A DNA stretch of 64,000 nucleotides from Ecytonucleospora hepatopenaei. Its lineage: Eukaryota; Microsporidia; Enterocytozoonidae. A program made the position numbers and the translations under genes. The notes under the pieces are model-generated. The model made no database searches, had not been told where the DNA came from, and worked only from the letters and a program-made list of their open reading frames with translations. Positions 1 to 64,000 of this stretch are shown here, one piece after another. The stretch lies in assembly GCA_026692725.1 (NCBI GenBank), contig JAPMUG010000010.1:77001-141000 (forward strand), written 5' to 3'. Numbering within the stretch: position 1 is the first letter of the stretch; each line of letters begins with the position of its first letter.

Positions 1-530
1 GCGTTTAGAATACACTTCCCTTGGAAGTGATTTATCATACCAATAATATTGCATGCCATCTGGGCCATCAAGATTGATTTTTTTATTTGAAAAGATGACA
101 TTATTCCATTCCCTGTCCCATTTGACATGTCTAATTGCCCAATCGAACATGAATTGTTTTTTAATAAAATTTAAAGCCGAAGAAGGCTTTGCTTTTCACT
201 AGTCTTTATTTTTATCCAAAAGAACCCTATTTACAGTGTCATGTGACACATTCAGGTTCCATTCTCTATCAATTTTCTAGAAGTAGTTTTTTTCTTGCTT
301 GCTTCATTGACTATTTTAATAACTCTATCTGAGAGTAATTTAGGTCTTCCTGATCTTGCCGAGCACACTACTGGCTTGTTATTTTTCCAAACACGACTCA
401 CTGACGACTCTGATCTGCATGTGACCTGAGCTATCTGGCTTAGTGTCAACTTATTATTCTTGCACCTAATCATAGTCTCTTGTTCAGTAAGAGATAATTG
501 ATTCTAGCGCTCCATGGCTATTTTAACACA
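1..530 (-). pseudogene. Tc1/mariner-type transposase remnant, cut by window start
   Basis: Read on the minus strand, 252-473 encodes a helix-turn-helix DNA-binding N-terminus with a GRPKLLSDR segment typical of Tc1/mariner transposases. After a stop near 205-210, the sequence towards position 1 still reads as the start of the DDE catalytic domain, including WAIRHVKWDREWNNVIFSN and NLDGPDGMQYYW, patterns found in Tc1/mariner and IS630-like enzymes. The frame is interrupted and the C-terminus lies outside the window, so this is an inactive or partial copy. It would have catalysed cut-and-paste transposition. The family call is confident; the exact subfamily is not. Confidence 0.8.
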
Positions 531-588
531 AAAAATAGTTAATCGAAAGAAGAGGGAAAATTTATAAATAAAAACATGTTTTTTAATC

Positions 589-778
589 AATTTTCTAAAC
601 TTTTGCGTAATTTATTTTTTTTTAAATTTGCCCTTATGTTTTTAAATAAACAATAAAAAAAGATATGGTTTAAAAAAACATTTTTTTATAAAAATTTGAT
701 GGGTTCTAACTATTTGCTATTGTGTGTGATGCCTTAAATGAGTAAATACAAAATTTTCTAAACTTTTGCGTAGCACTG
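589..778. repeat. Directly repeated transposon-end-like sequence
   Basis: TTTTCTAAACTTTTGCGTA occurs identically at 591-609 and 754-772. A diverged third copy (ACAAAATTTTATCGAACTTTTGC) lies near 1818-1840, beyond the plus-strand transposase remnant. The 748-778 copy ends in TAGCACTG; its complement, CAGTGCTACGCAAAAG, has the look of a Tc1-family inverted terminal repeat. All three copies face the same way, so left ends are missing or degraded. Read as transposon ends by inference. Confidence 0.5.
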
Positions 779-904
779 TTTCAAAATGTATATAAAAATG
801 TTAAACTTTGATTTTAAGTGTTGGTTAATAAATAAAGTGTTTCTATGGCTATTTTTTTATGTTTAAACTTATTAGTGGACTTCTAAAACAAAATTGTTGC
901 CTAA

Positions 905-1730
905 AAAATTAACTTGTCCCATCGGGAGATTGCTAAAAAACTAGCACAAGCAAGCCAAGTGGTCATAGGATTTTAGAACGGTATCAGGAGAACGGTCAAA
1001 CATTCCGGGTTCAGGCACTGAAACAACATCAGTCTGTACTAAAGGTTGCATTACGATCAAATCATTAAACTTTTAAAACAGATAAATTTTAACAATAAAC
1101 AAATAATTGCCAAGGTAACGGATGAGTTTCAAAAAAGGTACTACGCAACACAGTGAAAATCACCAGCATGAAATAGAGCTCGTTATGTTCATCAGGTGTG
1201 AAAAGCCATACTTAAAACCCGAGAATGTATTAAAACATTTCGAAATGGCAAATACCTGGATGTTCGCTCCTGATAAGAATTGAAAGGGGGATAACACACT
1301 TGGGACTATGTGAATCCGCAGGAAACTGGGGTAATGCCTTGAATCGGAGAACATGAAAGATATTGCAAAATTCTGATTAAGCAAGAATATCGTGTAGGAC
1401 TAATTTTCATTTAAATGTGTGGTAAACCCACTAAAAATTGATTGAAAATGAGCTTAAAGCATTACTTCTCAATTCTACGGAATAACCTAAAAGAATCGGC
1501 TAAGAAGATAAAAATTTCTGATCCGTTATTTTAGCAAGATAATGATCCGGAGCATATCAGTGGTTTAATTTATGAATACTTGTCGATATTTGAGGTTAGT
1601 ACACTCAAATGGTCATCATAATCTCCTGATATGAACCCAATTCAGAATCTATGGTGTGTCGTTAAAGGCAATATTGTAAATTTTATTGCAAAAAATGATG
1701 ATCATTAATGGGATAAAATTTAGGTTTGTA
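905..1730 (+). pseudogene. Tc1-type transposase pseudogene
   Basis: The plus strand keeps recognisable pieces of a second Tc1-type transposase with several stops and frame changes. An N-terminal HTH piece begins LSHREIAKKLAQ near 916. The second catalytic aspartate block reads QDNDPEHIS near 1540-1565. Near 1620-1660 the C-terminal block reads SPDMNPIQNLW, where active enzymes have NPIENLW, so the catalytic Glu is replaced by Gln as well as the frame being broken. It is oriented opposite to the remnant at 1-530. It cannot encode an active enzyme. Confidence 0.8.
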
Positions 1731-1860
1731 GTATAAGATTACACCTGGAACGTGCTAGAAACTCGTCAAGTCAATGAAAAAAGAGTTTTAGCCCTGTATG
1801 AGGCAAAAGGAAATCATACAAAATTTTATCGAACTTTTGCTTTAAATTGTCTTATTTTTT

Positions 1861-2492
1861 TCATCTCTATTCTGTAATTTTTTCATTGCTAGGGCTATTA
1901 ATGTTACAAACAATATCTTTTACGTTTATTTATTTAAGTAATTTGTAAAAAATGAAAGTCTAAACAGATACTATGTTTAAAGTGAAAAGATATATTAGAA
2001 TAGAATTTAAGATTAAAAAAAGTATTTTTTTAATAAATAAACATTTTATTAATCTATTTATTTATAAATTTGGGTATTTTAATGTTTAAAAAGAGATTAA
2101 CACATATAATTTAAATATTTCAAATGCATTTATTGTAAACAATTTAGTGATTATAAAAATATTCTTGTGTGAGTTGAAAACATTTTTTTAATAAGTTTAA
2201 AAAAATCAAATGATATTGCTTTTTTTTAAATAAATATGACATAAAAACTTTTTTTAGTTATAATGTATCCTGGTTTTTTCTAATGTTTAACTTTTAGGTT
2301 ATGCCGAAATTTATTTACATTTAGCATTAGACAATTAATATTTATTTAAAATTAAAAGAAAGGATTAAACTGTTTAAAATAATTATATAATTATAATTAA
2401 AGCTTATCTGACAAACAAAGAACAAGGTTAAATCTTATTAATTGTACTATGTAAGACAATTTATTTAATAATAAAATTATTTATATTTTAAT
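1861..2492. other. AT-rich spacer, no gene seen
   Basis: About 630 bases of A/T-rich sequence with many poly-A and poly-T runs lie between the transposon remnants and the first intact gene. I see no coding frame with plausible composition, no RNA gene and no clear repeat. Confidence 0.5.
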
Positions 2493-4145
2493 TTAATTAT
2501 TCTTTTTATATTTCTTATATATAATAATACTAATAAATATTACAACAATTATAATTACAACACTAATTATTATATATTTAACAATATTTTTATTTTTACT
2601 TTCAGCTTCTTTTTTTTCTTCAACAATTTCCTTTACTTCTTTTTTGTCTTTTTGTCCTTTACCTTTTAATGAATCCATCATATTAAACATTTCTTCTCTT
2701 TCTTTTTCTTTCATTTCCTTTCCTTTTTTCAGTTTATTTATTGCTTCTCTTTCTTTTTCAATATTTTCTTGTTCTTTTTTTATTTTATTTACTAAAATTT
2801 TATATTCCTGTTCTTTTCTAAATTTATTTTTTAAAAATTCACACTCTTGTTCATTCTTTTTACGTTGTAAGAGCATTTCTTTATAAAATTTTTTTAATTC
2901 TTTTTCATTTTCTTTCTTTATCTTTTCACCTTCTAATCTTTCTTTTTCTATTCTTTTCAATTGCTCTTGTTCTCGTTTTTCTTTTTCTCTTATCTTTTTT
3001 TCTTTTCTATCTTTAATTGCTTCATCTAAATCTTCTAACACTATTTCGTTGTATAATTCTGTTTCAAATGGTTGTAATGATTTAGCCATTACACTTTTAG
3101 TATTCTTTAAATACACGTTCACACTTTTACATAAATCATATGTTTCTCTAGAAGAATTTTCATTCTTAAATATCAAATCTAAGTATATTTCTATTGGTAT
3201 TTTACAAAACAAGATATTCCTTAACTTTAAATTATCAAAATTAATTTTATCACCAATTTTATAATCTTCTAATTGATTATTATCATTATATTTAAAATTA
3301 ATATAATTTTTACAATTATTAAATATCAAATCCTTTTCTAAATTAACTTTAGTATTTAAAATTTTCATGATAAATAAATTATCTTTATCATTATTGACAT
3401 TACTGGTTTTAAATATCTTTAGTTCTTCATTTTCTCTAACTTCTAATTTTGACATTATTGTTTGATTTTCTTTGTCATTTTTTTCACTAAAACATGCATA
3501 ATATTTTAAATTCTGATCATTTTCAATGTATGATGTATAAAAATAATTATTAAAATAATTATTTCTATTACTTCTTAACTCAGTATCTTTATTTATAACC
3601 AATAAATCAGTCTTACCTTTTATATCTATAAATACATTATGTAATAAGTTATAATTGTATTCTTTATTACTCAAATTATCTTTAACCTTAATTATTGCAC
3701 CTTTATTAAGTATAAAATAGTTATCAACATAAAAAGAATGTATAATATTATTATCATATAAATTACTATTATCATCATATAAATTACTATTATCATCATA
3801 TAAATTACTATTATCATCATATAAATTACTATTATCATCTAAATTACTATTATTATCTATTTGTATAGTATATTGTAATTCATCAAAAAAATTATATATT
3901 TTATCATTATATAATATAGTATTCTTATTACTTACTATTTGTGTCATTACAATTAATTCACCTGAATATATAGTAAATAGAGTATTATTATCAAAAATAC
4001 TATCATATAATGTATTATTTATATTATTTATATAATTACAATAATTATAATATTTACTATTTATAAGAAAGTTAATATTATTATATAATATATTAGTAAT
4101 ATTATTAGAATAAATATAATTATATAAATAAAATATTATAAACAT
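2493..4145 (-). CDS. Secreted or membrane-anchored coiled-coil protein, unknown function
   Basis: A 550-residue protein. A short hydrophobic N-terminus may act as a signal. It is followed by a tandem SNLYDDN repeat (DNA unit 21 bp, about 3756-3857), a beta-rich middle, a long Lys/Glu-rich coiled coil at roughly residues 380-510, and a C-terminal transmembrane helix of almost only Ile and Val followed by a short basic tail. The layout (ectodomain, charged segment, C-terminal anchor) resembles the proteins at 33-39 kb, so it may belong to the same lineage-specific class. A TATACCC block lies about 55 bp upstream on the minus strand. No catalytic motif seen; function unknown. Confidence 0.75.
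   Translation of the reverse strand: MFIIFYLYNYIYSNNITNILYNNINFLINSKYYNYCNYINNINNTLYDSIFDNNTLFTIYSGELIVMTQIVSNKNTILYNDKIYNFFDELQYTIQIDNNSNLDDNSNLYDDNSNLYDDNSNLYDDNSNLYDNNIIHSFYVDNYFILNKGAIIKVKDNLSNKEYNYNLLHNVFIDIKGKTDLLVINKDTELRSNRNNYFNNYFYTSYIENDQNLKYYACFSEKNDKENQTIMSKLEVRENEELKIFKTSNVNNDKDNLFIMKILNTKVNLEKDLIFNNCKNYINFKYNDNNQLEDYKIGDKINFDNLKLRNILFCKIPIEIYLDLIFKNENSSRETYDLCKSVNVYLKNTKSVMAKSLQPFETELYNEIVLEDLDEAIKDRKEKKIREKEKREQEQLKRIEKERLEGEKIKKENEKELKKFYKEMLLQRKKNEQECEFLKNKFRKEQEYKILVNKIKKEQENIEKEREAINKLKKGKEMKEKEREEMFNMMDSLKGKGQKDKKEVKEIVEEKKEAESKNKNIVKYIIISVVIIIVVIFISIIIYKKYKKNN
3756..3857. repeat. 21-bp tandem repeat inside the coiled-coil gene
   Basis: About five in-frame copies of a 21-bp unit (core AAATTACTATTATCATCAT on the plus strand) encode SNLYDDN on the minus strand. 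The copies are almost identical, which indicates recent slippage or unequal exchange. The region is likely to vary in length between isolates. Confidence 0.85.
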
Positions 4146-4269
4146 ATTATATTATATACTATATTATATATTATAAATTATTATATATTATTGTTTTTAA
4201 AGGGTATAAATATCAATATAATTTATTTAATAACATATATTTATATACTTATATATAATATTATATATT

Positions 4270-5154
4270 CTATTTCTTCTTTATCATACTTATTATATCC
4301 ATCACCTTACATATATATTCTTTACTATCCATTTTATTAGTCATTTCTATTTCTATTTCATATGTATTATTAGTATTATTTAATATATTATTTAATATAT
4401 CAGTATTATTTAATATATTATTTAATATATCATTACTTAATATATCAGTATTATTTATATTATTACTTACTGTCATATCATATCTATACTTATCATATTT
4501 TATACTATATCTATCTCTATATCTACAAAATATCTTATCACCATTAAATCTATTAACTATAGTATTATATAGTTTATCATTAACATCATAATCTTTTTCA
4601 ATGTTAATCTGTAATCTAATATCATATTGATAATCAGGTAAGTAAATATCAATGGTAACAATTCTATTTTTCATTTGGTAACATACATTATCAGTATTAT
4701 TAGTATTGTTTAATATATTAGTATTATTTAATATATTAGTATTATTATCATTATTTATTGTTATTATCTTTCTATATTGTTGTGATATTAATACAATAGA
4801 TTTATTATTTAATATATTAGTAGTATTATTTAATATATCAGTAGTATTATCAGTATTATCAGTATTAGTAGTATTATTCAATATATTCTCTTTTATCTTC
4901 TTATAATCTTGCTCTACTACTCCACTATTGAATTTAATAAACTTAGGTAACTTATTAAATATTATAGGGTGTTTAGTATTTAGTGATATACGTTCATTAG
5001 TTAGTGATAATACAATATGACCAATACGCATTTCAATTTCAACAATATTACTATTAGTATTAGTATTAGTATTAGTATTATTTATATCATTAATATATTT
5101 ATTAATTATATCATTAACATATGTATGTATAAAATTAATATAATCATTATACAT
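4270..5154 (-). CDS. mRNA capping RNA 5'-triphosphatase, Cet1/TTM family
   Basis: Removes the gamma-phosphate from the 5' end of nascent pre-mRNA, the first capping step in fungi. The 294-residue protein shows the hallmark metal-binding glutamate strands of triphosphate-tunnel enzymes: EIEMRIG near residue 40 and EIEIEM near residue 272. Between them are a basic strand with RYRDRYSIKYD followed by YRYDMT (the usual R-x-R-x-S block) and IVTIDIYLPDYQYDIRLQIN. Asn/Thr/Leu-rich inserts separate the conserved strands, so the catalytic core is small, as in other microsporidian versions. This fungal fold is unrelated to the animal capping triphosphatase. The motif order supports the call well. Confidence 0.8.
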   Translation of the reverse strand: MYNDYINFIHTYVNDIINKYINDINNTNTNTNTNSNIVEIEMRIGHIVLSLTNERISLNTKHPIIFNKLPKFIKFNSGVVEQDYKKIKENILNNTTNTDNTDNTTDILNNTTNILNNKSIVLISQQYRKIITINNDNNTNILNNTNILNNTNNTDNVCYQMKNRIVTIDIYLPDYQYDIRLQINIEKDYDVNDKLYNTIVNRFNGDKIFCRYRDRYSIKYDKYRYDMTVSNNINNTDILSNDILNNILNNTDILNNILNNTNNTYEIEIEMTNKMDSKEYICKVMDIISMIKKK

Positions 5155-5210
5155 TATAAATATAATACTGTAATATAATATAATATAATATAAAATATAC
5201 TGTAATATAA

Positions 5211-5318
5211 ACTATATAATATAAACTATATAATATAAACTATATAATATAAACTATATAATATAAACTATATAATATAAACTATATAATATAAAATAAT
5301 ATAAACTATATAATATAA
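5211..5318. repeat. 14-bp tandem repeat
   Basis: ACTATATAATATAA is repeated six times without interruption at 5211-5294, with a seventh copy at 5305-5318. It lies in the divergent intergenic region between the capping triphosphatase and the small gene at 5478. A TAAGGGTATAAT block (minus-strand CCC) follows at about 5327-5340. Confidence 0.9.
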
Positions 5319-5477
5319 ATAAATTTATAAGGGTATAATATAAATATTTTATAAAAATTTATACCATATAAAATATAATTATTTATAATACTATAATACT
5401 ATAATACTATAATTTATTATATATTAATATAAATATAATTTATTATACTATACTACTATTTTATATTATATTATAAT

Positions 5478-5915
5478 ATGAATAATTCTAATATTTATTA
5501 TAGTGATGATTATTTCATACAATATGATAATAAACATTTATATTATAAACATAATAGCAATAACACTAATATTTTATTAAAGAGAAAAGTATATAAAATT
5601 ATATTATATGATAATATAGAAAATACATTTATATTATTAGATAATGCAGGTGATTGTTATATATTAAGGATAAATAACAGTAATATATGTAATAATGATA
5701 TAAATAATAATAACAATAATTTATATAATAATGATATCATACATATTAAACATATATTAGGTATATTATCAAGACCAATATATTTTAATATTATAAATAA
5801 TACTAATAATACTAATAATACTAATAATACTGATATAATTATAACTGATAGTTTTAATAGAACATTTTATTATGATATAGATGGTAGAATACATAATATA
5901 ATATTTAATACATAA
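5478..5915 (+). CDS. Small Asn-rich protein, unknown function
   Basis: A 145-residue protein starting at an ATG. Short hydrophobic strands (KVYKIILYDN, TFILLDNAGDCYILRINN, DIIITDSFNRTFYYDIDG) alternate with Asn/Thr repeats. The strand pattern resembles two or three blades of a beta-propeller, for example a shortened WD40-like protein, but no WD signature is intact. I do not recognise a family. Base composition matches its neighbours. Probably a real gene, because the non-repeat parts have mixed, protein-like composition. Confidence 0.55.
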   Translation: MNNSNIYYSDDYFIQYDNKHLYYKHNSNNTNILLKRKVYKIILYDNIENTFILLDNAGDCYILRINNSNICNNDINNNNNNLYNNDIIHIKHILGILSRPIYFNIINNTNNTNNTNNTDIIITDSFNRTFYYDIDGRIHNIIFNT

Positions 5916-6099
5916 TATACTATATATAATAAATTATATAATATTCTATATATTATCCAATTATATTTTATAATGTTTCATATAATATAATTAATCAATA
6001 AAAAAATATAAAATATTTTAACCCATTTATATTTATATATAATATTTATATCATTTATATTTAATATAATATAATAATATTATACTCTAATATATTTTT

Positions 6100-7295
6100 A
6101 TGAATAATATTTTACAATCATCAATATGTAATAATATTAACATAATAAATGAATATATTACATTACATAATACTAATTATGATATAAATATATATAATGA
6201 TAATAATATATATAATAATATAAATATATATAATGATAATATTACTGATCTATTAGATAATATATTTATACATATTGATAATATTATAAATGATATATCA
6301 TTATATGATGCATATGATATAGCACAATTAGATATTAATATAGTTAAGATAGATAATATAATTAGTAATATATTTAATATATTATGTAATACTAATACTA
6401 ATACTAATAATATATTATATGATAATAATACTAATATATTTATGATAATAATACTAATAATATATTATATGAATATATAACTATATTTATAGAAAAGTTA
6501 AGTAATTTATTACCATTGATAGAAGAACCAAAAGATATGATAGAATATTTTAATATTATATTATATGATATACATAATAGTAATAATAATAATATAAATA
6601 ACACTAATAATATATGTAATACTAATAATATATGTAATAATACTAATATATATAGTAACACTAATAATATATGTAATACTAATAATATATGTAATACTAA
6701 TATATATAATAATACTAATATATGTAATACTAATTATATGCAATGTATCAATTCTACTCTTATGTTTATATTTCTACTGCATAATGAAACCACCTTCTAT
6801 TATGATAATTATGATTTATGCTTATTGCACAGTATAAATAAGGTTAATTTGGAGAGTGAGGGATACTTGATGTTTTTGTTGGAAAATATATCTAGTAGTA
6901 TATTGTCTAACATAATTTTATGTGACATAATCAATAGAATTATACACATATGTTTGTGTGAGATAACAAATACTAAGATACTAATAAAAGTATTATATGT
7001 AATATTATTGAGTATAAGGATAAGACCAGAATTAGTTAGTATATATGAGAGTAATATAAATAATACTGATATAAATAATACTGATATAAATAGTAATATA
7101 AATAATACTGATATAAATAATACTGATAATAAGTATAAAATGAAATTACATCTTAGTAAATTACATATATTTACATCATCATTAAGTGGTGTTAGTAAAA
7201 TGGTAGAGAGAATATTTATAGAGGCATATAATCCAATATTGAGACCTAAGAAAGTATTTATAGATAATATAACATTTCCAGAATATAATATATAA
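6100..7295 (+). pseudogene. Frameshifted Asn-rich gene (or single gene with a frame change)
   Basis: An ATG-initiated frame (6100-6480) and a second frame open from 6435 to 7295 overlap within a short duplicated stretch containing TATGATAATAATACTAAT. The second frame has no ATG near its beginning; its first in-frame ATG falls inside IEEPKDMIEY, in what looks like continuous protein. Together they would give about 395 residues: Asn-rich repeats in the middle, then a helical C-terminal region (about 6760-7290) of normal composition. The simplest reading is one gene whose frame was broken by slippage in the duplicated repeat, or an assembly error there. No family recognised. A TTAACCC block lies about 65 bp upstream of 6100. 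Confidence 0.55.
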
Positions 7296-7420
7296 ATATA
7301 TAATACAATATAAATTATATAATACAGTAATATAAAACAATAATACAATACAATAAAATAAAATAAAATATAATACAATATATAATACAATATAATAAAT
7401 TATTTAGTAAAGTATTTTAT

Positions 7421-7726
7421 TTATTCCATCTTAAGTGCTTCTTCTGCATAATTCATTACACTATTACCCATTGCTTCTTCTGTCCCTACCTCTTCCTCTA
7501 ACTTGCTGTGGCCTTCCTCTGTTACGAAGTACCATGCGTGCTGCCATGCTCCGTGCTTCTCCAGGTACCCTTTGCTGGTCAGGGTTCTGAGTGCCTTGTG
7601 CACTATGTAGTTGCTGAGAGGCACTTTGTCATTGGTGTGTAACTTGCTAAAACCAATTACCATTCCTTTATTTTCTAAAAGAAACTTTTTTATTAAGTAC
7701 ATTTCTTTATTTTTAACAAATACCAT
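7421..7726 (-). CDS. RPS10: 40S ribosomal protein eS10
   Basis: A component of the small ribosomal subunit head. The 101-residue protein aligns in order with the eS10 winged-helix domain: an N-terminal helix (KNKEMYLIKKFLLENKGMVIG), a VHKALRTLTSKGYLEKHGAW block corresponding to the usual VMKAMQSLKSRGYV..FAWRH, then WYFVTEEGHSKLEEEV. The Gly/Arg-rich tail of animal and yeast eS10 is absent; a short acidic tail replaces it. It is transcribed divergently from uL13 across 216 bp. Part of the coding sequence (about 7490-7640) is much richer in G+C than its surroundings. Confidence 0.88.
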   Translation of the reverse strand: MVFVKNKEMYLIKKFLLENKGMVIGFSKLHTNDKVPLSNYIVHKALRTLTSKGYLEKHGAWQHAWYFVTEEGHSKLEEEVGTEEAMGNSVMNYAEEALKME

Positions 7727-7921
7727 TTTAAATTATAATAATTTGTAATATTGTTTAATATTTATTTTAATACTGTTTAATATTTATTTTAGACTGTTTA
7801 ATATTTATATGTAATATAATATAACTAAATAATACAAATAAAAAATATAAATAAATGTAAGGATAAAATTTTTTAAAAATATTTTGCTATACTTTTTTAC
7901 TAATATTTTTTATAAAAATTT

Positions 7922-7942
7922 TACCCATTATTTTTTTACAAA
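7922..7942 (+). promoter_or_regulatory. CCC promoter block of uL13
   Basis: TTTTACCCATTA sits with its CCC at 7924-7926, 16 bp before the ATG. The same arrangement recurs before many genes in this window. Confidence 0.6.
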
Positions 7943-8659
7943 ATGTCTATGCTAAATAATACTACTGACAGACACATTGTTGTTGATGCTACTGGACATA
8001 TTGTAGGTAAGCTGGCATCTAAGATTGCCAAGAAATTGTTGGAGGGATACACTGTAGCTGTGGTGGCATGTGAAAATGCTATATTTACAGGACCACTTGA
8101 AAGACACATTTTGAAGTACAAAGCATGGAAGCAGAAGAGATGCGTGGTAAATCCACAGAGAGGAGCTTTCCACTACAAAGAGCCATCTAAATACTTTTTT
8201 AAGGTATTGAGGACAATGGTGCAGAGAAAAACAAACAGGGGTGGAGAAGCATTAAGAAGGTTAACATGTTATGAGGGAATACCACATAATATTGTATTTA
8301 ATAACAGTAATGTATGTTGTAACGATAGTAAAGTATGTAAGGATAATAATTGTGGCAGTAATACATGCTGTAAGGATAATAATGTATGTAATGCATCAGT
8401 AAGTAATATGGTAGTGTTTCCATCTGCTTTAAAGAAAGTTACGACTAACCCTGAAAGAAAATCATGCACAATTGGTGAGCTTCTTAGTAAGTTTGGATGG
8501 AAACATGCTAAGTTAGCTAAACAAATGTATGAAAATGCATTGAGAAAGGAAAAAGAAGCTATGGAAACTAAAGAAAATAAAAATAAAGAAATTAAGAAAA
8601 TTATGGATAGCAATGAGTTTAAACAGAAGGTTGAGGCAGAATTGGCTTTATTAAAATAA
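7943..8659 (+). CDS. RPL13A: 60S ribosomal protein uL13
   Basis: A large-subunit ribosomal protein. The N-terminus (HIVVDATGHIVGKLASKIAKKLLEG) and the segments FTGPLERHILKYKAWKQKRCVVNPQRGAFHYKEPSKYFFKVLRTMVQRKTNRGGEALRRLTCYEGIP (read here as separate blocks) are classic uL13, residues 9-112. At 238 residues it is longer than usual because of a Cys/Asn/Asp-rich insert at about residues 115-153, made of near-repeats of CCKDNNVCN. The C-terminus continues with a helical, lysine-rich tail. The insert falls in the loop region after the conserved core. The start ATG directly follows a CCC promoter block. Confidence 0.93.
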   Translation: MSMLNNTTDRHIVVDATGHIVGKLASKIAKKLLEGYTVAVVACENAIFTGPLERHILKYKAWKQKRCVVNPQRGAFHYKEPSKYFFKVLRTMVQRKTNRGGEALRRLTCYEGIPHNIVFNNSNVCCNDSKVCKDNNCGSNTCCKDNNVCNASVSNMVVFPSALKKVTTNPERKSCTIGELLSKFGWKHAKLAKQMYENALRKEKEAMETKENKNKEIKKIMDSNEFKQKVEAELALLK

Positions 8660-9069
8660 ATTTATTTTTTATTTAAATATTTAACCATGATATATATAAA
8701 GTATAATATTGTGTATAAAATCAATAATATTATTTAAATAATAAATATGTTTATATTTTATTAGAAAAATATTTAAATTTTTAGAAAATTTAAAAATATT
8801 TTAAAAAATTATACTTTAAAACTTTATTTAAATCACATTTATAGTGTAATATTGTTATATTGTTATAGTGTAATAGAGTTTATATTGTTTATAAACTATA
8901 ATTATTATAAACTTATGGTTTTAACCGTAATATAATAAAAATTAAATAAAAATACATGTTTTTATTTAATTTTTTTATTTTTGTAAAATATTTTTTAAAA
9001 AACAATTAATAAAAAGTATTATATAGTTTAATAAAATGTTTAATATAGTTAAATCAATAAATAACAAAA
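8660..9069. other. AT-rich intergenic region, nothing identified
   Basis: About 410 bp between the convergent uL13 and kleisin genes. It holds runs of A/T and short dyads only. I see no RNA gene, no coding frame and no CCC block. Confidence 0.5.
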
Positions 9070-10134
9070 CTATTGTATGTCACTCGTCTCAAAAAGTTCT
9101 TCTTCTGTTTTTGTAACTAATATTTTACCATATGGCTCATTTTGTGAGACTGTATGTGTATTTTTAGAAAGTGAATTTAACAGACTAAAGAAACTTCTTG
9201 CCTGGCTTTCACGGTTTAAATCATTTGCATTAGCTGTAAAATCAAAATCCACGGGAATTTCTTCTAAATTAATCACAGGCTCACAATTATTATCAGGTTC
9301 ATTAAAATCAAAATCTATTGGCCCATTATTGTTAAAGTCATCATTTAAAAATGCTGATGCTACCGTGCTATTTCTTACCACTTCTGCATTATATTCTTCT
9401 AATTCTACTTTTATTGCCGATAAAATTTGATCATCTAAAAAAAGTTGATTTGCATAATTTTCTAAAATTACTTTGCTTTCTTTCAAAACTTGCATTTCTT
9501 TGTCTCTTTTCATCACAATATTCATCTTTTTTCTTACATCCTCCATTTGTATTTCAATCTTTTTGTCCTGAATCAGTCTTTTTTTCGTATTGTCATTTTC
9601 TTTTGTTGAACTGCTAAAAATAGCACTTTGTCTTCCACTTGTATCTGCTTCAGTTCCATTTCTAACCATTTCTGGTTCCATAATAAAATTATTGTTTGAA
9701 TTTATGTCAAAATCATCATTAAAATTATTTTCACATGAAGCATCGAGGAATGTTTGCTTAAATGTTTTTTCATCCATGATACTTGCATTTACATTTTTAC
9801 TACCTGTGAGCTTTCTTTTTTCTTTTTGGTTTTTTTGTGCCGAAGAAGTTGAAGGTTTTATTTTACCATCCATTGCTTGTAAAAACCTAGTGCATTCCTC
9901 TAAAACTTGTTTGGTCTGCTTTTTGTTAATTTTTGAGAGTGCTAATAAAATTATTGCAGCAGCATGAAGTGATAAAGTTTTTGTTTTACATTGTTTAATA
10001 ATTTCTTCAATTGAAAGATTCTCAAGTTTAGTTTTCGATATTTTACTTGAATTAAATACAGCACGCCATAATAAAGAATCAAACTTTACACCTGAATCTT
10101 CAATCCCATAATTTATTTCAGTATTATTGCTCAT
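9070..10134 (-). CDS. Kleisin, cohesin subunit (Rad21/Scc1/Rec8 family)
   Basis: Kleisins close the cohesin ring by bridging SMC1 and SMC3 and are cut to release sister chromatids. The N-terminus has the Rad21/Rec8 N-domain pattern: LLWRAVFNSSKISKTKL, SIEEII, then LHAAAIILLALSKINKKQTKQVLEECTRFLQAM, matching the family's LAL.TSGHLLLGVVRIYSRK...LL.DC sequence. The last 40 residues (FFSLLNSLSKNTHTVSQNEPYGKILV) match the C-terminal winged helix that binds SMC1. The middle is acidic and disordered. I place the start at the ATG at 10134 (354 residues); only TTG extends further upstream. CCCC lies 5 bp before that ATG. Mitotic versus meiotic kleisin cannot be told apart. Confidence 0.75.
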   Translation of the reverse strand: MSNNTEINYGIEDSGVKFDSLLWRAVFNSSKISKTKLENLSIEEIIKQCKTKTLSLHAAAIILLALSKINKKQTKQVLEECTRFLQAMDGKIKPSTSSAQKNQKEKRKLTGSKNVNASIMDEKTFKQTFLDASCENNFNDDFDINSNNNFIMEPEMVRNGTEADTSGRQSAIFSSSTKENDNTKKRLIQDKKIEIQMEDVRKKMNIVMKRDKEMQVLKESKVILENYANQLFLDDQILSAIKVELEEYNAEVVRNSTVASAFLNDDFNNNGPIDFDFNEPDNNCEPVINLEEIPVDFDFTANANDLNRESQARSFFSLLNSLSKNTHTVSQNEPYGKILVTKTEEELFETSDIQ

Positions 10135-10296
10135 TTGTTGGGGTGTCAAACAAATTAAGGTTAAATTGTAGAAATTTATTAGTTTACTTTTTTTGTTTAA
10201 TGGTTTTACTTATGATTAAATAACAAATTAATAATATTTATAATTATAAAGCATTATGTTTTATTTAACGCTATTGAGTTTCCATTTTTGAAAAAG

Positions 10297-10354
10297 ACAA
10301 ACAAATTTTAATTTTGTTTGTATAACGCATAAAAAAGAACTTAGATTTTATGCA
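10297..10354 (+). promoter_or_regulatory. Palindromic upstream element plus GCATAAA box, copy 1
   Basis: ACAAACAAA (10297-10305), a 7-bp spacer and TTTGTTTGT (10313-10321) form a perfect 9-7-9 inverted repeat ending 33 bp before the ATG. It is followed by CGCATAAAA and TTTTATGCA. The same element occurs at two other paralogous genes. Confidence 0.8.
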
Positions 10355-11317
10355 ATGCATTTCTTAAAATATATTTTAAGAGCAAACACAGCACTTGATT
10401 TTTGCAGGCAAGACATAATGGCTGCGGAACAATGTTTGTCAAATCCATGCGAAAGATACAATCCTCAACCACCATATTGTCCAGTGCCATATGTTGAAAG
10501 ACCCTGTGTTCCTAGTGAAGCAGCAAATCAGGCACTTAGAGAATTAGAACTTTTACTTAAAGAGTTTACACCAAGTCTATTAGGTTATGTAAATAGAGAA
10601 ATTCACCGTGCGTTTAATGAACTCTATACTGAACTTTTATTAGCAGATGCAAGGGCAGACGATGAAATTTTCCATCTAGCACACCAGTTAGAAAGAGAAA
10701 TCCTTGAAGTAGTGAGCATTCGTCTTAAGGAATTTGGATTTAGCTTAGCAACATCCATAAGGAACGGATTTGCTAAATCTAGAGTAGCAGGTGCAGCTGC
10801 ATTGGCAGCTGCAAAAGTTGATATTGCAGCAGTTATAACAGCGTTATCTGCACTAACAGATGCTGAAATCTTAGCAAACTTACAGGACAAAACTAATGGA
10901 TTTCAAGCACAGGCAATTAGTGCTGCAAGGGGAATTAGCGCTGCAACAATTGCATCACTGCAAAAACAAGAAAAGGACATTTTATCAAAAATATCTCAAG
11001 GTATTGCAAATGAAAAGGCTTTCTTAACAAACTCAATAGCAAAATTTTTTAAAGATTTCGACAAAGGTGCCAAAGCAGTCTATGCAAACTATAATGCAGT
11101 CACTAGAAAATTAATTGAAAATGCTAAGATTTATTTAGAAAATGAAATATCAAGAATTATAGCATACAAAACAAGAAGAGATGGTATGATGGCTGTTGGT
11201 ATTTTAAGAAGACTGATCCAAACAGAGACAGGATGTAATTATGTTGAAGGATCAATCCCTATTAATTTGTTAATTAACCAGCCACAATTTCAACGTCAAC
11301 ATCAAATAACTGTGTAA
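10355..11317 (+). CDS. Helical secreted-type protein, three-member family, copy 1
   Basis: A 320-residue protein with a short, weakly hydrophobic N-terminus, a Cys/Pro-rich segment (about residues 30-50, six Cys-containing motifs ending RPCVPSEAANQALRELELLL) and then an almost fully alpha-helical, Ala/Ile/Leu-rich body. It is clearly paralogous to the product at 19020 (shared CVPxExANxALRxxExLL near the N-terminus, AIAKLFKDF and LExEI blocks near the C-terminus) and more distantly to that at 11852. Abundance-type composition, Cys-rich head and the shared upstream palindrome suggest a structural spore wall or polar tube component, but no known family could be matched. Function is inference. 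Confidence 0.7.
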   Translation: MHFLKYILRANTALDFCRQDIMAAEQCLSNPCERYNPQPPYCPVPYVERPCVPSEAANQALRELELLLKEFTPSLLGYVNREIHRAFNELYTELLLADARADDEIFHLAHQLEREILEVVSIRLKEFGFSLATSIRNGFAKSRVAGAAALAAAKVDIAAVITALSALTDAEILANLQDKTNGFQAQAISAARGISAATIASLQKQEKDILSKISQGIANEKAFLTNSIAKFFKDFDKGAKAVYANYNAVTRKLIENAKIYLENEISRIIAYKTRRDGMMAVGILRRLIQTETGCNYVEGSIPINLLINQPQFQRQHQITV

Positions 11318-11343
11318 ATACAGATATTGAAAATTAAATAAAT

Positions 11344-11745
11344 ATGTGTTCTAAATTTTCATCCTTTTATTTTATTATGGCTTCAGACCTTCTTCTTTTT
11401 GTCAATGAAGAAGAAAAAATAGTATTACACATTGAACTTAATGCTGACAGTGCTTCTTCCTTAATCTTTTTTATAGCATATGCATCCATTAAACAAACGG
11501 AAGGTTTTTATGAAGATTTTATGGTATATAAAACATATTGTATGCATGGTGCACAGATTATATATGTTACAAATAGGAAAATAGGCGATAAATATTTACA
11601 AGACTTTTTAAATAAGATTCAAAATATGTTTTATAAAATTTTATTACATCCAAATATTTATAAAAATGACTGTATTGAATCAGATGAGTTTGAAAATTTT
11701 ATAAAACAGGAATATGTAGATATGATTACTAAAATAGAATTATAA
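11344..11745 (+). CDS. TRAPP complex subunit, sedlin/Trs20-like (longin fold)
   Basis: TRAPP tethers vesicles and activates Rab1-type GTPases at the Golgi. The 133-residue protein has the longin-fold order: an N-terminal strand (ASDLLLFVNEEEKIVLHIEL), a helix (LIFFIAYASIKQT), strands, then a C-terminal helix block FLNKIQNMFYKILLHPNIYKNDCIESDEFENFIKQEYV, which follows the sedlin pattern of a helix, N-P-F/Y, then I.S..F...V. An alternative start is the ATG at 11377 (MASDLLLF), which fits sedlins better. It begins only 26 bp after the preceding stop codon. Assignment to Trs20 rather than another longin subunit is moderate. Confidence 0.6.
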   Translation: MCSKFSSFYFIMASDLLLFVNEEEKIVLHIELNADSASSLIFFIAYASIKQTEGFYEDFMVYKTYCMHGAQIIYVTNRKIGDKYLQDFLNKIQNMFYKILLHPNIYKNDCIESDEFENFIKQEYVDMITKIEL

Positions 11746-11790
11746 AAATATTTTATGTTTGCATTAGTTAGATATTAAGAAATGGTAAAC

Positions 11791-11851
11791 ACAAACAAAA
11801 TAAAATTTTGTTTGTATAATTAAGCATAAAAACAAACAGAATGCATAAAAC
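11791..11851 (+). promoter_or_regulatory. Palindromic upstream element plus GCATAAA box, copy 2
   Basis: ACAAACAAA (11791-11799), 7 bp, TTTGTTTGT (11807-11815), ending 36 bp before the ATG. AAGCATAAAA and ATGCATAAAAC follow, the latter directly against the start codon. Confidence 0.85.
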
Positions 11852-12817
11852 ATGTTTTTGTTTTTTAGAGCATTGACAGTAGCAACTTATTCATTTGAAT
11901 GCAGGACAGACTGTACACCACCAGAAGATTTTAACCAATGTTTTGACAACCCTGATTATTGTGAATCTTCCTCTCGTGAGTCATATGTTCCAGTTGTGTA
12001 TACAGCACCAACACCTAAACTGGCAGATGCAAACTTAAGTGGTGCAGTTGCTCTTCTTGTTACATCAATAACAGATGAAGGAAAGGTACTAAAATCAAGA
12101 CTCTATCAACTTTTTCATGAAATTGAAAACTGTTTAGATGAAGATGTAAAATGTTGTAAAGAAGAAATTAAAGAAGTAACAGAAGATACTGTAAACAAGA
12201 CATGTGTTAATGAAACAGAAAGCGCAAAACTTTTGTTTGATAAATTGGTTAGTGATATCAATGATGTTTTATCTTCATGCACAGATGATGTTGAAGCAGA
12301 AGTTACTGCAGCATTTTTAGCTTTGAATGCAAAAATTACTGCTGAAATTACACGTGTAGCTGGATTAAAAAACAAAGAATTGATGGATTATGTTAGAAAT
12401 CTATCATCAGGTCTTTTACCCACATTACTTAGCTTTACAAATGTTACAAAAAATACTGTTGAAACAAGTATTAGGGCAACAGAAGAAGCATGCAAAGAAG
12501 AAGCATTAAGGCTATTAACTCAATTTTACCCTAGACTTGAGACTATTGTAAGACAAGCTTGTTCACAGCTTTCAACTGAAATGAATGAGACAACTGAATC
12601 GAAAATGGGATCTTTAAAAATCAACTGTTTTTACATTGATGAAATAAAATCAAAATTTAACAATTACATTAAAAATCATCAATCAAATTTAACCAGAGCA
12701 ATCCAAGAATGGGGTGCACTTTATTTGAACAATTTGTGTAAAAAACCATATGCAACAAAAAGCAAATATGTACCACAAAATTATAACAATTACATGAGAA
12801 GAGCAGTTTGTTCTTAA
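11852..12817 (+). CDS. Helical secreted-type protein, three-member family, copy 2
   Basis: A 321-residue protein with a hydrophobic N-terminal signal (MFLFFRALTVATYSF), a Cys-rich segment (CRTDCTPPEDFNQCFDNPDYC), then a long helical body. It has more cysteines in the body (CLDEDVKCC, SSCTDD, RQACSQ) and possible N-glycosylation sites (NKT, NET, NVT). It is the most diverged member of the family but shares size, Cys-rich head, helical body and the 9-7-9 upstream palindrome. Cysteine-rich, signal-bearing, helical proteins suit a disulphide-linked extracellular structure; identity is unknown. Confidence 0.7.
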   Translation: MFLFFRALTVATYSFECRTDCTPPEDFNQCFDNPDYCESSSRESYVPVVYTAPTPKLADANLSGAVALLVTSITDEGKVLKSRLYQLFHEIENCLDEDVKCCKEEIKEVTEDTVNKTCVNETESAKLLFDKLVSDINDVLSSCTDDVEAEVTAAFLALNAKITAEITRVAGLKNKELMDYVRNLSSGLLPTLLSFTNVTKNTVETSIRATEEACKEEALRLLTQFYPRLETIVRQACSQLSTEMNETTESKMGSLKINCFYIDEIKSKFNNYIKNHQSNLTRAIQEWGALYLNNLCKKPYATKSKYVPQNYNNYMRRAVCS

Positions 12818-12928
12818 ACACTAAAACATTAAAACATTATAATATTATAATATTAGTAGAATTGTTTAAATAATAAATATCAATATTGTAATTAGTAAAA
12901 TTGTTGTAAAATGTTTAATTTAATTATT

Positions 12929-15900
12929 TTAAGCATTAAAATCATATAAAACATCAAATGAACCTGTCCCATTTTTTATCAAATTACCAACTGAAATATT
13001 AGCAGATGGATTAGACATGTTATCTTCTAAACAAAATCGACCGGCTTCTTTTATTTTCGTAAAACAAGATTCATATGACATTCTCTGTATAATTGAATCA
13101 TTTATATCAAATGAATGCCTATTAAAAGCACCATAATTACCATTTCTAGTCATATAATCAGCAGTTAATTCCAAGTGCTTTTGCTCTATTGAAATTCCAT
13201 AAACACCAAATACATTTTCTATTTCACTAACAATTACACTTCTAGCTGCTTCTATTCCAAAGTGAATATACACAGAATATATATCATTTGAAAGTGAATT
13301 ATAAAACATTTTCATATTATTGTGAAAAATACTCATTCCAAACAAGTTAATAAATGTACTGCCTTCTAAATATACGTCATAAAGTTCACAGTTATTTGAA
13401 CCAACACCATTAGCTTTTACTGCTTTAGCACCACCAAAACCATCAACTTCTCTTATAATTGTAGATTTTAATGTATTTTCTACATGTTCCATAACATTAG
13501 CCTTAAAATTGCTTGGGTATTTTAAATGGAGGAAAATTCGCTTGTTTTTAATCTTAAAAATACTATTTTCAACGTTAAACAAATTATCATCATTTTCTTC
13601 CTGGGTATTTGAAATATCATCATTCTTTGTTGCTGTTAATATTTCATCATCTGTCATATCATCATCAACTTTAGTATCATCATTGCTTGATAAATCATGA
13701 TTTCCATTTTTTATAGTAACATCGCTTTCGCTGCTATTTTCATCACTGGATGTTTCTTGATCACTTTTTTCATTTTTATATTCAGCATCTTCTTTCTTTT
13801 CTTCATCTAAAATTTCAATTGCACTAAGTTTAAGCCTAAGCATTTTGTTTAACTTCCTCATGAATTTTTGGTTAAGAATAGTAACAAACTCTTTAAAAAT
13901 ACCTTCTTCTTGATATTCATGTGAAATGGAAATTACAATGGAAAGTCTTTTGCTGTATCCACCGGCTGCAAAATTTCTTTCCTTAACATATTTTTCTGTT
14001 ATTTTTATTTCATTAACCATGTCATATGCAGTTAAAACATTAAAAGTTTCTATCAAATCATCAGAAATATTTTTAGGAACCGCATTTAGTGCTATTGATG
14101 GTGTTTTAATAGTTTTGGATGCAACCATAACTATTTCCCTAAGTCTTGGAATTCCAAGGGTGACATTTCTTCCACCTACACCTGCCAAGTGGAAGGTATT
14201 GAGTGTCATTTGGGTGGATGGTTCTCCAATGGATTGTGCTGCAATAACACCCACTGATGTGCCCGGGATATCTTCACTGCCATAGCAAATAATTCTATTG
14301 TTTACATTTTTAAGTCTAATACTGCCATCATATGCAACTGTAATGCCTTCCATATGTTTTACCAGACACCTTTGTAAATATCCACTGTTAGCTGTTTTAA
14401 CTGCAGTGTCAATCAATCCTTCTCTCCCTGCCATACAGTGAAAATAAAAACTGCTTGCGCTTAACCCTGTCAAAAATCTTTCTAAAACAAAACCTCCCGC
14501 TGAAACATTTTGGTAATAGTCTACACTCGAAAAGCAGGGAAGAGATTTTCCTGATATCTGTTGTGGCACTCTCCTACCCTCCAATTCCTGCTGTCCCAAA
14601 CAGATGGATATTTGACTCAAATTAACCATACTTCCTTTTGCTCCTGACTGTATTATATTAAGCATATTGTTTTTAAGTTTTTGTTTAGACATATCCTCAT
14701 TTAAAATACATTGTAAATCACTGACTGATTCATTAACTTTTTTAAATAACACACCTGCTTCTTTTTTTATTTCTTCCGTTAATTTATGCTTGTTATTTGC
14801 TACTTTATAAAAGCAATGTAAATTGTTATTTAGCTTTTCCTCTCCTTCTTTGTTTAAAAGTAAATCATCATAACTCAATGTAAATCCTTTATGTATAACG
14901 TATTCATTTACCATTCTGCCAAAAACAGTAAGCAAAACATTGCATATTGATGTGCTGTATTTTTTACTTAAAACATGAATGATATTATTAGGTGATGTTC
15001 CAAGTGTATTCTTATCCAAAAGACCAGTTACCATTATAGAATTAACAAACAAAACATTATCACCATCAACTTTTCCTTTTTGGCAATAGCTAAAGTCTGT
15101 AATTCCTAAATTTATCAAAATAGTTGAAACAATATCTTTACCTGTAAAATATTTAATACTTCCACAGCATATGCTACCTTCTAAAAACACAATTTTATCC
15201 CTTTTATTCCTTATATTCATTTTATAAACATATGCATAAATAGCATTAAATACGATTTGCCTGTATTCCCATTCTAAGAAAAATTCACTTGGTAAAGTCA
15301 AAACGGTTGCACCGACAAGGTGATCCTGCGACAACCCGCGAATTGGCGCATTTGTAGAGGGAACAAAATAAAGACGATCTGTAGAGCAAACCTCGTTAAT
15401 TTCAGAAATGCTTTGTAAATCTTGTGGAAAGTGAATGTTCATCTCGTCTCCGTCAAAGTCTGCGTTATACGATTTGCAGTTGACGTAGTGCATACGCAAA
15501 GTTTTTTCATTTTTTAAAACACGCACTGTGTGACCCATCAGAGATACAACGTGTAAGGTTGGCTGGCGATTCACAAGAACCTTGTCTCCAGATACCAAAT
15601 GACGGTATACATGGACATCATTGGAATCAGAATGATTTTCTCCATTTACAAAATTTCCTTCTATGTAGCTTTCTACAAACTTTTTTCTTTTTTCTCGTGT
15701 AACATGCTTAAGGCTAATCATTTCACCATTTACACGCAAATAGTTGGCACCTGGATAAAAATTGTGGCCATTCACAACTGCTTCACTTAGCTTCTTTTGG
15801 TTGTACTTGTTTAATTTCTCAGGAAAAGTCAACTGCTGAGCAAAAACCAAGGGAACTCCGATTTCCCCAGTTTCAAGGCACGGATCTGGAGAAATCACAG

Positions 15901-16933
15901 AACGAGCTGAAAAATTCACTCTCTTTCCCATGATATTCTGGCGAAAAAGACCTTCCTTCTTTTCAAGCACCTGCTTTATTCCCTCTTTTCCTGCCTTAGA
16001 ATCTTTTGCCTGTGCACTGTCGTAATATGCGTTAATTTGAACCTGCAACTCTCCTTCAAATTTGCTATCATTTTCTGCTAACATACTCATGTTAAGAATG
16101 TGTGTTAACTGAGTGTTCATGGGATTTTCATAAATCATTCCATCTCTCATTTTGGCCGGTCTCATCTTATTTGGACTTATCAAAATATTTTCAATAAAAA
16201 ACATGTCATTTATTAACGTACTTTCAAACCCATCATTTTCTTCTTTTTTGTACTCGCTAAAATCCGTGTTAAACATTTTTTCAAATAACACGTTTTCATT
16301 TTTAAAAGCTTCGTACATTATTTCGTATATTTCTGTTACTTTCATAAAAAGCAACTCTCCTTCAATTTCGTTTGCTATTTTAGCATTCTGTATTTTTTTG
16401 ATTCTTGGATTTGTTTTGTTACATTCCATGCACTTTACTTTTGAATTCATTCTTTTTATCCAATCATACACTGTCAAAACATGTTTATTCATGTCCTTGT
16501 TTCTCTCTTCAGACAAACTTATTATATTTGCCAGTTCTTCGTATGTTTCTACATTGCTGTTGTTTAGGTCATTAATAACAAGTTCTGCTTTACTCATTTC
16601 AAGATAAAAATTAAGTCTTTCCGTTGGTGTTAACTTCATTTTTTTGCAATTAAAGCAAATGCATTTTAAGAGGGAAACCAACAACTCAAAGCTAAGTGGA
16701 TTGAATGATTTTCTAATGGGTAGATAACCAAAGTGTCCTGGACAAGAAAGAAAGTCTAAAGAACACGTTTTGCATATTTCATCCTTTTCACATGGACCCA
16801 TATGCAAATCATAAAAGCCATTTTCAACTGCATGTCCAAACTTGTCAAGAGATCTTGCTTCTGTTACTTTTATATCTGCTAAACTTATAATTTCCTTTTG
16901 TTTATACCATTTAAACTTTAAATTTGAAATCAT
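12929..16933 (-). CDS. RPA190: RNA polymerase I largest subunit (A190)
   Basis: The catalytic subunit of Pol I, which transcribes rRNA in the nucleolus. The 1334-residue protein has an N-terminal zinc site (CKTC..C..GH, residues 54-67), the clamp and the invariant metal-binding NADFDGDE near residues 488-495, a bridge-helix region, and the C-terminal block with EAARSVIVSEIENVFGVYGISIEQKHL followed by NGTGSFDVL. A strongly acidic, low-complexity insert at about residues 1040-1125 is characteristic of A190 and absent from Pol II and Pol III. No heptad C-terminal domain is present, which excludes Pol II. It is shorter than yeast A190 (about 1660). 5S rRNA lies 187 bp upstream on the other strand. 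Confidence 0.93.
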   Translation of the reverse strand: MISNLKFKWYKQKEIISLADIKVTEARSLDKFGHAVENGFYDLHMGPCEKDEICKTCSLDFLSCPGHFGYLPIRKSFNPLSFELLVSLLKCICFNCKKMKLTPTERLNFYLEMSKAELVINDLNNSNVETYEELANIISLSEERNKDMNKHVLTVYDWIKRMNSKVKCMECNKTNPRIKKIQNAKIANEIEGELLFMKVTEIYEIMYEAFKNENVLFEKMFNTDFSEYKKEENDGFESTLINDMFFIENILISPNKMRPAKMRDGMIYENPMNTQLTHILNMSMLAENDSKFEGELQVQINAYYDSAQAKDSKAGKEGIKQVLEKKEGLFRQNIMGKRVNFSARSVISPDPCLETGEIGVPLVFAQQLTFPEKLNKYNQKKLSEAVVNGHNFYPGANYLRVNGEMISLKHVTREKRKKFVESYIEGNFVNGENHSDSNDVHVYRHLVSGDKVLVNRQPTLHVVSLMGHTVRVLKNEKTLRMHYVNCKSYNADFDGDEMNIHFPQDLQSISEINEVCSTDRLYFVPSTNAPIRGLSQDHLVGATVLTLPSEFFLEWEYRQIVFNAIYAYVYKMNIRNKRDKIVFLEGSICCGSIKYFTGKDIVSTILINLGITDFSYCQKGKVDGDNVLFVNSIMVTGLLDKNTLGTSPNNIIHVLSKKYSTSICNVLLTVFGRMVNEYVIHKGFTLSYDDLLLNKEGEEKLNNNLHCFYKVANNKHKLTEEIKKEAGVLFKKVNESVSDLQCILNEDMSKQKLKNNMLNIIQSGAKGSMVNLSQISICLGQQELEGRRVPQQISGKSLPCFSSVDYYQNVSAGGFVLERFLTGLSASSFYFHCMAGREGLIDTAVKTANSGYLQRCLVKHMEGITVAYDGSIRLKNVNNRIICYGSEDIPGTSVGVIAAQSIGEPSTQMTLNTFHLAGVGGRNVTLGIPRLREIVMVASKTIKTPSIALNAVPKNISDDLIETFNVLTAYDMVNEIKITEKYVKERNFAAGGYSKRLSIVISISHEYQEEGIFKEFVTILNQKFMRKLNKMLRLKLSAIEILDEEKKEDAEYKNEKSDQETSSDENSSESDVTIKNGNHDLSSNDDTKVDDDMTDDEILTATKNDDISNTQEENDDNLFNVENSIFKIKNKRIFLHLKYPSNFKANVMEHVENTLKSTIIREVDGFGGAKAVKANGVGSNNCELYDVYLEGSTFINLFGMSIFHNNMKMFYNSLSNDIYSVYIHFGIEAARSVIVSEIENVFGVYGISIEQKHLELTADYMTRNGNYGAFNRHSFDINDSIIQRMSYESCFTKIKEAGRFCLEDNMSNPSANISVGNLIKNGTGSFDVLYDFNA

Positions 16934-17120
16934 AAAGTAGTTTAAAAATTTTAAATAACTTAAAAATTATAATAAGGAATAAAAAAAGATTTTTATATTT
17001 TTGTAATACTTTAAAGATTTTTTGCAAATTTTAAATGCAAAAGTGTCAAAAAGAAGCAAAAAATACGAAGATATTTACTTTTATATACACAATGTTATAT
17101 TTAAACTAGAAATTATAAAC

Positions 17121-17239
17121 AGTTGCGGTCATATTTTCAGATAAGCTCCCGAACCCGTCAGCTCTCGGTAGATAAACCTGTACAAGCTTAAACAAGTACT
17201 GAGTTGAGAGATCACTCGGAAACGTTAAGTACTGCAATT
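17121..17239 (+). rRNA. 5S ribosomal RNA
   Basis: About 119 bp starting AGTTGCGGTCATA and ending GTACTGCAATT. The 5' AGTTGC pairs with 3' GCAATT to close helix I. Internal segments follow the eukaryotic 5S order: CCCGAACCCGTCAGCTCTCGG (loop B and helix III region), an A-box-like AAGCTTAAACAAGTACT, then GAGTTGAGAGATCACTCGGAAACGTTAAGTACTGC. A T run at 17238-17243 is a normal Pol III terminator. The sequence is diverged from common fungal 5S but all landmarks are in place. It is a single dispersed copy between protein genes, not in an rDNA unit. Confidence 0.9.
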
Positions 17240-17244
17240 TTTTG
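17236..17244 (+). terminator. Pol III oligo-T terminator of the 5S gene
   Basis: A run of T residues immediately after the 3' end of the 5S rRNA, matching the usual RNA polymerase III termination signal. Confidence 0.7.
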
Positions 17245-17251
17245 TAAAATT

Positions 17252-18124
17252 TTATTTATTGAAAAATTTTGTTTCCTGAAGTTTTTTGAGCTGTTTAAGT
17301 TGTTCATCATACCATTCTAAAATATCATCTATATTTTGTTTATTTTTAAGTTTTTCATATTCACTTTGTAATTTTTCAATTGTTTCTTTTAATTTTGATA
17401 ATACTGTATTAGTTAAAACCTTGCTTGTTTGATATATTTTAAAATTTCTAGAAAAATCTTCTCCTTCAATTTCTAAATCTTTCATTTCTGCTACATCCTT
17501 TTTAAGTTCATCAAAGTTACATTCATCGACATCAGTTGAATCTACCGTTGCACCTTTTATTGCGTATTTTTGCTTACTTTTTTGTTTTGTTCTAAATGAT
17601 GTTATTCGACGAATTTTAAAGTTTGTATTTTCTATTACTTGTTTGAACTTTTCAGCATAATCAGGCATCATTATTTCTTTAAGTTCATAAAATTTGAATG
17701 TTATTTTTTTAGACAATTTTTTAAGTTTTCTCTTTTTCAACGGATGTGTTCTTTTTATTTTTTGTTTAATTGTTTCTGCTTTTTCTAAAGCAGGTTTGCT
17801 CTGACTGATATGGCTAAAAAGTTTTAGACGTTCTTCTGGTAACCATAAAAGCATATCGTTTGTATATTTTGGCAGTTTCTTAATTTTATCATCTAAAACA
17901 TCCAAATAATTTTGTATGTATTTAAGCTCTTCTTTATTGCTTTTATATTCATCATAATTCCTTTTTAGAGTTGCACAAAAAGAATTTAAAATGTAGATAA
18001 AATTTAAGGCTATTTGTTTGATTAGAAAACAAATAACAAATAATTGTTTAATCAAAAAAATGATGAATAAAAAGATTATTGTGTAGCACAAAATTTCATT
18101 TAAATACAAAAAATGTTGTTTCAT
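17252..18124 (-). CDS. Membrane protein with N-terminal helices and charged coiled coil
   Basis: From the ATG at 18124 the product has 290 residues. (The frame remains open upstream but only from a TTG.) Residues 12-45 are very hydrophobic and may form one or two transmembrane helices or an uncleaved signal anchor. The rest is Lys/Glu-rich and mostly helical, with a strongly basic segment (KIKRTHPLKKRKLKKLSKK) and a C-terminal coiled coil. Upstream on the minus strand is TTTTATGCATTG, resembling the GCATAAA-type boxes of the helical secreted family. No known family recognised. Confidence 0.6.
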   Translation of the reverse strand: MKQHFLYLNEILCYTIIFLFIIFLIKQLFVICFLIKQIALNFIYILNSFCATLKRNYDEYKSNKEELKYIQNYLDVLDDKIKKLPKYTNDMLLWLPEERLKLFSHISQSKPALEKAETIKQKIKRTHPLKKRKLKKLSKKITFKFYELKEIMMPDYAEKFKQVIENTNFKIRRITSFRTKQKSKQKYAIKGATVDSTDVDECNFDELKKDVAEMKDLEIEGEDFSRNFKIYQTSKVLTNTVLSKLKETIEKLQSEYEKLKNKQNIDDILEWYDEQLKQLKKLQETKFFNK

Positions 18125-18273
18125 TGCATTTTTACAAATTTTTATAATAAACAATGCATAAAAGATATTATTTTAATAATTTTAAATTTTATTCAACTCA
18201 TTTTATCTAGTGTTGAAACAAAAAATAATAAATTTATCTTGACATTTATTTAGAAACACGCATTTGTATGTTA

Positions 18274-18819
18274 TTAACCTTCTAACTCACTTTTTATTTG
18301 GAGCAAAGCAATTATTTGTGATGTTAAAAAACTTGAAATATCCTTAATTTGTGTTCCTTCTAAACTTTTTAATTCTGATTGAAGTAACCTGATCATTTCA
18401 TTTATTTCTTCCAACAAAAACATTTTATGTTGTTGTTTTTCTTGTTGAGATTTAGTGCTAAAAAAATTACTGAAATCCTGGTAAAGAATTTCTTGAAAAG
18501 TTTGAATTTCATTATCATATACTAATAATAACTCTTTTGTAATCATTACTTCTTCTTCTTTATAGATTTTTACTTTTTCTTTATAATTTTCCTGTACACT
18601 TAAATATAACGCAAGCATTGAGTAAACATTTTTCAAAAAATGTCCCGTTTCTTTTACTCTTGTTATTGAAAAATTTTGTACACTTTTAATCTCAGCTTTT
18701 ATATCATTAGTTGATGATGTTATCATTTCGTTTAAATCAATAACTGATAAACCCTGTGTTTGAACATCTGGATTGGTTGCTTCAGCACAAAATACAAGAT
18801 TTATTAAAAATAAAAACAT
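18274..18819 (-). CDS. Small secreted helical protein, unknown function
   Basis: A 181-residue protein with a clean signal peptide (MFLFLINLVFCAEA, likely cleavage after FCA). A helical body rich in Glu, Lys, Ser and Leu follows, with no cysteine after the signal and no transmembrane segment. It is divergent from the helical family copy at 19020 and separated from it by 200 bp. Its helical, secreted nature is similar, but I cannot align it convincingly with that family. It is probably secreted or placed at the spore surface. Confidence 0.65.
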   Translation of the reverse strand: MFLFLINLVFCAEATNPDVQTQGLSVIDLNEMITSSTNDIKAEIKSVQNFSITRVKETGHFLKNVYSMLALYLSVQENYKEKVKIYKEEEVMITKELLLVYDNEIQTFQEILYQDFSNFFSTKSQQEKQQHKMFLLEEINEMIRLLQSELKSLEGTQIKDISSFLTSQIIALLQIKSELEG

Positions 18820-18961
18820 TTAAGGATGTTTAAATAACATAATATTATTCAAAAATTAAAAAATTTTAATAAACTTTGTAATACGTTTTTATATCCATCT
18901 ATAAGGTAAAAGTCATTTATTTAAAATAAAAATATTTTAAAAATTAAAATAAAATATTAAA

Positions 18962-19019
18962 ACAAACAAAAAAGTATTTTGTTTGTATTAAGCATAAAAA
19001 AAGATAAAATGCATAAAAC
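18962..19019 (+). promoter_or_regulatory. Palindromic upstream element plus GCATAAA box, copy 3
   Basis: ACAAACAAA (18962-18970), 7 bp, TTTGTTTGT (18978-18986), ending 33 bp before the ATG, followed by AAGCATAAAA and ATGCATAAAAC against the start codon, as at copy 2. Confidence 0.85.
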
Positions 19020-19934
19020 ATGTTACCAACATTATTCACAATATTTGGTATAAACATAAGAGGTTCAATGCAATTTGAAGGGCCAAGAGATCCATGTGGT
19101 CAACCATTGTATTGCGAAAAGAGAGACGAATGTGTCCCAAACGAAAAAGCAAATGAAGCACTTAGGGATTTCGAAATCCTACTTACCAACTGGTCTTCAA
19201 ATTTACAAACTGCTTCTAAAACTGCTATTGAAAATGTGTTTTCAACTTTTCACTCATCATTCAATAGCATAACAACAAAAGATGCAGCAGAAGTTAAAAA
19301 TTTGATTGATAAGCTTGAAGATGATGTTTTAGCAGCTGTAATACTTGGTTTAACTAATTTACAGGCTTCTTTAGAAAAAACAGTAACAAGTGAATTTTCT
19401 AAATTAAATGCAGCAGACCTGGCTATTCTTAAGTCAATAGAAACAAAAATTGCAAATGTGGTTGAATTTTTAGCAGGTCTACCAGAAGATCAAGCTGCAT
19501 TAGCAGTAAGAACAACTGAGTTTGGTTTACAGTACAGAATATTTGAGTTGTTTGATGTTTTGTTTGCACAGCAATCAGCTGCAGGTATTGCAGCAGAAAG
19601 CAATTTGTTGTTCCATATAACTCATGAGATATCTGAAGCAAATGACATAATAAAAGCTGCAATTGCTAAACTTTTTAAAGATTTCTTCAAAGCATTGAAA
19701 TGTCTTGATTGTAAATATGCAGCAGAACTTAAAAAAATTATTGATACAGCAAGATATAAACTTGAATCTGAAATTAACCATATGTTTACAACAATAACTC
19801 AAAGAGATTCATATTTCTTGATAGCAACAGCTAAAAAAATAGTAGAGTTACTCACCGGATGTGCACCATCATCTAATGTAGATCCATTACCATTTCTATT
19901 AAGAAACAGTGGTGGAACAATGGTAAATGGATAA
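19020..19934 (+). CDS. Helical secreted-type protein, three-member family, copy 3
   Basis: A 304-residue protein with a short hydrophobic start (MLPTLFTIFGINI), a Cys-rich head (DPCGQPLYCEKRDECVPNEKANEALRDFEILL in segments, residues 23-53) and a long helical Ala/Leu/Lys-rich body ending with a conserved Cys (LLTGCAPSS). It aligns with the product at 10355 along its length, most clearly at the CVPxExANxALR motif, the AIAKLFKDFFKA block and the final KIVELLTGC. It lies about 7 kb from its sisters, with the Pol I subunit and 5S genes between, so the family is partly dispersed. Candidate spore-surface or polar tube component by inference only. Confidence 0.7.
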   Translation: MLPTLFTIFGINIRGSMQFEGPRDPCGQPLYCEKRDECVPNEKANEALRDFEILLTNWSSNLQTASKTAIENVFSTFHSSFNSITTKDAAEVKNLIDKLEDDVLAAVILGLTNLQASLEKTVTSEFSKLNAADLAILKSIETKIANVVEFLAGLPEDQAALAVRTTEFGLQYRIFELFDVLFAQQSAAGIAAESNLLFHITHEISEANDIIKAAIAKLFKDFFKALKCLDCKYAAELKKIIDTARYKLESEINHMFTTITQRDSYFLIATAKKIVELLTGCAPSSNVDPLPFLLRNSGGTMVNG

Positions 19935-20008
19935 TAAAATAAACTAGTATCTGTATTATATTATATTAATTTATAATATATTTTATTTAATTATTTAATA
20001 ATATTTTA

Positions 20009-21046
20009 TCATACATATACTGTTTTTGTTACGATTGAACTGTCCATATCATATTTATTATGCTTATTATATTTCTTAGTGTATATTGTATTTAATATGG
20101 TTTTAGTTTTTACCACTTTATTTTTATGTTTGTTACATTTATATACACATGCATACTGATTATTAGAACTATTATCACTTAAACACTTTCTAATACATCC
20201 TACATTTATATTATTAATATTATTGTTATTGTTATTGTTATTAGCATTTAGATCACCAATTGATGCTGTTTGTGTTACTTTACTGTTTGTTGTTGTATTA
20301 GATGGTTCCATTCCATCTGATATATTATTTACCTTTGTACTTACCACTGTTTCTGTTACTGTTGTTACTTTATAATTTACAATTGGTTTAGTCTTTGTTA
20401 TGGTTGTTGTTACTTCTCTATAGAGTGTTAGTGGCTTTTCTACTGACACTGTTTTAGTTTTTATACGTGTTACTGTCACATCATGGTTAGTATTAGTATT
20501 AGATGTTATACATTCTTTACTGTTTGATGTAGTAGTTATACTTGTTATAGTATTATAATCTGTTGTATTATTTGTTATAGTGTTAGTATTTGTTTTTATT
20601 GCTAATTTGGTGCATGTGAGTGTCTTTACTTTTACAACTGTAGAAATTGGCTGATTTGCTGTCACGGTCACTGTTTGTGCTTCTGAACTTTCCTCTTTGC
20701 ACTCTGTTTGGTGTTTATGCCTGTTTCTGCACTTTCTTCTTTTGATGGGTGGCTCTTCGTCTGAGTCTTTTACTTCTTTGATCACTTTTACGAGGTCCTC
20801 AATGTTTATTAGAGAATTATTTTTAGGACAGTCATTATCATTGCAATCTGTTTGTGTGTTATTTGTAAGATTACTGTTGGATATTTGAATGTATTTCATG
20901 CATGTGCCCAGAGGTATATTAAATTGCTGACAGGTTTCCTCTATATTTAGTGCATTTACGTGTGGGTTATTAAAAATATTTAATAAGCATAATATTGCTA
21001 ACCATAATGGTAATGTTTTATTATACCAATGGCTTATAAATATCAT
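20009..21046 (-). CDS. Secreted Thr/Val-rich protein, adhesin-like composition
   Basis: A 345-residue protein with a signal peptide (hydrophobic residues 11-27), a Cys-containing N-terminal region (CQQFNIPLGTC, CNDNDC), a basic cluster (PPIKRRKCRNRHKH) and then a long stretch dense in alternating Thr and Val or Lys (TVTVTANQPISTVVKVKT, TKTKPIVNYKVTTVTETVVST). A poly-Asn run and a second Cys motif (CIRKCLSD..YACVYKC) follow before the end. The Thr-rich beta-type repeats look like a glycosylated wall or adhesion protein. There is no C-terminal transmembrane helix or GPI signal. Family not recognised. Confidence 0.6.
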   Translation of the reverse strand: MIFISHWYNKTLPLWLAILCLLNIFNNPHVNALNIEETCQQFNIPLGTCMKYIQISNSNLTNNTQTDCNDNDCPKNNSLINIEDLVKVIKEVKDSDEEPPIKRRKCRNRHKHQTECKEESSEAQTVTVTANQPISTVVKVKTLTCTKLAIKTNTNTITNNTTDYNTITSITTTSNSKECITSNTNTNHDVTVTRIKTKTVSVEKPLTLYREVTTTITKTKPIVNYKVTTVTETVVSTKVNNISDGMEPSNTTTNSKVTQTASIGDLNANNNNNNNNINNINVGCIRKCLSDNSSNNQYACVYKCNKHKNKVVKTKTILNTIYTKKYNKHNKYDMDSSIVTKTVYV

Positions 21047-21271
21047 AAATGAAAAACAATTGTTTATTTTAGAAACATTGTGTAACAGAGTGTTTTGTAA
21101 ACAAATGGTGATTGTATTTTTAATACACTTATATTGCTGTTAATATATTTTAATGAATATAAAAATATATTTAAAATATTTAACCCTATACTATTTTTAT
21201 AATTACTTTTTACTTATAGATAACTTGCATTTGTATAATTTATATATTTATAATATTTTATATTAAGTTTA

Positions 21272-21336
21272 AAGTATATCATAATAAGTTTTTTAAAGTA
21301 TATCATAATAAGTTTTAAGTATATCATAATAATTTT
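21272..21336. repeat. Three copies of a ~22-bp repeat before the gene at 21339
   Basis: AAGTATATCATAATAAGTTT occurs at about 21272, 21296 and, slightly changed at its end, 21317. The last copy runs to within a few bases of the start codon at 21339, so the repeat occupies the expected promoter or leader position. Confidence 0.8.
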
Positions 21337-21338
21337 AT

Positions 21339-22694
21339 ATGAGAGGAAAAATTCCCTTTGAAACTGATAAAAAAATAGAATCAGAATTACCAAATAATTC
21401 TAAACCTACCAAATTGATATATACCCTTGCTGATAGTGCAAGTGAAGAAGGTGAAATAAAAAAGGATACCTATCCTTTCCACAAAAGTTACTTTGCTAAT
21501 AATTTATATAGATATCATCCTGTTAGTAATGAATATGTTACATATGATAAGTATGTGTTAATTGGTGACAATAAAATGCCAAATCCAAAAAATTTTACTT
21601 TTTTAGATTTCAGTAGCAACAGGTTCAAGAAAGAGTTTAAAAAGTGTTACCCACATATTAAAAATGGTGAAAATATTTTAGAGGAAAGTAGAATGTTTTT
21701 TGTAAATAACAAGCTACTACAGTTGGAAGAGCCTAATAAAAAATATTCCATCAATATATTGAATAAAAAAGATGTTTTGGGTGTACCAGGAATTGTAGAT
21801 TCAGATTTATTAAACAATAATTCAAATAACATTAATTTAAATTCTGATCAAAATATTAACAATAATGATAATTTAAATAATGATCAAAATATTAACAATA
21901 ATGATAATTTAAATAATGATAAAAATGCTAATAATAAACCATCTATTGATATAAAACTAATCAATAAATATCAAACAGAAATGAAATACAATGAATTTAT
22001 TGAATCAATTTTCAACCAAAACAACGATATCTTTGCTAAAAAAGTAAATATAGTAAGATACAAAGAAAATAAATGTATAGTTTTACGTGATAAAATGATA
22101 AACACATTTGCAAAAATCACATCTTCATACATTTATGGCGCAACAAGAAATAATACTTTGATTTTCAACAAAACATTCTTTAATGGTGTGCAGCTTAATG
22201 ATTTTAATTTTTATTTGTTAGAGGATACTGAAAATAGTAGTGTTAGAAAGAGAGACAAAATAAATGAGAAAAATGAAGAAGACAGTTTTAGAGAAGATGG
22301 AAATATAGTAGGAGGATTGCTGTTAAATGAAAAAGAGCATATTCCTATTACCTATGAAGTTAAAGAATATTCAATACAATTGAGTGATAAAAAGGAATCG
22401 TTTTTATTATACATCCACAGCTGTCCTGAATATGAGTTTGGAAATGCAATAGACACTAAGCAGTCAAAGCTTAAAGTCATCAAATACAACCCAGCAAAGT
22501 ATAAAAATAGTGTGGTTGATATTAAGCATGGATTTGGTGGGTTAGAAACAAACATATGGCATCTTTTATTGCAAAATGAGATAATTGATGGTAAAAAATA
22601 CTGTTTACATGATAAAAATTTATATGAGGTAGGAACAGCAGGTGAACAGTTAGATTATAAGGACATGGATTATAGTAAGTTTGAATATTTTTAA
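21339..22694 (+). CDS. Conserved-looking protein, unknown function
   Basis: A 451-residue soluble protein without signal peptide or membrane segment. It has normal mixed composition except for an Asn/Asp repeat (DQNINNNDNLNN, about residues 164-200). Tyr-rich blocks near the N-terminus (FANNLYRYHPVSNEYVTYDKYVLIGDN) and a C-terminal part with VVDIKHGFGGLETNIWHLLLQNEI look like structured domain. I do not recognise the family. A CCC block is found about 150 bp upstream (TTAACCCTATAC near 21180). Confidence 0.65.
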   Translation: MRGKIPFETDKKIESELPNNSKPTKLIYTLADSASEEGEIKKDTYPFHKSYFANNLYRYHPVSNEYVTYDKYVLIGDNKMPNPKNFTFLDFSSNRFKKEFKKCYPHIKNGENILEESRMFFVNNKLLQLEEPNKKYSINILNKKDVLGVPGIVDSDLLNNNSNNINLNSDQNINNNDNLNNDQNINNNDNLNNDKNANNKPSIDIKLINKYQTEMKYNEFIESIFNQNNDIFAKKVNIVRYKENKCIVLRDKMINTFAKITSSYIYGATRNNTLIFNKTFFNGVQLNDFNFYLLEDTENSSVRKRDKINEKNEEDSFREDGNIVGGLLLNEKEHIPITYEVKEYSIQLSDKKESFLLYIHSCPEYEFGNAIDTKQSKLKVIKYNPAKYKNSVVDIKHGFGGLETNIWHLLLQNEIIDGKKYCLHDKNLYEVGTAGEQLDYKDMDYSKFEYF

Positions 22695-22751
22695 GATATA
22701 TTTTGAATATTAAATTAATAATTTTTAATATGAAATTTATATAATAAACAG

Positions 22752-23738
22752 TTATATTTCATGTATCTTAGTTTCTGCCATTTCATATTGTATTATTTTT
22801 TGATTATCATTTTTATCTTTCTTTTTATAAAAAAAGTAACCAATGCCAAATAAAAAAATTATACCTATAAGTAATCCTAAAACTATCATGGTTATTTTAA
22901 ACTTTTTACTTTTTCCCTCCTGATTGCTTTTTATTGTTTTGGTGCTTTTAATTATACTAACATCAGTATTTGTATCAATAATTAAATGTGATTCTTGTGT
23001 ATTGTCTCTTATATTTTTATTCTCTTTATTATCTTTATTCTCTTTTTTATCTTTTATATTTTTATTATTTTTATTATTTTTTGTGTCTTTTTTTAATGCT
23101 ATTTTAAACTGTTTATTAACTCTATCAACATATTTTTTCCTTCCTTCGAAACTTGTTATCTCTTTTGCAGTTATATCTAAGATAACTTCCAAAATACTTT
23201 TATATGCATTTGCTTCTTCTTTGTCTAATGTTTTATCACCGTCTATAACCTTATGCATTTTGTTTCTTAAAAACTTCTTAACATTATCCAAATAAATGTC
23301 ATAAAATTGCACCTGTCTTTTATATGTTCTTTGTATTTCATTGTCTAAAAAACTAATTGCATCGTTTTTTTCTTTATTAGATATATTGTTTATAAAATAT
23401 TTTTTATAATCTTTTTTGATTCTATTTAAAGATTCGTTTGCTTTCTTCAAAAAATCTTGATCTGCTTCTTCCCATGTCTGAATAAGCTTTCCTGATCCAA
23501 ATATTAAATTGTTGTGTAGCTGTTCTAACATTTTTGAAATGCTTTTTATATCGCCTTTCACCCAAATGGCTTCTACATTTTTATTATGGTTTTCTTCTTT
23601 ATTTTTTATCTCTTGTTTAGCAATAGAAATGTCTCTAATTAATGTATTTCCACCATCACTAACATTAAGTTTAAATAGATGTTGATGATCTAAAAGATCA
23701 AGACATTTTAAAAAATTTAAAAAGAAAACATAAATCAT
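22752..23738 (-). CDS. Single-pass membrane protein with signal and C-terminal anchor
   Basis: A 328-residue protein. A hydrophobic start (MIYVFFLNFLKCLDLL) is followed by a helical, charged ectodomain, a Lys/Asn/Asp-rich linker (KDKKENKDNKENKN) and a transmembrane helix at about residues 280-303 (ITMIVLGLLIGIIFLFGIGYFFY) with a short KKKDKND tail. The topology matches the membrane-anchored proteins at 33-39 kb. On the minus strand, TTATACCC lies 11 bp upstream of the ATG. Function unknown. Confidence 0.65.
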   Translation of the reverse strand: MIYVFFLNFLKCLDLLDHQHLFKLNVSDGGNTLIRDISIAKQEIKNKEENHNKNVEAIWVKGDIKSISKMLEQLHNNLIFGSGKLIQTWEEADQDFLKKANESLNRIKKDYKKYFINNISNKEKNDAISFLDNEIQRTYKRQVQFYDIYLDNVKKFLRNKMHKVIDGDKTLDKEEANAYKSILEVILDITAKEITSFEGRKKYVDRVNKQFKIALKKDTKNNKNNKNIKDKKENKDNKENKNIRDNTQESHLIIDTNTDVSIIKSTKTIKSNQEGKSKKFKITMIVLGLLIGIIFLFGIGYFFYKKKDKNDNQKIIQYEMAETKIHEI

Positions 23739-23923
23739 AAAATGGTAAAGGGTATAAGATCACAGATTTTGTTTAAGTTTTTACAAATTATTTAATATTT
23801 ATCTTAATAACCAGTATTAAGGCACATAACAATAATGTTAAAAAACACATAAAATATATATTTTAAAAATATCATAAATAAATAGTTATTATATTTTATA
23901 ATTTATTTATTTTATTATGTGAT

Positions 23924-24379
23924 TTAATTTTTTATTATATTCAACTTGGATATTTTATTATACATTTTTAGTTTTTCTTTAAATTCTTTTTCATGTGTTA
24001 TACACACGTCTTTTAACACTTTTTTATAAAACTTTTTCTTGTTAGTTACTCCGTCTATTTGATAACACATACATTTTTTACATATTTCTTTTCTTACTCG
24101 ATTTAATACGTCACCTATAATTATTTCATTTATATAAAAATTCACATCTCCATTTTTATCTTCCTTTTTTACATCTTTATCATATGTTACTGTTGAATCA
24201 TAATATTCCAGCTGATAAAGTAGCAAAAGATGCCTGTATTTATTTCTTAAATTTATAATAAATTTATTTGTTTTGATACATTGTTGTATTTTCCCTTGTA
24301 AAATATAATTTTTACTTAAAGCCAGAAGAAATTCTATTTTTTTAGTTATTTGATATGCTGTAATATATTTTGGCACCAT
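23924..24379 (-). CDS. RNase P/MRP protein subunit, Rpp21/Rpr2-like
   Basis: The family binds RNase P RNA and helps cut tRNA 5' leaders. The 151-residue protein has the expected order: two N-terminal helices (IEFLLALSKNYILQ; CIKTNKFIINLRNKYRHLLL) and then RVRKEICKKCMCYQIDGVT, which matches the family's zinc knuckle R..CKxC...L.PG.T. Only one CxxC pair is obvious; a second zinc pair is not clear, though a later Cys and His (VCITHE) exist. Moderate call from short motifs. Confidence 0.45.
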   Translation of the reverse strand: MVPKYITAYQITKKIEFLLALSKNYILQGKIQQCIKTNKFIINLRNKYRHLLLLYQLEYYDSTVTYDKDVKKEDKNGDVNFYINEIIIGDVLNRVRKEICKKCMCYQIDGVTNKKKFYKKVLKDVCITHEKEFKEKLKMYNKISKLNIIKN

Positions 24380-24394
24380 TTATTAATATTTGTA

Positions 24395-24500
24395 ACTATA
24401 TTTAAAATATAATTAGATATATTTGTAACTATATCTAAAATATAATCTAATATATTTATAATCTATATTTAAAATATAATATAATATATTTATAATATTT
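24395..24500. repeat. Degenerate ~35-40-bp AT repeat
   Basis: Variants of AACTATATTTAAAATATAAT followed by TATATTTATAA recur three times in the spacer upstream of the Rpp21-like gene. Low information, AT only. Confidence 0.5.
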
Positions 24501-24580
24501 ATAAAGACGTATAATATTTCAAATAAATTACAATGTTTTATGGGTATTTTATAAAACTTTTTAATAATTTTATTTATCAA

Positions 24581-24937
24581 TTATATTCTTAAATATGAAG
24601 CAACATCTAACAACTCAATGACTTCTTCGTCTTTTATTTTGTATTTAAAAAATTCCTTTTTATTTTTTACCTTTCTTTGCATAAAATCTATGCATTTTGC
24701 TAACATTTCTGCTTTAATTGGTAATTTGATAATACATTCATTTTTTTGTGTTTTATTACTCTCAGTATTTTTAAGTTTTATACCTTTTACATTTCCTTTT
24801 ATATTCATATTATTTTCAAAATTTTCTATAAATAATTTTAAGGTACCTGATACATCCGCTATTTCCTTAGTTATTTCAAAAGATTTATTATCACTGCTTA
24901 TTAGTTTAATGTATAAAAACTCATTGTTTTCTGCCAT
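24581..24937 (-). CDS. Elongin C, Skp1/BTB-fold adaptor
   Basis: Elongin C links substrate receptors to cullins and also binds elongin A. From the ATG at 24937 (MAENNEFLYIKLISS) the protein has 118 residues and aligns from end to end: FLYIKLISSDNKSFEITKEIADVSGTLK matches the canonical YVKLISSDGHEFIVKREHA..SGTIK; the C-terminus EEVIELLDVASYLRI matches ALELLMAANFLD. The central acidic loop is lengthened by a Lys/Asn-rich insert. The frame extends upstream to an ATG at 25057, but that adds a hydrophobic leader foreign to the family, so I prefer the internal start. Confidence 0.8.
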   Translation of the reverse strand: MAENNEFLYIKLISSDNKSFEITKEIADVSGTLKLFIENFENNMNIKGNVKGIKLKNTESNKTQKNECIIKLPIKAEMLAKCIDFMQRKVKNKKEFFKYKIKDEEVIELLDVASYLRI

Positions 24938-25189
24938 TTCAAACGTGTAGAGTAAAATATTTAATGAATTTATAAATTTTTGAAAAATAATGTTTTTTAT
25001 AAAATTATTTGTTTGATAAAAATAAGCATAACTTGAAACAATAAACAACCATATCATATTAAATCCAATTATACATATAGCTTTGGGTAATTTGAATTAT
25101 TTTATAACAGGATGACAAAGAAATGCACTTAAATTAGAACAATTAAATTATTTACCATTTTTAAAAATATTTTTATGGCTTAAATTTTT

Positions 25190-25426
25190 ATGTACAAAAA
25201 AACACTTGCCAGATGTATTTTTAAAGTTAAAAAACCATGGGATGTTATACGAGAGATAGAAAATATTATTTGTGCAAATTTATTTAAGCATAACGAGCAA
25301 CTCGGAGGAATTCCTGTTTGTTATTTTTTAAAGGCGGTCGGTAGTTTAGCAAAGATTGATGAAGAATGTTTTGCAGAAGTAGAAACTAACATAGAATTTA
25401 TTGTAGAAGATGAAAATATAAATTAA
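25190..25426 (+). CDS. RNA polymerase I subunit A43-like, N-terminal domain only
   Basis: A43 pairs with A14 to form the Pol I stalk and contacts the initiation factor Rrn3. The 78-residue product matches the A43 tip domain: IENIICANLFKHNEQLGGIPVCYFLKAVGSLAKI corresponds to the family's LN.LL.KYSE.L.GVPVAY..I...G..G.I, followed by a VETNIEFIVE strand like HLNIEADFVIF. The C-terminal OB (S1-like) domain of A43 is missing. The next 130 bp is AT-rich without a continuing frame, so this looks like a real reduction rather than a frameshift. Confidence 0.6.
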   Translation: MYKKTLARCIFKVKKPWDVIREIENIICANLFKHNEQLGGIPVCYFLKAVGSLAKIDEECFAEVETNIEFIVEDENIN

Positions 25427-25555
25427 AATATGTAATTTATTATGCATGTATATTTTTATACTATTTACCAATATGTAGTAAAAATATTGTTTAATTATTT
25501 AAATAATTATATTTTTAATAATGTTATTATTATATCATTATAATATATTAAAAAA

Positions 25556-26227
25556 TTATACCTTTTTATATTGTTCTAAAACTGGATAAATATTTTCAAA
25601 AGCATCAAAAATATCTTCTCTTCTTTTGGCCCCTGTAAGAACAATTTTACCAGACACAAATATAAGCAACACTATTTTTGGTTTCACCATACGGTATATC
25701 AAACCAGGAAACAACTCTGGTTCATACGAACAATAATTCGAATGTGCATATGCCAAACCTTCTAGTTTAATTGCGAACCTCACGTCACACGATGAAACTA
25801 TATTTTGAACTTTAAAGTTATCAAAAAATATGGAAAATCCCAGCTTTTCAATAATTTTTGAATAGCGCTGGCTTGCTAATTTTGATTCTTTTTCACTTTT
25901 TGCTCCTGTAACAACCATCTTTCCACTTGCAAAAATTAATGCGGTTGTTTTTGGTTCTCTGATTCTCATTATTACGGCTGCAAATCTCTTAGGGTTATAC
26001 TCTGCATTACGTGCGTGTAATGCAATTGATTTCAGATCAAGTTTACAGTTTAAATTTACAGTTGCAACTACGTTCTGTAATACAGGAACGATATCGGGTC
26101 TATTTGAGCGTATTTTTTCTGTGTTATTTTCATTTATATCTTTTAGGTCGTTTTCACATTTGTCTATTTTTATTTTTTTACTTTCATATTCGTTGTTTTC
26201 TTCAGCTTCCATGTCATTTGGTGACAT
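25556..26227 (-). CDS. TBP: TATA-box binding protein
   Basis: A general factor for all three nuclear RNA polymerases. After an acidic N-terminal tail of about 45 residues, the protein shows the two direct repeats of the TBP saddle. Repeat one contains [46 protein letters not shown] and [10 protein letters not shown]; repeat two contains [53 protein letters not shown]. Size (223) and all landmark residues fit. The second repeat starts DVRFAIKLE, as in other eukaryotes. Start ATG at 26227; a minus-strand CCC block lies about 135 bp upstream. Confidence 0.96.
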
Positions 26228-26566
26228 TTTGTAATTTAACGATATATTTGTTTATGTTAAAAAAATTGATAAGAAATTATATTTTTGTGTTGAATATGTT
26301 TATGAATTAAATATAATCAATTTTTGTATTTTTATGTTTTCTTCTTTATACAAAATGTTTTAAGCAAGGGTTAAAATTTTACTAAAAAAGTATCAAAAGA
26401 GGAAAGTTGTATTTTTCTCTTTTGTATTTTTTATAAAATTAGTAGCACAGTTGGCCACGTATTTCATTATTAGTTGTGTGTTTTGGACCATTAACTCTTT
26501 TATTTCTCTTATTTATTTTCAAAATAAACAAATATTTTTATAAAGGTAATAGCATAAAAACAAGGT
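26228..26566. other. Intergenic region with no identified gene
   Basis: About 340 bp between the divergent TBP and 26567 genes. It contains AAGGGTTAAAATTTT near 26366 (minus-strand CCC, TBP side) and AATAGCATAAAAACAAGG just before the ATG at 26567. A box-A-like TAGCACAGTTGG occurs near 26442 without a partner B box. No RNA gene could be folded by eye. Confidence 0.45.
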
Positions 26567-28438
26567 ATGAAATGGTTTAATGGATTTTATAAATTTAAAT
26601 TTACATCGAACGAAGACAATAAGTTTATGAAAAAGAAAAGAATTAAGAAATATATTAATAAAATATGGTTGTGTGATATAAACGAACCTGTTTTAAACAA
26701 TGAATTTGTTGCATTTGACGATGAAGATAAAGTAATCATTACAGAGGAAAAAGAAATTATAAAATATACAATGTCAACTACTAAACAGGTCATTTTTGAT
26801 AGAAAAATTGTAAATACAGAGTTTATTTTTATGAATAAAATTGGTTACCAAGATGGAAAGGTAATTATAGAAATTGAAGCAGATAATTATTTTTGTCAAA
26901 TTCCAGCTGAAGAATATAATTTACAAAATTATGGTAATTTAAGTGATGATTATACAAACAAAATTGGGTTTTTTGTTTGTGTTTTTAAGCATAAAAATAA
27001 GGATATAAGCATAAAAGATCTTAAAAAACTTGATAGCGAATATTATGAAGAAAATAGACAGACTATTACCCGGTTTATAAACGACTGTGATGTAGAAGAA
27101 GATCAATCTTCAGAAGATAGTCAAGAAGAAGAAAATAAACAGTATATTTTTGATATGGAATATTCACATACAAATAATAATGATTTGGATGAAATTGTAC
27201 TGCTTTTTATTAATTCGTTAAATTTAGAAACTAGTTCAGTTTATCATACAATTTTATCAACTATAACACAAACAAATGTTTTTACCTTTTTTATTATAAA
27301 ATCAAATATTTATGTGTATGTTTGCAATAGTTTTTTTAATTTAATTCTATTGCATAATGCATTTAAAGAAATAAATGTTAATGATTTGTTAGACCTATGT
27401 GTTTTGGGAGAAGAAATAAAAATTATTAAACAAGGCATGAATTTATTATCAAAATACACATTATTGCCTACTGATATCACTAAATATAAAAAAGACATTA
27501 TCAACAATAACGATGTTATAATAGAATGCAATGATGTTAATAAAAGTGTTCATACTTTTGTAAAACTGATAAATGAGATAAAACCATTCATATACACTGA
27601 TCTGGTAATGATGCCTATTATTAAAAAATTAGAGTATTTATTACATGGCCCATATTATAAGATAGTTTCAACCTATAAAACCAATTCTTTTTATTTGTCT
27701 AATAATAGTTCTAGTTCATTATCACTCAGTAAATTAGACAGTCTTTCTATGAGTAAACCTAAAGCTAAAAAACAAGTTAACATTCTAAATGAACCATTTA
27801 AAATAATAAGTAGAAAAATAACATTAGAATATAAATCATTTCCTCTGGTTTTTCACTGTAAAAGTGGAGTAAAAAAAGCATATGTAAACGAACAATTTAA
27901 AATAAAGTCAAATATGGTGTATGATATAAATTCAGGTAAAATATCACTGATACAATCAGAACAAACAGAAATGTTTGAAATACCAGAAATTGTAATTTTT
28001 ATATTAACCTTTAAAGGACAGTTAGATTTTATAAGACTATTTAATGATTTTGCAATTAATAATGAAAATACACTCAATATTGTAGTAATTACAATTTTAA
28101 TAAAAAGAGCATGTATGGATAAAAACATAAATGATTTAAATTATTTACTAAATAAAATAAAAAACATAAAGTTTAGTGATATAGAGTTAGAAATGATATG
28201 TAAATCAATAAATAATTATAGCATGTCTAACATATTATCAGATACATGTAATATATCAATAAAACATATTGATAACATATCAAATATAGCTGTACTTTTA
28301 AGCATATTAGATCATGGATATACAAATGATAAGATAATACAAAGAATAAAAGAGATATATGAAGAAAATGATTGGATTACAGAGGAAAATTTAAATTATA
28401 AAGAAATAGTTGATCATAATTTAACATATTATATATAA
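26567..28438 (+). CDS. Large protein of unknown function
   Basis: A 623-residue soluble protein. The N-terminal 150 residues are beta-rich, followed by an acidic spacer (DVEEDQSSEDSQEEENK, about residues 178-195), a middle hydrophobic helical part, a Ser-rich basic linker (about 380-410) and a helical C-terminal half. The beta-then-helix order resembles nucleoporin or ribosome-assembly scaffold proteins, but I could not match any signature. Its start is preceded by AATAGCATAAAAACAAGG, similar to the GCATAAA box of the helical secreted family and unlike the CCC blocks of most housekeeping genes. Confidence 0.6.
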   Translation: MKWFNGFYKFKFTSNEDNKFMKKKRIKKYINKIWLCDINEPVLNNEFVAFDDEDKVIITEEKEIIKYTMSTTKQVIFDRKIVNTEFIFMNKIGYQDGKVIIEIEADNYFCQIPAEEYNLQNYGNLSDDYTNKIGFFVCVFKHKNKDISIKDLKKLDSEYYEENRQTITRFINDCDVEEDQSSEDSQEEENKQYIFDMEYSHTNNNDLDEIVLLFINSLNLETSSVYHTILSTITQTNVFTFFIIKSNIYVYVCNSFFNLILLHNAFKEINVNDLLDLCVLGEEIKIIKQGMNLLSKYTLLPTDITKYKKDIINNNDVIIECNDVNKSVHTFVKLINEIKPFIYTDLVMMPIIKKLEYLLHGPYYKIVSTYKTNSFYLSNNSSSSLSLSKLDSLSMSKPKAKKQVNILNEPFKIISRKITLEYKSFPLVFHCKSGVKKAYVNEQFKIKSNMVYDINSGKISLIQSEQTEMFEIPEIVIFILTFKGQLDFIRLFNDFAINNENTLNIVVITILIKRACMDKNINDLNYLLNKIKNIKFSDIELEMICKSINNYSMSNILSDTCNISIKHIDNISNIAVLLSILDHGYTNDKIIQRIKEIYEENDWITEENLNYKEIVDHNLTYYI

Positions 28439-28440
28439 AA

Positions 28441-28500
28441 TATATCTAACAGTATAAATATACATATTATATAAATATATCTAACAGTATAAATATACAT
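28441..28500. repeat. Direct 25-bp repeat after the gene at 26567
   Basis: A 25-bp sequence (core ATCTAACAGTATAAATATAC) is present twice, identically, at 28441-28465 and 28476-28500, just past the stop codon. Confidence 0.85.
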
Positions 28501-28562
28501 TTATATATAAAATATAACATATAAAACTATGCTGTATTATTTTTATAAAAAATATTTTTGTA

Positions 28563-28596
28563 AAATTTTACCCTCATACCAAATAATATTTTTATA
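28563..28596 (+). promoter_or_regulatory. CCC promoter block of uL29
   Basis: AAAATTTTACCCTCATACC with CCC at 28571-28573, 23 bp before the ATG, followed by an AT-rich TTTTTATA. Confidence 0.6.
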
Positions 28597-28959
28597 ATGT
28601 CATTAAAAGCAGAAGAGTTAAGAACATTTACAGAGGAACAACTTAAAGTTCAGTTAAGAGAAACACAAGATGCCCTCCAACATCTCTATCAGTTGAGACA
28701 TAGCAAGCAAGTACAGCCTAATGAAATAAAAGAAGCAAGAAAAGACATAGCACGTATAAAGACAATTCAGCATGAAAATAAGCTTAAATCACTGGTAGAA
28801 AAGTACAAAGGTAAAAAGCACATTCCAAAGGAGTTAAGACCAAAGAAAACCAGAGCCCTGAGACGTGCCCTAACCAAGCAGCAGTTGAACAAGAAAAGCA
28901 GAAGACAGCGCCAAGAGTTAGCAAAGTATAAGCCATTGGTATATACATATACACCATAA
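28597..28959 (+). CDS. RPL35: 60S ribosomal protein uL29
   Basis: Located near the peptide exit tunnel of the large subunit. The 120-residue protein has the full uL29 pattern: KAEELRTFTEEQLKVQLRETQDALQHLYQLRHSKQV, then the highly conserved EIKEARKDIARIKTIQHENK, and a basic C-terminal half with KHIPKELRPKKTRALRRALT, as in eukaryotic L35. Length is typical. Coding sequence is richer in G+C than its flanks. Confidence 0.95.
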   Translation: MSLKAEELRTFTEEQLKVQLRETQDALQHLYQLRHSKQVQPNEIKEARKDIARIKTIQHENKLKSLVEKYKGKKHIPKELRPKKTRALRRALTKQQLNKKSRRQRQELAKYKPLVYTYTP

Positions 28960-29134
28960 TTATATAATAAAATATATTTTATAATACATTAATTTCTATA
29001 ATATTTTTATTAAAAATTTACCCTTATCTTTTTATAAAATACATTATTTATATATTATAAAATACATTATTTATAGTTTTTATATAATATATTTCAATAT
29101 ATATTTAATTATAACATATATACTATAAACTAAA

Positions 29135-30976
29135 ATGAAAGCCAATACTAATTCTTTTAGTTTACTAACTAACTGTACTATACACACTAATAAAAATGCA
29201 TATAATAAAATATATGAGGAAGTTAAGGTTATTTATGAAACATTAAAAACATCATACGGACCACTTGGAATGGATAAGCTGTGCGTAGACAGCACAGGTG
29301 ACATCCTGGTGACCAACGACGGAGCAACAATAGCAGCCAACTTCGCCAGCAGTTCCCCCTTCGCACAGATGGTGCGCACCCTGGCCGTGAACCAAGACCG
29401 CCAGGTAGGAGACGGAACAACCACAGTGTGTCTGTTAGGGTTCCTCCTGATAAAGGAAGGAGTGGATATGATAGTGAATGACAGCATATCACCAGTGACA
29501 GTGGTAAGTGGGTACAGAATGGCATATAATGAGATAGTGAAGAATATAAAGGAAATATCACAAAAAAGTGAAAATATAACAAATAATAATTTGAACAATA
29601 ATATATTAATTAATAATTTAATTAAATCTACTATTGCATCCAAAATATTAAATGAATATGATTCACATTTTATATCACTAATTACTGATTATATAACTAA
29701 TAGTAGCATAACAAACATAAATGACATACATATGGTAAAGGCAGTAGGAGGAAGTATAGATGATACATCATTGATAGATGGATATATATTAAATTGTAGC
29801 ATATCATATGATATATTAAATAGTAGTAATAATAGTAATAATAGTAATATATCAAATAATATATCAAATCACAAAATCCTATGCTGTGATTTTGGTCTAT
29901 TAAAAGATAAATTACCACTCACTGTTAATATTTCTGCTAATGTTAGTGATATCAGTCAAATACGTGACACAGAAATAGAAATGACCAAAAACAAGGTAAA
30001 AGCAATAATTAGCAGCAATGCCACCCTGGTGCTGTTTACAGGTGGAGTGGATGACATGTGCGTGAAGATGCTGGCAGAGGCACAGGTAGGAGTGGTGAAG
30101 AGAGTGGACTATACTGACATGGTAAAGCTGGTGGGAGAGGGCAACATAAACAAGGGAGTGGTGGAAGGAGACAGTCTAAAAGTGGTGGATATAAATGGGT
30201 ATAGTATAAAAAGGTATGGAGAGTATAATTTAGTAGAGATATATAAGAATATAACTAATAGTAATATAGATAATAGTTTAAATAATAGTTTAAATAATAG
30301 TAATATAGATAATAGTAATATTTTATATAATAATATATGTAATAATACAAATAATAATATAAACAATACTATATGTAATATCAAAACTATTCTTATTAAA
30401 GGCCCTAATAGACAAATATGTGATGAAATAGAAAGATCACTCATTGATGTGTTTAGTGTTATACTTGGCAGTGACACCAAAAAGCTATTGCCAGGGGGTG
30501 GTGCGGTTGAAGCATGGCTCTATCAGAGACTTAAGGTGTTTGGCAATGGAATAGCCGGTAAGGAGCACATAGCAATATTTAAGTATGCAGATGCATTGAA
30601 GGAGTTAGTTAGTATAATGAGTGAGAATGGTGGATATTCAGGAGAAGAGATATTTAGTAAGATATTAAGTGGTAATAATACTAATACTACTAATACTGAT
30701 AATATATTAAAGAATACTAATATATTAAATAATAATAATATATTAAACAATAATACTAATAACAATATATTAAATAACAATACTAACAATAATGTTAAGA
30801 ATGTATATGATTTATATGGTGTTGATTTAAATAGTAATAATGATACATATGAAATAGGTAAGAATTATAGTAAGGGTATAGTAGAACCTACTAAGTATAA
30901 GGCAAAGGCATATAAAGCAGCAACAGAGGCAGCTATTAGTATATTAAGGGTAAGTGAAATAATAGAGTTAGATTAA
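29135..30976 (+). CDS. CCT1: CCT chaperonin subunit alpha (TCP-1)
   Basis: One of eight subunits of the cytosolic chaperonin that folds actin and tubulin. The ATP-site blocks are clear: SYGPLGMDKLCVDSTGD, VTNDGATI, and GDGTTTV near residues 40-100; LLPGGGAVEAWL near residue 450. The middle segment LVLFTGGVDDMCVKMLAEAQVGVVKRV matches the alpha subunit's TTGGIDDMCLKYFVEAGAMAVRRV better than other subunits. The 613 residues exceed the usual 540-560 because of Asn/Ser/Thr-rich inserts (about residues 225-248, 365-410, 510-555). Conserved blocks are G+C-rich, inserts almost pure A+T. Confidence 0.88.
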   Translation: MKANTNSFSLLTNCTIHTNKNAYNKIYEEVKVIYETLKTSYGPLGMDKLCVDSTGDILVTNDGATIAANFASSSPFAQMVRTLAVNQDRQVGDGTTTVCLLGFLLIKEGVDMIVNDSISPVTVVSGYRMAYNEIVKNIKEISQKSENITNNNLNNNILINNLIKSTIASKILNEYDSHFISLITDYITNSSITNINDIHMVKAVGGSIDDTSLIDGYILNCSISYDILNSSNNSNNSNISNNISNHKILCCDFGLLKDKLPLTVNISANVSDISQIRDTEIEMTKNKVKAIISSNATLVLFTGGVDDMCVKMLAEAQVGVVKRVDYTDMVKLVGEGNINKGVVEGDSLKVVDINGYSIKRYGEYNLVEIYKNITNSNIDNSLNNSLNNSNIDNSNILYNNICNNTNNNINNTICNIKTILIKGPNRQICDEIERSLIDVFSVILGSDTKKLLPGGGAVEAWLYQRLKVFGNGIAGKEHIAIFKYADALKELVSIMSENGGYSGEEIFSKILSGNNTNTTNTDNILKNTNILNNNNILNNNTNNNILNNNTNNNVKNVYDLYGVDLNSNNDTYEIGKNYSKGIVEPTKYKAKAYKAATEAAISILRVSEIIELD

Positions 30977-31037
30977 TATATTATTTAATTTATAACATAT
31001 ATTTAATTTATATATAATAATAAATAGTATTTATAAT

Positions 31038-31310
31038 TTAATTAAATAATCCTTGTTTTGATAATGTCCATGTATGTAACTTTACCATTTTTATTGTATT
31101 GCCCTTTACATACATTTCATTAGCATGTGTTATATTATGTTCATTTTTATTTATCTTACTATTAGCATTATATCTTATTTCTACATCTTTCATATAAATA
31201 TTCATGGCCATGTCACTTCTTACCATAGTACCATATAATATAATATTATTTTTAAGTTCAATTTGTATAAGGTTATTTTTATTTAACCTTATCATAGTAG
31301 AAGGATACAT
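31038..31310 (-). CDS. Sm/LSm-fold protein, SmD1-like
   Basis: Sm and LSm rings bind U-rich snRNA or mRNA. The 90-residue protein has the Sm1 motif (LIQIELKNNIILYGTMVRSDMAMNIYMKDVEI; the usual pattern is ELKNG..V.GT..G.D..MN..L..V) and an Sm2 motif (MYVKGNTIKMVKL; usual IRGN.I). An Asn/Lys-rich insert of about 20 residues separates the two. MNIYMK plus VKGNTI fit SmD1 slightly better than LSm4, but paralogues cannot be told apart securely by eye. An alternative start at the sixth residue (MIRLNKN) is possible. Confidence 0.65.
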   Translation of the reverse strand: MYPSTMIRLNKNNLIQIELKNNIILYGTMVRSDMAMNIYMKDVEIRYNANSKINKNEHNITHANEMYVKGNTIKMVKLHTWTLSKQGLFN

Positions 31311-31639
31311 AATATACTAGATAGAATTATAAATATAAATAAAATACAATAATATAAATATATATTATATTATATTGTATAATAGATAGTGTTATAAATA
31401 TAATACAATAATATAAATAATTATAATATAAATAATTATAATATAAATATAATACAATAATATAAATAAATATAAATAAATATTTTTATGGGTTATATTT
31501 TTTATATTTCATTTTGACATGTATTGATATTTTATGATATGACAGTGACATTTATTAAAGTATATAATATAATACCCTAATTAAATACATTTAATATAAA
31601 TACATTTAATATAAATATTATTATTACATTTAATATAGC
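31311..31639. repeat. AT-rich spacer with ATAATATAAAT repeats
   Basis: About 330 bp of irregular repeats built from AATACAATAATATAAAT and AATTATAATATAAAT, followed by TAATACCCTAATTAAATACATTT (CCC near 31573-31575), which may be the promoter of the LisH gene at 31640. No RNA gene seen. Confidence 0.55.
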
Positions 31640-33046
31640 ATGTCTAATGAATTTAATAATTTAATTTATGAATACTTATATAAACAGGGATACACAGATG
31701 CAGCTACTGCTTTTGCCCAAACTGCTGAGGTCAACACCACCATAACCACCACAGAAGAGCCATCACTCAAGCAGTGGTATGACTATTTTGTAGAAACAGC
31801 AGAAGTGCGTAATGGCAGTCCATACCACCCAGCAATGAGTCACAGGATAGAGAGTATAATGTTATCACTGGAAATGCAGAAGAAGAGACATAATGAGATA
31901 ATAGAGAGAAGTAGCAGTAAACTAACTAACAGTTTAAATAATAGTTTAAATAATAGTAATACTAATAATACTAATAATACTAATAATATAACCAATAATA
32001 ATAATATAAACAGTAACACTAACATAAACACTAACAATAATATTAAAATACTTAAATCTATGAATATTATGTTACGTATGGTAATTAGTGAATCAATAGT
32101 ATGTGATAATTATATTTATGTTACAGATGGATTTAATATACATGTGTATGATATAGCTAACAGTATTATAATAGGTAAACATAATGATACATGTATAAAA
32201 CATATTAAAGTACATAAGAGTATAATTGATAAGAGTATAATTGATAATAATAGTAATACATGCAATAATAATTTAATTGATAATAGTAATACATATAAAT
32301 ATATATTAACATATAAATCACTTAATAATTTAATAAAGGTATATGACATTATTATATGTGATGGTATAAATGGTAATGTTAAATTCAATAACATTCTCAC
32401 CATGCAGCACAACAATAAAATTAAGGCTATTGAATATTTCAATGGGATGTTGTTTGTGTTGGATGTGAGTGGATATGTTTGTGTGTATGGGATGGAGGGG
32501 ATGAAGGTTAAAATGCCTTTCTTTGATAGCAAGGTAATTTATGATTTGTGTGCTACGGATGGAGGGCTATTTATGGTGGACTCTAATAATACACTATTAT
32601 GCTATGATAATATAGTAAATGACAATAATACATTATATAATGATAATAAGAATAATGGTATTTATAGTGATACAGTATATAATGATAATACAGTATATGG
32701 TGATAATAAGAATGGTAAAATAAGCATAATCTCTAAATTTAATTATGAACCTGTTTTGGCTGCTAAGGGGAATGTGCTTTACGTGTCTGCCTTGGACATC
32801 AGGGTGTATGGGTATGACATGAAAATAGGGGTGTATGTTTCAGTAGGGGTGTTTAAGCCTATTGGTAAAGTTATTGACTTCATAATGTACAGGGGTGCAC
32901 TTGCATATTTGAGAAGGAATGAAATAGTCATAAATGGTATGGGATTTTCAGTATGTAAGGGTCATTCTATATTTACTAACAAAAATAGTATAATATTAGT
33001 TACAGATGATGGTAATATTGAAACATATGAAATAAGTTATAGCTAA
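31640..33046 (+). CDS. LisH/LUFS-type protein with beta-propeller-like region
   Basis: Residues 6-38 (NNLIYEYLYKQGYTDAATAFAQTAEV) form a LisH dimerisation motif. SLKQWYDYFVETAEVRNGSP then matches the LUFS-type extension, which in plant LEUNIG and animal SSBP reads EWW..FW..F.AR. These are transcriptional co-regulators. After an Asn/Thr linker (about 98-135) the rest is a run of short beta-strands like a seven-bladed propeller (residues 140-468), with LFVLDVSGYVCVYG and VLYVSALDIRVYGYD but few intact WD pairs. Low-complexity DNN inserts interrupt it. The domain order LisH plus propeller supports a co-repressor-like adaptor. Confidence 0.6.
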   Translation: MSNEFNNLIYEYLYKQGYTDAATAFAQTAEVNTTITTTEEPSLKQWYDYFVETAEVRNGSPYHPAMSHRIESIMLSLEMQKKRHNEIIERSSSKLTNSLNNSLNNSNTNNTNNTNNITNNNNINSNTNINTNNNIKILKSMNIMLRMVISESIVCDNYIYVTDGFNIHVYDIANSIIIGKHNDTCIKHIKVHKSIIDKSIIDNNSNTCNNNLIDNSNTYKYILTYKSLNNLIKVYDIIICDGINGNVKFNNILTMQHNNKIKAIEYFNGMLFVLDVSGYVCVYGMEGMKVKMPFFDSKVIYDLCATDGGLFMVDSNNTLLCYDNIVNDNNTLYNDNKNNGIYSDTVYNDNTVYGDNKNGKISIISKFNYEPVLAAKGNVLYVSALDIRVYGYDMKIGVYVSVGVFKPIGKVIDFIMYRGALAYLRRNEIVINGMGFSVCKGHSIFTNKNSIILVTDDGNIETYEISYS

Positions 33047-33360
33047 CTGATTAAATGATATAAATATATTAAATGGTATGTAATAATGTATTATAGATAT
33101 ATAAAATAGTATATATAAGTATGTTATATTGTTATATTATTATAATATATTTTATATAATTATACATATTTATTATGAGATATATAACTAATTTATTTAA
33201 AAATAAATTAATTTTTTACCCCTTATAGAATTTTAATATTATAAATAGTATATTAATAATTTAAATATTATAAATAGTATTAATAGTATATTAATATTTT
33301 AAGTATATTTATATAATATTTTGGTAATATTTTTTATATTAAGTTTATTTATAGCTAAAA
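33047..33360. other. AT-rich spacer with CCCC promoter block
   Basis: About 310 bp. A TTTTTTACCCCTTATAG block lies near 33213-33229, and TATTAAATAGTATATTAATA-type repeats follow up to the ATG at 33361. Nothing else recognised. Confidence 0.45.
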
Positions 33361-34362
33361 ATGGTATTTATAAATATTTTCACATCATTTGCATGGTGTA
33401 AAAATTTTAATGATTTGTTTGTTGAAGAGGGAAACTCCGCTAACCATGTTAAAAATTATAGTTCATCAACATTGATTAACAGCCTACCAGTTGATCATAA
33501 ATTAAAAGATGTTAAAAATGTTAATATTTATGCTATTACTGGAAATAATATTCTGGAAGACAAAGAATTAACTGACAGCAAGTACAAGATTATTTATCTA
33601 AATAAAAACAATACTCTTGTTGAAGAAGTCAAATCTCTTGTAAGACAGGGTATTGCACATATTTACGATTTGGCTAAGAAAGAAAACTGGAAGGACAACC
33701 ATTCTACAGCAAATAAATTCAAATTTAGTAAATACGATGGGTTGAGTAGATTTATTTTTATGAATGGCTCTATTTTAAGCTTAATCAGGGAACAATTTAA
33801 GGCAAATGACGCAAATGCAGCAAATATTAAGATTTTAAACGATTTTGATGGCTTTTTTGATTTTTGCATACCTCTCTATTTAGTACAGAATAAGCTGGGT
33901 GAAGGAGATGGTGAAAAATGCAAAGTTTTTAAGTTATTTTTTACATACGAAGTAAATGGTAAAAAATACATTTCCAGCATGTTGACAGTTCAAGAAAAAC
34001 TTGTTGATTTTTCAATTACATCAAGGAAAGTTTACAAGGGAAAAACTGCAATGATATTTGTTTGGATTACTGTTGCAACTGCATTTTTACTGTTTATTTC
34101 TTTGCTAATTTATTATGTTTATATAAATATGCATGGTCAAAAGTTAGAGTTAAAAAAGAGTTTTATTGATGACTACTACAAAAATAAGGAAGGAACAGTT
34201 GATTATGTTGACGATGCAGTTAAATACACAGATGACAAGACAGAAGACAAAGCAAAGAAAATTGAAGAAATAAAGAAAAAACTAAAGGAGGAAGACGATA
34301 AAAAAAGGGAGGAAGCAAAAAGATTGGAAGAAGAAGAAAGAAAATTGCAGCAGAGATGTTAG
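33361..34362 (+). CDS. Type I membrane protein, tandem paralogue 1
   Basis: A 333-residue protein with a hydrophobic N-terminal signal (MVFINIFTSFAWC), an ectodomain of about 200 residues, a transmembrane helix near residues 225-248 (MIFVWITVATAFLLFISLLIYYVY) and a charged cytoplasmic tail with a conserved start (FIDDYYKNKEGTVDYVDDAVKYTDDK) running into a Lys/Glu coiled coil. It is paralogous to the next gene: PVDHKLKDVKNVNIYA versus PLDHRFFKISNIKIFA in the ectodomain, and near-identical tails. The strong tail conservation points to an internal binding partner. Family not known to me. Confidence 0.75.
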   Translation: MVFINIFTSFAWCKNFNDLFVEEGNSANHVKNYSSSTLINSLPVDHKLKDVKNVNIYAITGNNILEDKELTDSKYKIIYLNKNNTLVEEVKSLVRQGIAHIYDLAKKENWKDNHSTANKFKFSKYDGLSRFIFMNGSILSLIREQFKANDANAANIKILNDFDGFFDFCIPLYLVQNKLGEGDGEKCKVFKLFFTYEVNGKKYISSMLTVQEKLVDFSITSRKVYKGKTAMIFVWITVATAFLLFISLLIYYVYINMHGQKLELKKSFIDDYYKNKEGTVDYVDDAVKYTDDKTEDKAKKIEEIKKKLKEEDDKKREEAKRLEEEERKLQQRC

Positions 34363-34527
34363 AAGAAAAAACGTCATAAATAAATTATTAATTTGATATG
34401 TTTATTTAATTTATTAAAATTCACGTTGTTGTGTTTATTTTATTTTATTTTATTAATATTTAATTTCATTTAATCATATGTTTTGAATATAATCAAATAT
34501 TTTAAAAATGATCAACACCCTTTTTAC

Positions 34528-35502
34528 ATGTTGTTTTTTTCTAATTGTGTTTTTTGTTTAAATTTTCATGAAACATTTACAGATGAATTAAACAAAGCAC
34601 ATAAAACAATTAATTTTTCTGATAATTCATATGTAAAAAATATTCCACTAGATCACAGATTTTTTAAAATTTCAAATATAAAAATATTTGCAGCAGATTC
34701 AATGGATAGTGAAGACATTAAACAGCTGAATGAAAAAAACAAGTTCATAGACAACATAAAAGCATTAATTATAGAAGCAGCAAAGAAGTTCAGAAGTCTA
34801 TGCAATTCAAAAATGATCGAAGACATCAGTTCGGATGATTTTAGAAATGATCTCGCCTTTATTGATGGATTTTTATTTTCAATGCTCAAAAATCAGTTTA
34901 AAAATAATGACTTAGAGGTGGCACTGATTAACACTATAAAAAATGCAGATAACATATTTGAATGCGTAATACCCCTAAATAATTTAATTAATGAGTACAA
35001 ACATGTTACAGCTGATAAAAGAAATGAAAAAGAATTTGTGTTTTTTATCACTTACAGCACTGGTAAAACAAAATTTATTACGTCAATTTTTAGGTTAGAA
35101 TTTTACGGTGTTAATAGTTTTGACTTGGAAACAATAAAAATTTATAAATCAAAAACAACGATGGCTGTGCTTTTTTCTCTATTGGCCATTTCCGTGACTT
35201 TATTTTTGACAACATTTATTTATTATGTTAGATTATGGATTAAAAAGGTAAATATTGAATTTAAAGACGACTTTGTAGATGACTATTTTAGGAATGAAGA
35301 TGGTAGTATAGACTACATAGATGACCCAGTTACATTCACAGAGGAAAAACTAGTTGAAAAGGCAAAAAAGATAGAAGAAATTAGGATTAAACTGCAGGAA
35401 GAAGCAAAGCAAAGGAAAAAAGCGGAAAAAAAGTTAAAAGAAGAACAGCAGCAAATTGAAGAAGATTTGAGAAAGGAGCTAAATCAACAGCAATTAAATT
35501 AA
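34528..35502 (+). CDS. Type I membrane protein, tandem paralogue 2
   Basis: Starting at the first in-frame ATG (34528; the frame also extends to a TTG at 34483), the product has 324 residues: signal (MLFFSNCVFCLNF), ectodomain, transmembrane helix (TMAVLFSLLAISVTLFLTTFIYYV) and a tail with FVDDYFRNEDGSIDYIDDPVTFTEEK followed by KAKKIEEIRIKLQEE. The tail is far more similar to the upstream gene than is the ectodomain, so the extracellular part evolves faster, as expected if it faces the host or environment. Confidence 0.72.
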   Translation: MLFFSNCVFCLNFHETFTDELNKAHKTINFSDNSYVKNIPLDHRFFKISNIKIFAADSMDSEDIKQLNEKNKFIDNIKALIIEAAKKFRSLCNSKMIEDISSDDFRNDLAFIDGFLFSMLKNQFKNNDLEVALINTIKNADNIFECVIPLNNLINEYKHVTADKRNEKEFVFFITYSTGKTKFITSIFRLEFYGVNSFDLETIKIYKSKTTMAVLFSLLAISVTLFLTTFIYYVRLWIKKVNIEFKDDFVDDYFRNEDGSIDYIDDPVTFTEEKLVEKAKKIEEIRIKLQEEAKQRKKAEKKLKEEQQQIEEDLRKELNQQQLN

Positions 35503-35915
35503 TTACCAAATGTTTTTATAGATATTTATATTTAATGATTACATAATGTATTTGATATAAATACAATTTATTTACATTTTTAATATATCTAATTTAAAAT
35601 ATATTTTATTGCAAATTATTTATACAAAAGGTGATTAATTTATTAACATTCAATCATAGTTTAAAAATATTTTTAATAACTTTTAATAATTTTTAATACT
35701 TTTTAATACTTTTAAAAACCCTTTAATTTTTAGTAAAATAACACTTTTTATATCCATCACACTCTATAGTATTTTATTTATTGCTATATTGGATATAAAG
35801 AATATACAAAAGATAAGCATTAATTTCTAAGTCATATATTTTAAAACACATAGTTGATTATAATATTTACATATAATACACAAACAGTATATTTTAATCA
35901 TAATATTTTATTAAA
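35503..35915. other. AT-rich spacer, no gene seen
   Basis: About 410 bp. Successive TTTTTAATAATTTTTAATA-type runs, then AAAAACCCTTTAATTTTTAG near 35713-35733, which could be a distant CCC promoter block for the gene at 35916. Nothing else recognised. Confidence 0.45.
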
Positions 35916-36923
35916 ATGAATCCTTTTAACATTTTTGGATACTCTCCACTTGCACGTAATGAATATTCTATTTTTGCTGGAACTTTATTGTCATTAGAAT
36001 GTTTGCATGAATACGAAGATAATGAAAGTATAAAAACATATTACAATTGTAATTTAATAGAAAATACATTCATTAAACACAATTATTCATACTCTAAACT
36101 TATAAATAGATCATGTTATTATCAAATTTTGCATGATTATAAGGTGAATAATGTTAAGCTTATAAACCAAGATAATATTTTTATATGCATAAGAAAAAAA
36201 GTATTAAAATATATGGAAAGTATAAATGAGAAAGTATACTACGATGATAAAAACAATAAAAAGGTAGAAATAGATTACAATAAAAACTATTTTTGTTTAA
36301 TTCCAAAGGAATGCATGATTTTTGAATTAAAAAACAAATGCTTGCAGGTTTTGCCATACTTTTATAAAAAATGCAATAAAATAGAAATAAAGGACAAAAC
36401 ATTAGCAAAAATAGACAAAATGAGCATTTTGAGCTTAATTCAAGTTTTGGAGTATAGTTTATATGTTCCTATAGCGAGCAAAATGGACATATTTTTAGGC
36501 AAAATATCATCTGAAAAAATTAAAATGACCAGTGTTGAAACAACAACAATAATTGATGGGTTTGTCTCGATGATTGATGTAAAAAGAATAGAAGAAAAAA
36601 CCTTACCTGCAGGTATATATAAAAAAGAATATAAAGTAGATGATTACCTTAAGGAAAAATATGGCGATGTTTTTACTAAAGATGCTTCTGAGCTAAAAAG
36701 TGTTGTTAAAGATGATGATGTAACCAAAAAAATATCTACAGAAAAGGAAATGCCTAAAACAAAGGAAAAATACATTGTAAAGAAACAAGAGAAACAAAAA
36801 GAAACAAGCAAATCTCATAAAAATATAATTTTATACATTACACTGCCAATTGTAGGGATTGCTTTATTAGGAGCAATGATATTTTTTTATGTCTTGCTTA
36901 AAAAGAAAAATCAAAGGCATTAA
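35916..36923 (+). CDS. C-terminally anchored protein, lineage-specific array member 1
   Basis: A 335-residue protein without a strong N-terminal signal, a body rich in short strands with several Cys, a Lys/Glu/Thr-rich linker (about residues 270-305) and a C-terminal transmembrane helix (IILYITLPIVGIALLGAMIFFYVLL) with a KKKNQRH tail. The order of segments (an IFICI strand, then YFCLIPKECMIFELKNKCLQVLPYFY, then a helical DKMSILSLIQVLE block) can be laid over the next two genes with weak identity, so I treat them as a diverged tandem family. Function unknown. Confidence 0.65.
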   Translation: MNPFNIFGYSPLARNEYSIFAGTLLSLECLHEYEDNESIKTYYNCNLIENTFIKHNYSYSKLINRSCYYQILHDYKVNNVKLINQDNIFICIRKKVLKYMESINEKVYYDDKNNKKVEIDYNKNYFCLIPKECMIFELKNKCLQVLPYFYKKCNKIEIKDKTLAKIDKMSILSLIQVLEYSLYVPIASKMDIFLGKISSEKIKMTSVETTTIIDGFVSMIDVKRIEEKTLPAGIYKKEYKVDDYLKEKYGDVFTKDASELKSVVKDDDVTKKISTEKEMPKTKEKYIVKKQEKQKETSKSHKNIILYITLPIVGIALLGAMIFFYVLLKKKNQRH

Positions 36924-36987
36924 ATAAATTATTACAATAATGTACGAATTAAAAAATATCTAAATTTATTTATTTTTAAATGATTTT

Positions 36988-37043
36988 TTTTATTTAAATA
37001 CCCTTAACAACTTATATTAATTTTATATTTTTAATACATTTTT
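36988..37043 (+). promoter_or_regulatory. CCC block before array member 2
   Basis: AAATACCCTTAACAAC lies about 40 bp upstream of the ATG at 37044. Confidence 0.4.
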
Positions 37044-38045
37044 ATGACTAACATTTTTAATGCGGGATATCATTTCTTAATAAATACGCAATACACTGCT
37101 TTTGTGGATAATACAGTAGAGCTTAATGCAAATTTTTCTTATGAAAACAATATACATGGAAAGTATTCATGCACATTATTAAATGGTAGTTTTCTATCTT
37201 CTGACTATTTGGTTTTGAAGGGAAGATATGCATCCAAAGGTGTTTATGAAACAACGCAAAAGTACGAAGTATTTCCTACTATACTTACACCATCTGACAA
37301 GATGTATATATTTGTAAATAAAAATAATTTAAGCAAAATAGATTTAGAAAGAAATCAATACACAAGCATTGATAATGATATATGTCAATTTGATATTAAC
37401 CAAAACTATTATGTTTTTGTTGAAAATGGCAGTTTAATTTTTAAATATGAAGATGGTAATTTATGTCTTATGCCATTTTATCCAAAAAACAAATTTGAAT
37501 TTTTACTGTGTGATAATTCCCAAAAAACAATCGGTAAGGTTAATTTTACAACTTTATTTGAATTATCGGATAAAATGGGTGAAATTAAGGTTTTCCCCAC
37601 AATACAAACAGTAGAAAACAAAACTTCTACATTTAGTTTAAAAATGACCGTATGTGAAAGTTTTAAAGTGCAAGGAGGACGTATACCTTTTGTTTCAGGC
37701 GTTCCAACTATACAAACAAAAAACACGCAAAAAATAGAGAAAAAAGAAAGTTTACTATTAGACTTTACTCAATATTTTGAAAAAAACCTTAAAAATAATT
37801 TTTATACACATTCCGAAAGTCTAAATAAGCTTAAAGAAAGAATTGAATTATTTTGCCATGATTCTAAAACAGAAGAACCAAAATCTCCAAAACTTCCTCT
37901 TGAACCAAAAAAGGAAGATCTAAAAGATACAACAACGAGAAAACCTAAATCATATAAAAAACTTATAATTAGTATATCAATTTTTACAGTTTGTCTTTTT
38001 ATAATTTTGATTCTTTTTATTGCTTATAAATCATGGAAAGAATAA
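37044..38045 (+). CDS. C-terminally anchored protein, lineage-specific array member 2
   Basis: A 333-residue protein: beta-rich body (NYYVFVENGSLIFKYEDGNLCLMPFY near residues 129-155), a charged Pro/Lys linker (EEPKSPKLPLEPKKEDLKD) and a C-terminal transmembrane helix (LIISISIFTVCLFIILILFIAY) with a four-residue tail. It shares segment order and length with the genes on each side. The lack of a clear N-terminal signal makes tail-anchored insertion with the body in the cytoplasm as likely as surface exposure. Confidence 0.65.
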   Translation: MTNIFNAGYHFLINTQYTAFVDNTVELNANFSYENNIHGKYSCTLLNGSFLSSDYLVLKGRYASKGVYETTQKYEVFPTILTPSDKMYIFVNKNNLSKIDLERNQYTSIDNDICQFDINQNYYVFVENGSLIFKYEDGNLCLMPFYPKNKFEFLLCDNSQKTIGKVNFTTLFELSDKMGEIKVFPTIQTVENKTSTFSLKMTVCESFKVQGGRIPFVSGVPTIQTKNTQKIEKKESLLLDFTQYFEKNLKNNFYTHSESLNKLKERIELFCHDSKTEEPKSPKLPLEPKKEDLKDTTTRKPKSYKKLIISISIFTVCLFIILILFIAYKSWKE

Positions 38046-38206
38046 ATTAGGATAATAGAAGTAAAAATGATAAATTCTTTTATAAATTCTCGTTTTGATT
38101 AATTATTTTTATCCTTTATCTTTTAATTTAATTTAAAAATTTAAAATTAAATTATTGAGGGATATTAAACCCATAAAATATTTATAACAATTTATTTTAA
38201 AATATT

Positions 38207-39337
38207 ATGAACTTCTCAATATGGCATTGGTTTTCAAATTGGAATACATACAAAATAAAATCTAAAACACCGCTTTTAGTTTTTCCAAAATATGATGTAA
38301 AAAGCAAAAATGAAATAAAATGTGAACTAGAATTTATATTGCATAAGGATATACCTTTAAAAATTGAAGAAACAGAATTTACACTGTTTGACAATTGTTA
38401 TGTTGATGATTGTATTGCTACAAATATTTCGGTAGTTTCTATTTATGTTTCACCCGCATTTTTGCGTGCTTATAAAAATCCTAATTGTACTTTTAGAAGT
38501 GCTTTTTCAAATAGAGAATTACGCATAAATAATTTAAAAGGATGTTTTCTTCAATTTGTAAAAGGACAGCTAATGATAGATTATAAAAGGAACAAAAAGG
38601 TTAAATACATAGCAAAAGGCAATAGGACAATAGATCTGTTTGATATTACTAAACAGAAAGTTGGTGATATTTCGACTGCAAATACACAGCTTCTTTTAGA
38701 CCACATAGATCAAATTTCTTTATTTACACAGGAATATTTGAATTTAATTGATGATGTACCACGTGTAGTTAACGGAGAAAATGGATTACTTTTTAAAGCA
38801 AAAACATGTTTTAATATTTATGGAATTCACGATCAAAATAATGTAATAAAACCAAATGAAACTGTGCCTGGAAGAATCCAAAGAACTTTTGAAATAGGAA
38901 AAGATGTGATTTATTATACGTGGGAAAAAACAAAAAATATAGCAAGTAAATTAAAAGAGAATAAGCCTAAATGTTTAAATTTACAGAATATACAAATTGT
39001 TGAAAAAAATATTGATATAAGTAGTGAAAAAGAAGATTCAAATAATTCAGATGATTTAAATAAATCAGATAATTTAAATAATTCAAAAGATTGTGGTAAA
39101 AGCAGTAAAAAGGCTGAACAAAATAAAAATAATAACACAAGTGATAATAAATCTTCAAAACCAAACGAATTGTTTACACACAAAAAGCCTATATCATTTA
39201 TCAAAACTGGACATAATGCTAATCGATTACTTTTTATAAATATGATATTATATTTATGTATGTTTTTATGCTTTTTAATAATATTTTATGCGCATAAAAT
39301 ACTATTAAAGAAAAATAAAAAAAAAGGAATTATATAA
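38207..39337 (+). CDS. C-terminally anchored protein, lineage-specific array member 3
   Basis: A 376-residue protein: a beta-rich body containing GCFLQFVKGQLMIDYKRNKKV and a helical LLLDHIDQISLFTQEYL, a low-complexity Asn/Ser/Asp/Lys linker (about residues 265-325) and a C-terminal transmembrane helix (INMILYLCMFLCFLIIFYA) followed by a basic tail (KKNKKKGII). Its neighbours have the same architecture. AAACCCATAAAATATTTATAAC lies about 35 bp upstream of the start, the CCC-type promoter seen elsewhere. Confidence 0.65.
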   Translation: MNFSIWHWFSNWNTYKIKSKTPLLVFPKYDVKSKNEIKCELEFILHKDIPLKIEETEFTLFDNCYVDDCIATNISVVSIYVSPAFLRAYKNPNCTFRSAFSNRELRINNLKGCFLQFVKGQLMIDYKRNKKVKYIAKGNRTIDLFDITKQKVGDISTANTQLLLDHIDQISLFTQEYLNLIDDVPRVVNGENGLLFKAKTCFNIYGIHDQNNVIKPNETVPGRIQRTFEIGKDVIYYTWEKTKNIASKLKENKPKCLNLQNIQIVEKNIDISSEKEDSNNSDDLNKSDNLNNSKDCGKSSKKAEQNKNNNTSDNKSSKPNELFTHKKPISFIKTGHNANRLLFINMILYLCMFLCFLIIFYAHKILLKKNKKKGII

Positions 39338-39587
39338 AATAATTCATGTACTTTAATAAATAAACTTTAAACTAATCATATATTAGATCATCTCCTTAAT
39401 AAAAAAATGATTTTGATCTTAACCCATAAAGCTATAATATTATAAATTATAAATTATAAATTATAAATTTTAAATTATAAAATACATATATTAATTTTAT
39501 CTCAACAATTAAATAATATTATATATTCTATACTTATTGGTTAATAATAAACAAAGTATATTAAAAAATTATCTTAAATTAAATATA

Positions 39588-40217
39588 ATGAATAAAAGCA
39601 TAAATAACAAAAACATAAAAGAAATTTATAACGAAACCATTAAATGTGCATCATGTGGACATAATGCACATTTCAAGGTTGTAGAAATTTCTGATAAAGT
39701 CTTTCCAGAGTGCAAGATAGAAACTGTACTGATATGTTACAACTGTGGGTTTAAAAACATAGAGGAACACAGCAAACACATGATAAAAAATGAAATGAAA
39801 ATATCATGCACATTCAAAAGCAAGGAAGATTTACAGAGAAGAATTTACTTAAATAATAAAAGTAGGGTAATTCTAAAAGATACTGATAAAAGTGAAATTT
39901 ATTCATTAGAGTGTGAAGATGCATATGTTGATACTTTAGAAACTCTTTTGGTAAGACTTCAAGATAAAATAGGTGAAATGACAGACAGCGAGAAAATAAA
40001 AACAGAAACACTTGACAATGTGGGAGTTCTTCAAAAGATTGATGAAATGAGAAAAACTGGTGTGGTAAACTTAGAAATACATGATGAGAGTGGAATAAGT
40101 AGAGTTTTACCGGTAGGAATTGATAAAATACAGGGGGAGCTTAGCAAAGAACCAGAAAATGAAGATGGAAAGGTTAGATACGTTCCATTAAGGGACAACT
40201 GCCAACTAACAGAATAG
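39588..40217 (+). CDS. ZPR1 zinc-finger protein, single-domain, gene A
   Basis: ZPR1 binds eEF1A and helps its folding; canonical eukaryotic ZPR1 has two zinc-finger-plus-beta-domain modules. This 209-residue product (ATG at 39588; upstream only TTG) has one: CASC...CYNC zinc ribbon (about residues 18-52) with KVVEISDKVFPECKIETVLICYNCGFKN, matching ZPR1's V.IP.F.EVIIMS..C..CG, then a module with YVDTLETLLVRLQDKI matching the (T)T(V/L)EGLL..... block and VNLEIHDESGISRV matching the DP(A/S)G.S block. A second single-module gene lies 400 bp downstream. The pair may jointly replace one two-module protein. Confidence 0.75.
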   Translation: MNKSINNKNIKEIYNETIKCASCGHNAHFKVVEISDKVFPECKIETVLICYNCGFKNIEEHSKHMIKNEMKISCTFKSKEDLQRRIYLNNKSRVILKDTDKSEIYSLECEDAYVDTLETLLVRLQDKIGEMTDSEKIKTETLDNVGVLQKIDEMRKTGVVNLEIHDESGISRVLPVGIDKIQGELSKEPENEDGKVRYVPLRDNCQLTE

Positions 40218-40616
40218 AAAACGTTAAAAGAAAATAAACATAAAAAACAAAAACATAAATAAATAGTTAGCAGATTTTTTTATTTTTAGAAAATTTTATT
40301 TATTTTAAATTAAAAAAATAAAACAATTTTTGAAATATTTAAGGTATTTTATTCTTTAACTTTATACATAGTAAAATTCATTTTAAAATTGTTTTTTATA
40401 AAAACCTATTCTAATATCAGTTTCTATATAAATTTCAAAGTATAATCATGGTTCTTACTCATTATATTAAATTTGTAGATTAAAAAAATCTCTTAAAATT
40501 GTATTCGCAAACAAAGTGTTGGTATGTGATAATGGTTATTATAAATACTTTATTCATTTATTAAATTATAAAATCATATAAAAATTTTTTTATTTTTCCC
40601 TTATATTTTAACTTTT
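40218..40616. other. Intergenic region between the two ZPR1 genes
   Basis: About 400 bp with no coding frame linking the two ZPR1 modules, multiple stops in all frames and a TTTTTCCCTTATATTTTAAC promoter block (CCC at 40598-40600) 16 bp before the second ATG. This supports two separately transcribed genes. Confidence 0.6.
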
Positions 40617-41312
40617 ATGGAAACAGCAATACCAATCTTAACAGAAGAATTTCCATGTGTTGTGTGCAATGGGACAGAATTTAATATTTTTGTGCTAATT
40701 GCAGATGTAGTACCATATAAAGTGCTTTTTGTAAACAAATGTCCTACCTGTAAAACTAATAACAAATATATTTATGACATGATTGAATTAGATTATGGTA
40801 TAACTGTAATTTTTGTAAGCAAGGACATAAATCATATTATGGACAGAATGTGTTTTATTAATACTGGCACTCTTGTAAAAATATCAAGAGATGAAGATGT
40901 GCTTTTTGAATTTAGAACAGAAGATTCCTTTGTTGACAGCATAAACACACTTTTGGAAAGATCATTAGAGTTATTTGATATAGCTATAGAAGTGGAAACT
41001 GAAAGTGGAAAGGATGTCAGTCAAATGTATGCCGTAAAAGAAGAGTTGAATAAAATTTATACAGATGGTACACTTAAGTTAGAACTTGTAGATGAAACAG
41101 GTTACAGTAGAATCTGCACACAGAATATAGAATATTCTGAAATACAAAATGTAAAGGTAGATGATTTGATGTATAAAAATTCAGATGGAGAAAAATCTAT
41201 AAAGAAATATGCAGATGAAAATGTAACATATAAAAAGTTTAAGAAAGAGTGTATTGGTAATTTATATCCAGAAAATGTAAGAGAAAAATTAGTAGAGATG
41301 AAATATTTATAA
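40617..41312 (+). CDS. ZPR1 zinc-finger protein, single-domain, gene B
   Basis: A 231-residue product with one ZPR1 module: CVVC...CPTC zinc ribbon (residues 14-46), VLIADVVPYKVLFVNKCPTC, then SFVDSINTLLERSLELF (the EGLL helix block) and LKLELVDETGYSRI (the beta-domain block with D-x-x-G). Gene A and gene B align module to module but are not close in sequence, consistent with an old fission or duplication of the two halves of ZPR1. An extra C-terminal basic helix (YKKFKKECIGNLYPENVREKL) follows. Probable partner of gene A. Confidence 0.65.
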   Translation: METAIPILTEEFPCVVCNGTEFNIFVLIADVVPYKVLFVNKCPTCKTNNKYIYDMIELDYGITVIFVSKDINHIMDRMCFINTGTLVKISRDEDVLFEFRTEDSFVDSINTLLERSLELFDIAIEVETESGKDVSQMYAVKEELNKIYTDGTLKLELVDETGYSRICTQNIEYSEIQNVKVDDLMYKNSDGEKSIKKYADENVTYKKFKKECIGNLYPENVREKLVEMKYL

Positions 41313-41643
41313 AATTATTTATAAATTTATTTTTTATAAATAACTTTTTTAATGTTTTTAACATAAATTAAGTGTAATATTATATTTTAAAATAATTTTG
41401 ACTATAAAAGTAAAATGATGTTGTTTTAAATAGTTTATTTTATATTGCTTAATATTAAATACACAAATAAAATTGATTTAATGTTATGTATTATTTAAAA
41501 ACAATTTAAAAATATACCCTTAATTTTTTTAGAATTAAACATTAACAATTTATAACTATTTTGTACAGTATAACATAATATTATAAATCACACTATTCTA
41601 ATACATATACATCTCAGAAATTAAATAATTTATAGCTTATTAA
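41313..41643. other. AT-rich spacer with distant CCC block
   Basis: About 330 bp; ATATACCCTTAATTTTTTTAG lies near 41512-41532, roughly 125 bp before the ATG at 41644. Nothing else recognised. Confidence 0.4.
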
Positions 41644-42126
41644 ATGAGAGGTAACAAAAAAGATTTAGAAAATATCAAGGCAAATGCAAAAGATTTTAGA
41701 AATTTGTTTATACGTATGTTTATTTCAAATATACTTATTTGTATACTTTACTTGCGTAATGGATATTCCTTTATAACATTTGCTAAGAGGAGCATTTTGG
41801 AAAGTATTTGCGTTTTTATGGCATACCGAGCTGTGAGACCTATTATTATAGAAGAAAAAGAGGGTGTTAAAAAGATTGTATATTCACGTAGCATTAACGA
41901 TGGGGGATATCCTGCTGCTTTGATTGACACGGCTTCTTTTTTGGTTGTAGCCAAATGTACTGTACTTTTTTCTCTCCCAATTACAATTTTTGTTCTTTTG
42001 CTAATTCCCATGAGTTTTGTAATTGAATTATTATATAAGCCATATAAAAAGGTAACACAAGACAATGTATTGTCTAACGATAAAATATTAAAAAAGACTA
42101 ATGATTCCAATAAAAAAATGAAATAA
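41644..42126 (+). CDS. SND2/TMEM208-like ER membrane protein
   Basis: SND2 (TMEM208) takes part in SRP-independent targeting to the ER. The 160-residue product has a charged N-terminus with N-x-x-R-like DFRNLFIRMF, two hydrophobic hairpins (about residues 27-60 and 98-130) and an intervening loop with AYRAVRP and DGGYPAALIDTASFLVVAKC, resembling the family's loop before its second hairpin. Length fits the family (about 170). Motif evidence is modest; another small ER membrane protein is possible. Confidence 0.45.
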   Translation: MRGNKKDLENIKANAKDFRNLFIRMFISNILICILYLRNGYSFITFAKRSILESICVFMAYRAVRPIIIEEKEGVKKIVYSRSINDGGYPAALIDTASFLVVAKCTVLFSLPITIFVLLLIPMSFVIELLYKPYKKVTQDNVLSNDKILKKTNDSNKKMK

Positions 42127-42292
42127 TTTTTACACGTTTTACCCAACGTAAAATACAGTTAAATTTAAAATGATATGTTATGAGATGTTTTGGCAGTTTA
42201 TTTTATCAATGTTAAATGATTTATAAATCAATTGGTTTATTTAAATAAAAATGTTTCAAAAAATATTCTAATGGATTTAAACAAAAGTAAAA

Positions 42293-43579
42293 ATGGAAGA
42301 TATCATAAAACTAATATGCTCTTCTTCGCTGTTTATATTAGTTTACTCCATGATTGCTAAGTATGTAAAGAATAAGTTTCATATACCAGATCCATTTGTA
42401 ACTTTAATTTTTGGCATTTTAATAGGGCATCATTTTCTAAACATTTTAAACACGCACTATATTTATTCTAAGGTTATTGTTTTAAACTTCAGCAAAATTG
42501 TTTTGTGCCTACAAACAATGGCAATAAGCTTAAAAATTAGAAAGGCGTATTTAACAGAAAACTTTAAAATGCTGTTTAATTTAATTATTTTGGCAGGAAT
42601 TGTAAAATGCATGTTTGTGTTTATTTTGATTTACTGCTTTACATATTTTGAAGGGGCAACAAGCTGGGCGCTTGCTGCATCTCTCACCCCAACGGATCCA
42701 ATTTTGTCTTCTTCTATAATTTCTGGCCGGTTTGCAAGAATAAATGTTAGTGAAAGATTAAGGGATATTTTGGTTGTGGAATCAGGTATAAATGATGGAA
42801 TCGGAATTTTATTGCTTAACATAAGTCTTTTAATTTTAGTAAAAACAGATAAAGTCGACAAGGTAATGAGTCAAAAACATTTTTTTAAAAAATTGTTTAC
42901 TTCCAAGCTTTTTGAAGCGGTTAAAGAATTTTTGATTGACACGTTTATTTTAAAGATTTTCGTAAGTGCAATTATAGGAGCAGTGCTTGGAAAGATCACA
43001 AAGATTTTTTCAAAAAAATGTTACAAGGCACAGCTTCTCAGTTCCGAAATTCTTTTAATTCATTCATTTGCTCTAACATTTCTGGACATGGCAATAATGA
43101 CAATGATTGATGGCTCAGAACTCATTTGCATATTTTTTTCAGGAATCTTCCTAAATGAAGACGGATGGTATACGAGCGAAATAAACAATAAAATATCAGA
43201 TGTTATAGAAAATTCATTCTTTATGGCCTTATTTGTATTTTTAGGCAGTAGAATCGATTTCAACAGATTCAACTCTCGGATGTTCGTGATAATTTTTACG
43301 GTCATTTTTTTACGTATTTTTGTGGTTTTGTTGCTTTACAAACCACTGCTAAGAAAGCAAATCAGAAATTATAAAGAAGCTCTCTTTATAGGTTTTTTTG
43401 GGCCTATAGGTGTAGGTGCAATATATTATTCTTTATTATATGACATAAAAATAGATGCTCTTACTGTGGATTATGCCATGTGTTCAGTTTTTGTGAGTGT
43501 AATTTTGCATGGTTTAGCCGTGCCTGTTTATTGCGCATCAAGAAAAATTATGCTTAAAATAAGGGAGGCTCAATTTTGA
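42293..43579 (+). CDS. Na+(K+)/H+ antiporter, CPA1 family
   Basis: Exchanges monovalent cations for protons across a membrane. The 428-residue protein has about twelve hydrophobic segments. The diagnostic blocks are LTPTDPILSSSIISGRF (family TDPV) near residues 130-146 and ILVVESGINDGIGILLL near residues 160-176, including the ESGxNDG sequence with the transport Asp. GFFGPIGVGAIYYS near residue 370 matches the F.GPRG...I.Y block of fungal Nha1-type proteins. The large C-terminal cytoplasmic domain of fungal Nha1 is missing. It could serve ion balance inside the host cell. Confidence 0.88.
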   Translation: MEDIIKLICSSSLFILVYSMIAKYVKNKFHIPDPFVTLIFGILIGHHFLNILNTHYIYSKVIVLNFSKIVLCLQTMAISLKIRKAYLTENFKMLFNLIILAGIVKCMFVFILIYCFTYFEGATSWALAASLTPTDPILSSSIISGRFARINVSERLRDILVVESGINDGIGILLLNISLLILVKTDKVDKVMSQKHFFKKLFTSKLFEAVKEFLIDTFILKIFVSAIIGAVLGKITKIFSKKCYKAQLLSSEILLIHSFALTFLDMAIMTMIDGSELICIFFSGIFLNEDGWYTSEINNKISDVIENSFFMALFVFLGSRIDFNRFNSRMFVIIFTVIFLRIFVVLLLYKPLLRKQIRNYKEALFIGFFGPIGVGAIYYSLLYDIKIDALTVDYAMCSVFVSVILHGLAVPVYCASRKIMLKIREAQF

Positions 43580-43694
43580 ATAATTAAATTGATTTTTTTA
43601 TTTTGATTTCTCCTTAATAAAACTCCTTCAATGCTACCGTTATTTTGTATTTTTTCATTTATTTAATAAGTACATTTATTTATTTGTAATATAT

Positions 43695-44723
43695 ATGAAT
43701 AATACAAATTTATACAATGAAAATATTGAAATGAACGATATTTTGGAATGTTATGAGACGGAAAAACTATCAGAAGATAAAGTATATGAAATAAAAAGTA
43801 TTTTGGAAGCCATAAAAATATTAACAGATAAAGATAATTATGAAAAAACAAATGTTTTTGCCTTCAAAGATATAACAAATACTGAAAACAAGAAAACCTT
43901 AGATAATGACGTTGAAATGAACGATATAATTTTTGATGAGGAAAATGCTCTTAAAGAACCAAAACGAACATTTCAAGAAGAAAAATTAAAATGTGAAAAA
44001 AGCCATGATGATGAAATTTTTATTTCAAGTTTGCTTAAAGTAAGAATGCATCATACAAAAATGTTAAAGACAAAAGAAAAGATTTCACTAACAAACACTT
44101 CTTTCATTTTTAACAAAAACATCAAGGGAAAGTCAAACTCTACAATTTTCTTTGACTGCCAGTTTAAGTACTGTTTTAAGCAAATTAGAAAAAACGAGTT
44201 CTTAAAGTACAACATGGAAATAGAAAAAATAGAGGAATACATAAAAGCATGTCCAAAAACATTATTAGCACAGATATTTGGAGTTTTTACAATTGAAATA
44301 AACAATACTGAAATATATTTAATTGCAATGAAAAATGTTTTGAACGAAAAGTACGAAGAAATCTTTGACCTAAAAGGATTGGATGTTGTCAGGGGAGCAA
44401 ATGAGGGAATTAAGCTTAAAATAACAGAAAAAATAAAAGTAGGACAAAACACAATTGACCAGATGATTTGTGATGTAAATTTTTTGTCTCAACTGGGTGT
44501 TATGGATTATTCTATTATTATAGGGCGTAATAAAACAAAAAAAGATGATCACAACACAATTTCCATTGGAATAGTTGATACTCTTACTGAATATGGTTTC
44601 AGTAAAAAGATGGAGAGATTATACAGTCTTGTTTTTTGTGAATCAACAGGTTCTTCTACTAATCCTGTTGATTATGCTAATAGAGTTATAAAATTAATTA
44701 AAGATCGTTTTGAAGCAATCTAG
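43695..44723 (+). CDS. Phosphatidylinositol phosphate kinase (PIP5K family)
   Basis: Makes PI(4,5)P2 or a related lipid. After an acidic N-terminal tail of about 110 residues, the kinase domain shows: the nucleotide-binding lysine in YCFKQIRKNEF (family IKT...E), LIAMKNVL (family VMxNVF), IFDLKG (DLKGS), LGVMDYSIIIGR (MDYSLLVGI) and ISIGIVDTLTEYGFSKKMER (GIID.L..Y...K..E), then NPVDYANRVIKLI (the P..Y..RF block). The activation loop is short and atypical, so substrate choice is uncertain. Length 342 is at the small end. Confidence 0.85.
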   Translation: MNNTNLYNENIEMNDILECYETEKLSEDKVYEIKSILEAIKILTDKDNYEKTNVFAFKDITNTENKKTLDNDVEMNDIIFDEENALKEPKRTFQEEKLKCEKSHDDEIFISSLLKVRMHHTKMLKTKEKISLTNTSFIFNKNIKGKSNSTIFFDCQFKYCFKQIRKNEFLKYNMEIEKIEEYIKACPKTLLAQIFGVFTIEINNTEIYLIAMKNVLNEKYEEIFDLKGLDVVRGANEGIKLKITEKIKVGQNTIDQMICDVNFLSQLGVMDYSIIIGRNKTKKDDHNTISIGIVDTLTEYGFSKKMERLYSLVFCESTGSSTNPVDYANRVIKLIKDRFEAI

Positions 44724-44803
44724 GGCATATTCTTTAACTGATTTTTGGAAAATGTGATTAATTAAATTAAAAAAGGAATTAAATTTTTTAATACCCTTGG
44801 TAT

Positions 44804-45658
44804 ATGTCATTTTATATTGTGCCACGTTGTAATTTTGTCAAAAAAAGAAAACGCAAGGGCTATAAGTCTAAAATGATTATCTGTGTACTGATTTTCTTAA
44901 TGTTGCTTGTTATTATTGGGGTAATTGTTGTTTGTTGCATAGCAAAAAAACCATCTGATAAAGAAGTGTGTGTAAATCAAGAGAATATTAATACTTTAAA
45001 ACATAAAAGTATATTTAAAAAAAGAAATTCAAATAATTTAGATTATGTAGAAGATAGTATTTTTCTATCAGAATCTGCTGAATTTAATAGCATGTTTGAA
45101 GAAAAAGAAGAGATTTTAAAAAAATTTGATGTAAACACTGAAAAACAGAATAAATGGGAAAATGAAAATAAAGAAATGATTAATAAAATCAAAGACATGA
45201 TTGTATCAGGTAGTAAAGAAGAAAAAGATAAAAACATTAAAAAAGAATATAAAACAACAGGAGATATTTTAAAAAGTATGCTTAAAAGCATAAAAAATTC
45301 CAATGCCCCAAAACATATTCTTCTTGTTTGTAAAACGGCAATATTTTTAAGCTTAAACATAGTAAAGTTTGCAATGGCATACCCATCGCTTTTTGGCGGA
45401 ATTTCAGGTGTTTTTCTTTTAAAAACGTGTTTAGAATTTATTGCTGGCAAGATAAATGATGGTACAGATGCATCAATAGAGTTTATAGAAACAACGGTTC
45501 CTATAAAAAAGATAATAAAACAAGTTGAAGAAACAATTCCCGCACACCCTGTGGTTTCTACAACACAGCATACATTTGATGGAATGTCATGGGTCGCAAG
45601 AAATTTTTTTAAATTATACACTGCGTTATATGGAGATAAAATGTTTAAAAAGGAATAG
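44804..45658 (+). CDS. Single-pass membrane protein with N-terminal anchor
   Basis: A 284-residue protein. A basic N-terminus (KKRKRKGYKSK) precedes a transmembrane helix (residues 24-46, MIICVLIFLMLLVIIGVIVVCCI), then a charged helical region. A second hydrophobic segment (about residues 178-210, including FAMAYPSLFGGISGVFLL) could be a re-entrant or second membrane helix. AATACCCTTGG with CCC at 44794-44796 lies only 7 bp before the ATG. No family recognised. Confidence 0.65.
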   Translation: MSFYIVPRCNFVKKRKRKGYKSKMIICVLIFLMLLVIIGVIVVCCIAKKPSDKEVCVNQENINTLKHKSIFKKRNSNNLDYVEDSIFLSESAEFNSMFEEKEEILKKFDVNTEKQNKWENENKEMINKIKDMIVSGSKEEKDKNIKKEYKTTGDILKSMLKSIKNSNAPKHILLVCKTAIFLSLNIVKFAMAYPSLFGGISGVFLLKTCLEFIAGKINDGTDASIEFIETTVPIKKIIKQVEETIPAHPVVSTTQHTFDGMSWVARNFFKLYTALYGDKMFKKE

Positions 45659-45823
45659 GCAAATTAATGTGTAAATTAAAATGTTGTAGATTGATCAAAT
45701 AAGCTATATTTTGATATTTAAGTATGTTTATACTAAAAAATAAATTTGTTTAAAATATTCGAAAATACTATTGGTTTTTTTAATTGGTTATAAAAATATA
45801 AAAGGATAAATTTTTAAAATATA

Positions 45824-46165
45824 ATGGAGAATACTTCAAACGTGAGTGCTGACAATATAAAAAATAACACTGATAATTTAAAAGATAATAACAAAAACAT
45901 TAGCCATGGAAGTTCTCAAAATAATAAAAATAACCTTAAACTTCAAAATGAAACAAATGATGAAAATAATTCAAACGAGAAGGAAGTTGTCAAAAAACCA
46001 ACAGTACACAAACGTTCATTTGTTAGCAAACTCAATTTATTTATAGCAATTTTCTGTTTGTTTTTCTTTGTAGCGATGAACACAGTCTTTTACTTTCTGG
46101 AGAACCAACCATTAAGAAGCTACAAAAAAGCTTTAAAAGCTTCGGAAACCCCAAAGACTGAATAA
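45824..46165 (+). CDS. Small single-pass membrane protein
   Basis: A 113-residue protein: a polar Asn/Lys/Ser-rich N-terminal half (residues 1-62), then a transmembrane helix (LNLFIAIFCLFFFVAMNTVFYFL) and a 20-residue basic tail. Possibly tail-anchored. Composition of the first half is low-complexity, so recognition is impossible by eye. It overlaps nothing else and ends 10 bp before the convergent small gene at 46175. Confidence 0.5.
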   Translation: MENTSNVSADNIKNNTDNLKDNNKNISHGSSQNNKNNLKLQNETNDENNSNEKEVVKKPTVHKRSFVSKLNLFIAIFCLFFFVAMNTVFYFLENQPLRSYKKALKASETPKTE

Positions 46166-46174
46166 AATTTACAT

Positions 46175-46342
46175 TTATATAAAGTAGACGTCATAATCAT
46201 TTTCAATCTCCTTGTTTTTTATTACCGAACTTATCATGTCTGGAAATGCATTCCTCTGCATAAAAACCAACGTCAAAAGAATTACAAAAAGAACAAGTAA
46301 GAGAAAAGTACAAAAAATAAGCAATCCTTGCAATTTATCCAT
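46175..46342 (-). CDS. Very small membrane protein (55 residues)
   Basis: From the ATG at 46342: MDKLQGLLIF..., one long hydrophobic helix (residues 5-29) and a polar tail. CCC lies 3 bp upstream (ACACCCTTAATGG), as at several confident genes here, which is the main reason to believe it. It is transcribed towards the 45824 gene. It could be a small secretory or mitosome membrane subunit; no family assigned. Confidence 0.5.
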   Translation of the reverse strand: MDKLQGLLIFCTFLLLVLFVILLTLVFMQRNAFPDMISSVIKNKEIENDYDVYFI

Positions 46343-46387
46343 TAAGGGTGTAACAAACAAAAATAATAAAAAAACAATATAAACTTT

Positions 46388-47062
46388 TTACTTAAAATTT
46401 TTGGGTTTTTGAATTGTGTGGTACTTTTGCCAGTGTCTTCTCCAGCCAAACATTTTGTTTTTATTTTTAGTGTTGATTTGAACCCAATGTTTGCACTTTT
46501 TACAGTATGCTTCCAGAAAAATGCCATTGTTTCTTGTTGTAAAGCTTTTTGGGATAATAAAATTGTTCTTATTTATTCCGTGCTTATAATTCATGTGGTA
46601 CCAATATGAACTTGTCTTTAACTTGAACCATTTTTCACAAATATGACACTGTCCCTCTCTTTCTTGGCCTTCTTTTCTTACATTTTTTGGTCTGTATGAA
46701 ACATTTAGCGCATTTGAATGAATATTGGATTGTTTTGCAGATTCAATAATTAATGAAGGATCAACAACATTTTCGTAAGTAAAATTCATTTTATCGCTAT
46801 CATATGTGAAATCCATTTTGTTATTTTCATTTACAAATTCAAATAGATTGTTTTTGTTAAAAACACAGTTATTACTATTTTCCATGCTTATATTTTTATC
46901 TTTAAACATGTAAAATTCATTTTTATACCCAAAAGAATTTATTTCATTATACTCATTATTATTGTAATTTTCTGTTATTTGATCACCCAAATCACTACTG
47001 TTTGTTGATTTTAAATTGCCATCAAATAAAACCATATTTAAATTTTTATTTCTTTCTTTCAT
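46388..47062 (-). CDS. DUF4451-type zinc-binding transcription regulator
   Basis: A 224-residue protein with an Asn-rich N-terminal half and a C-terminal domain beginning near residue 133: EGQCHICEKWFKLKTSSYWYHMNYKHGI, then YCKKCKHWVQI and GWRRHWQKYHT. This is the fungal module G.C..C..W..(M/L)KTS.YWYHMN..HGI...C..C..W......W.RH..K.H, annotated as a fungal regulator domain of the DUF4451 type, with Cys and His spaced for zinc. Upstream on the minus strand are GCATAAA and ATGCATAAA boxes rather than a CCC block. Likely a DNA-binding regulator. Confidence 0.65.
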   Translation of the reverse strand: MKERNKNLNMVLFDGNLKSTNSSDLGDQITENYNNNEYNEINSFGYKNEFYMFKDKNISMENSNNCVFNKNNLFEFVNENNKMDFTYDSDKMNFTYENVVDPSLIIESAKQSNIHSNALNVSYRPKNVRKEGQEREGQCHICEKWFKLKTSSYWYHMNYKHGINKNNFIIPKSFTTRNNGIFLEAYCKKCKHWVQINTKNKNKMFGWRRHWQKYHTIQKPKNFK

Positions 47063-47098
47063 GATTGTTTATGCAATTGTAAATTTATGCATAAAATC

Positions 47099-48001
47099 TT
47101 ATTTTTGTTTCTGAAATTCAAAATCTAATAGATTGTCTTTTTTCCTAAATAAATCAATAATAAACTCTTTGCATCCATTTTTTTGTATTTCAGAACAATC
47201 AATGTAATCATACTCAAGTTTCAAATCAAATATCTTAGTACTAAAAATAAAGTCTAAAAGTGTTGGCTGGTCTATTTTACCATCCTTTGAATAAAACATA
47301 GTAACATCTAACAAACTTTGAAAATGACCTGAATTTATCAAAACATCAAACCCCTTGTATCGAGGCATTAAAACATTTTTAAAAGGTTTTATGTTTGTTT
47401 TTTTACAAAACGCAACTGATTTTGAAAGTGTGTTTTTATTTTTCCTTGTACCTTCTGGGAAAAGTACGAGACAAATGCCTTTATTTCTTTTTCCATATTC
47501 ATTTATGTGTTGTTTGTCTTCCTCAAAATTTCTTTTGAGTTTTAAAAATCCACCTAAACTACAAAGTTGGTAAAAGATGGGAATATACTTTAAACTGTCT
47601 TTAAAGATATACCTTATAATTTCTGATCTACACTGTAGAAGAAAATTTACTACCAAAAAATCTGTGCTTGCGAGATGGTTACAAATAAAAAGGACGTTTT
47701 TATCATTTTCAACCTTTTTACTGAGAATCTTATTTAACCTGTTTGTATCAATCAAATTTCCTTTAAAATCAGAAACTCTAACAGTTTGTAAAAAAATCTT
47801 TTCTTTCAATCTCCAAATATTCTTTCCTAAAAATTGAACTATTTTTTGACATATTATGTCATAATTAAAACAATTAAAAAGTATAGCTATAAACAAGAAT
47901 GGGATACATAGAATATAGCTTAATACTATTAGAACGAAAATTGTTAACTTATATATCAACCTTAATATTTCACTTTTTATAAAAAATTTTTTACCCCTCA
48001 T
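47099..48001 (-). CDS. Lysophospholipid acyltransferase (PlsC/AGPAT family)
   Basis: Transfers an acyl group to lysophosphatidic acid or a related lysolipid at the ER. The 300-residue protein has an N-terminal membrane segment (about residues 12-43), acyltransferase block I NHLASTD (H-x4-D catalytic pair, near residue 108), and block III LVLFPEGTRKN near residue 180, followed by PRYKGFDVL, like the P.t.GF..... block of the AGPAT4/LCLAT1 group. CCC lies 11 bp before the ATG on the minus strand (TTTACCCATTTTCACC). Substrate not determinable. Confidence 0.82.
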   Translation of the reverse strand: MRGKKFFIKSEILRLIYKLTIFVLIVLSYILCIPFLFIAILFNCFNYDIICQKIVQFLGKNIWRLKEKIFLQTVRVSDFKGNLIDTNRLNKILSKKVENDKNVLFICNHLASTDFLVVNFLLQCRSEIIRYIFKDSLKYIPIFYQLCSLGGFLKLKRNFEEDKQHINEYGKRNKGICLVLFPEGTRKNKNTLSKSVAFCKKTNIKPFKNVLMPRYKGFDVLINSGHFQSLLDVTMFYSKDGKIDQPTLLDFIFSTKIFDLKLEYDYIDCSEIQKNGCKEFIIDLFRKKDNLLDFEFQKQK

Positions 48002-48232
48002 TTGGTGAAAATGGGTAAAAAAATTTACAAAATGATTTTTTTAAATTAATATTTTCAGGTAAAATTAATATTTGTTATAACAGAGTAATTTTTAAATTTC
48101 GCGTTTTTTCAATTTTTAATGATTTTCAAAATTTTTTAATTTCCAATTTCTCCTTAAATTTAATTCAATAAACAACAAATTCCTTTTTTGTATTTGAATG
48201 TAAACAATTATTACCCCTCTTATATTTTTAAG

Positions 48233-48874
48233 ATGCAAAGAGAAAATTCTTGCAGACAAAAAAATCAAACTCGAACTTCTACAACCTTGGAATCCATAGA
48301 GGAATCAATAAGTGCAATGGATTCTATTTACGATGCTAATTTCGGAGACTGGATCCGGAACGAAACAAATTGCAAAACTGTTGCATATAACATAAGAAAA
48401 TACCTTAACACATACAAATCCAGTGACTTTATAGTCGTAATAAAATGGATTGTTAAAGACTGGACCTTAAAATCAATAATAAATTTAATGAAACACCTAC
48501 TAACAGATGATTTATATAGAAACATTCCGTCTTGTTTGGATGAACAAAATCCATATACACAAGTGTATTTAAAAAACAAACAAATGTATGAATATAAAAT
48601 AAACATTGTAAGTGGTGTTATTTATACCTGGAACACGCTGTTTGTAGCTGAGTTTATATTGGCTACATCAGTAAATTTTAATGAAGAGCAAAGAGCAGAG
48701 TATTTTTTCAATGTTCTTGAAGTTTTTAACAGGCAGAAATTAAGTGAAATTCTTCTGCAAATTGAGTCAAAACTAGACAACGAAACAAAAGACAAGTTAA
48801 TAGAGAGATTTACGAAGGGCGGAGAAAAAAGAAAGAGAACGGGCTCAATTTTGGATGCGATGTTTACGCATTAG
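48233..48874 (+). CDS. Soluble helical protein, unknown function
   Basis: Start taken at the ATG 48233 (213 residues), 15 bp after TTACCCC; the frame upstream has no ATG. The protein is all-helical by appearance with conserved-looking aromatic blocks (FGDWIRNETNCKTVAYNIRKYL; VIKWIVKDWTLKSIINLMKHLL) and a basic C-terminal tail (KGGEKRKRTGS). The paired helices suggest a HEAT- or MIF4G-like helical fold, but no signature fits. Function unknown. Confidence 0.6.
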   Translation: MQRENSCRQKNQTRTSTTLESIEESISAMDSIYDANFGDWIRNETNCKTVAYNIRKYLNTYKSSDFIVVIKWIVKDWTLKSIINLMKHLLTDDLYRNIPSCLDEQNPYTQVYLKNKQMYEYKINIVSGVIYTWNTLFVAEFILATSVNFNEEQRAEYFFNVLEVFNRQKLSEILLQIESKLDNETKDKLIERFTKGGEKRKRTGSILDAMFTH

Positions 48875-49069
48875 AAGAAATTACGCCGTTTTTTTATTTT
48901 TAAAATATTTGTTAGTTCTCAAAATAATAAGAATTTAAGGTTATTTTTATTTAAAGATAGGGATGTTATTTATTTGTTAAATAATATGCATTTGGTTAAT
49001 ATTTGCGGAATAATATGTATTTAGACATATCTTATACACCAAACAATAAATTTATTTGTAACCTTTTTA

Positions 49070-49076
49070 TATCCCT
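49070..49076 (+). promoter_or_regulatory. CCC block one base before the Swd2 start codon
   Basis: TATATCCCT followed directly by ATG. CCC is at 49073-49075, leaving a single base before the start codon. Confidence 0.6.
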
Positions 49077-50096
49077 ATGGTAAAAAATTTTATAGAAGAC
49101 AAATACCAATCTTTTGAAAATGTAATGCAAATGGAACATGAACCAACACACAGGTACTTTGAAAAACATAGAGAGACAGGAAGAATCAATGCAAATGGTA
49201 AAATAAAAAACATTTCATATAATCCTACAGGGGAATTTTTAAGTTTTTACACTGAGGGAAAGCTAAACCATTATCGCATAAAAGACAAAAAGGTGGTTTA
49301 TTCATCCTTGCAGTTGGATAAGTATAAATGGTTTCAAAGACACACATTAATTTATACCAAAAACAACACTATGAAATATTATAGTTTATATGATAATTCC
49401 ATATTGAGGGATTTTGAAATAAAGGAAAGTGTTATGAATTTAGAAGTTGATTCTGTGAATGACTTGGTTTTAGCTTCTACAGCTAGTAAAACTGCTATAT
49501 GGGATATAAGGTGTAAAAACCCAGTGGTTGAAATAAATTCATGTAGCACGCATTTATCAACAATAAATGACAATAAATGTATGCTTGCATCAAATGATAA
49601 AATATATGCATTTGATTTGAGGAACTACAAAAAAAGCAGTGATTTTTTTATTCAGCCTAATTTTTATAACAGCATTTCACTTCTTGATAATGGTGACATT
49701 ATGATGAAAACAGAAAGTTCGTATTATTTTTTAAACAGTGAAGGGGAATTAAAAACATTTATAACCCTTGAAAATAGCAATTCAGGTGCTATAACACCAG
49801 ACAGTAAGAATTTATTGTGCTGTTCAAAAAATTATGTGTTTAGCTATGCAATAGACACGAGAAAAAAATTGGATAGCTTAGAGCTGTCAAAAAAAGATCA
49901 TAATGCGTATCACACCGTAAGAGTTAATCCACAAGGTAATCAGTTCGTGGTTGCCAGTGACAAGAGCATGATGCTAATTAATTGGGATGGATGGAGGTGG
50001 TACTACGGCATTGATTTTTATACAAGATGGTATGATAAATCATATAAAAGAGATAAAATTACATTACCAAGTAAAAATAATATAAATTATAATTAA
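49077..50096 (+). CDS. SWD2: WD-repeat protein Swd2/WDR82
   Basis: Swd2 is shared by the COMPASS H3K4 methyltransferase and the cleavage/polyadenylation complex. The 339-residue beta-propeller has the Swd2 landmarks: KIKNISYNPTGEFLSFYTEGKLNHY (family I..l.F...G..L...D), HTLIYTKNNTMKYYSLYDNSILRDFEIK (family YSS...D.T.RYLSLHDNKYIRYF.GH) and TAIWDIRC and KIYAFDLRNYKKSSDFF (family R.WDLR, KLYD.R.FD.GPF). Repeat signatures are reduced but the order holds. A typical length for the family. Confidence 0.8.
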   Translation: MVKNFIEDKYQSFENVMQMEHEPTHRYFEKHRETGRINANGKIKNISYNPTGEFLSFYTEGKLNHYRIKDKKVVYSSLQLDKYKWFQRHTLIYTKNNTMKYYSLYDNSILRDFEIKESVMNLEVDSVNDLVLASTASKTAIWDIRCKNPVVEINSCSTHLSTINDNKCMLASNDKIYAFDLRNYKKSSDFFIQPNFYNSISLLDNGDIMMKTESSYYFLNSEGELKTFITLENSNSGAITPDSKNLLCCSKNYVFSYAIDTRKKLDSLELSKKDHNAYHTVRVNPQGNQFVVASDKSMMLINWDGWRWYYGIDFYTRWYDKSYKRDKITLPSKNNINYN

Positions 50097-50149
50097 ATAA
50101 AATTTAAACAGACATTTTATTCTTTAAAATTTAAACTCAATGATTAAAT

Positions 50150-50551
50150 TTATTCTTTATTTATTGTTTCTCCTTCTTTTTCAGATTCATTTACTTCCTT
50201 GTCTTCTTCTTTTTTATTTTCTTTGTTTAAATTATTGAACAAATCTTTTGGCAAACCACTAAGAACATTTTCCTCATTATCAATTTTTTCCTTACCTTGA
50301 ACAATAAATGCAATTGGTTTTTTCTTGTCCTTTTGAATGGACTTTACATTTGCATTTTCTATGGTATGGATCTTGTCACCTAACTTATATGAAACTGACT
50401 TTATAATTGTAGGAACAACCTCACCCTTTGAAAATTTTGTTTCTAAAATGTGCTTGATGCCTGATGCTGGTTTTGGATCAACTATAGCTTTTCTCTTTCC
50501 ACCAACAGATTTAGTTTTAGCAAAAATTTGTTCTTTCCTTGACAAACCCAT
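50150..50551 (-). CDS. Small basic/acidic protein, unknown function
   Basis: A 133-residue protein: a basic N-terminal part (MGLSRKEQIFAKTKSVGGKRKA), strands in the middle (FSKGEVVPTIIKSVSYKLGDKIHTIENANVKSI) and an acidic Lys/Glu tail. It looks like a nuclear or ribosome-associated factor by composition only. TTTATACCC directly abuts the ATG with no intervening base, so the transcript leader must be extremely short or absent. Confidence 0.6.
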   Translation of the reverse strand: MGLSRKEQIFAKTKSVGGKRKAIVDPKPASGIKHILETKFSKGEVVPTIIKSVSYKLGDKIHTIENANVKSIQKDKKKPIAFIVQGKEKIDNEENVLSGLPKDLFNNLNKENKKEEDKEVNESEKEGETINKE

Positions 50552-50574
50552 GGGTATAAAATTTTTGAAAAATT
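50552..50574. promoter_or_regulatory. 23-bp divergent intergenic promoter
   Basis: The whole interval between two divergent start codons is 23 bp: GGGTATAAAATTTTTGAAAAATT. It carries the minus-strand TACCC next to one ATG. Confidence 0.6.
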
Positions 50575-50871
50575 ATGAAAGAAATAGAAATTGAAAAAGA
50601 TTATAATGAGTATTTAATATTTTATTATGATTTAGAGACATTTATAGAAACATTTTTAACCACTGAGAATAGCATTTTGATACAAATCGGTGGGTATAAA
50701 ATCCATAAAAATGCAAAAACATGTAAAAATAGCAATGAAATAATAAAAAATGGAAATAACAAAAATATTTTTATTTATAATATTCAAAATGTGGATTTTA
50801 CAGCAGATTTATGTGTTTTGTTTAACAAAAACATTCTTAATAGTTTTAAAATTTGTATTTTTACGTTATAG
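50575..50871 (+). CDS. Small protein (98 residues), unknown
   Basis: MKEIEIEKDYNEYLIFYYDL..., with alternating strands (NSILIQIGGYKIHK; NIFIYNIQNVDFTADLCVLFN). Composition and strand pattern look like a small alpha/beta domain, but I recognise no family. It begins only 23 bp from the divergent 50551 start. Moderately likely to be real, since the non-overlapping interval is otherwise unexplained in a gene-dense region. Confidence 0.45.
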   Translation: MKEIEIEKDYNEYLIFYYDLETFIETFLTTENSILIQIGGYKIHKNAKTCKNSNEIIKNGNNKNIFIYNIQNVDFTADLCVLFNKNILNSFKICIFTL

Positions 50872-50929
50872 ATAAAGAATTATTCTATAAATTCAAAATA
50901 AAATTATTTTAAAATTACAAAACAAACAT

Positions 50930-51709
50930 TTATTCATTCTTTTTCTTAATATTTTGTATATCTAAAATAGATCTTAATATGGAATAAATTAAATAAATAA
51001 TTATCAAAAATATTATTAAATGAAATACCCATTCAGGCATAAAACGCATTAAAAAATAAAAAAAATCAACAGTTTTAAAAATAAAAACATTAATGTTGCA
51101 TATTAGAGAATTGGTAAATGTTCCAACTTCCATATATGTTTTAAATGGAACCGCATATCCTTTTTCAACAATGTTTCTAATATTTTCAGAAGTATTTTCT
51201 TGTAATGAGTTCACTACATCAAGCAATTCTTCACCTGTCTTTATATTTTGCATTTTATAACTTTTGCCTTTATATCTTATTATAAAGCTAGGAAATACAT
51301 AACTATTAAATTTAGAAGCAAGAAAAACATCACTCCCAAAATTTATAAATCTCAAATTGACCTTAAAATGTTCCAAAAAAGTTCTAAAATACCTGCAATT
51401 TGCACAATTAAAATTATTTCTGTCATAATAAATGTAAATAACAAGAAGATCTTCAACCTTTAAATCTTCCTTTTCTAGTTTTTTAAAGTTTGCTAGTTCA
51501 TTTATATTTTTTTCTTTTGTTGTATGTATACCTTTGTCTACACGAGTATTATTTTCAAAACTCAAATCAGAAAATTGTTTTTGTTTAATAACTCCCTTTA
51601 CATTTATTTGATCATCTTTTACATGTGATGTTTCAAGTGTTGTATGCTCAAAATGATTGGCATTGTTTATTAGCTGCATAAAATATTTCAAAAAGAAACA
51701 AAAAAACAT
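50930..51709 (-). CDS. Membrane-anchored thioredoxin-fold protein (TMX-like)
   Basis: A probable ER thiol oxidoreductase. The 259-residue protein has a hydrophobic start, a thioredoxin domain at about residues 85-175 with LLVIYIYYDRNNFNCANCRYFRTFL (CxxC active site CANC), RFINFGSDVFLASKFNSYVFPSFIIRYKGKSYKM (cis-Pro in VFPS, then the ...Y.G... strand), and a C-terminal transmembrane helix (about 225-250). CANC is unusual; PDI-type domains have CGHC and many TMX proteins have CPAC. GACCC lies 6 bp upstream of the ATG. Confidence 0.7.
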   Translation of the reverse strand: MFFCFFLKYFMQLINNANHFEHTTLETSHVKDDQINVKGVIKQKQFSDLSFENNTRVDKGIHTTKEKNINELANFKKLEKEDLKVEDLLVIYIYYDRNNFNCANCRYFRTFLEHFKVNLRFINFGSDVFLASKFNSYVFPSFIIRYKGKSYKMQNIKTGEELLDVVNSLQENTSENIRNIVEKGYAVPFKTYMEVGTFTNSLICNINVFIFKTVDFFYFLMRFMPEWVFHLIIFLIIIYLIYSILRSILDIQNIKKKNE

Positions 51710-51789
51710 ACAGCAGGGTCAAAACGAAACAAAACATTTAGATGACTAATTTGAAGAATATTTAAGAAATTTAAAAAAATTTTAAACAA

Positions 51790-51805
51790 CCCCATAATTT
51801 TATAA
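51790..51805 (+). promoter_or_regulatory. CCCC promoter block of Ran
   Basis: AACAACCCCATAATTTTATAA immediately upstream; CCCC at 51790-51793, 12 bp before the ATG. Confidence 0.6.
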
Positions 51806-52507
51806 ATGGCAAAAATAAATAATGTAGAGATTGAGACAAGCTACACTAAACAGCAATTAACACCAAATTCTGTTCACAAATTTAAAATATGTTTGATTGG
51901 AGAGGGTGGTGTAGGCAAAACAACATTCATTAACAAAGTTTTGAACGGTGTCTTTGAAAGAAAATACATAGCTACGCAAGGAGCGGTAACCAAGGATATT
52001 GTGCTATGCTTAGGAAATAATTCATATGTAAACTATGAAGTATGGGATACAGCAGGACAAGAAAAATACATGGGACTTAGAGATGGATATTACGTAGGTG
52101 CAGTTGCAGGCTTTTTCTTTGTAGACGTAAACAGCAGAGAAACATTTGGAAATTTATCAAAGCACATAAAGTCATTTTTAAATGCGTGCGGAACAGAAAA
52201 CCCCAAGCTTATAATTTGTGCTAATAAATTTGATTTGTGCAAAAAACCAGCATTTATGAAATTGATTCCAAATTACACAAGAGGATTTGATGTTGAAGTA
52301 ATACAGATAAGTGCAAAGACAGGTTTGAATTATGACAAACCATTTTTGTCATTGACCAGGTACCTATACAATGACAACACAATTACGTTGTCAGCAGACA
52401 TTAGCATGGAAGCACTTCCTAACGATTATGACTTTATTAAGTCTGCGGATGATGCAAAGAATTTGGAGGATGCACAAAATGCGGCTATGTTTAAGCCAGA
52501 GGAATAA
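51806..52507 (+). CDS. RAN: Ran GTPase (Gsp1)
   Basis: Drives nucleocytoplasmic transport through the RanGTP gradient. P-loop GEGGVGKTT (residues 32-40), switch I KYIATQGAVTKDI with the conserved Thr, switch II WDTAGQEKYMGLRDGYYVGA (the Ran-specific KxxGLRDGYY), G4 ANKFDL, G5 SAKTG, then NYDKPFLSLTRYL, matching Ran's NFEKPFLWLARKL. The N-terminus carries an extra 15 residues. The usual acidic C-terminal DEDDDL motif is absent (the end reads NAAMFKPEE). The catalytic Gln is kept. Its exchange factor RCC1 is encoded 1.3 kb away. Confidence 0.93.
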   Translation: MAKINNVEIETSYTKQQLTPNSVHKFKICLIGEGGVGKTTFINKVLNGVFERKYIATQGAVTKDIVLCLGNNSYVNYEVWDTAGQEKYMGLRDGYYVGAVAGFFFVDVNSRETFGNLSKHIKSFLNACGTENPKLIICANKFDLCKKPAFMKLIPNYTRGFDVEVIQISAKTGLNYDKPFLSLTRYLYNDNTITLSADISMEALPNDYDFIKSADDAKNLEDAQNAAMFKPEE

Positions 52508-52653
52508 TTTTTATAATATTCAAGCTTTTCTTAGTAATTAAAATAATCAGATTAATTTAATTTTACTTTAAATTATTTTATTTTATTTAAAATAGTTATA
52601 TCACTTTATTATAATTTAATGTTTAATAATTAAAAGTTATAATCTATAATGGA

Positions 52654-53655
52654 TTAATATTCAATTTCATATTTTATATACACTGCTTTGCCTAAAATCT
52701 CACATACATCTATGTTTTTATTGCTTAAATTTTGCATGTGTGATATTACCTCTGAAAATTCTTTACCCAAAATATCCTTTCTACATTTTACGATTAATGC
52801 TAAAGCAAAATTTATTAGAAACTCTTCTTTTTCTGAGCTGAGGAAAGACGTAAATATATTGAACCACTTTTCTATTTCAAATTCTCTTATAAACAAACAA
52901 TTAAACCACCTAAATACAAAAAAATGCAAGTCCAGGTCGATTTTCTTTAAATATAAAAAAATTTCTTTATCTACTTTTTTAAGTTCTTTCTTTGTCCTGT
53001 TTATAAGTGTATCATGCATATTTACAAAATTATGGCCTATTTTATGCATAAGTGCATCAAAACAAAAAAATACACTTGACTCCCATGAGAGAAGCTGCTT
53101 TCTACTGATTTTTTCTACATCAACAAAATCTTCGTCTGGTTCACAAACAGTATCAAAATGTTTTACATCAGAAAAATATTTTTCAATTTCATTTTTTATA
53201 AAAATTATAAAAAAAGGTATTACTAAATCACTCATTCCCTGTATGTATTCAATGGCCGGTCTTTTTACTGCATTTATTAGTAAAATATTCATGTAAATAT
53301 AACTAAAGTCTATTCCACAGACAATTCTATATTCTTTATTTAATCTTAAAATGTCTATATAAATTTGATGTATAATTTTTTCAGAAACTGGAAATTTGCA
53401 ATATGAAGCCGTGTGTGATTTAAATAAGTTTTTTTCAGCAATGTTTTCTTTTGTTTCAAGCATCTGCATGTATTTAATGAAATTATTGGAGTCAATTTCA
53501 TTTATTTCATACAAATCCTTTGTATAAATTCCTAAAAGAACTTTATATGCAAATCCACGATATTTTACTGGTACCCCTGTATAACACAACTTGTTAAATT
53601 TAACCATATTTATATACCCATTATTTACACAATCTGAAAAAAAGTTATTTTCCAT
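52654..53655 (-). CDS. TBC-domain Rab GTPase-activating protein
   Basis: Turns off Rab GTPases using a dual Arg/Gln finger. Blocks in order: CYTGVPVKYRGFAYKVLLGIY (family GIP...R...W..LLG), HQIYIDILRLNKEYR with the Arg finger of the IxxDxxR motif near residue 99, and AIEYIQGMSDLVIPFF with the Gln finger of YxQG near residue 138, then the long helical second half with CFDALM and FRWFNCLF (family FRW...L..REF). Length 333 fits a minimal TBC protein of the Gyp1/TBC1D22-like type. Both catalytic fingers are present, so it should be active. Confidence 0.88.
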   Translation of the reverse strand: MENNFFSDCVNNGYINMVKFNKLCYTGVPVKYRGFAYKVLLGIYTKDLYEINEIDSNNFIKYMQMLETKENIAEKNLFKSHTASYCKFPVSEKIIHQIYIDILRLNKEYRIVCGIDFSYIYMNILLINAVKRPAIEYIQGMSDLVIPFFIIFIKNEIEKYFSDVKHFDTVCEPDEDFVDVEKISRKQLLSWESSVFFCFDALMHKIGHNFVNMHDTLINRTKKELKKVDKEIFLYLKKIDLDLHFFVFRWFNCLFIREFEIEKWFNIFTSFLSSEKEEFLINFALALIVKCRKDILGKEFSEVISHMQNLSNKNIDVCEILGKAVYIKYEIEY

Positions 53656-53849
53656 GTCTTTTTATTTTGCCCTGTTTTGTTTTAATTTTTACATCATTTT
53701 TAAATAAACCCTTTATAAAAATTTAAGTAAATTTAAACAGAATAATTTTAGATTATCTTGTATACAATATATTTATACATTAATATACTACACTATAAAA
53801 TTAACTTATATAGAAAATATATCAAATATAAAACAAAAATATTATAAAA

Positions 53850-54938
53850 ATGGCTTTATATGGCTTTGGATCAAATATAATGGGGCAGCTTGGATTAGAA
53901 GGCGATGAAGTTTTCTTTGATACTCCAATAGAAATAAAACAGTTTAGAAACAAGAAGATTATAAAAATTGCGTGCGGTAAAATGCATTCTCTTGTTTTAT
54001 GTGAAAATAATGAATTGTATTCATGGGGAGTAAATGATGATTATGCACTAGGAAGAGAAGGAGTGGAAGATGAAGGCGTTATGAGAATAGATTTTAAAGA
54101 TGAAATTAGTGACATTTGTGCAGGTGCATCTTTTTCAGCTATTTTGACAAATAAAGGAAGTGTTTTCATTTGCGGTACATTTAAAAGCACAAATGGTGTT
54201 TTTGGGTTTAGTAGAGATGAAAAATTTGGAGTGGGATTTCATAGATTACAAATTAAGGGCATAAAAAGTATTGGAGCAGGATCTAATCATTTGTTAATGA
54301 TACATAGAAATGGAGATATTTTTTCTGTTGGTGCAAATGAATCTTTTCAGTTGGGACGAAAACACCGTATAAGGAATGAAAAATATGTGCTAATACCACA
54401 CCCTATTTCAAGTCAAAAAAACAGGGAAGAGAATTATAATTTTGTAAAAGCAGTTGGTGGGGCACACCATTCTTTTGCCATAAATGTAATATCGCAAGGA
54501 TTTGGCTGGGGGTCAAATTGCAACGGTCAGCTGGGCACAGGCACTTTTTTAAGCGAAGATTTAAAACATAAACTGGAAATAGAAAATATAGACCAAATCG
54601 AATGTGGGTATAACCACACCATATTGTTAACAAAGGAGAAAAAACTATATGGTTGCGGAGACAATGCCCAATTTCAACTTTCAAAGGAAGGAGAAATTTT
54701 AAAAGGTTTTCAAATATTAACAAATTTAACATTTGACGAAATTAAAAGTGGTGGTGATTTTATCGTAGTAAGACGTAAAAACAAATTATTTTGCAGAGGT
54801 ATAAACGTTGAATGTGAATGCGGGCAACCAAACACAAAAGGAGAGATAAATGATTTTACAGAAGTGAAGTTTTCCTTTAAAAATATAGTTAAATATGCAT
54901 GTGGTGGTAATTTTACCTTGGTTTATACAGAAAAATAA
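53850..54938 (+). CDS. RCC1: RCC1-type Ran guanine-nucleotide exchange factor
   Basis: A seven-bladed RCC1 propeller. Repeats are visible as LYGFGSNIMGQLGLEG, KIACGKMHSLVLCENNELYSWGVNDDYALGREG, SIGAGSNHLLMIHRNGDIFSVGANESFQLGR, AVGGAHHSFAINVISQGFGWGSNCNGQLGTG, QIECGYNHTILLTKEKKLYGCGDNAQFQLS and a final YACGGNFTLVY. The chain is 362 residues, only the propeller, shorter than yeast or human RCC1. With Ran 1.3 kb upstream, the assignment to Ran exchange rather than another RCC1-like protein is plausible though not proven. A CCC block (AAACCCTTTATAA) lies about 140 bp upstream. Confidence 0.87.
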   Translation: MALYGFGSNIMGQLGLEGDEVFFDTPIEIKQFRNKKIIKIACGKMHSLVLCENNELYSWGVNDDYALGREGVEDEGVMRIDFKDEISDICAGASFSAILTNKGSVFICGTFKSTNGVFGFSRDEKFGVGFHRLQIKGIKSIGAGSNHLLMIHRNGDIFSVGANESFQLGRKHRIRNEKYVLIPHPISSQKNREENYNFVKAVGGAHHSFAINVISQGFGWGSNCNGQLGTGTFLSEDLKHKLEIENIDQIECGYNHTILLTKEKKLYGCGDNAQFQLSKEGEILKGFQILTNLTFDEIKSGGDFIVVRRKNKLFCRGINVECECGQPNTKGEINDFTEVKFSFKNIVKYACGGNFTLVYTEK

Positions 54939-54960
54939 ATTTATTAAGCTTTTTTAATTT

Positions 54961-55698
54961 TTAATCACTGTCTTCCTCAGATAATTTATCAGACAAATCT
55001 TCAGATGAATATTTTTCAAATGTAAATGGGCTTCTTTTATTTGTTATGCTCTTTTTAAGCTTGTTTTTATTTACATATCCTGCTGTAAGTTGTTTATTTT
55101 GTTCAGGCAAAACACTTGCATTTGTTAATCGAGGTTCTTCATCAAAATAATATTTATCATTGTTTCTAACACTATTTTCAGATGAATGTTCTTTTTCCCT
55201 TTTATCTTCAAAAACTTCTTCATTTTCCGAGGAAGAAAAATCGCATTGTTCAGACATTTTTAAAACTTTTTTCGATTTTACCTTTGTATTGCTTACAAAA
55301 ACTTCATTCCTATGCATTGCATTTAAAAAATTGCTACCTGGTTCTTTTTCTTTATTTTCTTCACATTTATTATTTATAAATTCTACAAACACTTTTACAT
55401 TTTTGTATTTTTCTTGAAAATTAATTTGTGGTCTTGCAAAGTAGGAATCATTGCCACCACAATACATTCTTCGAACTTCTTCAATCTCCCACTTATTTAT
55501 TAAAACACTTTTTATTTGTGAATTTGCAGATCCTAAGCCTCTATGGACGCCTGCACACTTTTGACAAAGGAAAATTCCCAACTTTACAGATGCCCAGGAC
55601 GGGTGTAACGTGTCACAATCTGCGCATTTTCTATTACAACTTTTGTTTTGTAGAAATTGTAAAAAATCTTTGTATTTGTTTTTTTCATTATGCTCCAT
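54961..55698 (-). CDS. ArfGAP-domain protein
   Basis: Stimulates GTP hydrolysis by Arf GTPases on Golgi or other vesicles. Residues about 18-120 form the ArfGAP domain: CADCDTLHPSWASVKLGIFLCQKCAGVHRGLG, with the Cx2Cx16Cx2C zinc finger and the catalytic Arg in VHRGLG (family VHR.LG), then IKSVLINKWEIEEVRRMYCGGND (family V.S..LD.W......M...GN). The last 120 residues are acidic, Ser-rich and without a known domain. A minus-strand CCC block lies 14 bp upstream of the start. Confidence 0.9.
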   Translation of the reverse strand: MEHNEKNKYKDFLQFLQNKSCNRKCADCDTLHPSWASVKLGIFLCQKCAGVHRGLGSANSQIKSVLINKWEIEEVRRMYCGGNDSYFARPQINFQEKYKNVKVFVEFINNKCEENKEKEPGSNFLNAMHRNEVFVSNTKVKSKKVLKMSEQCDFSSSENEEVFEDKREKEHSSENSVRNNDKYYFDEEPRLTNASVLPEQNKQLTAGYVNKNKLKKSITNKRSPFTFEKYSSEDLSDKLSEEDSD

Positions 55699-55790
55699 TT
55701 ATATAATTCACAGGGTTAAAATAAAAACATTCAAAAATTACTAAACATTTTACAAAAAAACAATCTTATAAAAGGTAAATAAATTAAAAT

Positions 55791-56078
55791 TTAATAAAGT
55801 TCTTTGTTTTTATTTTGGATTTCATGTAATAGCTTTAAACTATGAAAATCAAAATCATCATTTATAGAACATGAAAAAACCTCTTTTATATAATTATCCT
55901 CTACTGTCCCGTATACAAAAACATTTTTACTTTTGTAACTTAGTAAATCTTGATAAAGAACTTTAATTGTTTTGTCATTGCAAATTAACAAAGCCAATTT
56001 ATCCTGTATTGCATCAACTGTACCTATAACACATGTAAATGTACCATGTTCCAATTTTTCAAAACTTTCTAAAATCAT
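55791..56078 (-). CDS. Replication protein A small subunit, RPA14/Rpa3-like
   Basis: Single-stranded DNA-binding complex subunit with one OB fold. The frame is open back to a TTG at 56159 but the first ATG is at 56078, giving 95 residues: FTCVIGTVDAIQDKLALLICNDKTIKVLY (family F.G.V.......L...DG..V), KNVFVYGTVEDNYIKEVFSCSI, and a final DFDFHSLKLLHEIQ helix that matches the family's F(D/N)...YN....L.H..P helix. Size is right for Rpa3. Its start lies 56 bp from the divergent UBX gene. Assignment rests on pattern and length. Confidence 0.55.
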   Translation of the reverse strand: MILESFEKLEHGTFTCVIGTVDAIQDKLALLICNDKTIKVLYQDLLSYKSKNVFVYGTVEDNYIKEVFSCSINDDFDFHSLKLLHEIQNKNKELY

Positions 56079-56134
56079 CCTACTCTTTAAAATTTTAAAC
56101 GAGGGATTGTTTGTTTGGAAATAAACCCTTCTAA

Positions 56135-56746
56135 ATGGATAAGAAAATTGAATTATCAAGCAACGATGTAATAAACATGTTTATGGAGGCAGGACTTGAT
56201 GATGATGAAATTAAAAAGGCAATTAATACATTAGAAGATTTTACACCAGAAGCAGTATATAACTACCTTAATATGCTAAAGGAGAAGGAAGAGAAAACAC
56301 AAAAAGAAAAAGAAGAACAGAAATTAGAAAACGAGCGTAAAAACAAGGAAATGTTAAAAAAGCAGGCAGAATGGAAGAAAAATCAACTAAGAAGAGTAAA
56401 GACAAAAATATCTGCAGCACAGGATGAAAACAGAAAAAGAGAGGAAGAATTTGACAATGAAACACAAAAAGGTTACGATGATGTAGTGATAAGTGAATAT
56501 TTTAGAATAAGAATTTTTAATCCAGAAGATAAGCAATCCATGTGGATTGGTCTTAAAGAAAATGCAACGATTAAAGACCTATTTAATAAAGTAAGGGATA
56601 ATTATTCAAAGAAATTCACATTGTCAAATTATGCAAGTGGAAAAGAATTAAAGGAAAATGACAAAAATTTATCAGAAGTTTTTCCTTCAAGAACGTGTAT
56701 GTTAGAACTTAATGGAACACTTTTAAGTTTAGATATTTCTGAATAA
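56135..56746 (+). CDS. UBA-coiled-coil-UBX protein (Cdc48/p97 cofactor)
   Basis: UBX proteins recruit the Cdc48 ATPase. The 203-residue protein has an N-terminal UBA-like helix bundle (residues 8-46, DVINMFMEAGLDDDEIKKAINTL..FTPEAVYNYL), a long Lys/Glu coiled coil (47-110) and a C-terminal UBX domain (about 115-200: SEYFRIRIFNPEDKQSMWIGLKENATIKDLFNKV, then TLSNYASGKEL, then LSEVFPSRTCMLELNG). The usual FPR loop of the UBX is replaced by ASGK, which could weaken p97 binding. The layout resembles UBXN1/SAKS1. ACCC lies 6 bp before the ATG. Confidence 0.72.
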   Translation: MDKKIELSSNDVINMFMEAGLDDDEIKKAINTLEDFTPEAVYNYLNMLKEKEEKTQKEKEEQKLENERKNKEMLKKQAEWKKNQLRRVKTKISAAQDENRKREEEFDNETQKGYDDVVISEYFRIRIFNPEDKQSMWIGLKENATIKDLFNKVRDNYSKKFTLSNYASGKELKENDKNLSEVFPSRTCMLELNGTLLSLDISE

Positions 56747-56909
56747 ATTTGTTTTTCATTTTTTAACTTAAATTATAATAAATATACTTTTTACTTAATT
56801 TATAGTTATTTTATAATAAAATGCTTTTAATAATTATTAAAAATAAAGTTAAGGTTAATTTAATAAATTAAGAACATTTTTTAAATAACAAAAAAAGTTT
56901 TGTTTTACT

Positions 56910-56920
56910 CCCCATAACAA
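56910..56920 (+). promoter_or_regulatory. CCCC promoter block of the NEDD8-like gene
   Basis: TTTACTCCCCATAACAA; CCCC at 56910-56913 is 7 bp before the ATG. Confidence 0.6.
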
Positions 56921-57154
56921 ATGAATTTAAAACTAAAATCATTGACTGGTAAGGACAAAATTATTAGCATTGATGCATCATGCACGGTCAAAGAATTGAA
57001 AGAAAAAATTGAAGAATATGAAATGATACCACCACAGCAACAGAGACTCATATGCGGTGGCAAAATTTTGACAGAAAATAACAAAACACTTCAACAGTAT
57101 AAAATTAATTCAAATAGCGTAATACACTTTGTTTTAGCCTTAAAAGGTGGATAA
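56921..57154 (+). CDS. Ubiquitin-like modifier, NEDD8/Rub1-like
   Basis: A 77-residue beta-grasp protein ending directly in Gly-Gly, so no C-terminal processing would be needed. [44 protein letters not shown] matches NEDD8 ([40 protein letters not shown]) more closely than ubiquitin in the IPPQQQRLI block. The end is HFVLALKGG: Ala at the position equivalent to residue 72 is the NEDD8 specificity mark (ubiquitin has Arg there). One residue is inserted relative to NEDD8. Likely conjugated to cullins. A divergent free ubiquitin is the alternative. Confidence 0.75.
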   Translation: [77 protein letters not shown]

Positions 57155-57197
57155 AAATTTAAATAATCAACCTAAATAAATTTATTTTATCTGTATT

Positions 57198-57362
57198 TTA
57201 GTAGATTTTAAGTACTGATGATCTCCAATTTCTTCTTGCTTTATTTCTTGTAAATTTAAATCTGTTCTCTGGTAACTGTCTTTTCCATGTAGGGTAAGTG
57301 CTATTTGCTATAAATGCCTTTGTTAATCTCTTCTTAACCAAAGCTGACTTTCTAGAACCCAT
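57198..57362 (-). CDS. RPL39: 60S ribosomal protein eL39
   Basis: A small protein at the peptide exit tunnel. From the ATG at 57362 the product is 54 residues: MGSRKSALVKKRLTKA, then the diagnostic PTWKRQLPENRFKFTRNKARRNWRSSVLKI, close to the family's P.W.R......I.YN.KRRHWRRTKL pattern. The frame runs upstream to a TTG only. TTTTACCCACACAA stands before it with CCC 6 bp from the ATG. Confidence 0.85.
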   Translation of the reverse strand: MGSRKSALVKKRLTKAFIANSTYPTWKRQLPENRFKFTRNKARRNWRSSVLKIY

Positions 57363-57421
57363 TTGTGTGGGTAAAATTTTTAACAAAATATTTTCCTTAT
57401 CCTTTTATTTAATTTTTATGC

Positions 57422-58396
57422 TTATTTAGACATAATTCCTTTCTTGCCTCCAGTGTAAAGATTAAAGAAAAAGCTCAAGCAAAACATGGAGAATACGATA
57501 AAAATCCATTTGATGTACTCCAAACTAATTTCTTTAGTTTCATTATAAAGTGTACTGTAAAAAAACAAATTAGTCCAAAATCCAAAAACGTAATCACTTC
57601 TATTAACTACGATACCAATCAATAGTAAAAGATATACACTAGAAATTAGTGAAAAGAAAAATGCTATTAAAAAATTGGTTATAAATCTGGCAAAATATGT
57701 GACCAATAACAATGTTAAAATGGTAAGGCCTATTATCAAGTATTTGCTGTTTTCCATTTTACTGAAAGAGAGAACATAAAAAACTCTAAATGAACACGTT
57801 AAAATTGTAAAAAATGCAAGTGGTAACATTGAATTGTATTTTATACTTAAGAAGCTTGAAATAGCTGCATATCCAACCATTGTTAATAATCCATGCAAGT
57901 TATTTATTTTTTCCTTTTCTAAAAATTCAAGTTCTGTCTGTTTATAAAATTTTTCTCTTTTATCATCGATTTTTTCAACAAGTTCGTTGGTAATTGTATC
58001 ATGGTTAATTTTGTCCTTTAAATAAATTCCTGTGTTATAGAATGGAACACCTGGATTGTAAGATTCATTAAATGAAGTTGCATTTTCTTTTCTTGCTATT
58101 TTTTCTGCAATGTAATTTACAACACCAAAATGAAGATTTATCAAAATGAATGTAGTAAAAAATACATTGTAAAACTTTTTAAATTTTAGACCAAAAAAGT
58201 AAAGTCCGAGTAGTAAGGCAAAGGATGCAACAATTATCAAAATGCTCAAAATACTCTCAATTGATTTAATATGCTTGCTATCTACCAGAAACCATGCTTT
58301 TTGCCAAAATCCTAAAAACATTCCTGTTTCTACAGAAGTATGTTCAGTTATTGTCTGATTTGCTTTGTAGTACACATCTTTTATTGAATTTACCAT
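57422..58396 (-). CDS. Polytopic membrane protein, unknown
   Basis: A 324-residue protein with about seven hydrophobic segments (near residues 46-70, 76-96, 168-190, 195-212, 222-240, 242-267, 298-315) and a polar loop between the second and third. A conserved-looking GVPFYNTGIYLKDKINHD motif lies in that loop. No transporter or enzyme signature recognised. The next minus-strand gene (59846) is another polytopic protein of similar size, but I see no convincing sequence match. Confidence 0.65.
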   Translation of the reverse strand: MVNSIKDVYYKANQTITEHTSVETGMFLGFWQKAWFLVDSKHIKSIESILSILIIVASFALLLGLYFFGLKFKKFYNVFFTTFILINLHFGVVNYIAEKIARKENATSFNESYNPGVPFYNTGIYLKDKINHDTITNELVEKIDDKREKFYKQTELEFLEKEKINNLHGLLTMVGYAAISSFLSIKYNSMLPLAFFTILTCSFRVFYVLSFSKMENSKYLIIGLTILTLLLVTYFARFITNFLIAFFFSLISSVYLLLLIGIVVNRSDYVFGFWTNLFFYSTLYNETKEISLEYIKWIFIVFSMFCLSFFFNLYTGGKKGIMSK

Positions 58397-58448
58397 AATA
58401 GGAGAATTTAATGATTTTTAAACAAAGGAGTTTTCATTTTATACCCTG

Positions 58449-58580
58449 ATGTTATTTATTTTGTTAGGATATTTTTTAAAATTTTTGTATTTTACATGTG
58501 TTGCAAGTGCTTTTTACATTAATTTGTGTCTTTGTTTAATGTTTGTAAAAGTAGGTGTAAGGATGGTTAAACAAAAATAA
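58449..58580 (+). CDS. Candidate 43-residue membrane protein
   Basis: ATG at 58449 opens a 43-codon frame encoding MLFILLGYFLKFLYF..., one or two hydrophobic helices and a basic end (VKVGVRMVKQK). TATACCC ends 2 bp before the ATG, the same arrangement as the Swd2 start. It lies in the 490-bp gap between two minus-strand genes, which otherwise has no obvious content. No family assigned; it could be a small ER or mitosome subunit. Moderate to low confidence. Confidence 0.35.
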   Translation: MLFILLGYFLKFLYFTCVASAFYINLCLCLMFVKVGVRMVKQK

Positions 58581-58889
58581 ACATAACTATATTATTTAAT
58601 TTTATTTTATAAATGAAATATATGCTTTTTTAATCAATTTAGGGTGTTTAGGAGTTTATATAAAAATATTAAGGAGATTATAGGAAGTATGAATAATGGC
58701 AAAAGTAATTTTAAGAAGGAAGAACTTTTGCATAAAGACGATAAAATTTATGAAAATGCTTTAAGAAACAAACAAAACAAAGTAAAAATACAAAACAATT
58801 CAAAGATAAAGAGATTGAATAAGTTTACAAAAACACTTATTATTACTTTATTTAGCTATATAATAGTAGAACTGGGATAATTAAAATAT

Positions 58890-59846
58890 TTACAATTTAT
58901 ATGTCTGTCTCTTTGTTTTTGTGCTTAGAAAATCTTTTAAACCTTTCCCACAATTTTCTTTGTCTTTTTTTACAACAATCATGCAATAAACAAAATAAAT
59001 TGCCCTGAAAAAATAATAAAAATTAGTGTTTTTTAAGTCAATGTAACCAAATGAATATTCTGCTATTGCTGTAACTATGTCAAACAAAACAATTATTAGC
59101 ATAAGAAAAAATGCTATCCACCGTTTCACAATATTTTCTTCGTCAATTCTTATTGAAACTAAAAAAATCAAAATACATGACAAAATACTCGTGGTGATAA
59201 ATGAAATGTTTTCAAATAGGTTTGTAGCATGCATGTCTTTTAATTCATACGAGTATTCTATACTTACAAAGGAAGCAAATGTCTCATTTAGCACCCCAAT
59301 TAAGAAAAATGCGAATATAAACAAAGATATGCTTTTATACAATACTCTTATTTGATAAATTTCTACCATCTCATAGTCTGCTGTTGTATTGGACATATTT
59401 TTTATAGCAATAGAACATATAATATATAAAAATATTGATATAAACAAAAATTCACCCATTCCAACAATCAATAAAATTAAGCATAAAATAGTTGATAAGC
59501 TAAAGCCTGATGTATGAGACAAATATGAAATTTGAAGTAGGTTGAATAAATTTGTTAAAAACAAAACAATAGCAGCTACAAATGTACTCTTATAGTATAT
59601 GTGGTCTTTGTTTAAAATTGCCCATGTAAATCCTATGTACAAAATAATGTTTACCAAAAAAAGTGTTAATATTTTTGATGCGATTATCACTTCAGATTCA
59701 CAGCTATGCATTTTTTGGTTTGGCTGTGAAATTAAGAATAAAATTATATTTTTAATAATAAAGACATATTTATGGAAATTAAGAGCTAAATTAAGTTCAG
59801 GTTCATATTTTTTGATTTTTATATTATTTATTTTATTTTTAAACAT
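58890..59846 (-). CDS. Polytopic membrane protein, unknown
   Basis: A 318-residue protein with about eight hydrophobic segments and a basic C-terminal tail. An N-terminal extension with KINNIKIKKYEPELN precedes the first membrane segment, and an alternative start at MHSCESE (59714) is possible. Short loops and aromatic-rich helices resemble a small-solute transporter or an ER multi-pass protein, but I recognise no motif. Confidence 0.6.
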   Translation of the reverse strand: MFKNKINNIKIKKYEPELNLALNFHKYVFIIKNIILFLISQPNQKMHSCESEVIIASKILTLFLVNIILYIGFTWAILNKDHIYYKSTFVAAIVLFLTNLFNLLQISYLSHTSGFSLSTILCLILLIVGMGEFLFISIFLYIICSIAIKNMSNTTADYEMVEIYQIRVLYKSISLFIFAFFLIGVLNETFASFVSIEYSYELKDMHATNLFENISFITTSILSCILIFLVSIRIDEENIVKRWIAFFLMLIIVLFDIVTAIAEYSFGYIDLKNTNFYYFFRAIYFVYCMIVVKKDKENCGKGLKDFLSTKTKRQTYKL

Positions 59847-59922
59847 ATCAAATTAATTTGTTTTTTTAAATATTGATTTTTTCATAAATAAAAAACAAAT
59901 AAAATTGAAATTAACCTTATTT

Positions 59923-60318
59923 ATGCTTTTTATAAAAAATTATGAAAATAAAACAATTGTTAAAAATCCATTATTTGATATACTTAATCAAAAAAATACA
60001 GAAAGACACATGACAGTAAATGAATACAATTATATTGAAGATATCAAAAAACTATCTAATTTTAGTGAATTAACAACAACCAATTTTATTCAAAATAAAA
60101 ACAATAATATTTCAAATGATGATGTTTTAAATCAAAATTCATTTGAGTTAATGAAAGCACCATCTTTTTATTTTTTTGTATTTTCACTTTTTATTTTACT
60201 GTCTATATGTTTGACAATTATTTTTAATTTTATAAGAATAAAAAATAACTCAAAAAAAGATGTTATAATACAAAAATATGACATAAAACACGATGTTTGC
60301 GTTGATTTAAATGTATAA
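59923..60318 (+). CDS. Small membrane-anchored protein, possible truncated family member
   Basis: From the ATG at 59923 the product has 131 residues: a polar Asn-rich body and a transmembrane helix near residues 84-108 (FYFFVFSLFILLSICLTIIFNFI) with a basic tail. The beginning, YENKTIVKNPLFDIL, resembles the start of the broken gene at 63346 (EYKTITKNPIHNVTL). This suggests a shared family in which this copy lost most of its ectodomain. The upstream frame has no ATG; a signal peptide is poor. Confidence 0.45.
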   Translation: MLFIKNYENKTIVKNPLFDILNQKNTERHMTVNEYNYIEDIKKLSNFSELTTTNFIQNKNNNISNDDVLNQNSFELMKAPSFYFFVFSLFILLSICLTIIFNFIRIKNNSKKDVIIQKYDIKHDVCVDLNV

Positions 60319-60397
60319 ATTTTAATAATAAAAAATAAATGATATTATTTTAAACAATTATACAATATTTAACTATTAATTAATATAGTTATTGATA

Positions 60398-61441
60398 TTA
60401 AAATTCTATAAATAAATTGCTGAATCTAACAACTTCATGGGGATAATATTCTTCATAATTTAAATTACCATAAATTGGATTAATTACATTTAATGTTTTG
60501 TTAATGACAACTTCATTTTTAAAATACCTAAACTTTATCTTAAGAACAATTTCTACACTAAAAGTTTCTTCTTCACATGTTGCTGCACAGTTATAAGGTA
60601 ATTTTATGTTACAGTTTATAAAATTTTTATTTTTACATGAATTTACAATTTCTTCTGCTATCTTTTTAGACCTGACAAATCCATCTATAAATTTAAAATT
60701 CTCATATATTTCTATATGAATGATACTTTTTATTTTTATATTTTCAATTTCAATGTTAACTAAATCACCGCTAAAATAAAACAATTTGTCATGTTTAATG
60801 TACAGTGTCTTTTTTATCACATAAAAAAGTATGTTAAAAACTTTTAAGGATACTTTTAATTTTTGTTTTGGATCAGTCTCCTGTAATATATTCAAGTTAC
60901 TTATTTCAGAAGTAAAAATTTCATTTTTATCATTTTCTATATAAAATACCTTAGCACTAAATTGATATGTATTTTCAACCATAACACACACATCATTATG
61001 ATAACTTATAAGTTTTGTTGATCCTCCATTTATAATTTTATTGTTTAAATTATTTGCATTTCTATCACTGCCATGTATTTTACTTTCATATGGTAATAAA
61101 AAAGAAAATGGAAATTCATACTTGCCAAATCTTAGGTTTTGATAATTGATGGTGTTATTTTTATTTCCATAAATATCAATATCAAATGATTTATCTATTA
61201 CAAGTCTATTTTCAGCAATATTATAGTTTTTAAATGCTTCATTGTTGTATTCTATGTTTATTTTTTGTATTTTTTTAAAAAATAAAGTTATTTTAGAAAT
61301 TTTTATTTCTTTGTTAACATAAAGAGTAACATTACCATCTATTGCACCTGTATTTTTATAAAACTTACTAGGAAAGTTTATTTTAAGCATAAATCTATAT
61401 AAAATATTTCTAAAACACAAAGCAACCAACAAATTTATCAT
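60398..61441 (-). CDS. Arrestin-fold protein
   Basis: Alpha-arrestins and related proteins are adaptors in endocytosis and membrane-protein sorting. The 347-residue protein shows the arrestin N-domain pattern GAIDGNVTLYVNKEIKISKITLFFKKIQKI (family GE.V.G.V.L......I..I.V.L.G), then LRFGKYEFPFSFLLPYESKI (family G...FPFSF.LP), and in the C-domain a CNIKLPYNCAATCEEETFSVEIVLKIKF block like the P.S........I.Y.I.V.V pattern. PPxY motifs typical of fungal ART proteins are absent, so ubiquitin-ligase recruitment is not indicated. Confidence 0.6.
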   Translation of the reverse strand: MINLLVALCFRNILYRFMLKINFPSKFYKNTGAIDGNVTLYVNKEIKISKITLFFKKIQKINIEYNNEAFKNYNIAENRLVIDKSFDIDIYGNKNNTINYQNLRFGKYEFPFSFLLPYESKIHGSDRNANNLNNKIINGGSTKLISYHNDVCVMVENTYQFSAKVFYIENDKNEIFTSEISNLNILQETDPKQKLKVSLKVFNILFYVIKKTLYIKHDKLFYFSGDLVNIEIENIKIKSIIHIEIYENFKFIDGFVRSKKIAEEIVNSCKNKNFINCNIKLPYNCAATCEEETFSVEIVLKIKFRYFKNEVVINKTLNVINPIYGNLNYEEYYPHEVVRFSNLFIEF

Positions 61442-62121
61442 AAATTTTCAAAAAATACATAAATCTAATTATTTTTAAGTAGTTTTTACTAAATTCAACA
61501 AGATTTTATAAATTTTTAAAATGCTAACTAAAACTTTTTGAAAAAATTCAGTTTAAACTTATTCTAATTTTTAATGATCAAAAATTAACAAAAAAAAATC
61601 ACTGTTTATACACCTGGGATTTACTGGGTTTCATGTTAAAGAGACAATACAATTATGAGTTTGAAAATAAGATCTTTTATAACATTTTTAACGGAAAACT
61701 TAAACATTGTTTTTTTTAAATTAATGATTCTGATTAATTCAGCACAATTTATTATATAAAACAAATATACTTAATGTATTATAATCATATTTTAAACATA
61801 AAAAGATTTTTACAAATAAATTTAGGCATATCTATTTTTAATATAATTTTTTTAAAAAAACCTAAATACCTTCTAAAAAATCATGATAAATTTTTGAAAC
61901 TTTTCTATTTTATTGTATTTATGTATGCTAAATTTATAAAACGCGTAAAACACATATATTTATACATTTAAAAATTATTATAAATAAATCAAAATTTAAA
62001 ATATAACAAAAAACATAGTCTAGATATAGTATAATTTATTCGATTTAGATTATAGTCAAATATAAACAAAAAGCGTATTTTTTACACAATTTTGATTAGT
62101 TTTTTATAAAAATTAATATTT
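61442..62121. other. Intergenic region, one doubtful short frame
   Basis: About 680 bp, the largest gene-free stretch apart from the transposon region. A 65-codon ATG frame at 61774-61971 encodes a basic, hydrophobic Lys/Phe/Ile-rich chain whose composition is what AT-rich non-coding DNA would give, so I do not call it. A slightly less AT-rich patch at 61600-61650 (CACCTGGGATTTACTGGG) has no recognised role. Confidence 0.4.
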
Positions 62122-62934
62122 CTAATCAGATGAAGAACTACTTTCTGATTTTCTTTTCTTTTTAGAAACAGATAATTTTTCAGATTTAGGGGAAGGTAAA
62201 TTAATTGGTAAACTTACATTAAGTGCACATTCACAGCTTGAATTACTATCTTCGTCATCTTTATTTTTACGATTTACATAATCGACAGTATCTTCGTCTA
62301 CATAAGTCAGGTCATACCCTTTCGTACTTACACTTTCATTTTTTGTTAAACCAGTAGCAGTTCTTTTACAAGCAGGTCCTTCTGTTTCTGATTCTGATTC
62401 TGTTTCTGTTTCTGATCTTCGTCTTTTTCTAGAAGGGCCTGGCATATCATCTACAGATTCTGCTGCTGATGTCTCGTCTTGAAAAAATGGATGTTTTCTT
62501 GAAATTTTCATTGAAATTCCTAAGTTTTGTATAACATTTAAAGCTTCACCTTTATTAACCACAATACTTTCTTCTAAAAAAGAAGGTTGGATCATTCCTT
62601 TGTCTTTATCACTTGGTATTATTTGCAAAAAAACAGTTTTTCCTTGTTCAAAATTTGTTCCAGATATACAAAATTCATAGCTAAAACTTGAGCAAAAACG
62701 TTCATTGCGCATATAAGCTTTTATTTTTTCAATCTGTATTTTACATATTTCTATTGATTTTTGTGTAAAAAAAGGCATACTTTCTCTGTATTCTTTTACA
62801 TCCATTTTTGTTGGGTGACCAACAACAAATCCTTTTACGATTATAAATTTTCCATCATCGTCTATATAAAGTTCTAATTCATTACCACATTTTATTGTTT
62901 CAAAAAACATATTGATTAATAAAAAAAACAACAT
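62122..62934 (-). CDS. Secreted protein with nuclear-localisation-like motifs
   Basis: A 270-residue protein with a signal peptide (MLFFLLINMFFETIKCG), a structured domain of about 130 residues (ELELYIDDDGKFIIVKGFVVGHPTKMDV...FSYEFCISGTNFEQGKTVFLQIIP), then a disordered tail with basic clusters PGPSRKRRRSETE (near residue 167) and KKKRKSESSSSSD (the C-terminus), both of nuclear-localisation type, plus Ser/Glu/Thr repeats. GCCCC lies 6 bp upstream of the ATG. A signal peptide plus nuclear motifs is the pattern expected of an effector sent to the host nucleus; this is inference. No known family. Confidence 0.65.
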   Translation of the reverse strand: MLFFLLINMFFETIKCGNELELYIDDDGKFIIVKGFVVGHPTKMDVKEYRESMPFFTQKSIEICKIQIEKIKAYMRNERFCSSFSYEFCISGTNFEQGKTVFLQIIPSDKDKGMIQPSFLEESIVVNKGEALNVIQNLGISMKISRKHPFFQDETSAAESVDDMPGPSRKRRRSETETESESETEGPACKRTATGLTKNESVSTKGYDLTYVDEDTVDYVNRKNKDDEDSNSSCECALNVSLPINLPSPKSEKLSVSKKKRKSESSSSSD

Positions 62935-63345
62935 AAAATCGGGGCATTAAAATTGAAATTATTTAAAAAATTTCAGAACAATTTTATTTTTAATTTTTGT
63001 TTTTTAATATTTTTAACCCATGATTAAAAATATAAAATTTTAATTTAAATCCTCACTTACAAAATATTAAAATTTCAAATTATTGGATCAATTTTTAACA
63101 CGTAGTTTCTTTTAACAAATTTAATTTTAAAAGTTTTTAAGCACTACTGCTATATCTCTCCCCTTTATAATTTACAAATGTTTAATTTAACTAGTTTTTA
63201 CACATGACCCTAATAAATGATAGGAAAAGATATTGTTCTTCTTATATAAATTAAAATCTTAAAGAAAACACCAAGTTTTATTTAAATAAACTTTTAAGTA
63301 CACGTATTGTAAACAAATATTAATTGAATTTAAAAAATACCTTTT
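62935..63345. other. AT-rich spacer, nothing identified
   Basis: About 410 bp. TTTTTAACCCATGATT near 63011-63026 contains a CCC block beside an ATG, but the frame closes after seven codons. No RNA gene seen. Confidence 0.4.
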
Positions 63346-64000
63346 TTGGTTTTAATTAATTTATTTTCTCTATTTTTTGTTAAATATTTGATATTTATTT
63401 ATTGCTCTGATTCTGAATATAAAACTATAACTAAAAATCCAATACATAATGTTACTCTTAATAAAGATGACAAGTTTATTATAAAAAATAAATTCAAACA
63501 AATATTACTAATAAATAATCAACAGATTAATGAAACTAAAAATATTTTATACTTCCACTCTTTGAAAATGGTTTGTATGTTTACCAAGGTGTAGAAAATA
63601 CATAATTTATAGAATATGAAAAAACATATATTATTCCTAAAAATACAAAAATAACTGTTAATTCAGAACATTTTAAGCTTATGGAAGATGTTGAGGTAAG
63701 GTTAAATAGTGGATGTATTGAGGTAGATGATACTTCCATATATTTTTACTGTTTCTAATAAACAAATAACTACAACAAATAAAGACAAGACACAAGTACA
63801 AAGACAAGAAAAACAAATTTATGAAATACCTACTTTTGAAAACAAAAAAATAGTTTTAAATGTTAAAAATGGAAATGTGTATATTATGACAACTCTATTG
63901 ATAAAAGTGAAGATTTAGGTTTGTTAAGAAATGATGGAAACACTTCAGTTACTCCAGCCATAATAAATCCAAACTTAACTTTTTTTCATTGTGAGAATAA
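63346..64000 (+). pseudogene. Frameshifted surface-protein gene, cut by window end
   Basis: A hydrophobic leader-like start without an ATG (a TTG opens the frame) leads into SEYKTITKNPIHNVTLNKDD, ending at a stop near 63594. The protein-like sequence continues in another frame (about 63610-63760: FIEYEKTYIIPKNTKITVNSE, DVEVRLNSGCIEVDD), then another (63745-63918: NKQITTTNKDKTQVQ..IYEIPTFENKKIVLNV), then a fourth segment with NDGNTSVTPAIINPNLTFFHCEN to the window end. Repeated frame changes with protein-like composition in each piece indicate a decayed gene of the same general class as the anchored proteins at 33-39 kb. Confidence 0.55.

Follow-up and report, generated by a model that had tools for sequence, protein, structure and literature searches.

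Three genes in the stretch of DNA analysed here (the window; 64,000 nucleotides) are preceded by the same palindrome, which raises the question of what this element does and which genes it serves. The original prediction regarded it as the site of a homodimeric factor that governs a stage-specific set of secreted proteins, perhaps those of the spore or polar tube. The pattern scan confirmed three exact copies of ACAAACAAA-N7-TTTGTTTGT, with perfect arms, 7-bp spacers that differ in sequence, and ends lying 33–36 bp before a start codon as predicted (33, 36 and 33 bp for the ATGs at 10355, 11852 and 19020). The features of the locus are as follows.

10297..10321, no strand: perfect 9-7-9 palindrome, module 1 (pattern scan)
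10327..10333, + strand: GCATAAA box, module 1, 5 bp off the palindrome
10347..10353, − strand: second box, module 1, reversed (TTTATGC), 25 bp off the palindrome
10355..11317, + strand: P0001, orphan 320-aa protein, paralogue of P0003
11791..11815, no strand: perfect 9-7-9 palindrome, module 2 (pattern scan)
11824..11830, + strand: GCATAAA box, module 2, 8 bp off the palindrome
11843..11849, + strand: second GCATAAA box, module 2, 27 bp off the palindrome
11852..12817, + strand: P0002, 321-aa probably secreted protein, with no demonstrable relationship to P0001 or P0003
18962..18986, no strand: perfect 9-7-9 palindrome, module 3 (pattern scan)
18992..18998, + strand: GCATAAA box, module 3, 5 bp off the palindrome
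19011..19017, + strand: second GCATAAA box, module 3, 24 bp off the palindrome
19020..19934, + strand: P0003, orphan 304-aa helical, probably secreted protein
26524..26558, + strand: half-site ATAAACAAA (26524–26532) and GCATAAA box (26552–26558), 5′ of the ORF at 26567–28438
26954..26980, no strand: palindrome version with a 9-bp spacer, within the 623-aa ORF at 26567–28438
26989..27015, + strand: two GCATAAA boxes (26989–26995 and 27009–27015) adjoining the spacer-9 palindrome

The window has no perfect match beyond these three palindromes. The original prediction saw the element before no other gene, but the spacer-9 version at 26954–26980 is a fourth case. With ≤ 3 mismatches allowed, the window gave five matches, compared with a mean of 0.81 (largest, 4) over 100 shuffles. 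Boxes had been predicted after all three palindromes, and each is indeed followed by two GCATAAA boxes. The label ATGCATAAAAC-type holds for two of these genes but not for the one starting at 10355, where the second box is reversed. Between palindrome and ATG, no CCC/GGG signal was found within ∼15 bp of the ATG at any of the three genes.

We scanned the 3.09-Mb genome, that of an Enterocytozoonidae-like microsporidian, and found 9 perfect palindromes and 36 with ≤ 2 mismatches, against 0 and 8 in the reversed control. When the arms AYAAACAAA/TTTGTTTRT were sought with spacers of 0–30 bp, 29 places were found: 18 with a spacer of 7, six with 8, one with 9 and four with 12. The remaining 27 spacer lengths occurred at no place in the genome. 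Relative to a uniform distribution, the preference has a binomial P of ∼4e-20, or 1e-17 after subtraction of two perfect copies of a repeated element. The everted arrangement of the arms occurred at 16 places genome-wide, several of them inside the repeated element. At three of the palindrome sites, both arms were altered alike. A one-arm search (265 places) was kept out of all statistics. Since spacer 7 accounts for 18 of the 29 places and spacer 8 for six, and 27 other spacers are never used, the results support a DNA-level element whose reader is probably symmetric or acts as a pair; such a factor would dimerise on the palindrome.

The original prediction had likewise suggested, from spacers of fixed length but divergent sequence, that the palindrome reflects a dimer rather than copying. 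The genome-wide spacer rule agrees with the first half of this statement. As for the second, a copied flank or the inverted repeats of a mobile element would account for some of the data: three of the palindrome sites are copies of one element, alignable for ∼150 bp on either side, and the 38 bp that follow the palindromes at 11791 and 18962 align at 89%, so the box-to-ATG part may conceivably have been copied. However, when the 150-bp flanks were compared all-versus-all across 42 sites (E ≤ 1e-4), the other matches were ≤ 54 bp long, the double-counted site L016 excepted; P0002 and P0003 share a module layout without being demonstrably related; and the offsets of the boxes recur 5′ of unrelated genes. 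We therefore give copying almost no credence as the general explanation. Besides the three copies of the repeated element, the gene pairs P0001/P0003 and L013/L027 are paralogous, and these sites are not independent.

The genome-wide set also clarified the role of the boxes. Of all 7-mers in the 84 sequences flanking the 42 palindromes, GCATAAA showed the highest enrichment (39 flanks vs. 2.8 expected). In either orientation, it lay ≤ 40 bp from 34 of the 42 palindromes, compared with 2 of 8 control sites and with 3.7% of 14,540 intergenic window positions; at 8 of the 42, no box lay within 40 bp. These box counts cover the 42 palindromes and leave out the spacer-9 site and the four spacer-12 sites. 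Box distances from the palindrome were mostly 1–8 or 21–33 bp. A half-site followed by a box inside 30 bp was found at 72 places (2 in the control), with a gap of 1–8 bp in 34 of the 72 and of 9–11 bp in none, and paired boxes occurred 41 times (3 in the control). Among boxes near 29 genes, 14 of 42 sit on the side away from the gene. Periodicity in the half-site-to-box distance was also considered: a 10-bp period was not supported by the distance histogram, and an apparent period of 17–21 bp was confounded by the excess at 1–8 bp. Four palindrome sites lie far from boxes, three of them with no box inside 90 bp and one with a box at 78 bp. The sequence itself shows the palindrome and its preferred spacers as well as the boxes and the distances at which they lie, and on this basis we regard the palindrome as one half of a composite module, the other half being the GCATAAA box.

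Nearness to start codons proved less informative. The original prediction was to be refuted if the element proved frequent and showed no bias towards gene starts, and the scan falls cleanly on neither side: an ORF start lay within 110 bp of 29 of 41 palindrome sites and of 4 of 8 reversed-control sites. Because the control sites are about as often close, the distance to a start codon fails to tell the two sets apart, and we dropped nearness as proof of a role. The start-distance and arm-mismatch counts omit an overlapping second register at C8:38903 (41 of 42 sites and 26 of 27 mismatch sites, respectively).

Among the genes with a palindrome 5′ of them are likely non-coding RNAs. For a 428-nt element, Rfam gave no match even at lax thresholds; for the hairpin at L007, nothing exceeded the gathering score of 39 bits, the best match reaching 28.5. 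Shuffled versions of the 428-nt element fold better than the element itself (z = +2.7), whereas the L007 hairpin folds better than its own shuffles (z = −6.0), so the RNA nature of the former is the weaker of the two. These genes bear on the reading of the palindrome as a hairpin in the 5′ UTR. All three window palindromes can fold as a 9–11-bp stem (−6.9 to −7.8 kcal/mol), but a 5′ UTR role fits poorly with an element found 5′ of likely non-coding RNAs as well. Moreover, the palindromes end 33–36 bp before the ATG with boxes in between, and the 5′ UTRs of E. cuniculi are reported to be < 7 nt (PMC2803860). On account of this position and of such short 5′ UTRs, we reject an RNA hairpin as the main role and consider it highly improbable.

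We next turn to the genes served. The three window proteins had been described as helical secreted paralogues. P0001 and P0003 are indeed related (27% identity, E = 2e-29), but P0002 is not supported as their paralogue by BLASTP (E = 0.11 and 0.35 against P0001 and P0003) or hhalign (probability 0.9%), and the N-terminal hydrophobicity of P0001 is weak. With a mean pLDDT of 68, the predicted helices of P0003 are modestly supported; those of P0002, at 49, are poorly supported. Pfam gave nothing above its cut-offs for the orphan proteins. When 5.8 billion proteins were searched by a word-limited method, P0003 alone and a P0001+P0003 profile found only themselves, the profile being scored against the best 7,997 candidates by shared words. 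Since polar tube proteins (PTPs) diverge strongly (PMC10229552), the absence of PTP relatives for P0001 and P0003 is weak evidence.

A stage-specific spore or polar-tube regulon with a dedicated factor would be compatible with a promoter module, and it draws on the palindromes at the three neighbouring genes, at a small Ser/Thr-rich protein (L006) and at a protein with a hydrophobic leader (L019); in Schizosaccharomyces pombe, the forkhead protein Mei4 drives middle-meiotic and spore genes (PMC4795683). Genome-wide, however, the genes near palindromes include, by Pfam, members of the RAD51, JAB/RPN11-like, CAF1, VPS9, ABC transporter, homeodomain, KIX, Argonaute-like and eEF1A-like families, and by a crude measure of secretion, hydrophobic N-termini were not enriched (7 of 29 module genes vs. 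14 of 53). CCC-like signals are also present at some module genes (L028, L031 and L055). Because the nearby genes are functionally mixed, include candidate non-coding RNAs and lack this enrichment, we reject specificity for secreted proteins, the predicted regulon is not supported, and we consider a stage-specific regulon unlikely.

The proposal that the element has its own transcription factor is more plausible, because the arms mostly vary as a forkhead site would and the genome carries forkhead genes. The forkhead domain (PF00250) matches four times above its cut-off, twice strongly and twice weakly. Forkhead domains are encoded at C9:31533 and C6:122780. The two canonical genes score 127.8 and 112.8 bits, with the recognition-helix texts WQNSIRHNLSLN and WKNSIRHNLSLN. 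Five half-sites (two overlapping) and one box lie in the 220 bp upstream of the stronger gene, whereas none of 53 window ORFs has more than two half-sites; the second gene has one half-site and no box. Forkhead sites conform to the set RYMAAYA, and 29 of 41 arm mismatches fall inside it (26% expected), although C-to-T changes are frequent in the small control set as well (9 of its 15 mismatches). In the outer arm positions 1–3, 26 of 34 mismatches are to bases that a forkhead site permits, and none of the 41 lies in the inner positions 7–9. A textbook GTAAACAAA arm was absent among sites with ≤ 2 mismatches genome-wide.

The same palindrome might instead be bound, within the same module, by a non-forkhead dimer such as an HMG-box protein on AACAAA-N7-TTTGTT. 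The genome has one HMG-box gene (61 bits), and the inner AACAAA, with its unvarying positions 7–9, is the least variable part of the arm, as an HMG box would also predict. The strict CAA core of an HMG site would not allow C > T at position 6, however, and this change occurs in three arms. The outer positions, too, vary mostly to forkhead-permitted bases, and half-sites crowd the promoter of one forkhead gene itself. We consider an HMG-box dimer rather unlikely, and a forkhead-type protein most likely works the palindrome.

Known systems offer partial parallels. Mei4 binds (G/A)TAAA(C/T)A with AA favoured 3′ (PMC4795683), and both core and favoured AA of this forkhead regulator's FLEX site match the ATAAACAAA arms. 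In contrast, the commonest arm here, ACAAACAAA, is one base off the Mei4 core (C where Mei4 has T), and the arms form an inverted pair with a 7–8-bp spacer and a GCATAAA partner close to the ATG. In another microsporidian, Trachipleistophora hominis, forkhead-like and Lim1-homeobox-like motifs are enriched upstream of genes; its text, as far as covered, mentions neither a palindrome or spacer rule nor a partner such as GCATAAA (PMC3486916). The CCC/GGG and AAATTT signals directly 5′ of the ATG in Encephalitozoon, Nosema and other microsporidia are likewise short and near the ATG but differ in sequence from the module (PMC2803860, PMC2685015). FoxP3 forkhead pairs bind an inverted repeat (IR-FKHM) with a strict gap, and variants containing TGTTG or GCAT are also bound (PMC12820563). 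That repeat is head-to-head with a 4-nt gap, whereas the module arms are oppositely oriented with 11 bp between 7-mers, and spacers 7 and 8 dominate. In the literature covered, neither the GCATAAA box nor the palindrome was found described, and either may be in print elsewhere.

On the sequence evidence, we consider it reasonably probable that the element is a proximal promoter module, with the palindrome occupied by a forkhead protein and GCATAAA by another factor. The palindrome would act as DNA and form the upstream half. A full module runs from the palindrome through 1–8 bp to GCATAAA, ∼9–14 bp, a second GCATAAA and then the beginning of the coding sequence or RNA, but at many sites one of the two boxes is missing. 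A pair of forkhead (winged-helix) domains would most likely occupy the two inward-facing arms, and a second factor, a homeodomain protein or a forkhead in another mode, the boxes; the genome has 11 homeodomain reading frames. Together they would set the transcription start a few bases 5′ of the ATG, and they may have a role in timing.

Gene regulation in microsporidia is little known and genetic tools are scarce. The published signals, as far as the sources were covered, are of CCC, AAATTT and TATA type, along with the list of enriched T. hominis motifs. More tentatively, the module may represent a second stereotyped promoter class (a paired forkhead site plus a phased GCATAAA) that serves both mRNAs and non-coding RNAs and is headed by an autoregulated forkhead. 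If so, this head would also control a divergent two-copy forkhead gene and at least one homeodomain gene, so that a modest regulatory hierarchy would persist where most other regulation has been lost from the genome. With its fixed layout, countable sites and nameable candidate factor, the module itself makes regulation in these parasites testable in vitro from sequence alone.

The genome comprises 3,094,744 bases in 13 contigs, and the window (C1:77001-141000) has a G+C content of 25%, with non-overlapping ORFs of at least 100 aa covering about 76% of it. A scan of the window for ACAAACAAA-N7-TTTGTTTGT, a palindrome of two 9-bp arms and a 7-bp spacer, confirmed the original prediction of perfect copies at 10297, 11791, and 18962 and gave no further perfect match in the window. 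In the whole genome, we found 9 perfect palindromes, 11 with one mismatch, and 16 with two, whereas the reversed control (the same pattern read backwards) gave 0, 1, and 7 places, respectively. When spacers of 0–30 bp were searched, with C or T allowed at base 2 of either arm, the predicted 7-bp spacing was kept genome-wide (18 of 29 places), but in a looser form, because a spacer of 8 also occurred (6 of 29); spacers of 9 and 12 were found once and four times, and the other 27 lengths gave zero places. An everted arrangement was present at 16 places, several of them within one repeated element.

The flanks were then analyzed with no motif chosen beforehand, by tallying 7-mers in the 60-bp stretches flanking 42 palindromes (84 flanks), a number that includes an overlapping second register at one locus, L016; where 41 sites are given, this register is left out. 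GCATAAA was the top 7-mer, in 39 flanks against 2.8 expected (37 against 2.4 in a smaller count of 36 sites). This box, read as GCATAAA or TTTATGC, lay within 40 bp of 34 of the 42 palindromes (perfect, 9/9; one mismatch, 8/11; two mismatches, 12/16; spacer 8, 5/6), compared with 2 of 8 reversed-control sites and 3.7% of 14,540 intergenic window positions. The 50 box offsets from the palindrome edge fell mainly at 1–8 bp (18) and 21–33 bp (28), with 4 at 9–20 bp, and 13 sites had boxes in both of the major ranges. In 29 gene-site pairs, the box was on the gene side 28 times and on the opposite side 14 times. At 72 places, some overlapping, a box came no more than 30 bp after a half-site (a single arm), versus 2 in the control; 34 of these distances were 1–8 bp and none was 9–11 bp. 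Similarly, there were 41 box pairs versus 3 in the control, mostly with a gap of 9–14 bp (24/41). At window positions 26954-27015, a spacer-9 palindrome with two phased boxes lies within a 623-aa ORF; it may be a chance occurrence or an internal promoter, or the ORF may be wrong.

The independence of the sites was assessed by an all-against-all comparison of the 150-bp flanks of the 42 sites, in which the double-counted L016 site matches itself. A long alignment was found only for a GC-rich element of up to ~430 bp, with three dispersed copies:

L004:1563-1990, GC-rich element
L009, downstream of 1525, GC-rich element
L012, upstream of 1501, GC-rich element, reverse orientation

The sites at 11791 and 18962 have 38 bp at 89% in common after the palindrome, and the remaining matches at E 1e-4 or better were 19–54 bp long. 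The majority of sites therefore do not derive from a single copied flank.

An ORF start was found within 110 bp of 29 of the 41 sites, and 7 of the 41 lay inside an ORF of at least 120 aa. Position alone is poor proof, however, because the control sites gave like figures (4/8 and 1/8). A Pfam scan of 30 proteins near palindromes matched RAD51, JAB/RPN11-like, CAF1, VPS9, ABC transporter, homeodomain, KIX domain, and eEF1A-like GTPase entries; an Argonaute N-terminal domain was also matched, although its score did not reach the curated cut-off. For 17 of the 30, no match attained E 0.001. Among these 17 are two membrane proteins (L013 and L027), whose common palindrome may be inherited, since the two are paralogues (47%, E 2e-91). 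A restriction to secreted proteins was not borne out: hydrophobic N-termini were no commoner near sites (7/29) than among window ORFs (14/53).

The three window genes (P0001, P0002, and P0003; ORFs from 10355, 11852, and 19020) had been described as paralogues encoding helical proteins. P0001 and P0003 are paralogous, but P0002 has no demonstrable kinship with them. In a word-limited search of 5.8 billion proteins, P0003 alone and a P0001/P0003 profile matched nothing but themselves. AlphaFold predicted helical structures for P0003 with modest confidence and for P0002 with poor confidence. Divergent from P0003, with which it shares an intergenic region, is a protein of 181 aa that has a hydrophobic leader (18274-18819); the 120 bp nearest its start contain no box. 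A 5S rRNA gene lies at 17121-17240 (Rfam RF00001, 75 bits). Elsewhere, two short Ser/Thr-rich ORFs form a convergent pair (L006:1560-1775 and, on the minus strand, 2031-1822); hydrophobic at their ends, they look like small GPI-anchored proteins, and the former has a full palindrome–box module.

The arm mismatches, analyzed at 26 of the 27 mismatch-bearing sites, were of forkhead type (A1G, C2T, A3C, or C6T) in 29 of 41 cases, against 26% expected from base composition. C2T made up 19 of the 29, and the second C, at position 6, changed to T only 3 times. Both arms were changed alike at three sites, with ATAAACAAA twice in two and ACCAACAAA twice in one. The fission-yeast forkhead Mei4 is reported to bind (G/A)TAAA(C/T)A, with downstream AA favored (PMC4795683), and FoxP3 to bind fixed-gap pairs of forkhead sites as well as TGTTG- and GCAT-containing variants (PMC12820563); by analogy with the latter, the reader of GCATAAA may likewise be a forkhead. 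The genome encodes two canonical forkheads and a divergent one, whose predicted protein is identical on two contigs; it also has one HMG-box gene and 11 homeodomain matches. Among named records, the strongest forkhead protein is closest to proteins of Nucleospora cyclopteri (63%) and Enterospora canceri (59%), and three further records are closer (98, 70, and 68%); on this basis, the genome was regarded as that of an Enterocytozoonidae-like microsporidian. The 220 bp upstream of this forkhead gene (L046:1101-1320) contain a box and five half-sites, two of which overlap, whereas the 53 window ORFs never had more than two half-sites upstream; this promoter sequence suggests self-regulation. The neighboring gene (L046:2110-2817) encodes a hydrophobic N-terminus. 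Both copies of the divergent gene (L048 and L049, on C10 and C13) have a half-site and a box directly before the ATG, and forkhead gene 2 lacks a box and shows a single half-site.

The palindrome, its spacer preference, the boxes, and the box offsets are observed in the sequence. In the mechanism proposed here, two forkhead domains would be seated on the arms and a second factor on the GCATAAA boxes, and transcription would begin in the interval from the last box to the ATG, in agreement with the very short leaders reported in E. cuniculi (PMC2803860). Forkhead-like motifs upstream of genes have been reported in Trachipleistophora hominis (PMC3486916), and CCC-type signals in microsporidia are well known (PMC2803860, PMC2685015, PMC4948709); the palindrome and GCATAAA layout appears to be new, in that no description of it was found in the portion of the literature on microsporidian promoter motifs that was searched.

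Each copy of the GC-rich element starts with the same palindrome and a box and finishes with T-runs; the palindrome is perfect before two copies, which account for two of the nine perfect ones, and near-perfect before the third. The element contains no same-strand ORF of at least 60 aa, has no match in Rfam, and folds no better than shuffled sequences. At L007:1349-1456 (minus strand), 44 bp beyond a perfect palindrome, a GC-rich sequence of ~100 nt with a T-run at its end has a strong predicted hairpin (z −6.0) and is a candidate small RNA, for which no Rfam family reached its threshold. The same genome contains an Argonaute-like gene (L055:486-999), which has a box and a palindrome that is perfect with spacer 8. 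If the L007 hairpin and the three-copy element are RNA genes, the module would be a promoter and not a feature of mRNA leaders.
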